Source: Bacteroidota bacterium
GTDB taxonomy: Bacteria; Bacteroidota; Bacteroidia; 2-12-FULL-35-15
Direction of reading: 5' to 3'
Length of the DNA: 50,514 nt
NCBI GenBank assembly: GCA_947466965.1
Contig: CANIFU010000015.1
Span: 1-50,514, forward strand
Under the pieces are notes generated by a model. It had not been told where the DNA came from. It searched no databases and was given only the letters and a program-made list of their open reading frames with translations. The number at the start of each line of letters is the position of its first letter. Position 1 is the first letter of the stretch. Position numbers and translations under genes: made by a program. Below, piece after piece: positions 1 to 50,514 of the stretch.

Positions 1-82
1 CATACCCTTGCATGAAAAACAAAACACCTAAAATTACTCTGAGTATCAAACCTAAGATCGATTCGTTTGTAATTAATTCCAT
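1..82 (-). CDS. Partial small membrane protein, possibly DoxX-like (5' end only)
   Basis: The minus strand opens with an ATG at 82-80 and stays open to the window edge, giving about 27 residues. They begin MELITNES and continue into a hydrophobic stretch ending in FFMQGY. A short polar start, a membrane helix and a 'FMQGY' end resemble the first helix of DoxX/SURF4-type membrane proteins of Bacteroidota, but too little is present to be sure. It starts 44 bases downstream of the aroQ stop on the same strand, so the two may be co-transcribed. The rest of the gene lies outside the window. Confidence 0.5.
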   Translation of the reverse strand, partial: MELITNESILGLILRVILGVLFFMQGY

Positions 83-126
83 ACAATAAATGTCTGTATT
101 AATTTTTAACTACGATATGATTTTAA

Positions 127-543
127 TCATTTGATAAAACTTTCAATTGCCAGACGGTAGGAATCCAACCCAAATCCGGAAATGGAGCCGTAGCATTTTG
201 GCGCGATCAGCGAGTTGTGCCTAAATTCTTCCCGGGCAAAAATATTTGAAATGTGAACCTCGATGGTTGGGGTTTTTATTGCTGCAATGGCATCGCGTAA
301 GGCAACAGATGTGTGCGTGTATCCACCTGCATTCAGTATGATTCCATCAAAAGTAAAACCCGTTTCATGCAGTTTGTTTATCAATTCACCTTCTACATTG
401 CTCTGGTAATAGTGTAATTCAATGGAGACGAATCTTTTTGTTAATACTTCAAAATATGCTTCAAATGTTTGATTTCCATAAACAGATGTTTCGCGGGTTC
501 CCAATAAATTCAAGTTTGGACCGTTAATAATGATCAGTTTCAT
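127..543 (-). CDS. aroQ: 3-dehydroquinate dehydratase, type II
   Basis: Catalyses the third step of the shikimate pathway, 3-dehydroquinate to 3-dehydroshikimate, in the cytosol. The 138-residue length is normal for the small type II enzyme. The N-terminal GPNLNLLGTRE motif (8-18), the catalytic tyrosine (Y22 in SVYGNQ), the QSNVEGELI block (47-55), NAGGYTHTS (71-79), EVHISN with His97, and Arg108 in the FAREEFRHN lid are all visible, so the active site looks complete. It starts with ATG and is divergent from xerD across a 128-base gap. A partial membrane-protein gene follows on the same strand. Confidence 0.96.
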   Translation of the reverse strand: MKLIIINGPNLNLLGTRETSVYGNQTFEAYFEVLTKRFVSIELHYYQSNVEGELINKLHETGFTFDGIILNAGGYTHTSVALRDAIAAIKTPTIEVHISNIFAREEFRHNSLIAPKCYGSISGFGLDSYRLAIESFIK

Positions 544-671
544 TAATTCGAATGAGTTGTTAGATGTTGTTTGTTAGTTACTTGTTTGTGCTGTAAAGAT
601 ATATCAAAAATCGGATTCGTATTTTTACTTACGTTTAATTTAAATATTAACGTTTTCAACGTATTGCATCA

Positions 672-1571
672 TTGAACTGGACGGTATACATAAAAGGTTT
701 TAAATCTTTTCTGGCATTGGAAAAATCCTTGTCGGAAAACTCAATTGAAGCTTATATACATGATGTCAATAAATTAGTCACATTTCTCGAATTTAAAAAA
801 TACGATCTTTCACCGAAGGATATAGAATTGAAACATTTGCAGGGATTTGTAAAATGGGTAAACGACTTGGGCATGACGGCCTCCTCACAAGCTCGACTGA
901 TAAGCGGAATTAAAGGGTTTTATAAATACCTCTTACTTGAAAATGTGATGAATACCGATCCGACAGCCTTACTTGAAGCACCACATTTGGCGAGGAAGCT
1001 TCCGGACACATTGAGCCTAGAAGACATTAATAAACTCATCGAGGCCATTGATTTAAGTAAGGTAGGCGGACAAAGGAATAAAGCCATGCTTGAAACATTG
1101 TACAGCTGCGGGTTGCGGGTAAGTGAGCTAGTGAATCTAAAGATCTCCAATTTGTTTTTTAATGAAGATTACATCAAGGTGAGTGGTAAAGGAGATAAAG
1201 AACGACTTGTTCCTATCGGAAGCATTGCCATAAAGCAGATCGGGATTTATCGCGATGAAGTAAGGTGTCATGTTCCAGTTAAAAAGGATAATGAGGATTA
1301 TTTGTTTTTGAATAGCAGAGGAAAAAAGCTATCGAGAATATATGTTTTTACAACAATCAAAGACTTGGCCATGAAAATTCAATTGAATAAGAAGATTAGT
1401 CCGCATACTTTCCGTCACTCCTTCGCAACCCATTTGATAGAGGGTGGCGCCGATTTGAGAGCTGTACAAGAAATGCTCGGACACGAATCAATCACCACTA
1501 CAGAAATATATACCCACCTCGATAGGGATTATCTGAGAGAGGCCATTATACAGTTTCATCCACGGTCCTAA
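672..1571 (+). CDS. xerD: Site-specific tyrosine recombinase XerD
   Basis: Resolves chromosome dimers at dif together with FtsK and its XerC partner. The protein has 299 residues, typical of Xer recombinases. The N-terminal SAM-like core-binding domain covers about 1-90 and the catalytic domain about 105-295. All catalytic residues are visible: R149 in GLRVSEL, K173 in GKGDKERLV, H245 and R248 in HTFRHSFATHL, H271 in LGHES, and nucleophile Y280 in EIYTH. The start is a TTG at 672. An in-frame stop at 648-650 leaves little room for another start, and MNW..YIK..F fits the family N-terminus. No integrase signature or nearby phage gene suggests a mobile-element origin; it looks like the housekeeping XerD. 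Confidence 0.95.
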   Translation: MNWTVYIKGFKSFLALEKSLSENSIEAYIHDVNKLVTFLEFKKYDLSPKDIELKHLQGFVKWVNDLGMTASSQARLISGIKGFYKYLLLENVMNTDPTALLEAPHLARKLPDTLSLEDINKLIEAIDLSKVGGQRNKAMLETLYSCGLRVSELVNLKISNLFFNEDYIKVSGKGDKERLVPIGSIAIKQIGIYRDEVRCHVPVKKDNEDYLFLNSRGKKLSRIYVFTTIKDLAMKIQLNKKISPHTFRHSFATHLIEGGADLRAVQEMLGHESITTTEIYTHLDRDYLREAIIQFHPRS

Positions 1572-1623
1572 GGTCCTTTTTTTATGACTTTCATTCCTAA
1601 AAGTTATATGGAATTCCTTGGGT

Positions 1624-2577
1624 TTATTTTCTTTTCATTACCTTTTTTACCGCTTCAACGATGTTTACGGCATCAAGCCCATATTTCGTCATCAGCTGGT
1701 CAGGCGTTCCACTTTCACCAAAACTGTCGTTCACAGCAACCATTTCAACCGGAGTAGGTAATTCGCGGGCTAAAAGTTGCGCAATACTGTCACCCAATCC
1801 GCCATTCATCTGATGTTCTTCCGCGGTAACCACGCAGCGTGTTTTTTTAGCTGAGTTTAGCACAGCAGAAAAATCTAAAGGTTTAACGGTATGGATATTA
1901 ATTATTTCAGCGCTTATTCCGGCTGCAGCCAATTGTTCACCCGCTTCAATCGCTTTCCAAACTAAATGTCCGGTAGCAAAGATGGAAACATCCGTACCTT
2001 CGTTTAGCATCACTGCTTTACCGATCTCAAATTTTTGGTCGGCAGGTGTGAAGTTAGGAACAGTTGGTCGTCCGAAGCGGAGATAAACAGGGCCATCGTA
2101 ATCAGCAATTGCGATTGTAGCTGCTTTAGTTTGGTTGTAATCGCATGGATTGATTACTACCATACCCGGAAGCATTTTCATTAATCCTAGATCTTCTAGG
2201 ATCTGATGTGTTGCACCATCTTCACCAAGTGTTAAGCCAGCATGAGAAGCGCATATTTTTACATTTTTACCTGAATAAGCAACTGATTGACGGATCTGAT
2301 CATAAACACGACCGGTTGAGAAGTTCGCAAATGTGCCGGTAAAAGGAATCTTCCCGCCAATAGTTAACCCGGCAGCAATACCGATCATATTTGCTTCTGC
2401 GATACCGATTTGAAAAAAACGATCCGGATGTTCTTTTGCAAAAGCATCCATTTTAAGAGAACCGGTAAGGTCGGCACACAAAGCCACAACATTCGGGTTG
2501 CTTTTTCCTAACTCTGATAATCCTGCTCCAAAGCCAGAACGGGTGTCTTTCTTTTCGGTATACGTGTATTTTTTCAT
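1624..2577 (-). CDS. Transketolase, C-terminal subunit (pyrimidine-binding and C-terminal domains)
   Basis: Second half of a two-gene transketolase of the non-oxidative pentose phosphate pathway. The 317 residues cover the pyrimidine-binding domain (about 8-175), with the cofactor-activating glutamate E61 in GIAEANMIG and the HAGLTLGEDGATHQ loop, followed by the transketolase C-terminal domain (about 185-305). It must pair with the N-terminal half encoded at 4097-4945, which binds the thiamine diphosphate phosphate group. It is the last gene of a minus-strand unit and converges with xerD. In split transketolases the two genes are normally adjacent; here a VWA-protein gene separates them. Confidence 0.93.
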   Translation of the reverse strand: MKKYTYTEKKDTRSGFGAGLSELGKSNPNVVALCADLTGSLKMDAFAKEHPDRFFQIGIAEANMIGIAAGLTIGGKIPFTGTFANFSTGRVYDQIRQSVAYSGKNVKICASHAGLTLGEDGATHQILEDLGLMKMLPGMVVINPCDYNQTKAATIAIADYDGPVYLRFGRPTVPNFTPADQKFEIGKAVMLNEGTDVSIFATGHLVWKAIEAGEQLAAAGISAEIINIHTVKPLDFSAVLNSAKKTRCVVTAEEHQMNGGLGDSIAQLLARELPTPVEMVAVNDSFGESGTPDQLMTKYGLDAVNIVEAVKKVMKRK

Positions 2578-2622
2578 TTAATTTATAGTATAGATAATTT
2601 ATATAAAATTCTGATATTTAAA

Positions 2623-4059
2623 TTAATATAATTTTATTTGTGTAGATACTCCCGACTCAATCTTAAATCGTTTTTCAATTGTATAAATAGACTCTTTTGC
2701 ATTTTTTGGTCGGAATTCAATCCTGTATTTTCCCGGTTGTAAATTGATTGTTTCCTGAACGAGTGAGCTGTTTAAATTACACACCCAAACCAGTTTATTG
2801 TTTTCTTCTAAGAATAAACTTCCCGGACCTTCACTGGGTTTTCCTATAGTAACACTTCCCGATTGAGGAATTTCAATGTAGGTAGTTTTGCTTTGTGACA
2901 CATCTACTTTATCCAATTTGATTCGAGGTAATGTTAAAATCTCCAAATCGTACTTGCCTACAATGAATTTTTCTGTTGTGTTAAAATATTGATTGTGAAG
3001 TGTTTGCATGTCTCCATTTTTACGGATGATACAACTGATATTTTTGGTATAATCGGTGCTTCCCGACATTTTGAGGTTAAGGTAACCTTGTGGAGCATCT
3101 ACTGCAATAATATTATGTTTACCAGGAATTAATTCGATACCTTTCTTTTCAACTGGTGGAATTGTATGTACCACCATTTTATAGGTACCGATTGGATCTA
3201 TGACAATGGTATCTGGAACGCCTTTATTGTTGATCGTATGAATATAGTTATAGCGAATAAGTCCAGTTTGTTCATCATAAAAGGTCAAGTTAACATCCGT
3301 TTCGGTCGGACGGCCAACCTGATCGTTGAGATTTACCTGTGTAGTGGTATTGTTGAGAGCCTGGGAGATAACAATATTCAAGATATTTTTGAAACCTGTT
3401 TCGCTAGAAGCATCGTAAAATTTCCCGATACATCCAAACGAATTCATATAACTTTGATCAAGTCCGATCCCGATCACAAAGGGTTTTAAAACGATTCCTT
3501 TTTTCTGCAGCGCAAGAGAAACAGCACAAGGGTCGCCATCACACTCTTCGATACCATCCGTGATAAGGATAATAATGTTGCGGACACTTGCGCTGGAAGC
3601 GGAAGGGAAATCCCCGCCGCATTGTTCAAGCGTATAAGCGATAGGCGTTGTGCCCTTCGGTACGATCTGTTTTAGTTTGTTCTTAATAGCGATGGCATTG
3701 TTCTTACCAAAAGGAACTTCCAGTTTGGTATCGGTACAACTGCGTTCGGGACGGAGTGGAACCTGATGGCCATAACACCTGAAGGCTAATTCAAGGTTTG
3801 GGTTATTGACCTTTTGGATACTGTCCAAAAAATCGCTCAGCATTTTTTTAGCCATATCCATTTTCATTCCGTTCTGCCATTGTCCAAACATGCTGAAAGA
3901 AGCATCAAAAACAAATTCGATGCGGGTTAGAGGTTTCGTCTGCTGCGCAGATAAGTTAAAAGGGAGAAAGTTAAAAGTCAGAAGGATTACTAATGTTACA
4001 ACCTTAATTTTTGAAATCTGATTCCGATAGATATGGGGACTGAAATTACTTTTTTTCAT
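2623..4059 (-). CDS. Secreted von Willebrand factor type A domain protein
   Basis: A 478-residue protein of unknown specific function. A basic N-terminus and hydrophobic helix (about 18-37) ending FNLSAQQ look like a signal peptide, so it probably acts in the envelope or periplasm. A VWA domain follows (about 45-235) with a metal-ion (MIDAS) motif DASFS at D52-S56, a threonine in KGTTPIAY, and a LITDGIEECDGD block. The rest (about 240-478) is beta-rich with repeated surface-type strands and resembles no enzyme I recognise. Cysteines in GHQ..ERSC and ECDGDPC could form disulfides, consistent with export. It lies between the two transketolase halves on the same strand, with gaps of 37 and 45 bases, so it is probably co-transcribed with them; a functional link is not obvious. 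Confidence 0.85.
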   Translation of the reverse strand: MKKSNFSPHIYRNQISKIKVVTLVILLTFNFLPFNLSAQQTKPLTRIEFVFDASFSMFGQWQNGMKMDMAKKMLSDFLDSIQKVNNPNLELAFRCYGHQVPLRPERSCTDTKLEVPFGKNNAIAIKNKLKQIVPKGTTPIAYTLEQCGGDFPSASSASVRNIIILITDGIEECDGDPCAVSLALQKKGIVLKPFVIGIGLDQSYMNSFGCIGKFYDASSETGFKNILNIVISQALNNTTTQVNLNDQVGRPTETDVNLTFYDEQTGLIRYNYIHTINNKGVPDTIVIDPIGTYKMVVHTIPPVEKKGIELIPGKHNIIAVDAPQGYLNLKMSGSTDYTKNISCIIRKNGDMQTLHNQYFNTTEKFIVGKYDLEILTLPRIKLDKVDVSQSKTTYIEIPQSGSVTIGKPSEGPGSLFLEENNKLVWVCNLNSSLVQETINLQPGKYRIEFRPKNAKESIYTIEKRFKIESGVSTQIKLY

Positions 4060-4096
4060 TTTTTGACTTTTGAATTTAGTTCTTTTGACTTAGAAA

Positions 4097-4945
4097 TTAA
4101 TAGTCTCCAAGTGTTTCGGGGTTCTGATTCAAAGCCTGTGCCAATTGTTCATCGTTAGGAGCAACGCCATGCCATTTGTGGCTTCCCATCATAAAATCAA
4201 CACCGTGTCCCATTTCAGTTTTCATAAGAATCATAACCGGTTTTCCTTTTCCGGTATGTTCTTTCGCTTTATTTAATGTTGCGACAACAGAAGCGATATC
4301 ATTTCCTTTTTCAAGATCAAGGACATCCCAGCCAAAAGCTTCGAACTTAGCGCGTAGGCTTCCCATCGGCAAAACCTGATCGGTAGAACCATCAATTTGC
4401 TGTCCGTTCATATCAACGGTAGAAATAATATTGTCTACTTTTTTGGCAGCAGCATACATAGCCGCTTCCCAAATCTGTCCTTCCTGAAGTTCGCCGTCCC
4501 CGTGAAGGGTATAAACGATGTTTTTATCGTTGTTTAATTTTTTTGCAAGAGCTGCACCAATTGCCACAGAAAGACCTTGTCCGAGTGAACCCGAAGCTAT
4601 GCGCACACCTTCTAAGTGTTCGTGTGTAGTCGGATGACCTTGTAAGCGGGTATTCAGTTTACGGAAAGTAGCAAGTTCTTTAACGGGAAAATATCCAGAA
4701 TGTGCTAAAACGCTATAAAAAACCGGAGATATATGTCCGTTTGATAAGAAAAAGAGATCCTCACCAATACCATTCATGCTAAAATTAGCGGAATTATGCT
4801 TCAACGTCTCAAAATAAAGAGCCACGAGGTATTCGGTGCAGCCCAAAGAACCACCCGGGTGTCCTGAATTTACTGCATGTACCATCCTTACAATATCTCT
4901 CCGAACTTGAGAAACAATTTTTTCTAATTCTGCTGTTGAAGCCAT
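4097..4945 (-). CDS. Transketolase, N-terminal subunit (thiamine diphosphate-binding domain)
   Basis: First half of the split transketolase. The 282 residues carry the SGHPGGSLGCTEYL block (27-40), a LSNGHISPV motif, the GSLGQGLS loop (119-126) and the thiamine diphosphate/metal motif GDGELQEGQ beginning at residue 149 with the following VDMNGQQ. No pyrimidine-binding domain is present, so activity requires the partner at 1624-2577. It is the first gene of the minus-strand unit. A TACTTTTG promoter element lies about 40 bases upstream of its ATG. It is divergent from ychF. Confidence 0.93.
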   Translation of the reverse strand: MASTAELEKIVSQVRRDIVRMVHAVNSGHPGGSLGCTEYLVALYFETLKHNSANFSMNGIGEDLFFLSNGHISPVFYSVLAHSGYFPVKELATFRKLNTRLQGHPTTHEHLEGVRIASGSLGQGLSVAIGAALAKKLNNDKNIVYTLHGDGELQEGQIWEAAMYAAAKKVDNIISTVDMNGQQIDGSTDQVLPMGSLRAKFEAFGWDVLDLEKGNDIASVVATLNKAKEHTGKGKPVMILMKTEMGHGVDFMMGSHKWHGVAPNDEQLAQALNQNPETLGDY

Positions 4946-4986
4946 AAAATATGTTGATTAAAAATGATTTTTTAGTATTTAGTCTT

Positions 4987-4994
4987 CAAAAGTA
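4987..4994 (-). promoter_or_regulatory. Putative -7 promoter element of the transketolase/VWA unit
   Basis: On the minus strand this reads TACTTTTG, a full match to the Bacteroidota -7 consensus TAnnTTTG. It lies 41 bases upstream of the transketolase ATG. No convincing -33 TTTG was seen at the usual 17-23 base spacing, so the call rests on the -7 element and its position. Confidence 0.5.
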
Positions 4995-5098
4995 CCAATT
5001 TTTACAAGCCTTTTAGGTATTGTTGAAAATATGCAATTATTGTTGAAAACTCACGTAAATTAAGAGGAATAAGGGTTTTTATAAATTTTTGTTATGGT

Positions 5099-5106
5099 TA
5101 TATTTG
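5099..5106 (+). promoter_or_regulatory. Putative -7 promoter element upstream of ychF
   Basis: TATATTTG matches TAnnTTTG and lies about 110 bases before the ychF ATG, so a leader of about 100 bases is predicted. No clear -33 element is visible. The short open frame that runs through this leader into ychF looks like chance. Confidence 0.45.
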
Positions 5107-5215
5107 CAGACTGAAATAAAGCAGACCATCAAGGATGGGCAGAAGAGAATAGTACATATCAGTTCGTCTGTTTCTGTTTTTAACGTTATAACATTCAATC
5201 TTTTAACTAAAAAAA

Positions 5216-6316
5216 ATGGCATTACAGTGTGGAATAGTAGGATTACCAAATGTTGGAAAATCGACTTTGTTTAATTGTTTATCGAATGCAAAGGCTCAGG
5301 CAGCGAACTTTCCCTTTTGTACCATCGAGCCCAATGTTGGCGTTATTACAGTTCCGGATGAGCGTTTATCCGCATTGGAAAAAATTGTTAACCCCGAACG
5401 CGTTGTTCCTACCGTTGTGGAGATCGTAGATATTGCCGGTTTGGTAAAAGGAGCCAGTAAAGGAGAAGGGTTAGGAAATAAATTCCTTGCGAACATCAGA
5501 GAGACTAATGCAATTATTCATGTATTGCGTTGTTTCGATGATGATAATATCATCCATGTGGATGGATCTGTTAATCCTGTTAGAGATAAAGAGATTATTG
5601 ATACCGAATTGCAGTTGAAGGATCTGGAATCGGTGGAATCGAAATTGAAGAAAGTGGAGAAGATGGCAAAAACGGGTAACGACAAAGATGCAAAAAAGGC
5701 ATTTGATGTATTGACCAGCTTGAAAGAACTATTAGAGCAAGGGAAATCAGCACGTTCGGCAAACTTGTCGGAGCAGGATCTGGTTCACGTTGCTGATTGT
5801 TGCTTATTGACAATTAAGCCGGTACTTTATGTATGCAATGTGGATGAAGCATCTGTGAAAACAGGAAATAAATATGTAGATCAGGTGAAAGAATCGGTGA
5901 AGGATGAAAATGCGGAAGTATTGATCATTACAGCAGCAATGGAGGCGGAGATCGCCAGCTTGGAGACTTACGAAGAGCGTCAGATGTTTTTAGGAGAAAT
6001 GGGATTGACGGAGCCTGGAGTGAACTACCTTATAAAAGCAGCCTACCGCATATTGAACTTACAAACCTACTTTACGGCAGGAGTGAAAGAAGTGCGTGCA
6101 TGGACCATCATAAAAGGGATGACAGCTCCACAAGCAGCCGGAGTGATTCATACAGATTTTGAGAAAGGATTCATCAGAGCAGAGGTGATCAAATACAACG
6201 ATTTTATTACTTTGGGGTCAGAAGCTGCATGTAAAGAAGCAGGCAAGATGGGCGTTGAAGGTAAAGAATATGTTGTAAATGATGGCGACCTGATGCATTT
6301 CAGATTTAATGTTTAA
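5216..6316 (+). CDS. ychF: Ribosome-associated ATPase YchF/OLA1
   Basis: Translation-associated P-loop protein of the Obg family that binds ATP rather than GTP. The 366 residues are full length. The P-loop GLPNVGKST occupies 9-17, followed by a VDIAGLVKGASKGEGLG switch II block (about 72-88) and NVDEAS in the region of the altered base-specificity motif. A helical insertion covers about 130-200, and a TGS domain (about 280-364) ends the protein with GKEYVVNDGDLMHFRFNV. The ATG start sits directly before MALQCGIVGLPN, typical of the family. It is followed after 66 bases by parE on the same strand. Confidence 0.96.
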   Translation: MALQCGIVGLPNVGKSTLFNCLSNAKAQAANFPFCTIEPNVGVITVPDERLSALEKIVNPERVVPTVVEIVDIAGLVKGASKGEGLGNKFLANIRETNAIIHVLRCFDDDNIIHVDGSVNPVRDKEIIDTELQLKDLESVESKLKKVEKMAKTGNDKDAKKAFDVLTSLKELLEQGKSARSANLSEQDLVHVADCCLLTIKPVLYVCNVDEASVKTGNKYVDQVKESVKDENAEVLIITAAMEAEIASLETYEERQMFLGEMGLTEPGVNYLIKAAYRILNLQTYFTAGVKEVRAWTIIKGMTAPQAAGVIHTDFEKGFIRAEVIKYNDFITLGSEAACKEAGKMGVEGKEYVVNDGDLMHFRFNV

Positions 6317-6382
6317 GATAATTGTTTGTTGGATAGAAGTAGAATTCAAAACATCCAGCATCTCAAACTCAATACTAAAAAT

Positions 6383-8227
6383 ATGTCAAAAGAAGTAAAA
6401 TATACAGAAGACAGCATTCGGACGCTAGAATGGAACGAGCACATTCGTTTACGTCCGGGAATGTATATCGGTAAGTTAGGGGATGGTTCATCACCAGACG
6501 ATGGTATTTACATCCTCTTGAAAGAAACATTGGACAACTGTATTGATGAGTTTGTGATGGGGAATGGGAAGACCATTGAGGTGACGATCAAAGAAAAGAC
6601 AGTACGTGTGCGTGATTACGGTCGCGGGATCCCATTAGGGAAATTGGTGGATGTTGTATCCAAGATCAACACCGGTGCGAAATATGATTCAGAAGCGTTT
6701 AAAAAGTCGGTTGGTTTAAACGGGGTAGGTACAAAAGCAGTAAATGCCTTGTCGAGTTATTTTAATGTGCAGGCTTTCCGAGAAGGGAAAACAAAATCAG
6801 CGGATTTCTCTACAGGTAACTTAACCAAAGAAACAAAGATTGTTGAATCGGATGCACGCATGGGAACATTGGTTTCCTTTATTCCTGATGAAAAGATTTT
6901 CGGCAACTACCATTTCATCAATGAGTATGTTGAGAAAATGTTGTGGAATTACGCCTACCTGAATACCGGCCTGACGATTGTTTACAACGGTCAGAAATTT
7001 TATTCAGAAAACGGTTTACTGGATCTGCTTACGCAAAATATCAACGGCCCGATCTTATATCCAACCATTCATTTAAGAGGATACGATATTGAAGTTGCTT
7101 TGACGCATAGCAATCAGCAATATGGCGAAGAGTATTATTCTTTTGTGAACGGGCAGCATACAACACAAGGAGGAACACATCAGGGAGCATTCAGAGAAGC
7201 GGTAGTAAAAACCATACGTGATTTCTTTAAAAAGGATTTTGAAGCAGTGGATGTGCGCACGTCTATCATTGCTGCGGTAAGTATTAAGGTGCAAGAGCCT
7301 GTTTTTGAATCGCAGACAAAAACCAAACTTGGTTCACAGGATATTGGTCCGAAGGGTCCATCGGTGAAAGCATTCATTGGTGATTTTCTGAAGAACGAAT
7401 TAAACAATTTTCTGCATAAAAATCCGGAAACGGCACAAGCGATCCTTCAAAAGATCCAGCAGAGTGAGCGTGAGCGGAAAGATCTGCAGGGGATTCAAAA
7501 GCTGGCGCGCGACCGTGCTAAAAAATCAAATCTCCACAACAAAAAATTGCGCGACTGCAGAATTCATATGCAGTCGAACGATGAGCGTAAATTAGATACC
7601 ACCTTATTTATTTGTGAGGGCGATTCAGCGAGTGGTTCGATCACAAAAACACGTGATGTGAATGTACAGGCTGTATTTAGTTTGAAAGGGAAACCCTTGA
7701 ATGCTTTTGGACTGACAAAGAAAATTGTTTACGAAAATGAGGAGTTCAATTTATTGCAGGCAGCATTGAACATTGAAGACGGCATTGAGAATTTACGTTA
7801 CAACAACATTGTGGTTGCAACCGATGCCGATGTGGATGGCATGCATATCCGTTTGTTGCTGATGACCTTTTTCCTACAGTTTTTCCCCGATCTTGTAAAA
7901 AACGGACATGTGTACATTTTACAAACACCCCTTTTCAGGGTCAGAAATAAAAAGGAAACGATCTATTGTTATAGTGATCAGGAGCGCAAGGATGCGATCG
8001 CGAAATTGGGTTCAAAACCGGAGATCACACGATTTAAGGGATTGGGAGAGATCTCACCGGATGAGTTCAAATTATTCATCGGCAAAGATATGCGTAAGGA
8101 TCCTGTGATTATTGGCAGAGACCGCATCGTGGATATGTTGAGTTATTATATGGGCAAGAATACGCAGGAGCGTCAGGACTTCATTATCGACAATCTGGTA
8201 GTAGAGAAAGATCTGGTAGAAGGATAA
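6383..8227 (+). CDS. parE: DNA topoisomerase IV subunit B
   Basis: ATPase subunit of topoisomerase IV, which decatenates replicated chromosomes with ParC. The GHKL ATPase domain contains [17 protein letters not shown] and GRGIPLGK. The transducer domain follows, then a TOPRIM domain with EGDSASGS and the metal-binding DADVDGMH. The frame is open from a TTG at 6326, but I place the start at ATG 6383 ([10 protein letters not shown]), giving 614 residues; the 19 residues before it do not look like family sequence. It is 27 bases upstream of parC, and the pairing supports topoisomerase IV rather than gyrase B. The C-terminus is short, as usual for ParE. Confidence 0.94.
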
Positions 8228-8254
8228 AACGAAATTTAGAGTATTTGAAAAGAT

Positions 8255-10966
8255 ATGAGCGAAGAAAATATAACGAATGAACAAAATGGCGGAGGTGATG
8301 AACCTCACAACATTACCCATGTTTCGGGAATGTATAAGAACTGGTTCCTGGATTACGCATCGTATGTAATTCTGGAGCGCGCTGTTCCTTATGTAGAAGA
8401 TGGCCTAAAGCCTGTTCAGCGTAGGATTTTACATTCGATGAGCGACTTGGATGACGGACGCTATAATAAGGTAGCGAATATCATCGGGCATACCATGAAA
8501 TACCATCCACATGGCGATATGAGTATTGGTGATGCTTTGGTGGCCTTGGGACAAAAAGATCTCTTGATCGATACTCAAGGAAACTGGGGGAATATTTTAA
8601 CAGGCGACAGAGCAGCAGCTCCCCGTTACATTGAAGCCCGATTATCCAAATTTGCACAAGAGGTTGTATTTAATCCCAAAACGACTACCTGGCTATTGAG
8701 TTATGATGGTAGAAATAAAGAACCAGAAACCCTGCCTGTAAAATTTCCATTGTTGCTTGCTCAAGGTGTTGAAGGAATTGCCGTTGGATTGGCTTGTAAA
8801 ATGCTGCCGCATAATTTTAATGAATTGTGTGATGCTTCAATTGCGGTATTGCGTGGTAAAAAAACAGATATCCTTCCTGATTTTGCAACGGCGGGGATGG
8901 CCGATTTTTCGAATTACAATGATGGATTAAGGGGAGGAAAAGTAAGAGTAAGAGCGAAAATCTCGCAGTTGGATAAAAAGACCTTGGTGATCAATGAAAT
9001 TCCTTTTGGTACCACAACTGGTTCGTTGATCGATACGATTGTGGCTGCAAATGATAAAGGGAAGATCAAGATCCGTAAAGTAGAAGACAATACATCGGAA
9101 AATGTGGAGATTGTGATTCACCTGGTGCCGGGTATTTCTCCAGACAAAACCATTGATGCCTTGTATGCATTTACTGATTGTGAATTATCCATTTCTCCAA
9201 ATGCATGTATCATTGAAAATGATAAGCCTCGTTTTGTTGGTGTAAATGAAATGTTAAAAATTTCTACTTACAAAACGTTGGAACTTTTGAAGCGAGAGTT
9301 GGAGATTGAAAAGTCTGAATTACAAGAATCGTATATGTTTGCATCGCTAGAAAAGATCTTTATCAAAGATGAGATGTACATCGATTTCAAGAACTATTCA
9401 GATAAGCCAACATTATTTGACTATTTAGGTTCACGTTTTTCGAAATATAAAAAACAATTTATCCGTGCAATCACAGATGAGGATTATGAGAAGTTAACGC
9501 AGATCCCGATGATCCGTATCACGCGCTTTGATTCTAAAAAAGCGGATGAGAAGATGAAAGCATTGGATGCCCGCATCCAGGAGATCGATCATCATTTGGC
9601 GAATTTGATCGAGTATGCGATTGAATATTTCAAAAATCTGAAAAAGAAATACGGTGTTGGCCGTGAGCGTAAAACAGAAATTAAATCGTTTGAAACAATT
9701 ATTGCTACCAGTGTAGTAGTAGCAAACGAGAAATTATATGTGAACCGTGAAGAAGGCTTTGCAGGTTACGGTTTGAAGAAAGATGAATTTATAGCTGAGT
9801 GTTCGGATATAGATGACATCATTGTTTTTTTGAAAGATGGAACAATGAAAGTGATGAAAGTAGCCGATAAAGCATTTGTGGGTAAGGATCTGATACATAT
9901 TGCGGTATTTAAGAAAAATGATGAGCGGACGATCTACAATGTGATCTATCGTGACGGAAAAGCGGGAGCTACTTTTATGAAACGTTTTCCAGTAACGGGA
10001 GTAACGCGAGATAAGCAATACGATTTGTGTAAAGGATCAAAAGATTCGCAGATACTCTATTTTAGTGCAAATCCGAATGGAGAAGCAGAAGTGATAGAGG
10101 TGCAGCTGAAGCCGATGCCGGGATTGCGTAAAGTGCAGTGGGATATCAACTTTGCGGAGTTGGCAGTGAAAGGAAGAAATTCGATGGGCAATGTGGTCAC
10201 AAAATATTCGGTGAAAAAAATTGTGAAGTTAAAAGAAGGCGTTTCAACACTTGGAGCGCGTGATATTTGGTTTGATGATACCGTACAGCGATTGAATACG
10301 GATAAGCGTGGAACCTTCTTAGGAAGTTTCGGTCCAGAGGATAAGATCCTGACCATTTCACAAAGCGGTCATTATAAACTAAACAGTTTTGATGTGTCGA
10401 CACATTTTGATGAGGACATGATCCTGATCGAGAAGTTCAATCCTAAAAAACCGATTTCGGCAATTTATTTAGATGGCGAAAGCAAAACCTATTTCGTAAA
10501 ACGATTTATGGTTGAGCCGACCGATAAAAAGATATTGTTTATTTCGGAAGCGGAAGGTTCGCGGGTAGAGATCGTAACAACGGAAGAAAAGCCGGCAGTG
10601 GAGGTGAAGTTCAGCAAGGTGAAGGACAAAGAATTGCCTGATGAGAAAATTGATCTGACACAATTTATCGAAGTGAAAGGATTAAAAGCCAAAGGAAATA
10701 AGTTGTCGTATTCGAAAGTGAAAGAGATCAATTTGTTGCCACCGGTTGAGGTGCATATCGAAGAAGAGGTGTTAGATGAATTTGAAGAGAGTGGAATGTC
10801 ACCATTAGAAGCGATCAAAAAGGCACAAGAGCCAGCAAAAGAAAAAAACATAATTTCCATCGATCAAATGATCAATGCGGAGATCAAGTTACCTTCGCAG
10901 GAGAAGAAGAAAAAGAAAAAGGGAGATGGTGATGGAGCGGGAAAAGATCTGAAATTAGATTTTTAG
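8255..10966 (+). CDS. parC: DNA topoisomerase IV subunit A
   Basis: DNA-cleaving subunit of topoisomerase IV, 903 residues. The winged-helix breakage-reunion domain is at the N-terminus, with GLKPVQRRIL (50-59), YHPHGD (83-88) and the catalytic tyrosine Y125 in AAPRYIEARL. Coiled-coil and tower regions follow to about residue 480. A divergent beta-pinwheel occupies about 500-760. The tail from about 790 is acidic and then lysine-rich, with a run of six lysines before GDGDGAGKDL; this tail is probably disordered. No canonical GyrA box (QRRGGxG) was seen, which fits ParC rather than GyrA. It directly follows parE, and a strong hairpin terminator lies just after its stop. Confidence 0.94.
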   Translation: MSEENITNEQNGGGDEPHNITHVSGMYKNWFLDYASYVILERAVPYVEDGLKPVQRRILHSMSDLDDGRYNKVANIIGHTMKYHPHGDMSIGDALVALGQKDLLIDTQGNWGNILTGDRAAAPRYIEARLSKFAQEVVFNPKTTTWLLSYDGRNKEPETLPVKFPLLLAQGVEGIAVGLACKMLPHNFNELCDASIAVLRGKKTDILPDFATAGMADFSNYNDGLRGGKVRVRAKISQLDKKTLVINEIPFGTTTGSLIDTIVAANDKGKIKIRKVEDNTSENVEIVIHLVPGISPDKTIDALYAFTDCELSISPNACIIENDKPRFVGVNEMLKISTYKTLELLKRELEIEKSELQESYMFASLEKIFIKDEMYIDFKNYSDKPTLFDYLGSRFSKYKKQFIRAITDEDYEKLTQIPMIRITRFDSKKADEKMKALDARIQEIDHHLANLIEYAIEYFKNLKKKYGVGRERKTEIKSFETIIATSVVVANEKLYVNREEGFAGYGLKKDEFIAECSDIDDIIVFLKDGTMKVMKVADKAFVGKDLIHIAVFKKNDERTIYNVIYRDGKAGATFMKRFPVTGVTRDKQYDLCKGSKDSQILYFSANPNGEAEVIEVQLKPMPGLRKVQWDINFAELAVKGRNSMGNVVTKYSVKKIVKLKEGVSTLGARDIWFDDTVQRLNTDKRGTFLGSFGPEDKILTISQSGHYKLNSFDVSTHFDEDMILIEKFNPKKPISAIYLDGESKTYFVKRFMVEPTDKKILFISEAEGSRVEIVTTEEKPAVEVKFSKVKDKELPDEKIDLTQFIEVKGLKAKGNKLSYSKVKEINLLPPVEVHIEEEVLDEFEESGMSPLEAIKKAQEPAKEKNIISIDQMINAEIKLPSQEKKKKKKGDGDGAGKDLKLDF

Positions 10967-10983
10967 ACAATTGATTTTTTTTT

Positions 10984-11021
10984 AAAGCCCTGTATACCTT
11001 TATAATGGAATATAGGGCTTT
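10984..11021 (+). terminator. Intrinsic terminator after parC
   Basis: AAAGCCCTGTAT (10984-10995) pairs with ATATAGGGCTTT (11010-11021) with one G-T wobble, giving a 12-base-pair stem with a 14-base apical part that can pair further at ACC/GGT. A T-rich tail follows. It lies 17 bases after the parC stop and closes the ychF-parE-parC run. Confidence 0.75.
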
Positions 11022-11165
11022 TAAATTGTATCCTAATTAAAGGACATATATTTGAAAGAATATAAATGCTACTCAATGGCGGCTATACTCACCAAATTGG
11101 GTAGATTGCCGACATGATATGGCGGGTAAACACTAGTTAGCTGCAAAATTAAAAGACCACTGACA

Positions 11166-12650
11166 ATGAAACAAATAATGGTAAAAAGAGAAATTTTCCA
11201 CCCGACAAGAAATCTATTAATAATATTGGGATTTCTTGTTTCAGTAAATAACCTCCAAGCACAAGCTATTTGGAACAACACATCATTTGTTCATCGCAAT
11301 GGACAAGAAATACATAATGGACAAAACAATGCCATCAATCTAGATGGTGTAAACATTGGCTCATGGTTGATGTGGGAAGGTTTGATGTGGGGTGGTGGAC
11401 TAATTTCTGAAAAGGATATTACCAATAAAATGACATCAGTTATTGGTCCAGTTGCATTTGAAAATTTCAGAGACTCCGTTTACAAAAACTATATTACTCG
11501 AGCAGATATTCAACGAATTTCAAATGAATGTTATAATGTTGTTCGTATTCCTTTTAATCATAATTTATTAGAAGATGATGCAAATCCTTTTGTTTACAAA
11601 CCTGAAGGATGGGCAATTCTTGACAGCGCTTTGAAATGGTGCGAGGATTATAATGTTTATGCGGTTTTAGACATGCATGCTGCACCGGGTGGTCAGGCAA
11701 CACATTTTATAGCAGACCCGGATTCAATTGATTTATGGAACTCACCCCTGAATAAAAACAGAACGATTCAACTCTGGAAGGCAATTGCAAGCAGATATCA
11801 AAACAGAGGAATTGTTGCCGCTTACGATTTATTAAACGAACCAAATATTTGGTGGTGGCCCGATTTAGTTAATTTATATGATAATATAATTGACACCATT
11901 CGAACGGTTGACAACAACCATATGATAATGCTTGAAGGAAATAATTACGCTCAGGACTTCTCAATGTTTACCTCTTTACCTGATCCAAACATGTGTTTCC
12001 AATTTCATTATTACACCTTCTTTTTCAGTGCTCCAAATATTCCTGCCTGGACAGCACTTTCCAACACTTTAAATGTTCCAATTTGGTGTGGCGAATGGGG
12101 TGAAGATACCTTAGGTGGAATGCAGAATAAATTAACTAACATTATAAGGAATCCTGCCAATAAAATTAGTGGACAAGCATTCTGGACATGGAAAACTGTA
12201 ACAGTAGGATTTCAGAATCCTCATAGTCTTAACGTAAACAATCCGACAGATTGGAATAATACAATGTTATGGGTAACTTATAATTCGCCAATCGTAACTC
12301 CTTTAGAAATGCAAAACGGCATTGATAGTTTTATCGTCAATATGAAATTGCAAAATTGTGTTGTAGACACTGGTGTTTTTAATATGTTAAACTTGTGTTC
12401 AGTGACAGGCATTCAGAACATCGAAGAATTAAAATATTTAAATGTTTATCCAAATCCATTTTCTTCATCAATCAACATAGAGGGTAAATTCGAAAACGAA
12501 TATTATGAACTATTAAATTCAAGGGGGCAAATGATTTGGACAGGCAATCAAATCAACAACCAAAATTTTTCTTCACTGACAGACGGTTTGTATTTTTTGA
12601 GAATATATAATGGCAATTCGACCCAGACGACAAAACTTATTAAGGATTAA
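11166..12650 (+). CDS. Secreted glycoside hydrolase family 5 (cellulase-like), T9SS cargo
   Basis: A 494-residue exported glycosidase. A basic start and hydrophobic helix (about 16-33, ending LQAQ) form a signal peptide. The GH5 TIM barrel covers about 55-380: LDGVNIGSWLMWE at the start, VVRIPFNHN on strand 3, VLDMHAAPGGQ, acid/base E225 in YDLLNEPNIW, HYYTFFF, and nucleophile E310 in WCGEWGED. The LDGVNIG and DMHAAPG motifs resemble the exo-beta-1,3-glucanase/endoglucanase side of GH5; substrate cannot be fixed from sequence. The C-terminal about 75 residues (NVYPNPFSSSIN to the end) are a type A T9SS sorting domain, so the enzyme should be secreted or surface-attached. A second ATG lies four codons later and could also serve as start. 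It stands alone, with no SusCD pair nearby. Confidence 0.9.
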   Translation: MKQIMVKREIFHPTRNLLIILGFLVSVNNLQAQAIWNNTSFVHRNGQEIHNGQNNAINLDGVNIGSWLMWEGLMWGGGLISEKDITNKMTSVIGPVAFENFRDSVYKNYITRADIQRISNECYNVVRIPFNHNLLEDDANPFVYKPEGWAILDSALKWCEDYNVYAVLDMHAAPGGQATHFIADPDSIDLWNSPLNKNRTIQLWKAIASRYQNRGIVAAYDLLNEPNIWWWPDLVNLYDNIIDTIRTVDNNHMIMLEGNNYAQDFSMFTSLPDPNMCFQFHYYTFFFSAPNIPAWTALSNTLNVPIWCGEWGEDTLGGMQNKLTNIIRNPANKISGQAFWTWKTVTVGFQNPHSLNVNNPTDWNNTMLWVTYNSPIVTPLEMQNGIDSFIVNMKLQNCVVDTGVFNMLNLCSVTGIQNIEELKYLNVYPNPFSSSINIEGKFENEYYELLNSRGQMIWTGNQINNQNFSSLTDGLYFLRIYNGNSTQTTKLIKD

Positions 12651-12936
12651 AACCAATGACCGAAAGAAAGGGAATTGCTAATCGAGTAGACGGATCCGCC
12701 AGCATTAACTGATGGATTGCGCCTCTCTCACTTTCAGGGCGGTTTTCTAGGCATGCTGCAAAAGCTTTCTCAATACAAATTTAACTAAATTTAAAGTACT
12801 GATTCGTTATTGTTTTATTTTACAAACTCGCAACCAAAACTTAACTGAAAATGTATAACAAAAAGTATAATTGCCCACAAAATAAAAATTAAACCTTAGA
12901 CCATTTTTTTATTTCGAAGCATTAAATTTTGACACC

Positions 12937-14247
12937 ATGAAAAAAAAATTACTAATTGCATGCATCGCTTTGACTTTAGGTTTAACTTCGTCTAACGCTC
13001 AAATCCTATATTTCCCGCCATTAAGTAGTACCGCTCCTTGGGACAGCGTTTCTCCGGCTTCATTAGGTTGGTGCTTGAATCAAATTGATACTTTATATGA
13101 TTATTTACAGCTACAAGATACCAAAGGATTTATTGTATTAAAAAATGGAAAAATTGTTTTAGAAAAATACTTTGGAACATTTACGAAAGATAGTTTATGG
13201 TATTGGGCATCAGCAGGTAAAACAATCACTTCCTTTTTAATTGGTAAAGCGCAAGAAGAAAATTATTTATCAATTACAGACACTTCCTCAACTTATTTGG
13301 GAATGGGTTGGACGAATTGCACTTCAACTCAAGAAAATAAAATCAAAATTAGAAATCAGTTAACTATGACTTCTGGTCTGGATGACGCTGTTCCTGATAA
13401 TCATTGCACGATCGATACTTGTTTAAATTATTTGGCTGATGCTGGAACACGCTGGGCATATCACAATGCACCATACACACTTTTAGAAAGCGTATTAACA
13501 AATGCAACAGGAGCACCCATTAATACTTATACGCTAACAAAACTAAAAATAAAAACAGGTATGACAGGGGCTTGGGCGTTTGTTGATTACGACAATATAT
13601 TCTATAGCAAAGTAAGAAGTATGGCTCGTTTCGGATTATTAATGCAAAATAATTGTATTTGGAATAGTGATACTTTGCTTTATGATACAGCTTATATCAA
13701 CCAAATGACTAACACTTCTCAAGGTCTCAATCTATCTTATGGCTATTTATGGTGGCTGAATGGAAAATCTTCTTATATGGCTCCAGCCTCTCAAATCGTT
13801 TTTCCTGGTTCTTTTGCTCCTGCCGCCCCAAGTGATATGTTTGCTGGTATTGGGAAAAACGGACAAATTGTAAGTGTTTCAAAAAGTTTAGATTTAGTTG
13901 TTGTTAGAATGGGCAACCAAACAACCAGCGGTGAAGTGCCAACACAATTGTGCAATAGTATTTGGGAAAAACTCAACGCGGTTATGTGCAGCGTAACTTC
14001 AACGGATGAAATCAATTTAAACAAAAAAACAATTTCGATCTTTCCAAACCCTGCTTCTACAGATATAAATATCAATGCGCCTTCTGGAGAGTCTTTTCAA
14101 ATTGAAATTCGAAATTCTTTTGGTCAAACAATTCTGAAAGACCAAAACAAAAATAGAATCGATATCTCAAATCTAAAAAATGGATTATACTTAATTTCGG
14201 TAATACAAGGACAACATGGCTATACTCATAAAATAATGAAGCAGTAA
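12937..14247 (+). CDS. Secreted serine hydrolase of the class C beta-lactamase/PBP fold, T9SS cargo
   Basis: A 436-residue exported hydrolase. A signal peptide (1-21, ending SSNAQ) precedes a beta-lactamase-fold domain (about 40-350). The catalytic SxxK motif is S92-A-G-K95 in WASAGKTITS, and the YxN motif is Y175-H-N177. A late KTG-equivalent is not obvious, though GKNGQIVSV may fill that place. Members of this family include esterases, D-aminopeptidases and carboxypeptidases, so 'beta-lactamase' describes the fold, not resistance. The last about 75 residues, beginning SIFPNPAST, are a type A T9SS sorting domain. It is monocistronic by spacing, with 286 bases before it. Confidence 0.88.
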   Translation: MKKKLLIACIALTLGLTSSNAQILYFPPLSSTAPWDSVSPASLGWCLNQIDTLYDYLQLQDTKGFIVLKNGKIVLEKYFGTFTKDSLWYWASAGKTITSFLIGKAQEENYLSITDTSSTYLGMGWTNCTSTQENKIKIRNQLTMTSGLDDAVPDNHCTIDTCLNYLADAGTRWAYHNAPYTLLESVLTNATGAPINTYTLTKLKIKTGMTGAWAFVDYDNIFYSKVRSMARFGLLMQNNCIWNSDTLLYDTAYINQMTNTSQGLNLSYGYLWWLNGKSSYMAPASQIVFPGSFAPAAPSDMFAGIGKNGQIVSVSKSLDLVVVRMGNQTTSGEVPTQLCNSIWEKLNAVMCSVTSTDEINLNKKTISIFPNPASTDININAPSGESFQIEIRNSFGQTILKDQNKNRIDISNLKNGLYLISVIQGQHGYTHKIMKQ

Positions 14248-14354
14248 TAGTTAGAGATACAACCCCGCCAGGCATCATCACCAAATCAAGCTCTTGAAAA
14301 TTCATTGATAAAATATCATAAGAAAATAAAAAATGAAAAAAAGTAACCGATAGC

Positions 14355-14753
14355 ATGAAACAAAATCTAACGCATATTGCGCTAGTTATAGACGACTATG
14401 ACAAAGCAATTGAATTTTATACTCAAAAATTACATTTTAAATTAATTCAGGATACTATTCTCTCCGAAACAAAACGTTGGGTGTTGGTTAGACCAAATGG
14501 TTCAAACGAGTGCTCTTTATTATTAGCCAAAGCATCAAATGAAGACCAAAAAAGTAGAATTGGAAATCAAACAGGTGGCAGAGTTTTTTTATTTTTGCAA
14601 ACAGATGATTTTAAAAGAGACTATCAAAACTTACTAGACAATAATATAAAGATTGTGAAAGAACCAAGTAATGAAGACCATGGTACAGTTGCCGTTTTTG
14701 AAGATTTATATGGAAATCGGTGGGACTTAATAGAATCTAAAAAAACAGATTGA
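14355..14753 (+). CDS. VOC-superfamily (glyoxalase/bleomycin-resistance/dioxygenase fold) protein
   Basis: A 132-residue cytosolic protein covering one vicinal-oxygen-chelate domain made of two beta-alpha-beta-beta-beta modules. The start THIALVIDDYDKAIEFY provides the usual first metal-binding histidine, and the end VAVFEDLYGNRWDLIE provides the glutamate. A GGRVFLFLQTDDF strand begins the second module. Substrate and reaction cannot be told from sequence; the family includes glyoxalases, dioxygenases and drug-binding proteins. It has no signal peptide, unlike the exported genes around it. Confidence 0.85.
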   Translation: MKQNLTHIALVIDDYDKAIEFYTQKLHFKLIQDTILSETKRWVLVRPNGSNECSLLLAKASNEDQKSRIGNQTGGRVFLFLQTDDFKRDYQNLLDNNIKIVKEPSNEDHGTVAVFEDLYGNRWDLIESKKTD

Positions 14754-14946
14754 TAAAATAATTACACTTTTTAGTTTATTGCTTAAAATATTCATAAGCA
14801 TTGTGCAACTAAAAATTGTTACTTATGCAGTTAGTAAACGTAAAGAAACCATTTTTGATATAATGCAAATTTTATTTGGAATTTTTTTAACATGCAACTA
14901 TCCGAATGTTAAAACAAAACAAAATAAAATAAATCAATAAATTAGT

Positions 14947-17373
14947 ATGAAAAAACTATTTTACTTTTTAGTATTTGCAACAACCTTTTACGCTTGTCTT
15001 CCTTCATCCACAACTTATCCGTATGCAAGCCCTGCATCAGTTGTAGCCCAAGCGCAAACACTTTCCGATAGTTTAGAATCCTACATTATTAAATGGACAC
15101 AAGGATTGGTTCCAAACAGTATTCCTGATAGCTTAATTCCACAAGGAATTACGGATTCAAGAAACTTTTATTTAAAGAATGCTGATTCGGTAACAAGTGC
15201 CGAAACTTGGGCAGTGCGCTTTGCAAATCCTATCAATCACGATTCGTTACTTGGTGGAATACCAGATCCTAAAGTTACTTACCTTTTCCTTGGTACTGCC
15301 CTTGCGCCCTTCGGAAGTAAATTGGTTATTGAAGGAGATTTTCCTCATTGTCGTTTTTTTTCTATACAAGTTACACCACCCTTAAATGGAAAAGAATATT
15401 ATGCACAGCGACAATTTGGAACAGCCGAAGTAGGTTGGGCAGATGCTGATATAGAACCCAACATTGGTAGTATTAACCCTTTCAGAGTTGGAGCCAATAG
15501 AAATGCAACCAATAGAAGTTATAAAGTGGAAGTAGATTTAACAACAGGCGACCCTGTAACCCTTAATGATACTGCTTTTCAATATCCATACCGAGGAAAT
15601 ACCAATAAAAGAGCAGGTGCAATGATGGTGTATCAGGGACCACTTGGTTACCAAACTGTTGTAGGCAATGCTTTACCTGCTTATCAACAAGGTGATTGGA
15701 ATTTAGGCGCAGTTTGGATCCGTATTTATGAACCCGATGACAATGTGGATCGATTAGGTGGTGTACCTATGCCAAAAGCATATTTTCAATTGCCAACTGG
15801 AGAAAAATATTTTGTTGGTTCGGACTTTTCTGCATTACAACGAAGAGCAGATACAACCATTGCAAATAGAGTAACTGCTCCGGGTAGTGCAAACGGATAT
15901 GGTCCTGCATCTGGTTGGTATAAATCCTGGGGCATTACCCGTTCTATGTTAAATGGAGTTTGTATTTCTAATAATTGGCACCGTCCAGATAGTGGAGCAA
16001 GAGTAAGAACCATAGACCTTGGTTGGACAGGAAGAGGAGAGTTTCAGCCTGCCCCCGGAAATTATGAGCCACATGCGACCACAAATAATTATGCAACGTA
16101 TCTTGGCAGAACAGTTTCAATTCCTCCAGGAATGGTAGCCGTATTAACTGGTAAACTTCCAACATTCCCTTCCACACGAAATGGTGAATCTACAATGACA
16201 GCTGCTGAAGTTCGCTATTGGAGTATTATTGGGCTTGACACCGACCCACTTTCTCCTATGCCTGCAACTACTATAAACGCTATCAGCGACGATGATGTAA
16301 CCATTGATGCAAATAGAAATTATGTCATCTGCTATTCAAGAGATACTGAACGACCTACGAATGCGTATGCTTCAAATGGTGTAAGCTGGGTAAATTATGG
16401 AACCCAGAGCGATGTAGGATTATTAATGCGATGGGTAAATATAAAACCTGAATGGACTTTCCCCTTCGATCCGCATGAAGAAAATCTTGATTTCTCTCAT
16501 TCCGATTGGGCAGGTACGCTATATGATAGCACATTAATAGGAATCAATTGGCGCAATGGTTTTATGCAATGTTATTTGCCACGGGTACATTATATGACAA
16601 AAGCCCAATTTGAAGCTATTGGTTCAGCTGTAGATGCTGAAAATGTTCCTGTTTGGGTTGATAATAGTTATACCAATGCAGGAGCTGCTGAATCAAGATT
16701 TTCAACGGTTACGGTTTCATCTGTTGCCGATACTGCTGCTGTAAATGCAGGATCAAATTTAATTGATGGCAATATGAGTTCAGCGTGGAGTAGTTTGTGG
16801 GGTGTTCCACTTTGTAATGCTGTTATTGATTTGGGAAGTGTAAAAAAAATATCAGCAATAAAATTAAATTGGGATTGGGTTTTCTTTGCTAAAGACTATA
16901 CGCTTCAAGTGTCAGACAATAATATAACCTATACAACAATTGCAACTGCAGTGAGTGAAAATGGAGCTGTAGATTTATATAGTTTTTTACAAAATGTAAG
17001 CGGAAGGTATGTAAAACTTAATTTGACAAATTATAATTTTGGTTTTTATCGCTTAGGGGAATTTGAAGTTTATACAACTGATTGTAATTGCGGAAATAAT
17101 TCAACGGTTGGAGTTGATGAAGATCATAAGGAAAACAATTTTGAACTCCATGTTTATCCAAACCCCACAACTGAATTCATTACAATTAAAACCAATTTAA
17201 TTGAAAAAACAACGATTCAAATTTATGATTTGCATGGAAAATTGTGTTTGAATAAAGCAATAACAGCATCAGTAAGCACCATAAGTACTTCTCAATTACC
17301 AGTTGGAACTTACATTGCAGTTGTAGAGAACAGCAAAAAACAAATGACCAAAAAGTTTGTAAAAATAAAATAG
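14947..17373 (+). CDS. Exported lipoprotein-like protein with F5/8 type C domain and T9SS sorting domain
   Basis: An 808-residue protein I cannot assign to a function. The N-terminal 17 residues are a hydrophobic leader ending in FYAC, close to a lipobox with Cys17. The next about 500 residues are a large unassigned domain with blocks such as AVWIRIYEPDDN and GGVPMPKAYFQLP. Residues about 585-710 look like an F5/8 type C (discoidin-like) carbohydrate-binding domain: LIDGNMSSAWSS, VIDLGSVKKISAIKLNW, GRYVKLNLTNY. The end (about 730-808), beginning LHVYPNPTTEF, is a type A T9SS sorting domain. A lipobox-like leader together with a T9SS tail is unusual. It is probably a surface protein binding or processing a glycan, which is inference. 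Confidence 0.78.
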   Translation: MKKLFYFLVFATTFYACLPSSTTYPYASPASVVAQAQTLSDSLESYIIKWTQGLVPNSIPDSLIPQGITDSRNFYLKNADSVTSAETWAVRFANPINHDSLLGGIPDPKVTYLFLGTALAPFGSKLVIEGDFPHCRFFSIQVTPPLNGKEYYAQRQFGTAEVGWADADIEPNIGSINPFRVGANRNATNRSYKVEVDLTTGDPVTLNDTAFQYPYRGNTNKRAGAMMVYQGPLGYQTVVGNALPAYQQGDWNLGAVWIRIYEPDDNVDRLGGVPMPKAYFQLPTGEKYFVGSDFSALQRRADTTIANRVTAPGSANGYGPASGWYKSWGITRSMLNGVCISNNWHRPDSGARVRTIDLGWTGRGEFQPAPGNYEPHATTNNYATYLGRTVSIPPGMVAVLTGKLPTFPSTRNGESTMTAAEVRYWSIIGLDTDPLSPMPATTINAISDDDVTIDANRNYVICYSRDTERPTNAYASNGVSWVNYGTQSDVGLLMRWVNIKPEWTFPFDPHEENLDFSHSDWAGTLYDSTLIGINWRNGFMQCYLPRVHYMTKAQFEAIGSAVDAENVPVWVDNSYTNAGAAESRFSTVTVSSVADTAAVNAGSNLIDGNMSSAWSSLWGVPLCNAVIDLGSVKKISAIKLNWDWVFFAKDYTLQVSDNNITYTTIATAVSENGAVDLYSFLQNVSGRYVKLNLTNYNFGFYRLGEFEVYTTDCNCGNNSTVGVDEDHKENNFELHVYPNPTTEFITIKTNLIEKTTIQIYDLHGKLCLNKAITASVSTISTSQLPVGTYIAVVENSKKQMTKKFVKIK

Positions 17374-17488
17374 GAAACAACAATACAGAATATATGAACC
17401 ACTTGCTTAATCTTTCTTAAATTAAAAAAGGTACACAAGTTAATCCTGAGACTTTTTTTTAAAACGTTATATTTAAAATAATATTAAA

Positions 17489-17929
17489 ATGAAAAAAGTA
17501 TATGTAATCTTTTCGCTAATTTTATTAAGTGTTTGTTGTTTCTCTCAAAGTCGCTATATTTCAGTAACAACAAAAAAAATTGTTTATTCAAGGGACGGAG
17601 GAATATGCCAATGCTGTGGTGGTTCTCAAAGTTTAGAATATGACCATGTTATTCCATTTTCTTGCGGCGGTACCAGTGAATCCTCAAATATTCAGTTGCT
17701 TTGTTTAAAGTGTAATCGAAGTAAATCCAATAGTTGCATTTGTAAAGTCCACAATAAAAAAGTAGGTTATAATTGTTGTGATGGTAACACAGCTAGAAAG
17801 AAATCGAATGGATCTACTGCTGCGAAATCTTCAAGTGCTGCTCGACTATGCTCCGGTACAACAAAAAAAGGAATGAGATGTAAAAAAATGACAAGTAGCT
17901 CTAGTGGAAGATGTCATTTACACGAATGA
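17489..17929 (+). CDS. Exported HNH endonuclease with C-terminal cysteine/histidine zinc motif
   Basis: A 146-residue protein. Residues 1-20 are a signal peptide ending FSQ. An HNH nuclease domain follows (about 28-82): a CxCC cluster at C40-C43, the DH pair D52-H53 in EYDHVIPFS, an asparagine in SSNIQLLCLKCNRSKS, and the second CxxC at C72/C75. A cysteine-rich region continues to about 97, then a serine-rich linker. The C-terminus has spaced C121, C131, C142 and H145 in a CSGTTKKGMRCKK...GRCHLH arrangement, which looks like a second small zinc site. Export of an HNH enzyme suggests extracellular DNA degradation or an antagonistic role, but no immunity gene is recognised. The next gene starts 25 bases later. 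Confidence 0.82.
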   Translation: MKKVYVIFSLILLSVCCFSQSRYISVTTKKIVYSRDGGICQCCGGSQSLEYDHVIPFSCGGTSESSNIQLLCLKCNRSKSNSCICKVHNKKVGYNCCDGNTARKKSNGSTAAKSSSAARLCSGTTKKGMRCKKMTSSSSGRCHLHE

Positions 17930-17954
17930 TTTATAAACTAAATAATAAAAAGTA

Positions 17955-18200
17955 ATGAGCAATAATTTACTATTTGCAATCGACATACATACGGAAGAGG
18001 TCATCGTTTCTGAGTCTCCCAAAGGTAGTAATAAAATAAATTTTATTGAACGTATTCATCGCCAAGACAATGATATATTGTACAATGCTGTTCTCACGCT
18101 GACAAGTATAACGAAATCGGCTAAGGTTGATACAGCAGTTTTTAAAGCAATGGATAAAGTTTGTCAGCTGATTTACAACAGTATGAAAGGAAACAAATAG
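17955..18200 (+). CDS. Small protein of unknown function
   Basis: An 81-residue, probably cytosolic protein with an ATG start and no signal peptide or membrane segment. I do not recognise a family. The first half is predicted beta (LLFAIDIHTEEVIVSE) and the second half helical (VDTAVFKAMDKVCQLIYNSMKG). It lies 25 bases after the exported HNH nuclease and 35 bases before the FAD monooxygenase on the same strand, so co-transcription is likely. A role as an immunity protein for the nuclease is possible only by position and has no sequence support. Confidence 0.5.
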   Translation: MSNNLLFAIDIHTEEVIVSESPKGSNKINFIERIHRQDNDILYNAVLTLTSITKSAKVDTAVFKAMDKVCQLIYNSMKGNK

Positions 18201-18235
18201 TAATGAACATAGTAGACAAAAAAGTAAAAGAATAG

Positions 18236-19726
18236 TTGAAAAAAAAAGAGGAAACGAAAAAGTTTAGTTGGGCTGCATGTGATGAATGCCAGGGACGCGG
18301 CAAAAGAAGCAAGAAGCTCCGAAAGAAAGTGCGACTGAGCTTCCAGAGGACAATCGAACAATTTGAAAAAATGAATAGCGAAGGTTCTGCTCCAGTCCGT
18401 CCAAACGGACATTTATTTTCATGCATGAACTGCTCCGGGTCCGGCTTAATTCAAGCAATCAGCCCACCTATACCAGATAAAGAAAACTACCCCCATGTTG
18501 CAATCATTGGTGGTGGAATAGGAGGCGTGGCCCTTGCTGTGGCTTGCTTGCACCGTGGAATTCCTTTTACTTTATATGAGCGTGATTCTAGTTTTGATGC
18601 CCGGTCTCAGGGCTACGGACTCACCCTGCAGCAAGCGAGTAAAGCCATCGGGGGATTGGGTATTTTGTCTTTAGAAGAAGGTGTTATTTCGACTAGACAT
18701 ATAGTGCATACTACAGAAGGAAATGTGATCGGTGAATGGGGGATGAGAAAGTGGATGTCAACAGATTTGAAAAAATCTCCCAGGCGCACCAATGTGCATA
18801 TCGCTCGACAGTCGCTGCGTATGGCTTTGCTCGATCAACTCGGCGGACATGCTGCTGTTCAATGGGGACATCAGTTGATAGGTTATAAAGAATGTGAGGC
18901 TGAAGGTATTGATTTGTGCTTTCAGGTTGATGGAGAGATAAAAAGTGCTAAGGCAGATCTTGTTGTTGGAGCAGATGGAATTCGCAGTTCTGTGCGTAGC
19001 TTACTGATCGGCGAAGACATAAGCCCTTTGCGTTACTTAGGCTGTATCGTGATCTTGGGAATTTGTCCTTTAGCAGCTCTCGAAGGTATTGATAATTCTT
19101 TATTGGACTCTGCCACAGTCTTTCAAACCGCAAATGGAAATGAGCGGATCTACATCATGCCCTATTCGTCAGACACTGTGATGTGGCAATTGAGTTTTCC
19201 AATGCCTGAAAATGAAGCAAAGGCTTTAAGTGCAAAGGGTGTTCATGCACTCAAAGAAGAAGCGTATCGTAGAACGCAGTGGCACGATCCTATTCCTCAA
19301 ATTTTAGCGGCAACCTTGGAAGCTCAAATATCCGGTTATCCAGTTTATGACCGGGAATTACTCAAACCAGAAATGCTGGAGAGAGCAGAAGCTGTAACGC
19401 TGATCGGTGATGCAGCTCATCCCATGAGTCCATTCAAAGGTCAAGGAGCCAATCAAGCACTATTGGATGCGTTGGCCCTGGCTCGTTCGATATATAAAGG
19501 ATGTAGGCCTTTTTCTCTTTGGAGAAATGAAGGAATAAGAAAAAATGTATTGACAGGATTTGAATCAGAAATGTTACAACGCAGCGCAACTAAAGTGAAA
19601 GACTCCGAAGAGGCCGCTCATTTTTTACATTCCGAAATTGTGCTTCACCAAGGGGATGAACCGAGAGGACGATGTCTGAAAAATAAAGTGAAGAAAATTA
19701 AAACGAATGAAGGTCATACTTTATAA
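18236..19726 (+). CDS. FAD-dependent monooxygenase with N-terminal DnaJ-like CxxCxGxG region
   Basis: A 496-residue flavoprotein hydroxylase. Residues 11-70 hold two CxxCxGxG motifs (C15/C18 and C63/C66), like the zinc repeats of DnaJ, separated by a basic helix. The FAD domain begins at about 86 with the GGGIGG dinucleotide-binding loop (92-97) and an acidic end to strand 2 (LYERD). It has the VVGADGIRSSVR block and the ribityl-binding GDAAHPMSPFKGQGANQAL motif of the PHBH group. The start is a TTG at 18236, preceded immediately by an in-frame stop; no ATG occurs before residue 46, which is inside the cysteine region, so the TTG must be used. Its base composition is visibly richer in G+C than the flanking genes, which suggests horizontal acquisition. 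Substrate is unknown. Confidence 0.88.
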   Translation: MKKKEETKKFSWAACDECQGRGKRSKKLRKKVRLSFQRTIEQFEKMNSEGSAPVRPNGHLFSCMNCSGSGLIQAISPPIPDKENYPHVAIIGGGIGGVALAVACLHRGIPFTLYERDSSFDARSQGYGLTLQQASKAIGGLGILSLEEGVISTRHIVHTTEGNVIGEWGMRKWMSTDLKKSPRRTNVHIARQSLRMALLDQLGGHAAVQWGHQLIGYKECEAEGIDLCFQVDGEIKSAKADLVVGADGIRSSVRSLLIGEDISPLRYLGCIVILGICPLAALEGIDNSLLDSATVFQTANGNERIYIMPYSSDTVMWQLSFPMPENEAKALSAKGVHALKEEAYRRTQWHDPIPQILAATLEAQISGYPVYDRELLKPEMLERAEAVTLIGDAAHPMSPFKGQGANQALLDALALARSIYKGCRPFSLWRNEGIRKNVLTGFESEMLQRSATKVKDSEEAAHFLHSEIVLHQGDEPRGRCLKNKVKKIKTNEGHTL

Positions 19727-19831
19727 ACTAAAATGTTTTTAAGAATAGAACATTATTTTGATACAACTAATAGAAAAATAATATAAGTTGCTAGTATACT
19801 GCCGTTCGCTTCTCCTCACTAATTAGGGCGA

Positions 19832-20509
19832 TTAACTTTTCTTTAAACTTGTAAAGACGATATCGTTGAGAAACGCAATTATTTCTGCTTCCTTTTTGAT
19901 TTTCCCGAAATCCGTAAGAGAAGGCAAATTATTCATGAAAAAAGTTTGAAAATGTGCCATTTCAATTATAGTTGAGGCTAAGGATTTTGGGTATTTATAT
20001 TTCGGACTACATTCTAAAATAATTTTACCAATCACAGCGCAAAGGTCTTTGTACGGTTTAAAAAACTGCTGTTTATTATCTTCTCCAACTTGCTTTGTTA
20101 GGTAAGCCTTTGTTCCTTCTGTGATTATTATTTGATGAAGTAAACTTTCGTTTATATAACTTGTTTGTTCATCATCCTCAACAGCCGATGCCAATAACTT
20201 TATTACTCTTTTTAATTTTACAGTTGGATCTTTAATGTTGTTGGTTTGAAAACTTATCTGAAATTCAAGCCATCCCCAATACCAAGCTGTTAAATAAACC
20301 AATAATTTATGTTTGTTTTCAAAATAACGATATATACCGGCTTCTGTAGTGCCAATATCTTCCGCCAGTTTTTTAAAAGTAAAAGCCTCAAATCCCGCCT
20401 TAAATATTAGTTGAATACTATGCTTAAGAATATTCTTCCCTAATTCTGAACCTTCCGGATTTCGAAGAAAAAGGGCTTCATTCATTTTTATCTGTAAGTG
20501 TAACTTCAT
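19832..20509 (-). CDS. TetR/AcrR-family transcriptional regulator
   Basis: A 225-residue regulator. The N-terminal DNA-binding domain (about 20-70) has the TetR helix-turn-helix pattern: IFKAGFEAFTFKKLAEDIG, then TTEAGIYRYFENKHKLL. The rest is an all-helical ligand-binding domain with no recognisable specificity. It is divergent from the bestrophin/carbonic anhydrase/purKE operon across 129 bases that contain a strong palindrome, so it is the likely repressor of that operon and perhaps of itself. A second ATG at residue 9 could be the start. Its effector cannot be told from sequence. Confidence 0.9.
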   Translation of the reverse strand: MKLHLQIKMNEALFLRNPEGSELGKNILKHSIQLIFKAGFEAFTFKKLAEDIGTTEAGIYRYFENKHKLLVYLTAWYWGWLEFQISFQTNNIKDPTVKLKRVIKLLASAVEDDEQTSYINESLLHQIIITEGTKAYLTKQVGEDNKQQFFKPYKDLCAVIGKIILECSPKYKYPKSLASTIIEMAHFQTFFMNNLPSLTDFGKIKKEAEIIAFLNDIVFTSLKKS

Positions 20510-20575
20510 TTTAATTTTTTTAAAAGTCTATTAAATTCGTTTGTAAAGCTACGAAAAATATTTTTACAATTATTT

Positions 20576-20594
20576 ATGATAGTAATGCTATCAT
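20576..20594. promoter_or_regulatory. Palindromic operator candidate between tetR and the bestrophin operon
   Basis: ATGATAGTAATGCTATCAT is a 19-base inverted repeat: 7-base arms ATGATAG/CTATCAT match perfectly around a TAATG centre. The size and symmetry suit a TetR dimer. It ends 15 bases before the -7 element of the bestrophin operon, so it overlaps the expected -33 region; binding there would block transcription. It also lies just upstream of a TAGCTTTA element facing tetR (20544-20551, minus strand). Confidence 0.65.
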
Positions 20595-20609
20595 TTAATA
20601 AAATATTCC

Positions 20610-20617
20610 TATCTTTG
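20610..20617 (+). promoter_or_regulatory. -7 promoter element of the bestrophin/carbonic anhydrase/purKE operon
   Basis: TATCTTTG is a full match to TAnnTTTG and lies 21 bases before the bestrophin ATG, implying a very short leader. No -33 TTTG is visible; that region is occupied by the palindrome at 20576-20594. Confidence 0.6.
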
Positions 20618-20638
20618 TCGCGAACTATAAAATAGCGT

Positions 20639-21532
20639 ATGTTACTTAACAAAAAAATTCCCGCCTTTTATATAATAAACAAGGTAAAGTTGGATCTTTT
20701 TTATGTATTGGTTCTATCCTTTTTCGTTCTTTTTATTACGGAAAAGTACAATGGCCTGCTACCAGAAATGCCCTTGACAATTCCTGCTTTCCTAGGCACA
20801 GCGATTTCAATTCTTTTATCTTTTAAAATTAGTCAATCTTACGATAGATGGTGGGAAGCACGCAAAGTATGGGGAGCAATCGTCAATGATTCCCGCAGTT
20901 TTATTATTCAGCTTCAAACCTTAACTGCAAAAGGGAATGATGAAAAGATTAAGAAAATTGCTTTTCGGCAAATTGCTTGGTGTTATTCATTGGGACAATC
21001 ACTTAGAGGTTTGGATCCACTTGAAAATCTGGAAAAATATATTTCTGATGAAGATATTGAAGAATTAAAGAAACATAATAATAAACCTTTGGCACTTTTA
21101 TACCTGCATGGAATGGATATAAAAGAACTTAAAGAGTTTAATCAATTGGAAATATATTCTCAATTGCAATTAGATAATACGCTTGTTAGGCTTTGTGATG
21201 CCCAAGGGAAATCCGAACGCATAAAAACAACTGTTTTCCCTGTTACCTACCGTTTATTTCTGCATGCAATAATTTATTTATTCGTTGTTACGCTTTCAAT
21301 TTCGCTGAAAGATGTAGCTGTAATTTTTGAAATACCTCTTTTATTGTTGATTTCCACTGCTTTCTTTTTATTGGAAAAAACAGCAACTCATATGCAAGAT
21401 CCATTTGAAAATAAACCTACAGATACTGCAATGACTGCTATAGCTAGGACAATTGAAATTAACATTAAACAATTACTAAAGGAAACTGAAATTCCTAAAG
21501 CGCATCAACCTGAAAAATTTTATTTATTATAA
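20639..21532 (+). CDS. Bestrophin-family anion channel
   Basis: A 297-residue inner-membrane protein of the bestrophin-like (UPF0187) family. Membrane helices are visible at about 20-37, 45-62, 200-220 and 225-245. The family signature SYDRWWEARKVWGAIVNDSR follows the second helix. Bacterial and eukaryotic bestrophins form pentameric channels for chloride and other anions, and algal thylakoid bestrophins are proposed bicarbonate channels. Here the gene leads an operon with carbonic anhydrase (19-base gap) and purK/purE, so bicarbonate is the most sensible permeant by context; this is inference. Confidence 0.9.
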   Translation: MLLNKKIPAFYIINKVKLDLFYVLVLSFFVLFITEKYNGLLPEMPLTIPAFLGTAISILLSFKISQSYDRWWEARKVWGAIVNDSRSFIIQLQTLTAKGNDEKIKKIAFRQIAWCYSLGQSLRGLDPLENLEKYISDEDIEELKKHNNKPLALLYLHGMDIKELKEFNQLEIYSQLQLDNTLVRLCDAQGKSERIKTTVFPVTYRLFLHAIIYLFVVTLSISLKDVAVIFEIPLLLLISTAFFLLEKTATHMQDPFENKPTDTAMTAIARTIEINIKQLLKETEIPKAHQPEKFYLL

Positions 21533-21551
21533 ACAATTAAATCCAAACACT

Positions 21552-22199
21552 ATGAAAACATTAACAAAAGAAATGCAATCAGCATTAACTCCTTCAATGG
21601 CTTTAGAATTATTAAAAGAAGGGAACAAACGCTTTGTAAGCAACCTGAAAGTAAACCGTAATTTGTTGCAACAGGCAAATGAAACATCAGATGGGCAACA
21701 TCCTTTTGCCGTGATCTTGAGTTGTATAGATAGCCGGACTTCTGCGGAACTGATCTTTGATCAAGGACTTGGTGATGTTTTTAGTATCCGTATTGCCGGA
21801 AATATTATCAATGAAGATATCCTGGGAAGTATGGAATTTGGATGTAAAGTTGCCGGCTCTAAAATTATTGTTGTATTAGGACATACTAAATGCGGAGCTG
21901 TAAAAGGGGCATGCGACCATGTTGAGATGGGTAATCTTACGGCTTTACTCACAAAAATTAGACCTGCTGTTGACGATGAAACTTCTACAATAGAAAATCG
22001 AAATTCTAACAATTCTGTTTTTGTTGAAAATGTTGCAACTATTAATGTTAAAAGAACAGTGAAATCAATAATGGAACGCAGCCCAATACTAAAAGAAATG
22101 ATTGAAAGTGGAGAAATTGGAATTATTGGTGGTACGCATAATATTGCAACAGGTGATGTTACATTTTATCCTGAATCGTCTACAATTAAATTGATTTAA
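21552..22199 (+). CDS. Beta-class carbonic anhydrase
   Basis: Interconverts CO2 and bicarbonate. The 215-residue cytosolic protein has all zinc and catalytic residues: C58, D60 and R62 in LSCIDSRTS, and H111 and C114 in LGHTKCGAV. The IRIAGNI block is also typical. No signal peptide is present, so it acts in the cytosol, where it would trap CO2 as bicarbonate. It lies between the bestrophin gene and purK with gaps of 19 and 21 bases, pointing to one transcript. Confidence 0.95.
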   Translation: MKTLTKEMQSALTPSMALELLKEGNKRFVSNLKVNRNLLQQANETSDGQHPFAVILSCIDSRTSAELIFDQGLGDVFSIRIAGNIINEDILGSMEFGCKVAGSKIIVVLGHTKCGAVKGACDHVEMGNLTALLTKIRPAVDDETSTIENRNSNNSVFVENVATINVKRTVKSIMERSPILKEMIESGEIGIIGGTHNIATGDVTFYPESSTIKLI

Positions 22200-22220
22200 T
22201 AGTTTAAATAGATACCTTAG

Positions 22221-23375
22221 ATGGAACAGCTGGTAATATCAGATTTTAATCTTGGAATAATTGCAGGTGGTCAACTTGGAAAAATATTGGCACTGACGGC
22301 AAGTAATTGGAATATTAATACTTTTATACTTGATCCTGACGATCAATGTCCTGCTTCATCTTGTGCTACTGCCTTTTTTAAAGGCAACTATCTTGATTTT
22401 GATGATGTTTATAATTTCGGGAAAAAAGTGGATTTGCTCACTTTTGAAATTGAAAATATTAACATAGCGGCTTTAAAAAAATTAAAAGCGGAAGGATTGA
22501 AAGTATATCCTGAGCCGGAAATCTTAGAATTGATGAAAGATAAAGGATTGCAAAAGCAATTTTATTTGAGTCAAAATATTCCTTCTCCCCATTTTCAATT
22601 ATTTTTTTCTAAAGCTGAAATCTGTGAAGCAATGGAAAGTGATAAAATTCAATTGCCATTTGTGCAAAAATTAAGAACGGGTGGATATGATGGACAAGGT
22701 GTTGTTGTAATTAAAAATAAAAATGAATATATAAAACTATTAGACGGTCCATCTGTAGTTGAACATTGTGTAAAAATAAAAAAAGAAATTTCTATTATTG
22801 TTGCAAGAAATATTCAAGGCGAAATAAAATGTTTTCCTCCCGTAGAAATGCTTTTTAATACATCTGAAAATATTGTCGAAAAAATTATTTGTCCCGCTTC
22901 AACAAGTGAAAGTATGAATACCGTAGCAACGGAGTTGGCAAATCGTATCGTTTCCGATTTAAATTTTGTTGGTTTATTGGCGGTAGAAATGTTTATTGAT
23001 GAACAAAATAAAATATGGGTAAATGAAGTCGCTCCTCGCCCCCATAATAGTGGTCATCATACTATTGAAAGTGTAATTACATCACAATACGAACAGTTAT
23101 TGAGGGCAGTTTTTAATTTGCCTTTAGGCTCTACGAATCTAAAAACGGCTTCTGTTATGATTAATCTTTTAGGTGAGCCTGGATTTGAAGGAAAAGTAAA
23201 ATATGAAGGTTTATCAAAAGCAATGTCTATTGAAGGTGTTAAAATACATTTATATGGAAAAAAAACGACTAAAGCATTTCGTAAAATGGGACATATAACA
23301 GTGCTTGCAAACACAATTGAAGAAGCGAAGTCGAAAGCAGATTTAGTAAATCAAATTTTAAAAGTAAAAAGTTAA
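22221..23375 (+). CDS. purK: 5-(carboxyamino)imidazole ribonucleotide synthase
   Basis: ATP-grasp enzyme that uses ATP and bicarbonate to carboxylate AIR to N5-CAIR in purine synthesis. The 384 residues are full length. A Rossmann-like start (GIIAGGQLGKILALTA, about 13-28), the ATP-grasp region with LRTGGYDGQGV, and the EVAPRPHNSGHHTIE block are clear. It lies directly before purE (three bases between stop and start) and after a carbonic anhydrase, an arrangement that supplies its bicarbonate substrate next to the enzyme. Confidence 0.95.
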   Translation: MEQLVISDFNLGIIAGGQLGKILALTASNWNINTFILDPDDQCPASSCATAFFKGNYLDFDDVYNFGKKVDLLTFEIENINIAALKKLKAEGLKVYPEPEILELMKDKGLQKQFYLSQNIPSPHFQLFFSKAEICEAMESDKIQLPFVQKLRTGGYDGQGVVVIKNKNEYIKLLDGPSVVEHCVKIKKEISIIVARNIQGEIKCFPPVEMLFNTSENIVEKIICPASTSESMNTVATELANRIVSDLNFVGLLAVEMFIDEQNKIWVNEVAPRPHNSGHHTIESVITSQYEQLLRAVFNLPLGSTNLKTASVMINLLGEPGFEGKVKYEGLSKAMSIEGVKIHLYGKKTTKAFRKMGHITVLANTIEEAKSKADLVNQILKVKS

Positions 23376-23378
23376 TCT

Positions 23379-23864
23379 ATGAAAAAACCAATTGTTAGTA
23401 TCATTATGGGATCAGCTTCAGACATGAAAATTATGGAACAAGCGGCCCACGTTCTTCTTGAATTCAAAGTGCCTTATGAAATGACTATTGTTTCAGCTCA
23501 TCGAACACCAAAAAGATTATTTGAATTTTCTGAAAATGCTCATAAAAGAGGTATTGAGGTTATAATTGCTGGGGCTGGGGGAGCTGCTCACCTGCCGGGA
23601 ATGGTTGCAGCAATTTCTCCTTTGCCTATTATTGGCGTACCTATAAAATCATCTAATTCCTTAGATGGTTGGGATTCAATATTGTCTATACTTCAAATGC
23701 CAGGTGGCGTTCCTGTTGCAACAGTAGCATTAAATGGTGCAAAAAATGCTGCATTATTGGCTGTTCAGATACTTTCAGTAAATAAAAAAGAACTTCGCAA
23801 ATCAATGATTAACCATAAAAATAAACTTCATTCATCGGTTATGGAAGACGTAAAAAAGATTTAA
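23379..23864 (+). CDS. purE: N5-carboxyaminoimidazole ribonucleotide mutase
   Basis: Class I PurE, 161 residues, converting N5-CAIR to CAIR. Visible motifs are GSASDMKIM, the catalytic [10 protein letters not shown] with its histidine, [12 protein letters not shown] and [20 protein letters not shown]. The class I form works with PurK, which is encoded immediately upstream. It is the last gene of the operon; a 9-base-pair hairpin with a long loop lies 25 bases after its stop. Confidence 0.96.
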
Positions 23865-23888
23865 GTTTTCAAATGATATTCAAGCTTT

Positions 23889-23949
23889 AAGCACTCCTTT
23901 AACAGTTTTCTATTTATACGTTTAGATTTTCGCTTTTATTGGAGTGCTT
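23889..23949 (+). terminator. Long-loop hairpin after purE, weak terminator candidate
   Basis: AAGCACTCC (23889-23897) and GGAGTGCTT (23941-23949) are perfect complements separated by 43 bases. A short T-rich stretch follows. The long loop makes it a poor classical terminator; it may be an end-of-transcript structure or part of a small RNA. Confidence 0.4.
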
Positions 23950-24239
23950 TATAATTTATTTGACAATCCAGCACTCAATTAGAAAAATCGCTGTTACATT
24001 CTTTACTTATTTCCGATACAGAAAAGTCTTTGTATATCATAATGGAGCAGAATCTTACTATGCTAGTAGGGGTTTTAGAAGTTCCTTAAGAGTTTGACAT
24101 CTCCTAAGTAATTTCTTATTAATTAGTTAGATTTTTTTATTAAAAGCTTTCATTTATTAAACAAAAGGACGTTGCTTTTGCCGATTTAATTTCCGTAATT
24201 AGCGCTGCAAATCATCCCTAAAATTAAATCACTTATTAA
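23950..24239. other. Non-coding stretch between the purE hairpin and the choice-of-anchor-B gene
   Basis: AT-rich and without a convincing open frame, TAnnTTTG promoter or tRNA-like structure. I see nothing assignable here beyond the presumed promoter region of the next gene. Confidence 0.5.
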
Positions 24240-26645
24240 ATGAAATTTTCAAAATTACTTTTTGTAGCGGCCTCTATTTTTGCCTCGGCAACTAATTCTT
24301 CCGCTCAGTTGAATGTTACTTTTCAGGCACAATTGCCTTACCCCGGAGAAACATGTGCAAATATTTGCGGTTATGTTGATTCATTAGGTAACGAATATGC
24401 CTTGGTTGGCGCTCAAATGGGAATGTCGATCGTAGATGTTACCATTCCGAACTCACCGGTTGAAGTACTTCAAATTCCCGGTCCTGATAATTTATGGAAA
24501 GAAATAAAGGTGCGTGGTAAATATGCCTATGTTACTTCTGAAGGAGGAAGCGGTTTGCAGATCATAAACCTAAGCTCATTGCCAAATACTGCTGGCATTA
24601 CTTCTCGTTTTTGGGCGCCTACAATTCCAGGCGCAGGAACATTAAATACAATTCATGCTTTGCACATCGATAATAATTTTGTGTATTTATATGGCAGTAA
24701 TTTATTCAATGGTGGCGCCTTAGTTGCAGATCTTACGGATCCCTGGAATCCAGTGTATGCAGGAAATTATCAGAACAGCGTTTCTCCTTATGTTCACGAT
24801 GGCTATGTGAGAAACGATACTTTATATTCCGGACATATTTATGATGGTTTTTTCTCTGTTGTTGATTTTACAAATAAAACAACTCCTGTTGAATTAGCGA
24901 ATCAATCGACTCCTAACAACTTTACACACAACACCTGGTTATCGCAAAATAGTAAAGTATTGTTTACAACAGATGAAAAGGATGATTCCTATTTAACAGC
25001 TTACGATATTTCTAATTTAGGAAGCATCAGTGAATTGGATCGCATTCAATCGAATCCAGGTTCCAACTCTATAGTTCATAATACACATATTATTAACGTG
25101 GCTGGAAATGATTTTGCTGTTACTTCTTGGTATAAAGATGGATTCACCATAACCGATGTTGGCCGCCCAATCAATATGGTACAAGTAGGAAATTATGATA
25201 CCTTCGTTGGTTCAGGCGGTGGATTTGAAGGTGATTGGGGTGTTTATCCTTATTTGCCTTCCGGAACAATTGTCGTTTCCAATATTGATGAAGGATTATT
25301 TGTATTTTCTCCAACCTATGTGCGTGCATGTTACTTAGAAGGAATTGTTACGGATAGTATTTGTGGTGTAACATTAAATGATACTGATGTTTCTATTTCG
25401 GTTGTTGGAGTTACAGACAGTACAGATATTGTTGGACAATACAGAACTGGAACAGCAATTCCCGGAACATATACTGTTACATTTTCACATTCAGGATATG
25501 TAACAAAAGTAGTTACAGGAGTAGTTTTGGCTCCCGGAGTGTTGACAAATCTGAACGTTCAATTGGCACCGATCAGCACAGTAAGTATTACAGGAACCGT
25601 TTCAAATGCGATATCCTCCGCACCGATCGCTGCAGCAAATGTAACCATTACAGATGCCTCCAATACCTATAATTTTACGAGCAACGTTACTGGAAATTTC
25701 TCGAGCTGTAATGTGGTGAGTGGAACAAATTACAATGTGTATGCAGGGAAGTGGGGATATGAAACCTATTGTGCTTCGGGCCAAACGATCAATACAGGAT
25801 CTTCGGTTTTAGCATACCCATTAACACCAGGATATTACGATGATTTTACGTTTAATTTTGGTTGGTCAGTATCTTCAAGTGCTTCAACAGGCGCATGGGT
25901 TCGTGGCATTCCATTAGGAACTTTCAATGCAGGAATTGCTGCTAATCCCGGACTTGATGCTGCATCAGATTGTTCGAATCAGGCTTATGTAACAGGAAAT
26001 ACTGGTGTTACTGGTTCGGATCAGGATGTGGATAATGGAGCAACTACTTTAACCTCTCCGATCTTTGATCTTACTGCTTATACAACTCCTTATCTTGATT
26101 ATTCCCGTTGGTTTTATAACGGAGGAGGAACAGGTGCTCCTAATGATTCATTAACTATTTATTTAAGCAATGGCTTAACAAGTGTTTTAATTGAAACTGT
26201 TTTAGCAACAACGCCATTAAATTCAACATGGGTTCCGAAATCATATAAAATATCAGATTACATAACACCTACATCTAATATGAAGGTGATTGTTAGAACA
26301 GCAGATGCAACTCCCGGGCATATATTAGAAGCAGGTTTTGATAAGTTTATGATTGTGGAAGGTACTGCAGGAATCAATGAAAACAATTTAAATAATTCGG
26401 TTTCAGTTTTTCCAAATCCCTTCACAAACGAAACTTCAATAATGTATGAATTGAAAAAAACATTAGCTATTGGTGCATCCATTCTGATCACAGATGTTAC
26501 TGGCAAGCAAGTTGCAACATACGAATTAAAGCAAAACAAAGGTGTTGTGAATATGAATCCTTCTTTAAGCAATGGTATTTATTTTGTTCGAATTGTGAAT
26601 GGTGATGAGCAAACAAAGCCGGTGAAAATTATAAAAATGAAATAA
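24240..26645 (+). CDS. Choice-of-anchor B (LVIVD-repeat) secreted protein, T9SS cargo
   Basis: An 801-residue exported protein. A signal peptide (1-22) precedes a beta-propeller-like region (about 30-370) with repeats of the LVIVD type, for example GMSIVDVTIPNSPVEV and GLQIINLSSLPN, as in choice-of-anchor B proteins. Residues about 375-530 look like two carboxypeptidase-regulatory-like or Ig-type beta domains (GTVSNAISSAPIAAANVTIT). A jelly-roll-like region follows (about 535-700), then a type A T9SS sorting domain starting VSVFPNPFTNE. It probably sits on the surface or is released. No enzyme motif is evident. A bidirectional terminator follows its stop. Confidence 0.85.
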   Translation: MKFSKLLFVAASIFASATNSSAQLNVTFQAQLPYPGETCANICGYVDSLGNEYALVGAQMGMSIVDVTIPNSPVEVLQIPGPDNLWKEIKVRGKYAYVTSEGGSGLQIINLSSLPNTAGITSRFWAPTIPGAGTLNTIHALHIDNNFVYLYGSNLFNGGALVADLTDPWNPVYAGNYQNSVSPYVHDGYVRNDTLYSGHIYDGFFSVVDFTNKTTPVELANQSTPNNFTHNTWLSQNSKVLFTTDEKDDSYLTAYDISNLGSISELDRIQSNPGSNSIVHNTHIINVAGNDFAVTSWYKDGFTITDVGRPINMVQVGNYDTFVGSGGGFEGDWGVYPYLPSGTIVVSNIDEGLFVFSPTYVRACYLEGIVTDSICGVTLNDTDVSISVVGVTDSTDIVGQYRTGTAIPGTYTVTFSHSGYVTKVVTGVVLAPGVLTNLNVQLAPISTVSITGTVSNAISSAPIAAANVTITDASNTYNFTSNVTGNFSSCNVVSGTNYNVYAGKWGYETYCASGQTINTGSSVLAYPLTPGYYDDFTFNFGWSVSSSASTGAWVRGIPLGTFNAGIAANPGLDAASDCSNQAYVTGNTGVTGSDQDVDNGATTLTSPIFDLTAYTTPYLDYSRWFYNGGGTGAPNDSLTIYLSNGLTSVLIETVLATTPLNSTWVPKSYKISDYITPTSNMKVIVRTADATPGHILEAGFDKFMIVEGTAGINENNLNNSVSVFPNPFTNETSIMYELKKTLAIGASILITDVTGKQVATYELKQNKGVVNMNPSLSNGIYFVRIVNGDEQTKPVKIIKMK

Positions 26646-26660
26646 AAAAAGATCAATTTA

Positions 26661-26698
26661 AAAAAAATCCCGTCAGAAAGCTGAGGGGATTTTTTTTT
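26661..26698 (+). terminator. Strong intrinsic terminator, usable in both directions
   Basis: AAAAAAATCCC/TCAG (26661-26671, 26673-26676) pairs with CTGA/GGGATTTTTTT (81-84 and 86-96 of the 26600 block) around an AAAG tetraloop, with one G-G mismatch. Long A and T runs flank both sides, so it can end the choice-of-anchor-B transcript and the opposing tsaD/26697-27407 transcript. Confidence 0.8.
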
Positions 26699-27407
26699 AG
26701 AAGGAATAACCTAAACTATAATCGAACATCAAATGGAGATGATTGTTGTACAATATTCCTAAATCGGATGTATCATAAGGAGTCATTGTATAACTGTTGT
26801 AATGATAATAAATGGTATTTGATTTATACCCGATTCCTCCACTAATATCCATAGTAATTCGACCAATTTTACCTACCTGCACACCTATAATAATATTTGC
26901 ATTAAAATGGCGGATGTCATAATACGTTTGGTTGTAGAATCTGTTCAACCCAAAAGAAAGTTTAGCATTGGTATATGAAACATGTGGCCCTACATAAAAT
27001 CCATACGGAGAATGATGTTTACGGTTTACCAGATAAAATTTATGAGCATATTGTAGGCGCCAACCTGTTACTTTTAAAACATCATTTGTTGGAACTTTTG
27101 TGGCATTTTCAATAATTTTCCATATTATATTTTTACTTAAAATTCCGATGCTCACCTGATCGGATTGTTTTCTACCGATTGTAATTTCAGCCGTTAATCG
27201 GTATTCTGAAGAAAATAACAGTAATCCACCCCCTGCCAAAATGCTAGTCAAACTGGTTTTTAATACAAGGGGTTGCACAGGATAGGTTTTTTTATTTTTT
27301 ACGCCTGTGTTTAGCTTGATGGTATCCGTTAAGGAAATAGCATACGTATGGATACATCCCACAGCCAAAAATAAAAGAAAGAAACAAGCAAACCTTTTTT
27401 TGATCAT
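26697..27407 (-). CDS. Probable outer-membrane beta-barrel protein, unknown function
   Basis: A 236-residue exported protein. The N-terminus (MIKKRF, then a hydrophobic run ending VGCIHTYA) is a signal peptide; an AVGC sequence could be a weak lipobox. The mature part has alternating strands rich in aromatic residues (YGFYVGPHVSYTN, TMDISGGIGYKSN, LMFDYSLGYSF) and ends in phenylalanine, as expected for an outer-membrane barrel. I do not recognise a named family. It overlaps the end of tsaD by four bases in an ATGA junction, so translational coupling is likely, though no functional link is apparent. Confidence 0.72.
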   Translation of the reverse strand: MIKKRFACFFLLFLAVGCIHTYAISLTDTIKLNTGVKNKKTYPVQPLVLKTSLTSILAGGGLLLFSSEYRLTAEITIGRKQSDQVSIGILSKNIIWKIIENATKVPTNDVLKVTGWRLQYAHKFYLVNRKHHSPYGFYVGPHVSYTNAKLSFGLNRFYNQTYYDIRHFNANIIIGVQVGKIGRITMDISGGIGYKSNTIYYHYNSYTMTPYDTSDLGILYNNHLHLMFDYSLGYSF

Positions 27408-28438
27408 TCGGTTTTACTATTTAGATCGTATTTTGCAGTGGGAGTAGCCGCTTGATTACTAAAATCATTTTTTAGGAACTTATAATATCCTGTTATAGCT
27501 ATCATTGCTGCGTTATCAGTACAATATTCAAATCTAGGGATAAAAACGTTCCAATCCAATTCGCGTTCAAGCTTATTTAATTCGTTTCTTAGACCAGAGT
27601 TTGCAGAAACACCACCTGCTATAGCAATATGTTTAATATCGGTTTGTAATGCAGCTGTTTTTAGCTTGCTGAGTAAAATATCGATGATCGTAGATTGAAT
27701 GGAAGCACAGATATCATTCCGGTTTTCTTCAACAAAATTATTATTTCTGGCGGTTTCATTAGTAATAAAATTCATGAATCCTGTTTTTAAACCGCTGAAG
27801 CTGAAATTAAGTTCAGGAACCTGAGGTTTAGAAAATTTGAATGCTTTTGGATTTCCTTCTTTCGCATACTTATCGATTAAAGGCCCGCCAGGATAAGGTA
27901 AGCCCATGATTTTAGCAGCTTTGTCAAATGCTTCTCCGGCAGCATCATCAATCGTTTCACCAAGGATAGTCATATTGAAAAAATCCTTCACAAGAACAAT
28001 TTGTGTATGACCTCCGGATACAGTTAAGCATAAAAAAGGAAAAGGAGGTTTTGTTTTACCCTCATCATCTATGAAGTGAGCAAGAATATGTCCTTGCATA
28101 TGATTTACCTCAATCAGCGGAATGTTCAAGCCGAGTGCGAATGCTTTTGAAAAAGAGGTGCCAACCAACAAGGAGCCCATTAATCCGGGACCGCGGGTAA
28201 AAGCAATTGCATTGATGTCGTTTTTACTTATTCCTGCTTGTTTTATAGCTTGATCTACAACCGGAATAATATTCTGCTGATGCGCGCGAGAGGCCAATTC
28301 AGGAACCACACCGCCATAAAGTTTGTGAATGCTTTGGCTCGCAACAATATTGGCAAGTATTTTGCCATCTTTAAGAACTGCGGCAGAAGTATCATCACAT
28401 GATGATTCAATACCCAATATTACGATTGATTTGCTCAT
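27404..28438 (-). CDS. tsaD: tRNA N6-adenosine threonylcarbamoyltransferase
   Basis: Transfers the threonylcarbamoyl group to A37 of ANN-decoding tRNAs, with TsaB and TsaE. The 344 residues are full length. The ASKHA-fold start GIESSCDDTSAAV, the TRGPGLMGSL loop, metal ligands H113 and H117 in VNHMQGHILAHF, the CLTVSGGHTQ motif, and the IAGGVSANSGLR block are all visible. It is divergent from the tamB-like gene, and a barrel-protein gene overlaps its stop. Confidence 0.96.
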   Translation of the reverse strand: MSKSIVILGIESSCDDTSAAVLKDGKILANIVASQSIHKLYGGVVPELASRAHQQNIIPVVDQAIKQAGISKNDINAIAFTRGPGLMGSLLVGTSFSKAFALGLNIPLIEVNHMQGHILAHFIDDEGKTKPPFPFLCLTVSGGHTQIVLVKDFFNMTILGETIDDAAGEAFDKAAKIMGLPYPGGPLIDKYAKEGNPKAFKFSKPQVPELNFSFSGLKTGFMNFITNETARNNNFVEENRNDICASIQSTIIDILLSKLKTAALQTDIKHIAIAGGVSANSGLRNELNKLERELDWNVFIPRFEYCTDNAAMIAITGYYKFLKNDFSNQAATPTAKYDLNSKTE

Positions 28439-28444
28439 ATTTAT

Positions 28445-28452
28445 TAACTTTG
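28445..28452 (+). promoter_or_regulatory. -7 promoter element of the tamB-like gene
   Basis: TAACTTTG matches TAnnTTTG. A TTG at 28426-28428, 16 bases upstream, is a possible -33 element. It lies 39 bases before the proposed ATT start of the tamB-like gene and just upstream of tsaD in the opposite direction. Confidence 0.55.
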
Positions 28453-28491
28453 CACGACATTTTAGTCTTACATTTATAACAGTTCAAAGGT

Positions 28492-31400
28492 ATTAAAAAA
28501 CTTTCAAACATATTATTCCGATTCCTTTCACTGATAATCTTTATTTTGTTAGTGCTATTTCTCCTGATACAGGTCAAGAAAGTACAAGTATACGCGGGGC
28601 ATAAAGCCTCTGAATTTCTATCCTCCAAGTTAAATACGACCATACTTATCGTAAGTGTCGACATTGAATTTTTCAAAAAAATTGTTCTGGAAGATGTGTA
28701 CATCGAAGATCTACATCACGATACTCTTTTTTATTCGAAACAGATAAAAGTAGATATAGGAAAATTGGATATCAAAAACCATCAGTTGTATGTGAGCAGC
28801 ATCATCCTGTTGAATTCAAAAGCAAAATTGATTCAATACCTTAGTGATGAAGATCTGAATCTGCAGTTTATCATTGATGCGTTTGATACTGGTGATACTT
28901 CCAAAACAGTTAATACCCCTTGGGATATCCGCTTTGGGGAGGTGACTCTTGTGAATACCGATTTTACTTATCGCGGTGAACACGATACATTGGAAACAAC
29001 TGGCGTTAATTATTTCGATCTCCGAGTGAGGAATGTGAATGGAAAAATTACGAATATCCAATTTGAAGAAGATACGATTTACGCTAAAATAGAATATCTA
29101 TCGGCTTTAGAAAAAAGTGGATTTGTGCTGCAGAATTTTAGCTCCTATGTGAATATTAGTCCTGTAGGAATGAAATTTAATGAGCTTCATGTTAAAACGC
29201 CACAAAGTACAATTTCTACTGATCTGAATTTTACATATCCTAATTACATTGCTTTTAATGATTTTAATAATTCAGTAAAATTTAAAGCGGAGTTCGATAA
29301 AACAGAAGTAGAGCTAAGCGATATCGCATACTTTGCACCTCAGCTGAAAGGTCTTTATAGAAATGTTATTTTATCCGGTAAGGTGAGTGGAAAAGTTAGT
29401 GATCTAAAAGGGAAGGATATGAAAATAAAACTTGCTTCCAATTCAGAATTTGAAGGAGATGTAACATTAACAGGTTTACCTGAGATAGATGAAACACTTA
29501 TTTATCTAAATATTGAAAAACTCACTACAAACTATTCCGATTTGAAAGCAATTCCAATTCCTCCTTTTGCTTCTCATCATACTCTTTTATTGCCTTCAAA
29601 CATTGAAACACTCGGAAATATGATGTTCAAGGGAACATTCACCGGACTTTATAATGATTTTTATGCTTATGGAAATTTCACTTCAGCCCTCGGTCGTTTG
29701 TCATCCGATTTGTCTGTGCGTCACGATATACTTCTGGATAAGGAAATTTATAATGGAAAGTTAAAGTCATATAATTTTGATTTTGGACATTTTTTTGGTG
29801 CAAGCACTTTAGGAAAAGCATCTATGGATGTGAATATAAACGGTTCTGGTTTGACATTAGAGAAAATTGCTGCTGAATTGACAGGCACTTTGAATACGGT
29901 GGAATTCAATAATTACACGTACAAAAATATTGCGATACAAGGAAATATCGCAAAGCAGATCTTTAAAGGTAAATTAAATGTCAATGATGAAAATATTGAT
30001 TTTGATTTTATTGGAGATATTGATTTTACAGGAAAATTACCGAAACTCGACTTTATAACCACACTGAATAAAGCAGATCTTGCTGCTTTGCATTTTTTGA
30101 AAACAGATAAAAAAACAGATCTTTCTACTCAGTTGATTATTAATGTTACAGGTAGTAATATTGATAACTTGATCGGACAAATAAATTTTGACAATACCAT
30201 TTATAAAGAAAATAATGAAAATTATAAGGTGAGTGTATTCGATCTTTTGCTTGAAACTGCTCCAGAAGGAAAAACTATTAAGTTAACTTCTGATTTTGTC
30301 GATGCCAAAATTAAAGGCCAATTTAAAGTTCTTGATTTGCAAAGTGCTCTCGAAAAGCTATTAAGCAAATATATTCCTTCTTATTTTGATGCGAAGATTA
30401 AAGATGTTTCGCAACAGAATTTTGAATATTCCTTTTTGTTTAAAAAAACAGATGCGATTACACGTTTGTTTATTCCTTCTTTAAAAGTATCGCCTAAAAC
30501 GTTCTTGAAAGGAAGTTTTAATTCCTTTGCAAAGAAGTTCTCATTAATTGGTAATTCAGAAAACTTGAGTTTGTTTGATGTGATCTTTAAAAATTGGACA
30601 ATTGATGCAACTTCTTCTGTCGATGAATTGACATTCAATATTGCAAGTGAACGTTTAGTGATTACTGATAGCTTAGGCTTAACAGATTTTGCAATCAATA
30701 CGCATACATACTCAGATAGCTCATCTATTGGCATCGCCTGGAATAGCCGAACAGAAAGAGAATATAAAGGAGATGTAAAATCTGTCCTTAATTTTAAGGC
30801 AAATAAAGTGATTGAATTAAAAATTCTGCCTTCGCTGGTTATTTTGTCTGATTCAATCTGGAAAGTTGATAACGATAATCTTGTTACGATTGATCCCGGA
30901 TTTATTCGCATCAAAGAGCTTGCATTTGAGCATGGAAGCCAGATGGTTGCACTAGACGGAAGGGTGTCAGAAGAGAAAAACGATCAGCTTAAGTTTAAAC
31001 TCAGAAATTTTAATCTCAGTAATTTAAATTTATTTACGAGTCCTGCTGGTTTGAATTTTAAAGGTGTAATAAATGGTGAGTCGAACATCAACGATTTTTA
31101 TCACGATCTAGTATTAACAAATGATCTGGATTTTAAATCGTTTTTTATAAATAATAATGAGATTGGAAACGGAACAGTAGCAAGTGTTTGGGATAATGCA
31201 AAAGATGCACTTTATCTGCATGGAACGTTTGCAAAAAATGAAATTCCTAATTTGTTATTTTCGGGGTATTATTATCCTAAAAAAGAAGAAAATTCAATTG
31301 ATCTAGAATTTAATCTTCAGGCCATTCAAATGCAATTGATGCAGCCTTATGTTAAAGAATATTGTTCTGTTTTTGATGGTTTTTTATCGGGTAACCTAAC

Positions 31401-32991
31401 TTTAAAAGGGTCATTAAAAAAACCTAATTTGAATGGCTTACTAAATGTTAATGCAAAAAAGATACGAGTGAATTATTTAAATACGATGTATAAATTTAAT
31501 CACGATATCACCATTGAAAACAACTCATTCGGCATAGAAAACATGGTGATCCATGATATCCCAAACAATAATAAAGCAATTATTTCTGGTAAAGTATACC
31601 ATGATAATTTTAAAAATTTCCAATTAGATATTGACATGCGCGCAAATAAAATCATGTGTTTGAATACCACAGAAATCGATAATAGTTTGTATTATGGACA
31701 AGCATTTGTGACCGGTATTGTCAATGTTTTTGGATTTGTGAATAACGAAATATTCATTGATGCAAATGTTAAAACAGAAAAAACAACATCAAATGATAAA
31801 TCAGATAAACTAAATATTTTATCCAAAACTGAGTTTACAAAAATTTATATTCCGTTAGGAGGAACTTCTGAAGTAAGTCAGAGTAACTTTATAACGTTTA
31901 TTAAAAAGGATAGTTCATTAAAAATTAATCAAGATTATAAGGTTTCCTTGGGTGGTTTGGTGTTGAATTTTGATCTAGATGTAACTCCTGATGCTGAGAT
32001 ACAGCTCATTTTCGATCAAAAAGTGGGTGATGTGATTAAAGCAAGAGGAAATGGTAATCTGAATTTAAAAATTGATAAAGGTGAATTCAAAATGTATGGG
32101 GACTATATCATTGAGAATGGAGATTATTTGTTCACACTTCAGAACATCATGAATAAAAAATTTGATATCAAAAAAGGTGGAAATATAAAATGGAGTGGTA
32201 TACCTTATAAAGCAGATTTAAATATCAGTGCGATATATAAAGCGCGAGCATCCATAAAAACTTTTTTTCCTGAAGACTCAACTAACTCGTCCTACAAAAA
32301 AAGATATCCGGTGGATGTTGTGATGAATATGACAGGAGATTTACTATCACCTGAAATTGATTTCGAGATAGGATTGCCTTCAGTAGATGCGCCAACCCGC
32401 CAAACGATAATGAGTTATATTAATAATGAAGCAGAAGAAAACCGGCAAGTATTTTCTTTGTTGATTCTGAATAGTTTCGTAACCCCTTATCAATTGAGTA
32501 ATAATAATGGAGGTGGACCAACTGTGGCAAATGCTGCTAGTTCAAATACAAGCGAAATACTGTCCAATCAATTAAGTAACATGTTGAGTAAAATTAGTAA
32601 TGATTTTGATATAGGAGTGAACTATCGTCCTGGTGATGCTATTACAAAAGATGAATTGGAGGTAGCGCTTTCTACTCAATTGTTTAATGATAAACTTTCA
32701 ATTGAGGGGAATATCGGTAATAATACCAATACGCAAAATCCGAATAACATTGTAGGTGATGTGAACATAGATTATAAAATTACAGAAGATGGGAAAATAA
32801 GAGTGAAAGCCTTTAATAAGGCAAATGATAACAATCAGACAAATATTAACGGAACTTATACCCAGGGTGTTGGTGTTTTTTACCGTGAGGAATTTAATAC
32901 CATTGGCGAATTGTACAGGCAATATCTGAATACAATGAAAGGATGGAAGGTTGGAAAGAAAAAGAAAAAAGAGGAAATGACTTCTCCATAG
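28492..32991 (+). CDS. tamB: TamB-like translocation/assembly module protein (AsmA/DUF490 superfamily)
   Basis: About 1,499 residues. Very long, beta-strand-rich, and anchored by one N-terminal membrane helix, as in TamB, which spans the periplasm and moves lipids and/or outer-membrane proteins. The first 90 residues after the helix (KLNTTILIVSVDIEFFKKIVLEDVYIEDL) match the AsmA-type start. The C-terminal about 400 residues carry the conserved TamB/DUF490 domain: GLVLNFDLDVTPDAEIQLIFD, ISGKV-type strands, DFEIGLPS, and a terminal NYRPGD...EVALSTQLFNDKLSIEGNIG block. No ATG fits. From the TTG at 28546 the membrane helix would be cut in half. The frame is open back to a stop at 28477, and an ATT at 28492 gives MKKLSNILFRF plus a full helix, so I use it; this start is unusual and uncertain. 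Confidence 0.88.
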   Translation: MKKLSNILFRFLSLIIFILLVLFLLIQVKKVQVYAGHKASEFLSSKLNTTILIVSVDIEFFKKIVLEDVYIEDLHHDTLFYSKQIKVDIGKLDIKNHQLYVSSIILLNSKAKLIQYLSDEDLNLQFIIDAFDTGDTSKTVNTPWDIRFGEVTLVNTDFTYRGEHDTLETTGVNYFDLRVRNVNGKITNIQFEEDTIYAKIEYLSALEKSGFVLQNFSSYVNISPVGMKFNELHVKTPQSTISTDLNFTYPNYIAFNDFNNSVKFKAEFDKTEVELSDIAYFAPQLKGLYRNVILSGKVSGKVSDLKGKDMKIKLASNSEFEGDVTLTGLPEIDETLIYLNIEKLTTNYSDLKAIPIPPFASHHTLLLPSNIETLGNMMFKGTFTGLYNDFYAYGNFTSALGRLSSDLSVRHDILLDKEIYNGKLKSYNFDFGHFFGASTLGKASMDVNINGSGLTLEKIAAELTGTLNTVEFNNYTYKNIAIQGNIAKQIFKGKLNVNDENIDFDFIGDIDFTGKLPKLDFITTLNKADLAALHFLKTDKKTDLSTQLIINVTGSNIDNLIGQINFDNTIYKENNENYKVSVFDLLLETAPEGKTIKLTSDFVDAKIKGQFKVLDLQSALEKLLSKYIPSYFDAKIKDVSQQNFEYSFLFKKTDAITRLFIPSLKVSPKTFLKGSFNSFAKKFSLIGNSENLSLFDVIFKNWTIDATSSVDELTFNIASERLVITDSLGLTDFAINTHTYSDSSSIGIAWNSRTEREYKGDVKSVLNFKANKVIELKILPSLVILSDSIWKVDNDNLVTIDPGFIRIKELAFEHGSQMVALDGRVSEEKNDQLKFKLRNFNLSNLNLFTSPAGLNFKGVINGESNINDFYHDLVLTNDLDFKSFFINNNEIGNGTVASVWDNAKDALYLHGTFAKNEIPNLLFSGYYYPKKEENSIDLEFNLQAIQMQLMQPYVKEYCSVFDGFLSGNLTLKGSLKKPNLNGLLNVNAKKIRVNYLNTMYKFNHDITIENNSFGIENMVIHDIPNNNKAIISGKVYHDNFKNFQLDIDMRANKIMCLNTTEIDNSLYYGQAFVTGIVNVFGFVNNEIFIDANVKTEKTTSNDKSDKLNILSKTEFTKIYIPLGGTSEVSQSNFITFIKKDSSLKINQDYKVSLGGLVLNFDLDVTPDAEIQLIFDQKVGDVIKARGNGNLNLKIDKGEFKMYGDYIIENGDYLFTLQNIMNKKFDIKKGGNIKWSGIPYKADLNISAIYKARASIKTFFPEDSTNSSYKKRYPVDVVMNMTGDLLSPEIDFEIGLPSVDAPTRQTIMSYINNEAEENRQVFSLLILNSFVTPYQLSNNNGGGPTVANAASSNTSEILSNQLSNMLSKISNDFDIGVNYRPGDAITKDELEVALSTQLFNDKLSIEGNIGNNTNTQNPNNIVGDVNIDYKITEDGKIRVKAFNKANDNNQTNINGTYTQGVGVFYREEFNTIGELYRQYLNTMKGWKVGKKKKKEEMTSP

Positions 32992-33137
32992 TTTTAAAAA
33001 AAAAGGCAACTGTGCTGTATACTTATGCTCAACAATAATTTAAATTGAAATCATTATCCTTGAATTATTATAAAGACATTTTAAAATGCGAAAAATAATG
33101 GCATAACTTTAAATCATTTCAAAAGCTTGCATTTTTT

Positions 33138-34349
33138 TTAATCAATTTTTAATGAGTGGCCCATTTTATCTCTTTTTGTTTGCAGGTAAAATTTATTGTG
33201 TTCATTTGATTCCACTTCAATAGAAATATTTTCTACGATTTCTAGTCCGTAACCAATTAGTCCTGCTCGTTTCTTTGGATTGTTACTCATTAACCGTATT
33301 TTTGATACACCAAGATCTCTGAGAATTTGAGCACCAACACCGTAATCGCGTTCATCCGGTTTAAATCCAAGATCTTCGTTGGCTTCCACAGTATCTCTGC
33401 CTTCTTCTTGAAGTTTATATGCTTTCAGTTTATTTAGGAGTCCGATTCCACGGCCTTCCTGATTCATGTATACTATAACACCTTTACCTTCTTTTTCAAT
33501 CATTTCCATTGATTTGTGAAGTTGAGGACCACAGTCACATCTGCAAGATCCAAAAATATCACCGGTAAGGCAGGAAGAGTGTACACGAACCAAAATAGGT
33601 TCATTCCTTTCCCATTCACCTTTTATCAATGCAAGATGTTCCTGGTCATTTGTTGTCTGCCGATAAGCTACTAATTCGAAATTCCCCCATTGGGTTGGCA
33701 TCTTGACCTGAACATTTTTAATAATGATCGTTTCGTGATTTATTCTGTATGCAATCAGATCTTCTATTGAAATAATTTTAAGGTCGTGTTTTTTAGCAAT
33801 TTTCAGAAGCTGAGGCAGTCGAGCCATCGAACCATCTTCATTCATAATCTCTACCAAAGCACCTGCGGGTTCAAATCCTGCAAGCCTTGCTAAATCAACA
33901 GTCGCTTCAGTATGGCCTGCTCTGCGAAGTACACCGCCTTTTTTAGCTTTTAATGGGAAAATATGCCCGGGTTTACCAAATTCTTCTGGTTTGATACTTG
34001 GATTAATTAATGCCTGAATCGTTTTTGAACGATCGGAAGCAGATATGCCCGTTGAACATCCATAACCAAGAAGATCAACAGAAACGGTAAAAGCAGTGGA
34101 ATGTTCTGCTGTATTGTTTGATACCATCATTTCTAAACCCAGTTCGGTGCAACGCTCTTCAGTAATAGCAGCACAAATCAATCCTCTTCCATGTGTTGCC
34201 ATGAAATTAATTACTTCGGGACTTACATTTTGAGCTGCAGTTAAAAAGTCACCTTCATTTTCGCGGTTTTCATCATCGACAACAATAATGACTTTGCCTG
34301 CTTTTAAGTCGGTAATAGCCTCTTCAATGGTATTTAATACAGATTGCAT
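33138..34349 (-). CDS. ribBA: Bifunctional 3,4-dihydroxy-2-butanone-4-phosphate synthase / GTP cyclohydrolase II
   Basis: Makes both riboflavin precursors. Residues 1-200 are the RibB domain, with [11 protein letters not shown] (25-35), HGRGLICA and the [14 protein letters not shown] block. Residues about 205-403 are the RibA domain, with zinc ligands C260, C271 and C273 in [18 protein letters not shown], then NQEGRGIGL and [16 protein letters not shown]. Both active sites look intact at 403 residues. It stands alone, converging with the tamB-like gene. No FMN riboswitch is visible upstream. Confidence 0.96.
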
Positions 34350-34880
34350 CTTTATTAGTATTGGAATGTAAAGATAACAAAATTAAATAGTTTTTGTTTA
34401 TTACTTGAAAGAGCGGTGAACCTAAAAAAGCTCTTTTCAGCTTCTTTGCTAAAACATACAAAGAAAACTGAGCGCTAAGTGTTTACCTGTTCTTATCCGA
34501 ACGAAATGTATACCGCCTCATTTCTATTGATGTCTTAAACCATCTATGTTATCATTTTATTTTACCTTAAACTCTAAGGAATATATCGTTGTTCCATTTT
34601 TTAATCTATTATTCAAATAATTTTTATTTTTATAAATATAAAGGTATTTTTAACTTCGATTTAGCTTCACCTGTATCCAATTATGTCATCTTATTGATAG
34701 TTTATTACCTTATTTTTTATAAAAAATACAATCTTTTAAAAATGATATCATTTTTTTCTATTCTAAGGAATTCTACAGCTATTATTTTTTTTTACGACTA
34801 TTGATTTTTAAAACGAAATTTGTGATCTTTATAGAAGATAAAAGAATGCAAAAATCAAGACAACAAAATGATATAAAATA
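34350..34880. other. AT-rich intergenic region between ribBA and the hybrid kinase
   Basis: 531 bases with no convincing gene. One imperfect hairpin is visible: TTCTTTG (34442-34448) pairs with CAAAGAA (34459-34465), extended by CAG/CTG around a bulge. The right half is extremely AT-rich and holds a 71-codon open frame that looks like chance (low-complexity Phe/Tyr/Lys). Promoters for both flanking genes should lie here but no full TAnnTTTG was found. Confidence 0.5.
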
Positions 34881-37661
34881 ATGACAGAAATTGATCGATT
34901 GAGCATTTTATTGGAGGAGGAGAAAAAAAAGAATTTGCTGCTTTCCGAAGAATTAAAGCATAAAAAACAACTGTTAGAATCAAATTTGAATAATAGCGAA
35001 TACGATACGTACCGCATTGTTATTGAATCTGCGAATGATATTATTTTTAAGACCGATCTAAAAGGTAATTTCACCTTTGTTAATCCTGCTGCAGAAATCA
35101 GAACAGGTTATTTGAATAACGAATTAATTGGCATGCATTTCATGTCAATAATTAGAGAAGACTTTAGAGGAGTTATTCAGCAAACGTATAAAGATCAATA
35201 TTTTTATAAACTAAATACGTCCTATTCCGAATTTCCTTTTATTTCAAAAAGTGGAAATGAAATTTGGGTAGGACAAAATGTTCAACCCATATTTAAAGAC
35301 AATGATGTAATTGGTTTTACGGCTATTGCAAGAGATATTACTGAACGCATAAAATCACAGGAACAATTACACATCGTAAATACACGCTTCGAATCGATTG
35401 TGAATAATCTTGATATTGGATTAGTATTGGAAGAAACCGATCGGAAGATTGTTATGACCAATCAAAAGTTTTGTACGCTTTTTAAGTATGAAATGAATCC
35501 ACTTGATTTGATCGGATTTGATTTTATCGTTTGTTTAAATGATGCAAAAGACTTTTTTCTCAAGGGCAATAAGCAAATTGAACTATTTAATAGTTTTGTT
35601 GAAAATAAAACGATCCAATTGGCTCATGAAGTGCCGCTTAGTGATGGCAGAGTGTTAGAGTGTGATTTTATTCCTTTATTCGTAAATTCAGAATATTCAG
35701 GCCATTTATGGAAATATACAGATGTGAGTGATAGAATAAATGCACAAAAAAAGCTGATACAAAATGAAGAGAAATACCGATTGATCATACAAAATATGAA
35801 TTTGGGACTTCTTGTTGTTGATAATGATGGGATTATTGTAGATTCAAATCCTAGTTTTTCTGATATGACAGGTTATGCAATTGAGGAACTAATCGGTAAG
35901 TCTGCAATGCATATTTTTTCACCTAATGATGAAATGTATAAACTGGAAAACGTTACGGATCTCAGAAAAAAAGGTATTTCTAATGCCTATGAACTCAACG
36001 TGAAGAAAAAAAATGGACAGAAAATTTGGATGCTGATAAGTGGTTCTCCCATTTTTGATGCAAATAATAATGTTATTGGTTCTATCGGTATTCACCTTGA
36101 CATTACAGATAGAAAGCTGCAGATGATTGAATTGATGCAAGCAAGGAAAAAAGCGGAGGAATCTGCCTATTCAAAAGAAATATTTCTTGCAAATATGAGT
36201 CATGAGATTAGAACACCTATGAATGCTATTATAGGTATGGCTAGGTTGTTAGAGGAATTGCCGATGTCCTCCAAGCAAACCGATTATATAAATGCAATAA
36301 AAATATCTTCTGAAAATCTCCTTTTTATTATTAATGACATTCTCGACTTTTCAAAAATAGATTTAGGAAAATTAGAGCTGGAAGAAAGTAATTTTAATTT
36401 CTTTTCCGTTTTGAAAAATATCATGGTGCAGTTTGAAATCAAAGCTGAAGAGAAAAATCTAGTGTTCAAAAAAGATATAGATCCGAAAATCTCTGAATTT
36501 TTTATATCAGACTCTGGCCGCCTTGCTCAAATTCTTACAAACCTTATTAGTAACGCTATTAAATTTACGCACGAAGGAGAAGTTAATTTAAGCTGCTCAT
36601 TAATAAGTGATTCAACAGATAAACAAGTCTTGAAATTTACCGTTTCCGACACTGGAATTGGAATTGAGCAGGAAAATAAAGACTTGATCTTTGAAAGTTT
36701 TATGCAAGAACATTCTTCTATTAATAGAAAATACGGCGGCACAGGTTTAGGACTTTCAATTTCACGTCAATTAGTTAAATTGTTTGATAGCGAATTTACC
36801 GTTTTAACTGAAAAAGAAAAGGGGAGTGCATTTAGTTTTGAGGTTGAATTGAAAAAAGGTAGCGCTTCTTTTACTGTTGCAAATCCTGAAAACACTATTG
36901 AAACATCTGAATTAAAAGGAAAGACAGTGCTTCTTGCTGAAGATAATAAGATAAATCAGATGCTTGCTGAAGTTATATTGCAAAATTTGGGTATGATTGT
37001 TACATTAGCTAATAATGGATATGAAGCAATTGAAATTCTTTTAGATCAAGATTTTGATATTATTCTTATGGATCTTCAAATGCCTCTTATTGACGGCTTA
37101 TCTGCCTCTAAAATCATCAGAAACAAAATTAGAAGTAATACTCCTATTATCGCTCTTACTGCTAATGCAATCATTGGTGATAAAGAAAAATGTATCGATG
37201 CAGGAATGGATGATTATATCTCAAAACCTTTTAATAAGCTTGACCTTGCTCATAAAATGTTGAGATTGATCTTCAAAAAGTCGGTCAGACATAGCGCTCT
37301 TTTGTTCACAAAAAAGCCTATCGATCCAATTTATGATTTAACTAGATTGCGGGTTCAATCAGCTCATGATGAATTGTTTGTCTTCAGAATTGTCGAATTG
37401 TTTTGCGATTTAATTACTGAAACAATTCAGAACATAGATGAAGCAATCGCTTTAAAAAATCTTAATTTAATTAAGGGTTACGCTCATAAAATTAAAGCCT
37501 CTATTGATTTACTTGAAATTACAGAGTTGAAAACTAAGGTAAGACAAATTGAAAATTACGAAAATTTTTCAGATGAATTCTTTATGCAGCAGATTACACA
37601 TTTTAAAGACAGTTTAAAATATATACAACTGTTGCTAAACAAAAATGAACTTTCTAAATAA
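34881..37661 (+). CDS. Soluble hybrid sensor histidine kinase (PAS-PAS-PAS-HisKA-HATPase-REC-HPt)
   Basis: A 926-residue cytosolic sensor. A short coiled coil (1-40) leads to three PAS domains (about 43-155, 165-285 and 293-412). The HisKA phospho-acceptor is H441 in NMSHEIRTPMNAI. The HATPase domain has NLISNAIKFTH, DTGIGIEQ and GGTGLGLSISRQ. A receiver domain follows (about 682-795), with phospho-acceptor D731 in LMDLQMP and the SKPF lysine. A C-terminal HPt-like domain (about 815-920) has H869 in AHKIKA. There is no transmembrane helix, so the signal is internal. All relay steps are in one chain, with no output domain and no adjacent response regulator, so the partner is elsewhere in the genome. 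Confidence 0.93.
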   Translation: MTEIDRLSILLEEEKKKNLLLSEELKHKKQLLESNLNNSEYDTYRIVIESANDIIFKTDLKGNFTFVNPAAEIRTGYLNNELIGMHFMSIIREDFRGVIQQTYKDQYFYKLNTSYSEFPFISKSGNEIWVGQNVQPIFKDNDVIGFTAIARDITERIKSQEQLHIVNTRFESIVNNLDIGLVLEETDRKIVMTNQKFCTLFKYEMNPLDLIGFDFIVCLNDAKDFFLKGNKQIELFNSFVENKTIQLAHEVPLSDGRVLECDFIPLFVNSEYSGHLWKYTDVSDRINAQKKLIQNEEKYRLIIQNMNLGLLVVDNDGIIVDSNPSFSDMTGYAIEELIGKSAMHIFSPNDEMYKLENVTDLRKKGISNAYELNVKKKNGQKIWMLISGSPIFDANNNVIGSIGIHLDITDRKLQMIELMQARKKAEESAYSKEIFLANMSHEIRTPMNAIIGMARLLEELPMSSKQTDYINAIKISSENLLFIINDILDFSKIDLGKLELEESNFNFFSVLKNIMVQFEIKAEEKNLVFKKDIDPKISEFFISDSGRLAQILTNLISNAIKFTHEGEVNLSCSLISDSTDKQVLKFTVSDTGIGIEQENKDLIFESFMQEHSSINRKYGGTGLGLSISRQLVKLFDSEFTVLTEKEKGSAFSFEVELKKGSASFTVANPENTIETSELKGKTVLLAEDNKINQMLAEVILQNLGMIVTLANNGYEAIEILLDQDFDIILMDLQMPLIDGLSASKIIRNKIRSNTPIIALTANAIIGDKEKCIDAGMDDYISKPFNKLDLAHKMLRLIFKKSVRHSALLFTKKPIDPIYDLTRLRVQSAHDELFVFRIVELFCDLITETIQNIDEAIALKNLNLIKGYAHKIKASIDLLEITELKTKVRQIENYENFSDEFFMQQITHFKDSLKYIQLLLNKNELSK

Positions 37662-37681
37662 TCTGCCAAATTTATTTTTTA

Positions 37682-38926
37682 TCACACCAAAAATTGCAAT
37701 AAATTAGTATTCTGATTCAAATATTCAAATTGAAATCCTGATCTTATTAAATTGTTTTTGAGTACATCGAGATCTTTGGGATTCTTGATCTCCAATCCTA
37801 CCAATGCGGGTCCGCTTTCTCGGTTATTTTTTTTTATATATTCAAAATGTACTATGTCATCCTCTAGCCCCAACACGTTGGAAACAAATTCTTTTAATGC
37901 ACCAGCACGTTGCGGAAAACGAATCACAAAAAAATGTTTGAACCCTTCATATTGCAGCGATCGTTCTCTAATCTCTTCCGTTCGCATAATATCATTGTTA
38001 CTTCCACTCACCACACAAATTACATTTTTATCTTTTAATTTTTCTCTTAAAAAATCCAATGCAGTAATTGTGAGTGCACCTGCTGGCTCTACAACTATTG
38101 CTTGCTGATTGTAGAGATTTAAAATAGTGGTACATACTTTCCCTTCAGGTACCAAAACAATTTCACTCAATCCTTCCTTGCAGATCGTAAATGTTTTATC
38201 ACCCACTTTTTTCACTGCTGCGCCATCCACAAATTTATCGATTGATGCTAACTCGGTATTTACTCCATTTCTTATTGAAACATACATAGACGGAGCGCCC
38301 TCCGGTTCTACACCTATTATTTTTGTGCCGGCGGAAGTATGTGAGAAATAACTGATTACACCTGCAGCCAATCCCCCACCTCCAATAGGAACAAGTACAT
38401 AATCGATTTTAAAATCAGCGTCTTCTATTATCTCTTTCGCTATAGTTGCTTGTCCTTCTATTACTTTTAAATCATCAAAAGGGTGAACGAAACTAGCAGC
38501 CTTGTCTTTGCAAAATTTAACTGCAGCACTATGTGCATCATCAAATGTATCACCTACTAATACTATATCTACATGTTCTTTCCCAAATAACTTCACCTGA
38601 TTTACTTTTTGTGATGGAGTTGTTGATGGCATAAATATAGTGCCTTTTATGTTTAACATTTTACAGGAATAAGCAACCCCTTGTGCATGATTTCCTGCAC
38701 TTGCACATACAATACCCTTTTGTTTTTCCTTTTCGGAAAGAGAAACAATTTTGTTATATGCCCCTCTAATTTTGTAGGAACGAACGATTTGTAAATCTTC
38801 CCGTTTTAGGTATACATTACAGCCATAGAATTCACTCAATTGTGCATTAAATTGCAAAGGAGTTCGTGTTGCTACGTGCTTTAAATTTTCTGCGGCTTTA
38901 TTTATAGCTGCTAATGGTCGTATCAT
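37682..38926 (-). CDS. ilvA: Threonine dehydratase (biosynthetic)
   Basis: Deaminates threonine to 2-oxobutanoate, the committed step of isoleucine synthesis. 414 residues. The fold-type II PLP domain (about 10-320) has the PLP lysine in RSYKIRGAYN, the CASAGNHAQGVAYSC loop and the GGGGLAAG phosphate-binding loop. A single ACT-like regulatory domain (about 330-414) begins at FKHFFVIRFPQRAGALKEF, so isoleucine feedback is plausible. It is the last gene of the ilv operon, overlapping ilvC by four bases (ATGA). Confidence 0.95.
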   Translation of the reverse strand: MIRPLAAINKAAENLKHVATRTPLQFNAQLSEFYGCNVYLKREDLQIVRSYKIRGAYNKIVSLSEKEKQKGIVCASAGNHAQGVAYSCKMLNIKGTIFMPSTTPSQKVNQVKLFGKEHVDIVLVGDTFDDAHSAAVKFCKDKAASFVHPFDDLKVIEGQATIAKEIIEDADFKIDYVLVPIGGGGLAAGVISYFSHTSAGTKIIGVEPEGAPSMYVSIRNGVNTELASIDKFVDGAAVKKVGDKTFTICKEGLSEIVLVPEGKVCTTILNLYNQQAIVVEPAGALTITALDFLREKLKDKNVICVVSGSNNDIMRTEEIRERSLQYEGFKHFFVIRFPQRAGALKEFVSNVLGLEDDIVHFEYIKKNNRESGPALVGLEIKNPKDLDVLKNNLIRSGFQFEYLNQNTNLLQFLV

Positions 38927-39960
38927 GGTCTTAGTTTTCTAACAGCTGCTCCCGCTTGCCATAATTCTGATTCTCTTATTTCTTTCAATTCTTTTTCTAA
39001 GTTTTCTCGGTACTCGGGTTTGCTGCCTTCAGCTATAACACGTTCAGCTTCTTTTCCCGAAGAAACGGCTTCATATATTTCTTTAAATACCGGTGTTGTT
39101 GCATTTCTGAATTTTATTTTCCAATCCAATGCTCCTCGTTGCGCTGTAACAGAAGTGTTTGCAAACATCCAATCCATTCCGTTTTCTGCTACAAGTGGCA
39201 TCAAGCTTTGTGTTAACTCTTCTACGGTTTCGTTGAATGCTTCGGAAGGTGAATGTCCTTTTTCACGCAACACACTATATTGAGCTTCAAATAATCCTGC
39301 CAATGCGCCCATTAAAATTCCCCGTTCACCGGTAAGATCCGAATACACCTCTTTCTTAAAATCTGTTTCAAATAAATATCCTGATCCAACTGCGATACCT
39401 AATGCGAGCACTCTGTATTTCGCTTTCCCAGTAGAATCTTGAAAAATAGCGTAGCTGGAGTTTAATCCTTTTCCCTCTAAAAATAATCGTCTTAATGATG
39501 TACCCGATCCTTTTGGTGCAACTAATATCACGTCCACATCTGCAGGTGGTACGATTCCTGTTTTTTCATGAAAAGTTATTCCGAAACCATGAGAAAAATA
39601 TAAGGCCTTGCCTGATGTAAGGTGTGGCTTTATCAATGGCCAGGTAGCAATTTGTCCTGCATCGGAAAGTAAATATTGTACAATGCTGGCGCGCTTTACT
39701 GCTTCCTCGATCTCAAACAAATTTTTGTTTTCTACCCAACCATCTGCTATTGCTTTATCCCAACTTTTACTTCCTTTCCGTTGACCAATAATCACATTGA
39801 TTCCGTTATCTTTTAAGTTCAATGACTGACCTGGTCCTTGAACTCCATAGCCGATCACGGCTACGGTCTCATTTTTTAATACTGCACGTGCCATTTCTAA
39901 TGTAAATTCTTCACGTGTTACTACGTTTTCTAAAACGCCTCCGAAATTAATCTGTGCCAT
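38923..39960 (-). CDS. ilvC: Ketol-acid reductoisomerase
   Basis: NAD(P)H- and Mg-dependent isomeroreductase common to valine, leucine and isoleucine synthesis. 345 residues, the short class I length. The Rossmann loop is GYGVQGPGQSLNLKDNG (about 38-54), followed by the IGQRKGSKSWDKA cofactor-selecting region, SHGFGITFHE, VAPKGSGTSLRRLF and the C-terminal knotted helical domain with DLTGERGILMGAL and ETVEELTQSLMP. It overlaps ilvA by four bases and follows ilvN by four. Confidence 0.95.
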   Translation of the reverse strand: MAQINFGGVLENVVTREEFTLEMARAVLKNETVAVIGYGVQGPGQSLNLKDNGINVIIGQRKGSKSWDKAIADGWVENKNLFEIEEAVKRASIVQYLLSDAGQIATWPLIKPHLTSGKALYFSHGFGITFHEKTGIVPPADVDVILVAPKGSGTSLRRLFLEGKGLNSSYAIFQDSTGKAKYRVLALGIAVGSGYLFETDFKKEVYSDLTGERGILMGALAGLFEAQYSVLREKGHSPSEAFNETVEELTQSLMPLVAENGMDWMFANTSVTAQRGALDWKIKFRNATTPVFKEIYEAVSSGKEAERVIAEGSKPEYRENLEKELKEIRESELWQAGAAVRKLRP

Positions 39961-39964
39961 AATT

Positions 39965-40522
39965 TTAATTGTAATTAAAGTGTTTAATTGTTTTTGTACT
40001 GTTATTTTCGATTTCTTTTAAATAGGTGTTCAATGTTTTCATCGGTTTAGTGATGGCTACTTTTCCACTGCGTGCAAATTCCAGCATTCCAAATTTTTCA
40101 AGTTCATTGAATAAACGGCTTATCTCTGGCTCTTCACCGGTTTTTTCTACCACAATATATTCTGATGATACACTAAGTATTGTTGCATGATTTTCTTTTA
40201 TCGTACGTGTGAAAAGTTCATTTTCTTTCAAGGCATCCCCAGAAACTTTGTAGAGCGCAATTTCTCTACTCACAATCTCTGGTGATTGATGATAAAATGC
40301 TTTTAATACTTCTATTTGTTTATCGATTTGTCCGACTAGTTTTTCAACAAGGTCTTTTGTTACATTTACCACAATCGTATATCTGTAAATACTTTTTACT
40401 TCGCTTACGCTCGCCGTTATACTTTCGATATTAATGTGTCGTCGTGTAAAAATGATTGTTATTCTGTTTAGTAATCCTATTCTATCTTCCGTAAAGATGG
40501 AAATGGTATATGTTGTTTTCAT
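39965..40522 (-). CDS. ilvN: Acetolactate synthase small (regulatory) subunit
   Basis: Regulatory partner of IlvB, 185 residues. The N-terminal ACT domain (about 1-80) starts TYTISIFTEDRIGLLNRITIIF and contains the RRHINIESITASVSE block that usually binds the feedback inhibitor valine. The C-terminal acetolactate-synthase small-subunit domain covers about 85-170. It lies four bases downstream of ilvB and four upstream of ilvC, in one transcript. Confidence 0.94.
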   Translation of the reverse strand: MKTTYTISIFTEDRIGLLNRITIIFTRRHINIESITASVSEVKSIYRYTIVVNVTKDLVEKLVGQIDKQIEVLKAFYHQSPEIVSREIALYKVSGDALKENELFTRTIKENHATILSVSSEYIVVEKTGEEPEISRLFNELEKFGMLEFARSGKVAITKPMKTLNTYLKEIENNSTKTIKHFNYN

Positions 40523-40526
40523 GTTT

Positions 40527-42236
40527 TTATTCTAATATTATTTCTGATACACTCGATCCGGTTGTTACCATCGGAAAAACATTTTCTTCATTTTCAACAA
40601 CTACCTCCAATAGAAAAGATTCTTTGCTGTTTAACATTTCTGATAATCCATTCTGTAGTGCATTTCGTTCCGTCACTTTTTTTCCTTGTATGCCATATCC
40701 TTTTGCGATGGTAATAAAATCAGGGTTTTTCATTTCTGTAAAAGAGTATCTTCTATCAAAAAACAATTGCTGCCATTGACGCACCATTCCTAAAAAATTA
40801 TTGTTCAGGATAAGTATCTTTACTGCGATATTACTTTGCATAATGGTTCCCAGTTCCTGTATGGTCATTTGAAATCCACCATCTCCCAACACTGCAATCA
40901 CTTGTTTGGTGGGCATCGCAACTTTTGCTCCGATGGCTGCTGGTAATCCAAATCCCATTGTTCCCAACCCTCCTGATGTTACAAAATGATTAGGCAGTTT
41001 GCATTTATAATAGCGGGATGTGACCATCTGATGTTGACCAACATCGGTTACTACCACCGCTTTTCCTTCGGTAAGCTTGTTCAATTTGTGGATAACTTCC
41101 GACATTAAAATATTTTTTGTGTTCGGCTGTATAGCATGTTTAATAACCTTATCATGCTCAATAGCATCACAGTATTTAAATTTTTCAATCCATGCTGAAT
41201 GATATTTATGTTCGATTAGGGGAAGTATGGCTTGCATCGATTCTTTTGCATCTCCAATTATAGCTACATCTGTAGGTACGATCTTGTTGACTTCTGAAGG
41301 ATCAATCTCAAAATGAATCACCTTTGCTTGCTTTGCATATTTTTCTAAATTGCCGGTTACACGGTCATCGAAGCGCATTCCGATTGCTATCAAAACATCG
41401 CAGGAATTGGTTAGTAAATTTGGTCCATAGTTTCCGTGCATTCCTAAATATCCTGCATACAAGAAATGATCCGGCGGAAATGCAGATAATCCTAAGAGGG
41501 TAGAGGCTACGGGTATTTTTCCTTTTTCTGCTACAGCCAATAATTCTTTTTCAGCTCCCGATAATAATACTCCGTGACCGCACAAAATAAAAGGGCGCGT
41601 TGCAGCATTTATGATTGCAGCCGCTTTTTTTATATCACCCTCTTTTACTTTTGCACTTGGAAAATAACTTCGGATACTTTCGCATTTTTTATAGTTGTAA
41701 ATGGTCTTTCCGAATTGAGCATCTTTCGTTATGTCAACTAACACAGGACCAGGTCTTCCGCTTGTTGCTATATAAAAAGCTTTCGCGATTGCTGGAGCGA
41801 TATCTTCCGCTTTTGTAACTTGTATATTCCATTTGGTAACTGGCATTGAAATACCTACTACATCTGTTTCCTGAAATGCATCTGTTCCTAGTAAGTGAGA
41901 TGCAACTTGTCCTGTGATACAAACAATCGGTGTTGAGTCGATTTGTGCATCCGCTATACCTGTTATTAAATTTGTAGCACCGGGTCCCGAAGTAGCAAAC
42001 ACAACTCCAGGTTTTCCTGATACACGGGAATATCCTTGTGCTGCATGTGTTGCACCCTGTTCATGTCTCACTAGATAATGATTTAGTTGCCCGGTGTAAT
42101 CATACAACGCATCGTAAACTGGCATAATCGCTCCACCAGGATAACCAAAAACAGTACTTACATTTTCATCCAGCAACGATAAAATCAATGCTTCGGCTCC
42201 GCTTACTTCTTGATTATCTTTTGTATGTTTTTTCAT
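40527..42236 (-). CDS. ilvB: Acetolactate synthase large (catalytic) subunit
   Basis: Thiamine-diphosphate enzyme forming acetolactate and acetohydroxybutyrate. 569 residues, full length. The N-terminal pyrimidine domain has GYPGGAIMPVYDAL and the catalytic glutamate in RHEQGATHAAQGYSR. The central FAD-binding domain follows, and the C-terminal domain has the GDGGFQMTIQEL...NNNF diphosphate motif. It is followed by its regulatory subunit after four bases and preceded by ilvD. Confidence 0.96.
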   Translation of the reverse strand: MKKHTKDNQEVSGAEALILSLLDENVSTVFGYPGGAIMPVYDALYDYTGQLNHYLVRHEQGATHAAQGYSRVSGKPGVVFATSGPGATNLITGIADAQIDSTPIVCITGQVASHLLGTDAFQETDVVGISMPVTKWNIQVTKAEDIAPAIAKAFYIATSGRPGPVLVDITKDAQFGKTIYNYKKCESIRSYFPSAKVKEGDIKKAAAIINAATRPFILCGHGVLLSGAEKELLAVAEKGKIPVASTLLGLSAFPPDHFLYAGYLGMHGNYGPNLLTNSCDVLIAIGMRFDDRVTGNLEKYAKQAKVIHFEIDPSEVNKIVPTDVAIIGDAKESMQAILPLIEHKYHSAWIEKFKYCDAIEHDKVIKHAIQPNTKNILMSEVIHKLNKLTEGKAVVVTDVGQHQMVTSRYYKCKLPNHFVTSGGLGTMGFGLPAAIGAKVAMPTKQVIAVLGDGGFQMTIQELGTIMQSNIAVKILILNNNFLGMVRQWQQLFFDRRYSFTEMKNPDFITIAKGYGIQGKKVTERNALQNGLSEMLNSKESFLLEVVVENEENVFPMVTTGSSVSEIILE

Positions 42237-42247
42237 TTTAAATTTTC

Positions 42248-43921
42248 CTATAGATCAGTTAAACATCCTGTGCTGGCTGAACTTACTTGCTTTGCATATT
42301 TATACAGTACTCCGTTCTTAACTTTTAATTCGGGCTGTTTCCATTTTTTTTTACGTTCTGCTAAATATGCATCTGTGAGTTCTACATTTATTTTATTATT
42401 AACCGCATCTATCTTTATCATATCTCCGTTTAATATGAAAGCAATTGGTCCTCCGTCAAATGCTTCCGGACTAACATGTCCAACTACAAATCCATGTGTT
42501 CCCCCCGAAAATCTACCGTCGGTAATCAATGCAACGCTATTTCCTAATCCTGCACCAATTAGTGCGGATGTTGGTTTTAACATCTCCGGCATTCCTGGGC
42601 CTCCTTTAGGCCCCTCATTGCGTATTACCAAAACATTGCCTGGTTTTACCTTGCCCAATCGAATTCCCTGTATACATTCAACTTCATTTTCAAAAACAAT
42701 TGCCGGACCGATGAATGTTTCACCTTCTTTGCCAGTTATTTTTGCAACGCATCCTTCCGGAGCGAGGTTGCCATACATCACTCTTAAATGTCCGCTGCTT
42801 TTTATAGGTGTCTCTGTTGGTAATATCACGGTTTGACCTGCCTTTAATTCTTTTACTTCAGAAAGATTTTCTGCTATTGTTTTTCCTGTTACTGTTAAGC
42901 ATTCACCATGTAATAATTTTTTTTCTAATAAGTAGTTCATTACCGATGGTATCCCACCTACAGCATATACATCTTCCATTAAATACTTTCCACTGGGTTT
43001 GAGGTCAGCCAATACTGGCGTTTTTTCATTGATGCGGCTTACGTCTTTTAAAGTAAAGTCAATGTTCGCTGTTTTTGCCATTGCCAATAAATGCAAAACC
43101 GCATTCGTAGAACCTCCTAATACGATTACTACTGTTAATGCATTTTCAAATGATTTTTTACTAAGGATGTCTGAAGGCTTTATATCTTTTTCAAGGAGTA
43201 CTTTTAAAAATTTACCTGCATCCAAACATTCTTCTTTTTTCTCTTTACTCATTGCCGGATTCGACGCGCTATATGGCAAACTTAATCCCAATGCTTCAAT
43301 TGCAGAGGACATGGTATTGGCTGTATACATTCCTCCGCAGGCACCTGCACCCGGACAAGCATTTTTTATGATACCTTTAAAATCATCATCGCTTATTTTA
43401 CCCGCATACTTTTCTCCCAGTGCTTCAAATGCTGAAACGATATTTAATTTTTTCTCCTTGTATTTTCCAGATGCAATCGTACCGCCATAAACCATTATCG
43501 ATGGACGATTTACTCGAATCATTGCCATAGTAACACCCGGCATATTTTTGTCGCATCCGGCTATAGTAATCAAACCATCATAATAATGAGCTGAAGTAAC
43601 AGCTTCAATAGAATCAGCTATTATCTCCCTTGAAACAAGAGAATAGCGCATGCCTTCCGTGCCATTGGTGATGCCATCACTGATCCCAATCGTGTTAAAT
43701 TGCAGTCCGACCATACCGCTTTTTTGTACTCCTTCTTTGACATGTTTTGAAAGCACATTCAAATGCATGTTGCACGTATTTCCTTCATACCAGGTTGATG
43801 CTATACCAACTTGTGCTTTTTTCATATCGTCATCTGTTAATCCAACACCATAGAGCATTGCTTGTGATGCTGGCTGCGACTCATCCTGAGTAACTGTTTT
43901 GCTGTATTTATTTAAATCCAT
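42248..43921 (-). CDS. ilvD: Dihydroxy-acid dehydratase
   Basis: Iron-sulfur dehydratase of valine and isoleucine synthesis. 557 residues, full length. Cluster cysteines are visible in [16 protein letters not shown] and [16 protein letters not shown]. The [14 protein letters not shown] block and the [19 protein letters not shown] region are also present. It lies two bases downstream of ilvE and 11 upstream of ilvB. Confidence 0.96.
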
Positions 43922-43923
43922 AT

Positions 43924-44814
43924 TTATACAAATGAAAAATTTCCATATTCATTAAAAGAGACTCTGCGAGTATATTTTGCTTGCAATACCGATCCAAGTG
44001 TTTCTTCCCATTTTAATTTAAAATTGACTCTGTCTAAAGATTGTATGCCTGCCACTTCTGCTGCTGTTCCTGTGAAAAATGCACTATCTGCTCCTTTTAC
44101 TTCTTCGGGTGTAAAATGTTTTTCTATTAATCTAAATCCTAACTCTTCACACAATTCAAACATTGTTGCTCGAGTAATACCTGGTAATATATTTCCTAAG
44201 GGGGAAGTGAAAAGTACTTCGTCTTTTTCAAAAAAGAAATTCGCTCCCGGACCTTCAGCTACAAAACCATTTGCATCCAATAGCAGTGCTTCATCATATC
44301 CTTTTTGTTTTGCTTCTGTTGTTGCTAAAATGGAGTTGACATAATGACCGGTTACTTTTGCTTCCACATGGCACGATTTAGGATTCGGACGTTGATAGGA
44401 TGAGGTCATTACATCTAGCAATTTTGTTCCTAAATATTTACCCCATTCCCATGCGCAAAGCATTACATGTACTTCATTTGTAGGTATTAGCGACATGTTA
44501 GCACCAGCAAATACTAAGGGGCGGATATACGCATTTCCTAAATTATTTTTCTCCAATAACTCATACGTGAATTTTGTAAATTCTTCAGCCGTATAGGGGA
44601 CTTTCAGATACATTTTTTCTGCGGAGTGCAATAAACGTTTGTAATGCTCCTCAGATTTGAAAACTTTTGTTCCATCAGGTGTTGCATATGATCTTATTCC
44701 TTCAAATACTCCGTTGCCGTAATGCATGGATTGTACATACGGACTAACCTGAAGGTCTTTTGCTTTCAGCCATTGTCCGTTAAAAAATACGAGTGTGTTG
44801 TCGTTGAAATACAT
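43924..44814 (-). CDS. ilvE: Branched-chain amino acid aminotransferase
   Basis: Class IV PLP aminotransferase for the last step of Val, Leu and Ile synthesis. I start it at ATG 44814 ([16 protein letters not shown]), giving 296 residues, the family length. The frame is also open upstream to 44892, but those 26 codons read straight through the terminator hairpin of the second attenuator and do not resemble the family. Motifs: [14 protein letters not shown] near the start, IRPLVFAG, the PLP lysine region [20 protein letters not shown], and [17 protein letters not shown]. It is the first structural gene of the ilv operon and directly follows the double attenuator. Confidence 0.93.
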
Positions 44815-44848
44815 TTTTTTGTTTTTTTTAATTAGTTGATATAAAATT

Positions 44849-44882
44849 AAAAAGCCCTTCACATTTTTGAGAAGGGCTTTTT
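44849..44882 (-). terminator. Attenuator terminator 2, just upstream of ilvE
   Basis: On the minus strand AAAAAGCCCTTC (44882-44871) pairs perfectly with GAAGGGCTTTTT (44860-44849) around a 10-base loop, followed by AATTTT. It lies 34 bases before the ilvE ATG and after leader peptide 2. Its 5' arm is shared with antiterminator 2. Confidence 0.85.
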
Positions 44883-44899
44883 TAAAAGTCACTTCTCAA
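44867..44899 (-). promoter_or_regulatory. Antiterminator 2 of the ilv leader
   Basis: On the minus strand TTGAGAAG (44899-44892), starting two bases after the leader-2 stop codon, is perfectly complementary to CTTCTCAA (44874-44867). The second segment is the inner part of terminator arm 44882-44871 plus its loop, so antiterminator and terminator exclude each other. A ribosome at the leader stop would cover the first arm and let the terminator form; a ribosome stalled earlier on the isoleucine codons would not. Confidence 0.75.
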
Positions 44900-44901
44900 C
44901 C

Positions 44902-44943
44902 CTAAGGATGAATAATGATGAATGAAATAATTGTTGTTTTCAT
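44902..44943 (-). CDS. ilv leader peptide 2 (isoleucine-rich, 13 aa)
   Basis: ATG at 44943-44941 encodes MKTTIISFIIIHP and a TAG stop at 44904-44902. Five of 13 residues are isoleucine, in runs of two and three, and two are threonine, the isoleucine precursor. The stop codon is placed two bases before the antiterminator arm. It shares the I-I-H-P end with leader peptide 1 and lies 87 bases upstream of the ilvE start. Too short for normal gene calling; the call rests on composition and on the coupled RNA structures. Confidence 0.8.
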   Translation of the reverse strand: MKTTIISFIIIHP

Positions 44944-44959
44944 AATTTATAAAATAAAA

Positions 44960-44986
44960 AAAGCCTTTCCGGTAAGGAAAGGCTTT
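44960..44986 (-). terminator. Attenuator terminator 1 in the ilv leader
   Basis: On the minus strand AAAGCCTTTCC (44986-44976) pairs perfectly with GGAAAGGCTTT (44970-44960) around a TTACC loop, followed by TTTTATTTTAT. It lies between leader peptides 1 and 2, and its 5' arm overlaps antiterminator 1. Confidence 0.85.
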
Positions 44987-45014
44987 CTATAAAATATAGT
45001 AATATCCTCTCCCT
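44974..45014 (-). promoter_or_regulatory. Antiterminator 1 of the ilv leader
   Basis: On the minus strand AGGGAGAGG (45014-45006), which begins with the last base of the leader-1 stop codon, can pair with CCTTTCCTT (44982-44974) over nine bases with two G-U pairs. The second segment is most of the terminator-1 5' arm and loop, so the two structures exclude each other. Confidence 0.7.
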
Positions 45015-45061
45015 TAAAGGGGGTGAATAATTACAATAATATATAAAGCTTGTTTTATCAT
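45014..45061 (-). CDS. ilv leader peptide 1 (Ile/Val/Leu-rich, 15 aa)
   Basis: ATG at 45061-45059 encodes MIKQALYIIVIIHPL, with a TAA stop at 45016-45014. Five isoleucines, one valine and two leucines make eight of 15 residues branched-chain, with an IIVII block. It starts 14 bases after the -7 promoter element, so the leader transcript would begin almost at the ATG. The antiterminator arm begins at its stop codon, as expected for ribosome-controlled attenuation. Confidence 0.8.
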   Translation of the reverse strand: MIKQALYIIVIIHPL

Positions 45062-45074
45062 TTTTTTAACGGAT

Positions 45075-45082
45075 CAAAAGTA
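45075..45082 (-). promoter_or_regulatory. -7 promoter element of the ilv operon
   Basis: On the minus strand this reads TACTTTTG, a full TAnnTTTG match. A TTG 23 bases upstream could be the -33 element. It precedes leader peptide 1, so both attenuators and all six ilv genes would be on one transcript. No other gene lies between it and ilvE. Confidence 0.65.
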
Positions 45083-45187
45083 TTTATTTTTAAATCAACT
45101 AAATTCAATAAAGAATTTAATTTTAGTAAGTCTGATTTAATTGTAATCTGTTTTTTATTTTATGCTAACGTCTTTTATTTTAGTTTA

Positions 45188-46240
45188 CTATTTAAAACTT
45201 GCTTGATTTTTATTGTTGAAAGGGTTGGGAGTCACAAATCGCAAAACAATTTCTAATCCTCCTTTATAGGAACTCGCTGTTTTTAATCCCGACATGTTTA
45301 CATCGTAACTTACACCTACGGCATAATTCGAGTATTCATAAAGTAGTGATGCTATAAGTGCGTCTTGTAAGCGATAATCTATTCCTAAAGAAAGTGCAGA
45401 ATTCTTTTTAATAGCTGTATATTTCGATCCTTCCTGAAATAGATATTTGAATACACTTCCCACAATCACTTCTTGTTGGGTTCCTTGTCGCACATATAAA
45501 AATTCGGGTGCGATCAACAGGTTTGTATTCTTTATCCCGAATTCAACAGTTCCTTGTGCAGTATATTTTGTATTCAGCTTTTCTCCGTTTTCTCCGTAAA
45601 ACGAATATTTTGGTAATCCGAAATGAAAAGCTGAAATACCAAACATAGCATGAACTCCATTGTTTGCAGAAATATATTGTTGGTCTTTTCCATATGCCCA
45701 TGCAATCCCTGCTCCCAAATCCGGATAAGTATAAGAGGTTACACCAGCCGTTTCTCCTGATGGAGCAGTTGCATCAAAAGCAGTTCCTACATACTGACTT
45801 TCCCATTGTAAGGCAGCGTAGTTAACTGTTCGTTGACCGTATCCACCCATGATCCCCATACCTAATTTACTGCGGTTGTTTAACTTTACAACTCCCGACA
45901 CATTTAATGAACCCAAATTATTTCCCATTTGAGAGTCACCTGCTTTATCTGATATCAATTGAATTCCCAAGCCAATGTAGCTGTCTTTGCTTTTTTTCTT
46001 AGCCGTATTCAACTCTGCCGATAATGCAAATGTTTTATAGGGTGATACAAAACTTCTCCATTGATCTTTGTAATTTAATACAATACGAAGATCCTTGTTT
46101 AGTGCTGTCATCCCTGGATTAATTGCCATAGGTGTTTCTCTGAACTGAGAGAAGTGATTGTCCTGCGCTTTCGTTTTTACATTGTAGAAAAAACTTATAC
46201 TCAAAATTAGAATGATTATTTTACTAGTTATATTTTTCAT
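45188..46240 (-). CDS. PorP/SprF-family type IX secretion outer-membrane protein
   Basis: A 350-residue outer-membrane beta-barrel protein. The signal peptide (about 1-25) ends KAQDNHFSQF, followed by the family start FRETPMAINPGMTALNKDLRIVLNYKDQW. The barrel includes GIQLISDKAGDSQMGNN, GMGIMGGYGQRT, VGVSYDVNMSGL and the end GGLEIVLRFVTPNPF. PorP/SprF proteins often sit beside, and are thought to help display, T9SS cargo with type B sorting domains. Exactly that arrangement is seen: its start is eight bases after the stop of the large type B cargo gene. Confidence 0.93.
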   Translation of the reverse strand: MKNITSKIIILILSISFFYNVKTKAQDNHFSQFRETPMAINPGMTALNKDLRIVLNYKDQWRSFVSPYKTFALSAELNTAKKKSKDSYIGLGIQLISDKAGDSQMGNNLGSLNVSGVVKLNNRSKLGMGIMGGYGQRTVNYAALQWESQYVGTAFDATAPSGETAGVTSYTYPDLGAGIAWAYGKDQQYISANNGVHAMFGISAFHFGLPKYSFYGENGEKLNTKYTAQGTVEFGIKNTNLLIAPEFLYVRQGTQQEVIVGSVFKYLFQEGSKYTAIKKNSALSLGIDYRLQDALIASLLYEYSNYAVGVSYDVNMSGLKTASSYKGGLEIVLRFVTPNPFNNKNQASFK

Positions 46241-46248
46241 TTTTTTAT

Positions 46249-49092
46249 TTATTTAAGTAAACTAACATTTCCCGATTTCTTAATCACTTCAGTAGAATTT
46301 CTTAATGTGATAGACAAGTAATAAACAAACACGGCATTGTCCAATTTTTTTCCATGATAAGTGCCATCCCATGAAACAGATGGATCAGTAATTTCAATCA
46401 TTTTTTCTCCCCATCTGTCGTATACAACTAAAAGCATTTCTTTCACACAAACTGGATTTATTTTTACTCGAAACACATCATTGCTCAAATCATTGTTCGG
46501 TGAAAAGGCATTCGGAACGAATAGTTCGCCACATTCTAGATCTACTGAAATTCTAACACAAGCGGTATCTACACAGCCTGATGTATCTGTAACCGTTACA
46601 CAATAGTCGGTTGTTACAATTGGAGAAACCAAAATAGTGCCCGAAGTTTCTCCCGTGTTCCAGAGATATGTTCCACCTCCAGTTGCCGTTAAGGTAGTTG
46701 AAAGTCCAGCATTAATTGTTGCATCTGTTCCTGCACTTGCAGTTGGTCCGTTGTTCACACTCACATTTACATTTCCAGATGCTGTACATCCATTTGATGG
46801 ATCAGTTACGGTTACAGTATATGTACCTGCAGCTGTAACTGATGGTGATGCAGTTGTTCCACCAGCTGCAATTCCTGGTCCCATCCAACTATATAATACA
46901 CCAATTGTTGAAGATGTTGCTGTGATTGTTCCGGAGTTGGTTCCGCAACTCAATAGCAATGATTGTCCTGCAATTAAAGATGGAGGAGTGGTGTTGCTTG
47001 AAACAATTACGCTGGAAGTTGCAGTACATCCGTTAGTAGGATCCGTAACGGTAACCGTGTACGTTCCTGCTGCATTTACAGAAGGAGTATCTGTAGATGC
47101 ACCAACTGTGATGCCTGCGCCTGTCCAGCTGTATGCGACTCCTGCAGTTGTTGAACTTGCAGAAATTATTCCACTTGAAGGAGAACATCCCAATGCAAGC
47201 GTTGATCCTGTAGTTACTGCAGGTGGAGTAGTATTAGATGAAACAATAACGGTTTGTTGTGATGAACATCCTGTTAACAAATCTGTAATTGTTAATGTAT
47301 ATGTTCCTGCTAAATTAACTGTATAGTTTGGTGATGCTGGCCCACCTGTCCATTGGTATCCTACACCCGAAGATGTAGAACTTCCGATAAGTGTTAAGGT
47401 TGGTGATGAACACGAAATAATTGCAGGAGTGGCAATACTTATATCAGGTAACGCACCGCTGGAACTTACAATAACTGTTGATGTTGCTGTGCATCCGTTT
47501 GTAGGATCGGTAGCGGTAACAGTATAGGTACCTGCTGCCGAAACCGAAGCCGGATTAGCCGCATTTACTAAGGAACCGCCATTCCAAACCATTGATGATC
47601 CTGCTGAAGTTCCTATTAATGTTGCTGTTGTAGTGGTACAAGAAATGGAATTGCTACTTGCTGAACTAACAGAAGGAGCAGTTGTATTTCCTAAAACAAT
47701 AACTGTTGATGTTGCTGTGCATCCGTTTGTAGGATCGGTAGCGGTAACAGTATAGGTACCTACTGCCGAAACCGAAGCCGGATTAGCCGCATTTACTAAG
47801 GAACCGCCATTCCAAACCATTGATGATCCTGCTGAAGTTCCTATTAATGTTGCTGATGTAGTGGTACAAGAAATGGAATTGCTACTTGCTGTAATAACGT
47901 TAGGAGGTGATTCTACCGTGATTGTTACGTTCGAAGAAACTGTCCCATTCGACCATTGAAAAACGTTTGCACCTGTTGAGAGTCCGCTTACACCAGATGT
48001 TGGGCTGGCAGCATTTACAAATGATCCTGTACCACTTATTGTTGTCCATGATCCACTTGTAGGGCTCAATGCATTGAGTGTTGTACTGTTTGAACAAATT
48101 GTTTGATTTACTCCAGCACTTGCCGATTCTGTTGTAAAACTACCTGCTTCTAAAAACACACCACTGTCATATGCAGCATCATTGGCATCACCAATTAATA
48201 AACGAATATGATAGGTTACACCAGGTGTTAATCCAGTTTGCACAGCCGTTAATATTTGAGTGTTTCCATTGTATTGAGTTCCATTAATGAAGCCTAAAAA
48301 TTCAGGTGTTGGAGTTCCGTTGATCCAACCTGGATTTTCGGATGAACACAAGCCGGCATTTTGAGGACTTCCGCTGGAACCGACAATGCCGTCATTTACG
48401 GAGTTGATTCCTACTTCTGATCCGTTTGTAAGTCGTGCAATATTTTTTGCGTCACTAATATAACCTTGTCCGCCAGCGATTCCGGGACCGCTAATTAAAA
48501 AAGCAAACTTGTCGTTATAAGCTGAACAGTTATAGTTAATAGCAAAAGCACTTCCGCTTTCATCGTTGTATTCTTCCGAAGCAAAAATATATCGGAAAGA
48601 AACACCAGAAGTAACCGGAATAAAATCAAACTCTAAAATGGCTGCATTGTAATAATTGTATGGTGAAAGTAATACTTGTGCATCAGCATCTTGTCCGGCA
48701 AGAGGATTACTGGAGCGAATCTCGCCAGCTGTTCCTGAAACAAACCCTGTACTCATTTGAGCAACGGATCCAGGATCTGTTCCTAAGGTCAATGGAACCG
48801 AAGATGTATTTCCTGTACTAAGGTAAACACCGCTTGTAAAGCCCATATCTGTGAGGGTTGGTCCTGTTGTAGAAAAGTAACCTACCTGATATTTTGAACT
48901 TACTCCATAAACTCCTCTAAAGTTAACCCCGGAAACAGAAGTGCCACTTCCAACTGGAACAAGAATATTGTTTACGAGTTGAGTTGGAGTATACAATGTA
49001 TTGTTGACAGTAATTTGAGCTGAAGTATTTAAACAATTCAACCCTGATAAAAGGATTGCTGCAAATTGTGAGGCTTTTTTTAATGTATACAT
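46249..49092 (-). CDS. Large surface protein with choice-of-anchor L domain, Ig/PKD-like repeats and type B T9SS sorting domain
   Basis: A 947-residue exported protein. A signal peptide (1-25) precedes a choice-of-anchor L domain (about 33-320), with GVYLSTGN, ILEFDFIPVTSGVSFRYIFASEEYN and GVTYHIRLLIGDANDAAYDSGVFLEAG. Several 60-75-residue Ig-like repeats follow (about 330-830), most ending in GTYTVTxTDPTNGCTAT. The last about 90 residues are the type B (gliding-motility-associated) sorting domain, starting LFVPNAFSPNNDLSNDVF, then VYDRWGEKM and WDGTYHGK. It is co-transcribed with the PorP/SprF gene. It is likely a surface-attached adhesin or mucin-like stalk; a role in gliding is possible but not shown. 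Confidence 0.92.
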   Translation of the reverse strand: MYTLKKASQFAAILLSGLNCLNTSAQITVNNTLYTPTQLVNNILVPVGSGTSVSGVNFRGVYGVSSKYQVGYFSTTGPTLTDMGFTSGVYLSTGNTSSVPLTLGTDPGSVAQMSTGFVSGTAGEIRSSNPLAGQDADAQVLLSPYNYYNAAILEFDFIPVTSGVSFRYIFASEEYNDESGSAFAINYNCSAYNDKFAFLISGPGIAGGQGYISDAKNIARLTNGSEVGINSVNDGIVGSSGSPQNAGLCSSENPGWINGTPTPEFLGFINGTQYNGNTQILTAVQTGLTPGVTYHIRLLIGDANDAAYDSGVFLEAGSFTTESASAGVNQTICSNSTTLNALSPTSGSWTTISGTGSFVNAASPTSGVSGLSTGANVFQWSNGTVSSNVTITVESPPNVITASSNSISCTTTSATLIGTSAGSSMVWNGGSLVNAANPASVSAVGTYTVTATDPTNGCTATSTVIVLGNTTAPSVSSASSNSISCTTTTATLIGTSAGSSMVWNGGSLVNAANPASVSAAGTYTVTATDPTNGCTATSTVIVSSSGALPDISIATPAIISCSSPTLTLIGSSTSSGVGYQWTGGPASPNYTVNLAGTYTLTITDLLTGCSSQQTVIVSSNTTPPAVTTGSTLALGCSPSSGIISASSTTAGVAYSWTGAGITVGASTDTPSVNAAGTYTVTVTDPTNGCTATSSVIVSSNTTPPSLIAGQSLLLSCGTNSGTITATSSTIGVLYSWMGPGIAAGGTTASPSVTAAGTYTVTVTDPSNGCTASGNVNVSVNNGPTASAGTDATINAGLSTTLTATGGGTYLWNTGETSGTILVSPIVTTDYCVTVTDTSGCVDTACVRISVDLECGELFVPNAFSPNNDLSNDVFRVKINPVCVKEMLLVVYDRWGEKMIEITDPSVSWDGTYHGKKLDNAVFVYYLSITLRNSTEVIKKSGNVSLLK
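47468..47663 (-). repeat. Near-identical 196-base tandem unit, copy A
   Basis: Matches copy B at 47696-47891 (offset 228 bases) with two differences seen. Encodes one Ig-like repeat, from SSNSISCTTT through WNGGSLVNAANPASVSA to TDPTNGCTATSTVIV. The near identity points to a recent duplication or gene conversion inside the gene. Confidence 0.9.
47696..47891 (-). repeat. Near-identical 196-base tandem unit, copy B
   Basis: Second copy of the unit at 47468-47663. The two seen differences are one base near the GTYTV block and one in the CTTT(S/T)A block. Other repeats of this gene keep the same ending (TDPTNGCTAT) but have diverged at DNA level. Confidence 0.9.
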
Positions 49093-49119
49093 TGGATTGC
49101 GTTTTTAAAAGTGTATTTT

Positions 49120-49152
49120 CAAAAATAATAATGAAGCTTTTTTGTGATCAAA
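49120..49152 (-). promoter_or_regulatory. Promoter of the type B cargo / PorP-SprF pair
   Basis: On the minus strand TTTG (49152-49149) and TATTTTTG (49127-49120) are separated by 21 bases, matching both elements of the Bacteroidota promoter (TTTG, 17-23 bases, TAnnTTTG). The -7 element is 27 bases upstream of the ATG at 49092. Confidence 0.65.
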
Positions 49153-49216
49153 CTTTATAACTAAAATAAATTATTATTTGTAACTAAAGTTTAAAAATAT
49201 CTCTAATATTAGTGAG

Positions 49217-49429
49217 TCAGAGTTGTTTAAAATGTATTTTTTTTCTGTTTTTAAACTTTAGTATTAAATTTAATCGGATAAGTCCCGAATCCTGTATTTT
49301 AGCTAACTGAACTTTACTTTTAGCTGAAAGTTCCTGCCGTGTGAACAAATCTGTATAGCGAAGAATACGATCTATTATTCTTTTTTTTAAGATAGTGTCA
49401 GATATATCCGTTTTCATTGTCTTACTCAT
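49217..49429 (-). CDS. Doubtful small basic protein
   Basis: 70 codons starting MSKTMKTDISDTILKKR; the product is basic and could be helical (RIIDRILRYTDLFTRQEL). No family is recognised, no promoter is visible and the region is AT-rich, where chance frames of this length occur. Kept only because nothing else occupies the region and its amino-acid make-up is not low-complexity. Confidence 0.25.
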   Translation of the reverse strand: MSKTMKTDISDTILKKRIIDRILRYTDLFTRQELSAKSKVQLAKIQDSGLIRLNLILKFKNRKKIHFKQL

Positions 49430-49570
49430 ACTGCTGAATTTTTTTAATTAATTGAACTAAGAAAATTAATTATTTTCGCACTTGGTTATTTTATATTCTA
49501 AATATAATATAATGGCATTTGCAGGTTAGAAAATTAATCCATAATTTTAGTAAGTCTGAAATTGAAAAAT

Positions 49571-50514
49571 ATGAAAAAAAATAGTAACGCCTTCGTCCTT
49601 GTAAAAAGTCTGAGTATGTCGGAAAAGAGATATTTTAAAATATTTTCGGAACGCCATATAATTGGTTCACAAAATAAATATGTTGCTTTATTTGATCAGC
49701 TGGATAGGGCAACAATTGAAGAGGATGCTTCTTTTGTTAAAAATTTAAAGAAAGCGGGTGTTAATGCAGATTTTATTTCTGCAGATAAAAATTATCTCTA
49801 TCAGCTTATACTAAAGAGTCTGAATGATTTTCACAACGGTAAGACCTATAATTTAGAAATTAAAGAAGCATTGATTTCTATTGAAATTCTCTTTCATAAA
49901 GGTTTATACCTGGAATGTTTAAAATTGATCTCCAAAACAGAAATTCTGGCTATTGAATGTGAAAATTTTCAATTAAGTATCGAACTGCTGATGTGGAAAA
50001 AAAAGTGCAGCGGCTATTCGCTCGGACTGAAAAAGGCTTCAGAGGTGAATAAGATGATTGATACCTATATTTTAAAACAGAAAAATCTAAAGAAGATAAC
50101 TGATCTTTATTACGACTCAAATCTACTTCAGTCTGAAAACGAAAACTATTCAAAGAAAGAAGTCATCAAAAAGTATGAGCAGATTATCAATCAGCCCGAA
50201 TTAAAATCGGAAAGCAAAGCGGAATCCTTTTCTGCCAAGATATTTTATTACCTCATTTATTCCAATTATTATTATGCATGCGATAGGAAGGAGAAAGAAT
50301 ATGAATGTTTACAAAAGCTCGTAGATATTATTAGTCGATCAAAAACCTATGCACTTGAAAACCCCTTAGACTACGTATCCATTTGCAATCGTTTATTAGC
50401 TATCAAAAAACATTTTAAAACAGATTCTTTTTTTGATGATATCATTCGTTTGAGGAATTTTTCAAAGCTTGTTCCATTTCAGAAGGAAGTTATTCTCGAA
50501 CGGGTTTTTATTCA
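49571..50514 (+). CDS. Helical protein of a Bacteroidota-specific family (5' part, cut by window end)
   Basis: ATG at 49571 opens a frame that is still open at the right edge, giving 314 residues. It begins MKKNSNAFVLVKSLSMSEKRYFK, and the SLSxSEKRYFK start followed by a KYVALFDQLD block recalls a family of uncharacterised Bacteroidota proteins I have seen near housekeeping genes. The product is predicted entirely helical, rich in Leu, Lys and Tyr, with no signal peptide and possible TPR-like helical pairs (ALISIEILFHKGLYLECLKL, SFSAKIFYYLIYSNYYYA). Function unknown; no enzyme motif. Confidence 0.8.
   Translation, partial: MKKNSNAFVLVKSLSMSEKRYFKIFSERHIIGSQNKYVALFDQLDRATIEEDASFVKNLKKAGVNADFISADKNYLYQLILKSLNDFHNGKTYNLEIKEALISIEILFHKGLYLECLKLISKTEILAIECENFQLSIELLMWKKKCSGYSLGLKKASEVNKMIDTYILKQKNLKKITDLYYDSNLLQSENENYSKKEVIKKYEQIINQPELKSESKAESFSAKIFYYLIYSNYYYACDRKEKEYECLQKLVDIISRSKTYALENPLDYVSICNRLLAIKKHFKTDSFFDDIIRLRNFSKLVPFQKEVILERVFI

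Follow-up and report, generated by a model that had tools for sequence, protein, structure and literature searches.

The ilv locus

The window (the whole 50,514-nt stretch of Bacteroidota DNA analysed) carries on its minus strand a leader flanked by a PorP/SprF-family gene on the 5' side and by ilvE on the 3' side, after which the genes follow in the order ilvE-ilvD-ilvB-ilvN-ilvC-ilvA. The ilv genes were identified with NCBIfam models; for each gene, one or more models scored above their curated cut-off. The features of the locus are:

45188-46240, same strand as the ilv leader: PorP/SprF-family (porP-like) gene, ending about 130 bp 5' of the first leader ATG (ATG 1)
43924..44811, minus strand: ilvE, branched-chain aminotransferase, at the head of the operon, ATG at 44811 (TIGR01122 and PRK06606 above cut-off)
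42248..43921, minus strand: ilvD
40527..42236, minus strand: ilvB, acetolactate synthase large subunit
39965..40522, minus strand: ilvN, acetolactate synthase small subunit
38923..39960, minus strand: ilvC
37682..38926, minus strand: ilvA, threonine ammonia-lyase

No match to leuA was found in the genome containing the window (95.6% complete), although its ilv genes are complete. This fits an operon for Ile and Val rather than one for Leu, and the organism may be able to synthesise Ile and Val but not Leu. In the same genome, hisG (G000:C1:63706-64162) was matched in two pieces that overlap, the first of them interrupted by stops, which is a frameshift or an assembly error, and no His-rich mini-ORF was found 5' of hisG in the 3.3 kb locus.

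Two attenuator cassettes in tandem

Ahead of ilvE lie two complete attenuator cassettes in tandem on the minus strand (45061-44952, then 44943-44845), and the leader comprises the following features, in the order of transcription:

45122..45135, minus strand: conserved element TCAGACTTACTAAA, candidate regulator site, 51-53 nt 5' of the ilv -7 box
45075..45082, minus strand: Bacteroidota-type -7 promoter box TACTTTTG (consensus TAnnTTTG), preceding cassette 1 and kept in close relatives
45014..45061, minus strand: leader peptide 1, MIKQALYIIVIIHPL then stop; the pattern LYIIVIIQT(L/P) is kept in tandem relatives
44999..45034, minus strand: competing 1:2 hairpin of cassette 1 (predicted), in which the antiterminator region pairs with Ile codons
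45006..45014, minus strand: antiterminator arm of cassette 1, AGGGAGAGG, its first base being the last base of the ORF 1 stop codon
44959..44987, minus strand: intrinsic terminator of cassette 1, GAAAGCCTTTCC-ttacc-GGAAAGGCTTTT, -16.7 kcal/mol, with a T tract 3'
44902..44943, minus strand: leader peptide 2, MKTTIISFIIIHP then stop; ATG at 44943, 15 nt past terminator 1
44889..44918, minus strand: competing 1:2 hairpin of cassette 2 (predicted)
44884..44899, minus strand: antiterminator arm of cassette 2, core TTGAGAAG, beginning two bases past the ORF 2 stop
44850..44881, minus strand: intrinsic terminator of cassette 2, -16.6 kcal/mol, with a T tract

A preliminary description of this DNA, which named no strand, had placed two complete tandem cassettes before the ilv operon, and all of the elements it named were present, including an Ile-rich mini-ORF in each cassette (45061-45014 and 44943-44902) and antiterminator arms starting at the stop codon (45014) or two bases after it (44899). 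It had also described perfect-stem terminators whose 5' arm is common to the antiterminator; the terminators and the common arm were recovered, but stem 2 is not one perfect long stem, having 11 perfect pairs under a 10-nt loop. The competing 1:2 hairpins of both cassettes were absent from that description and were found in the later analysis.

An intrinsic terminator with a T tract separates each leader ORF from the first gene (both about -16.6 kcal/mol), and in each cassette a mutually exclusive antiterminator shares the terminator's 5' arm and is positioned for switching between a stalled ribosome and one at the stop codon. Arm-terminator duplexes in the window had energies of -13.4 kcal/mol (cassette 1) and -13.1 kcal/mol (cassette 2), with z scores of -4.0 and -3.4 relative to shuffled sequences, and pairing weakened to -8.4 and -8.1 kcal/mol when the arms were swapped between cassettes. 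The 224-nt leader folded at -59.4 kcal/mol compared with -35.5 ± 4.2 kcal/mol in shuffles (z = -5.7).

Promoter box and conserved upstream element

In almost every close relative a TAnnTTTG box occurs shortly 5' of ATG 1, and transcription is predicted to start a few bases 5' of this ATG. The proposal of a single promoter followed by both cassettes held up, as TACTTTTG precedes cassette 1 and no promoter box was found between the two cassettes of the window. In a scan confined to the consensus, the stretches between cassettes were likewise free of a TAnnTT(T/G)G box in all 31 loci with at least two cassettes. The strict -7 pattern before cassette 1 was recognised in only 7 of these 31 loci, being rarely found outside the window's clade, so starts outside that clade were mostly not located. 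Given that no box lies between them, the cassettes should act in series. Moreover, the next ATG in multi-cassette loci often lies a mere 14-17 nt past the preceding terminator, which together with the lack of an internal box means that cassette 2 should exist only on transcripts that have passed cassette 1.

The upstream element TCAGACTTACTAAA has exactly two copies in the whole genome, both inside the window (45122-45135 and 49546-49559, each on the minus strand). The second copy lies about 11 nt 5' of the point where the gene for a conserved protein of about 506 aa begins (MKKNSNAF...), to which no Pfam family was assigned. Both placements were seen again in four relatives (L035, L037, L040 and L058), with spacing to the ilv -7 box fixed at 51-53 nt. 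The element looks like a candidate regulator site common to two neighbouring genes, and the regulator acting there could, as a guess, be the 506-aa protein.

Recurrence of cassettes and co-evolution of their arms

The detector sought complete cassettes by three features: a mini-ORF in which at least five of seven residues towards the end are Ile, Val or Leu; an intrinsic terminator no more than 130 nt away; and, close to the stop codon, an arm able to pair with that terminator's 5' arm. The counting thresholds were set once the first loci had been seen. The detector recovered 100 full cassettes in the 700 nt 5' of ilvE across 99 loci. The chance background consisted of the flanks of the same contigs plus the window (1.57 Mb of other sequence, both strands), and under the same thresholds none of its 1068 comparable mini-ORFs formed a full cassette, which excludes chance as the origin of those at ilvE.

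Over 98 distinct cassettes, arms paired with their own terminators at -14.9 kcal/mol on average, compared with -9.6 kcal/mol (s.d. 0.26; permutation z about -20) when arms were randomly re-paired with terminators. Own-terminator pairing this much stronger indicates that arm and terminator are evolving together, and in most of the tandem leaders compared each arm favours its own terminator. Arm cores are clade-specific but still complementary (GGGAGAGG/CCTTTCC, GGATGG/CCATCC, TTGATACAG/CTGTATCAA and GTGAGGCACT/AGTGCCTCAC). The re-pairing test took the place of column-by-column covariation, as the stems in alignments A1 and A2 are out of register owing to gaps. The preliminary description had suggested aligning the leaders of relatives as a check; compensatory arm changes in relatives were evident from re-pairing, and in codon counts Ile and Val predominate among the control codons of tandem loci.

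Distribution and evolution of tandem cassettes

Among 95 distinct ilvE leaders with enough 5' sequence, 14 had no recognised cassette, 50 had one, 30 had two and one had three, where overlapping mini-ORFs with one common terminator (L036, L057) were counted as a single cassette. The number of two-cassette loci is conservative, as cassette 2 of L033/L004 (terminator of -8.8 kcal/mol) escapes the detector, and so does cassette 1 of L067 (z of -1.1). Tandem cassettes are widespread in the phylum and not unique to the genome of the window: two-cassette leaders were found in its clade, Roseivirga, Tenacibaculum, Bizionia, Aureisphaera, other Flavobacteriaceae and a Crocinitomicaceae MAG, and in one genome outside its class (L112). 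Most ilvD-first operons in the class were without a cassette and a few had one, so tandem leaders belong, as far as sampled, to ilvE-first operons. In three ilvD-first operons (L207, L208 and L209) a single, separate branched-chain amino acid cassette stands 5' of ilvD; the peptides of these cassettes contain Leu (e.g. MYPLVILLSFIILIGFTK) and their stem differs (GTGCCTCAC).

On its well-supported branches, the IlvE tree requires the two-cassette state to have been gained or lost at least 10 times. Two cassette types recur in order, the first with a GCCTTTCC/GCCTTCC stem and the last with a GCCCTTCTCAC or CTGTATCAA stem, which suggests an old tandem from which one member was lost repeatedly, with parallel gains of the tandem still conceivable. 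Judging by near-identity of DNA, fresh cassette duplication also happens: L107 has three cassettes in series, of which the second and third (MKTNSNIIIISIIIRSFE, MKTNMNIIIISIIIRSFE) are nearly identical, as are the two cassettes of L138.

Proposed signal of the cassettes and alternative explanations

We assessed the codons that the leader ORFs present for control and found them rich in codons for the end products of the operon. Across 32 tandem loci, Ile accounted for 52% of control codons in first and 57% in last cassettes and Val for 22% and 19%, in agreement with the earlier claim that Ile (and Val) codons are read. Leu contributed 2% whether the cassette was first or last, and sensing of Leu by cassette 1, also claimed, was rejected on this count and because no leuA match makes Leu control unlikely. 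The idea that Thr codons make cassette 2 a sensor of the precursor fared no better: both Thr codons of the window lie upstream of the control codons, and Thr is not conserved at the N-termini of the corresponding peptides of relatives (MKISII, MRKKTI, MKNTIL, MKRKIQ). A further possibility is that the cassettes read different signals, for example Ile plus Val in cassette 1 and Ile only in cassette 2, forming an AND gate between amino acids. The control codons of the window differ in this manner (IIVII in cassette 1, III in cassette 2), and Salmonella mgtCBR provides a precedent for tandem leaders with two signals (PMC3641672). Such a gate nonetheless seems unlikely in view of the nearly equal composition of first and last cassettes over the 32 loci and the duplicated, near-identical cassettes of L107 and L138.

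Slightly less plausible still is that one cassette is functional and the other a decaying remnant, with cassette 1 kept and cassette 2 being lost in the window's clade. Close relatives with a single cassette retain the first type, and the terminator of cassette 2 is weakened to -8.8 kcal/mol in L004 and has mismatches in L009 and L010; cassette 2 is therefore not essential, and its loss may be in progress in this clade. Against its being a mere remnant, cassette 2 of the window is intact, with a terminator of -16.6 kcal/mol, its own matching arm and an Ile run, while ORF 2, arm and terminator are kept in L005 and L008, where the stems are stronger, and the clades of Roseivirga and of Tenacibaculum/Flavobacteriaceae keep the tandem stably. 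We give very little credence to the explanation that hairpin 1 belongs to the upstream porP-like gene as its ordinary terminator, or that both hairpins are constitutive terminators, and that the mini-ORFs are coincidental. This gene does end close to ATG 1 on the same strand, but a promoter box lies between it and hairpin 1. In addition, the mini-ORF and matching arm are kept while upstream neighbours differ between tandem clades, which argues that hairpin 1 is not simply their terminator, and the 1.57 Mb of control sequence held no such cassette.

Proposed mechanism and consequences of stacking

A single ilv transcript very probably carries two ribosome-mediated transcription attenuators that act in series, and the sequences lend good support to attenuation by charged tRNA-Ile (and tRNA-Val). 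RNA polymerase would start just 5' of leader ORF 1. With plentiful charged tRNA-Ile (and Val), the ribosome would reach the ORF 1 stop codon and cover the antiterminator arm, so that terminator 1 folds and the RNA ends at about 110 nt. When charged tRNA is scarce, the ribosome would stall on the Ile/Val codons; the arm, left free, would then pair with the terminator's 5' arm, and polymerase would read through. The polymerase would next meet cassette 2, which is independent and follows the same logic (terminated RNA of about 220 nt), and ilvE would be reached only by transcripts that pass both cassettes.

The geometry of the cassettes is consistent with this sequence of events. Arms start a median of 14 nt (IQR 9-15) past the first base of the last Ile/Val codon, and the edge of the ribosome footprint lies about 14 nt past the first base of the A-site codon. 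A ribosome stalled with the last control codon in its A site would thus leave the arm free, and one at the stop codon would cover it. At least 4 arm nucleotides were paired to the coding region in 94% of cassettes. The competing 1:2 hairpin is likely but unproven, given a moderate excess in stability over shuffles (mean z of -1.5). Apart from this protector hairpin, the leader has all of the sequence-testable features of the leader-peptide transcription attenuator class. The parts, their order, the specific pairing of arms, their conservation and the single promoter box can be read from the DNA, and from them we infer ribosome stalling and in vivo termination.

We used a toy model with assumed numbers (independent saturable cassettes, each with a readthrough probability of 0.1 to 0.8) to consider the benefit of repetition. 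The control range was 7.9-fold for one cassette, 63-fold for two and 500-fold for three, and basal leak fell tenfold with the second cassette. The steeper response once expected from two cassettes was hardly seen in the model, where the effective Hill number rose only from 1.0 to about 1.1 (1.2 with three). A large gain in range with a small gain in Hill number makes tighter shut-off and a wider range the likelier benefit, and on this model stacking would serve lower basal expression and a wider control range.

Same-signal cassettes repeated in series occur in about a third of the surveyed ilvE-type leaders, once in triplicate with near-identical copies. We consider it likely that same-signal serial stacking is a common, evolvable architecture in Bacteroidota, in which copy number (0 to 3), rising and falling in the course of evolution, would be a dial for leak and dynamic range; the one, two or three cassettes of relatives suggest that amino-acid control is tuned through how many copies of a classical RNA switch are stacked. 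These leaders form a natural series for testing what is gained from repetition (lower leak, wider range, noise) and in what way RNA switches duplicate and decay. They document ribosome-mediated ilv attenuation across a phylum for which little has been described of how amino-acid synthesis is regulated.

Comparison with known regulatory systems

In the textbook form of leader-peptide attenuation each operon has a single cassette, the leaders of enterobacterial ilvGMEDA and ilvBN being classical cases, and Lopatovskaya et al. reportedly surveyed attenuation in bacteria in 2010. Corynebacterium ilvBNC also has a classical leader-peptide attenuator (PMC11857589, PMC10272879). The cassettes described here resemble classical ilv attenuators in having a mini-ORF rich in branched-chain amino acids and an arm common to antiterminator and terminator, placed before ilv genes. 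They differ in that two or three stand in series, and in phylum, peptides and sequences.

An Rfam scan of the leader returned no family at gathering score and many chance matches at a lax threshold; a T-box or other Rfam leader was accordingly rejected, with Phe_leader reaching 35 bits on cassette 1 against a cut-off of 55. Tandem T-boxes and other tandem riboswitches are known, for which a digital, pseudo-cooperative response has been proposed, and like the ilv cassettes they repeat complete units of sensor plus terminator, T-boxes also reading tRNA charging (PMC12452182, PMC7583486). In those systems the RNA binds tRNA or ligand directly, whereas in the ilv cassettes the sensor would be the translating ribosome. 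Within the phylum, transcriptome data from Flavobacterium psychrophilum gave 'strong clues' for leader-peptide attenuation 5' of amino-acid operons, with no tandem arrangement described in the main text (PMC9723704), and the Bacteroid-trp motif (RF01692) was reported in a text that gives no mechanism for it in the part concerned (PMC2864571). The ermB leader, like the ilv tandem, contains two leader ORFs, but there control is translational and by antibiotic rather than by transcription attenuation in response to amino acid (PMC8274638).

Tandem use in Bacteroidota had been put forward as novel. This stands for tandem leader-peptide attenuators reading the same signal, of which no report was found in the literature searched (coverage incomplete), but not for tandem attenuators as such, which are known from Salmonella mgtCBR and were termed a singular example by its authors (PMC3641672). 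Both systems have two short ORFs and two attenuators per leader, and the 31 multi-cassette ilv loci match mgtCBR in having two complete attenuators per transcript with no internal promoter by consensus scan. Clear intrinsic terminators are not the rule in mgtCBR, whereas both ilv cassettes have them (PMC3641672). The mgtCBR leader reads two different signals, ATP and proline; the ilv cassettes, by the like codon make-up of first and last members, would both read Ile/Val, and precede a biosynthetic operon (PMC3641672).
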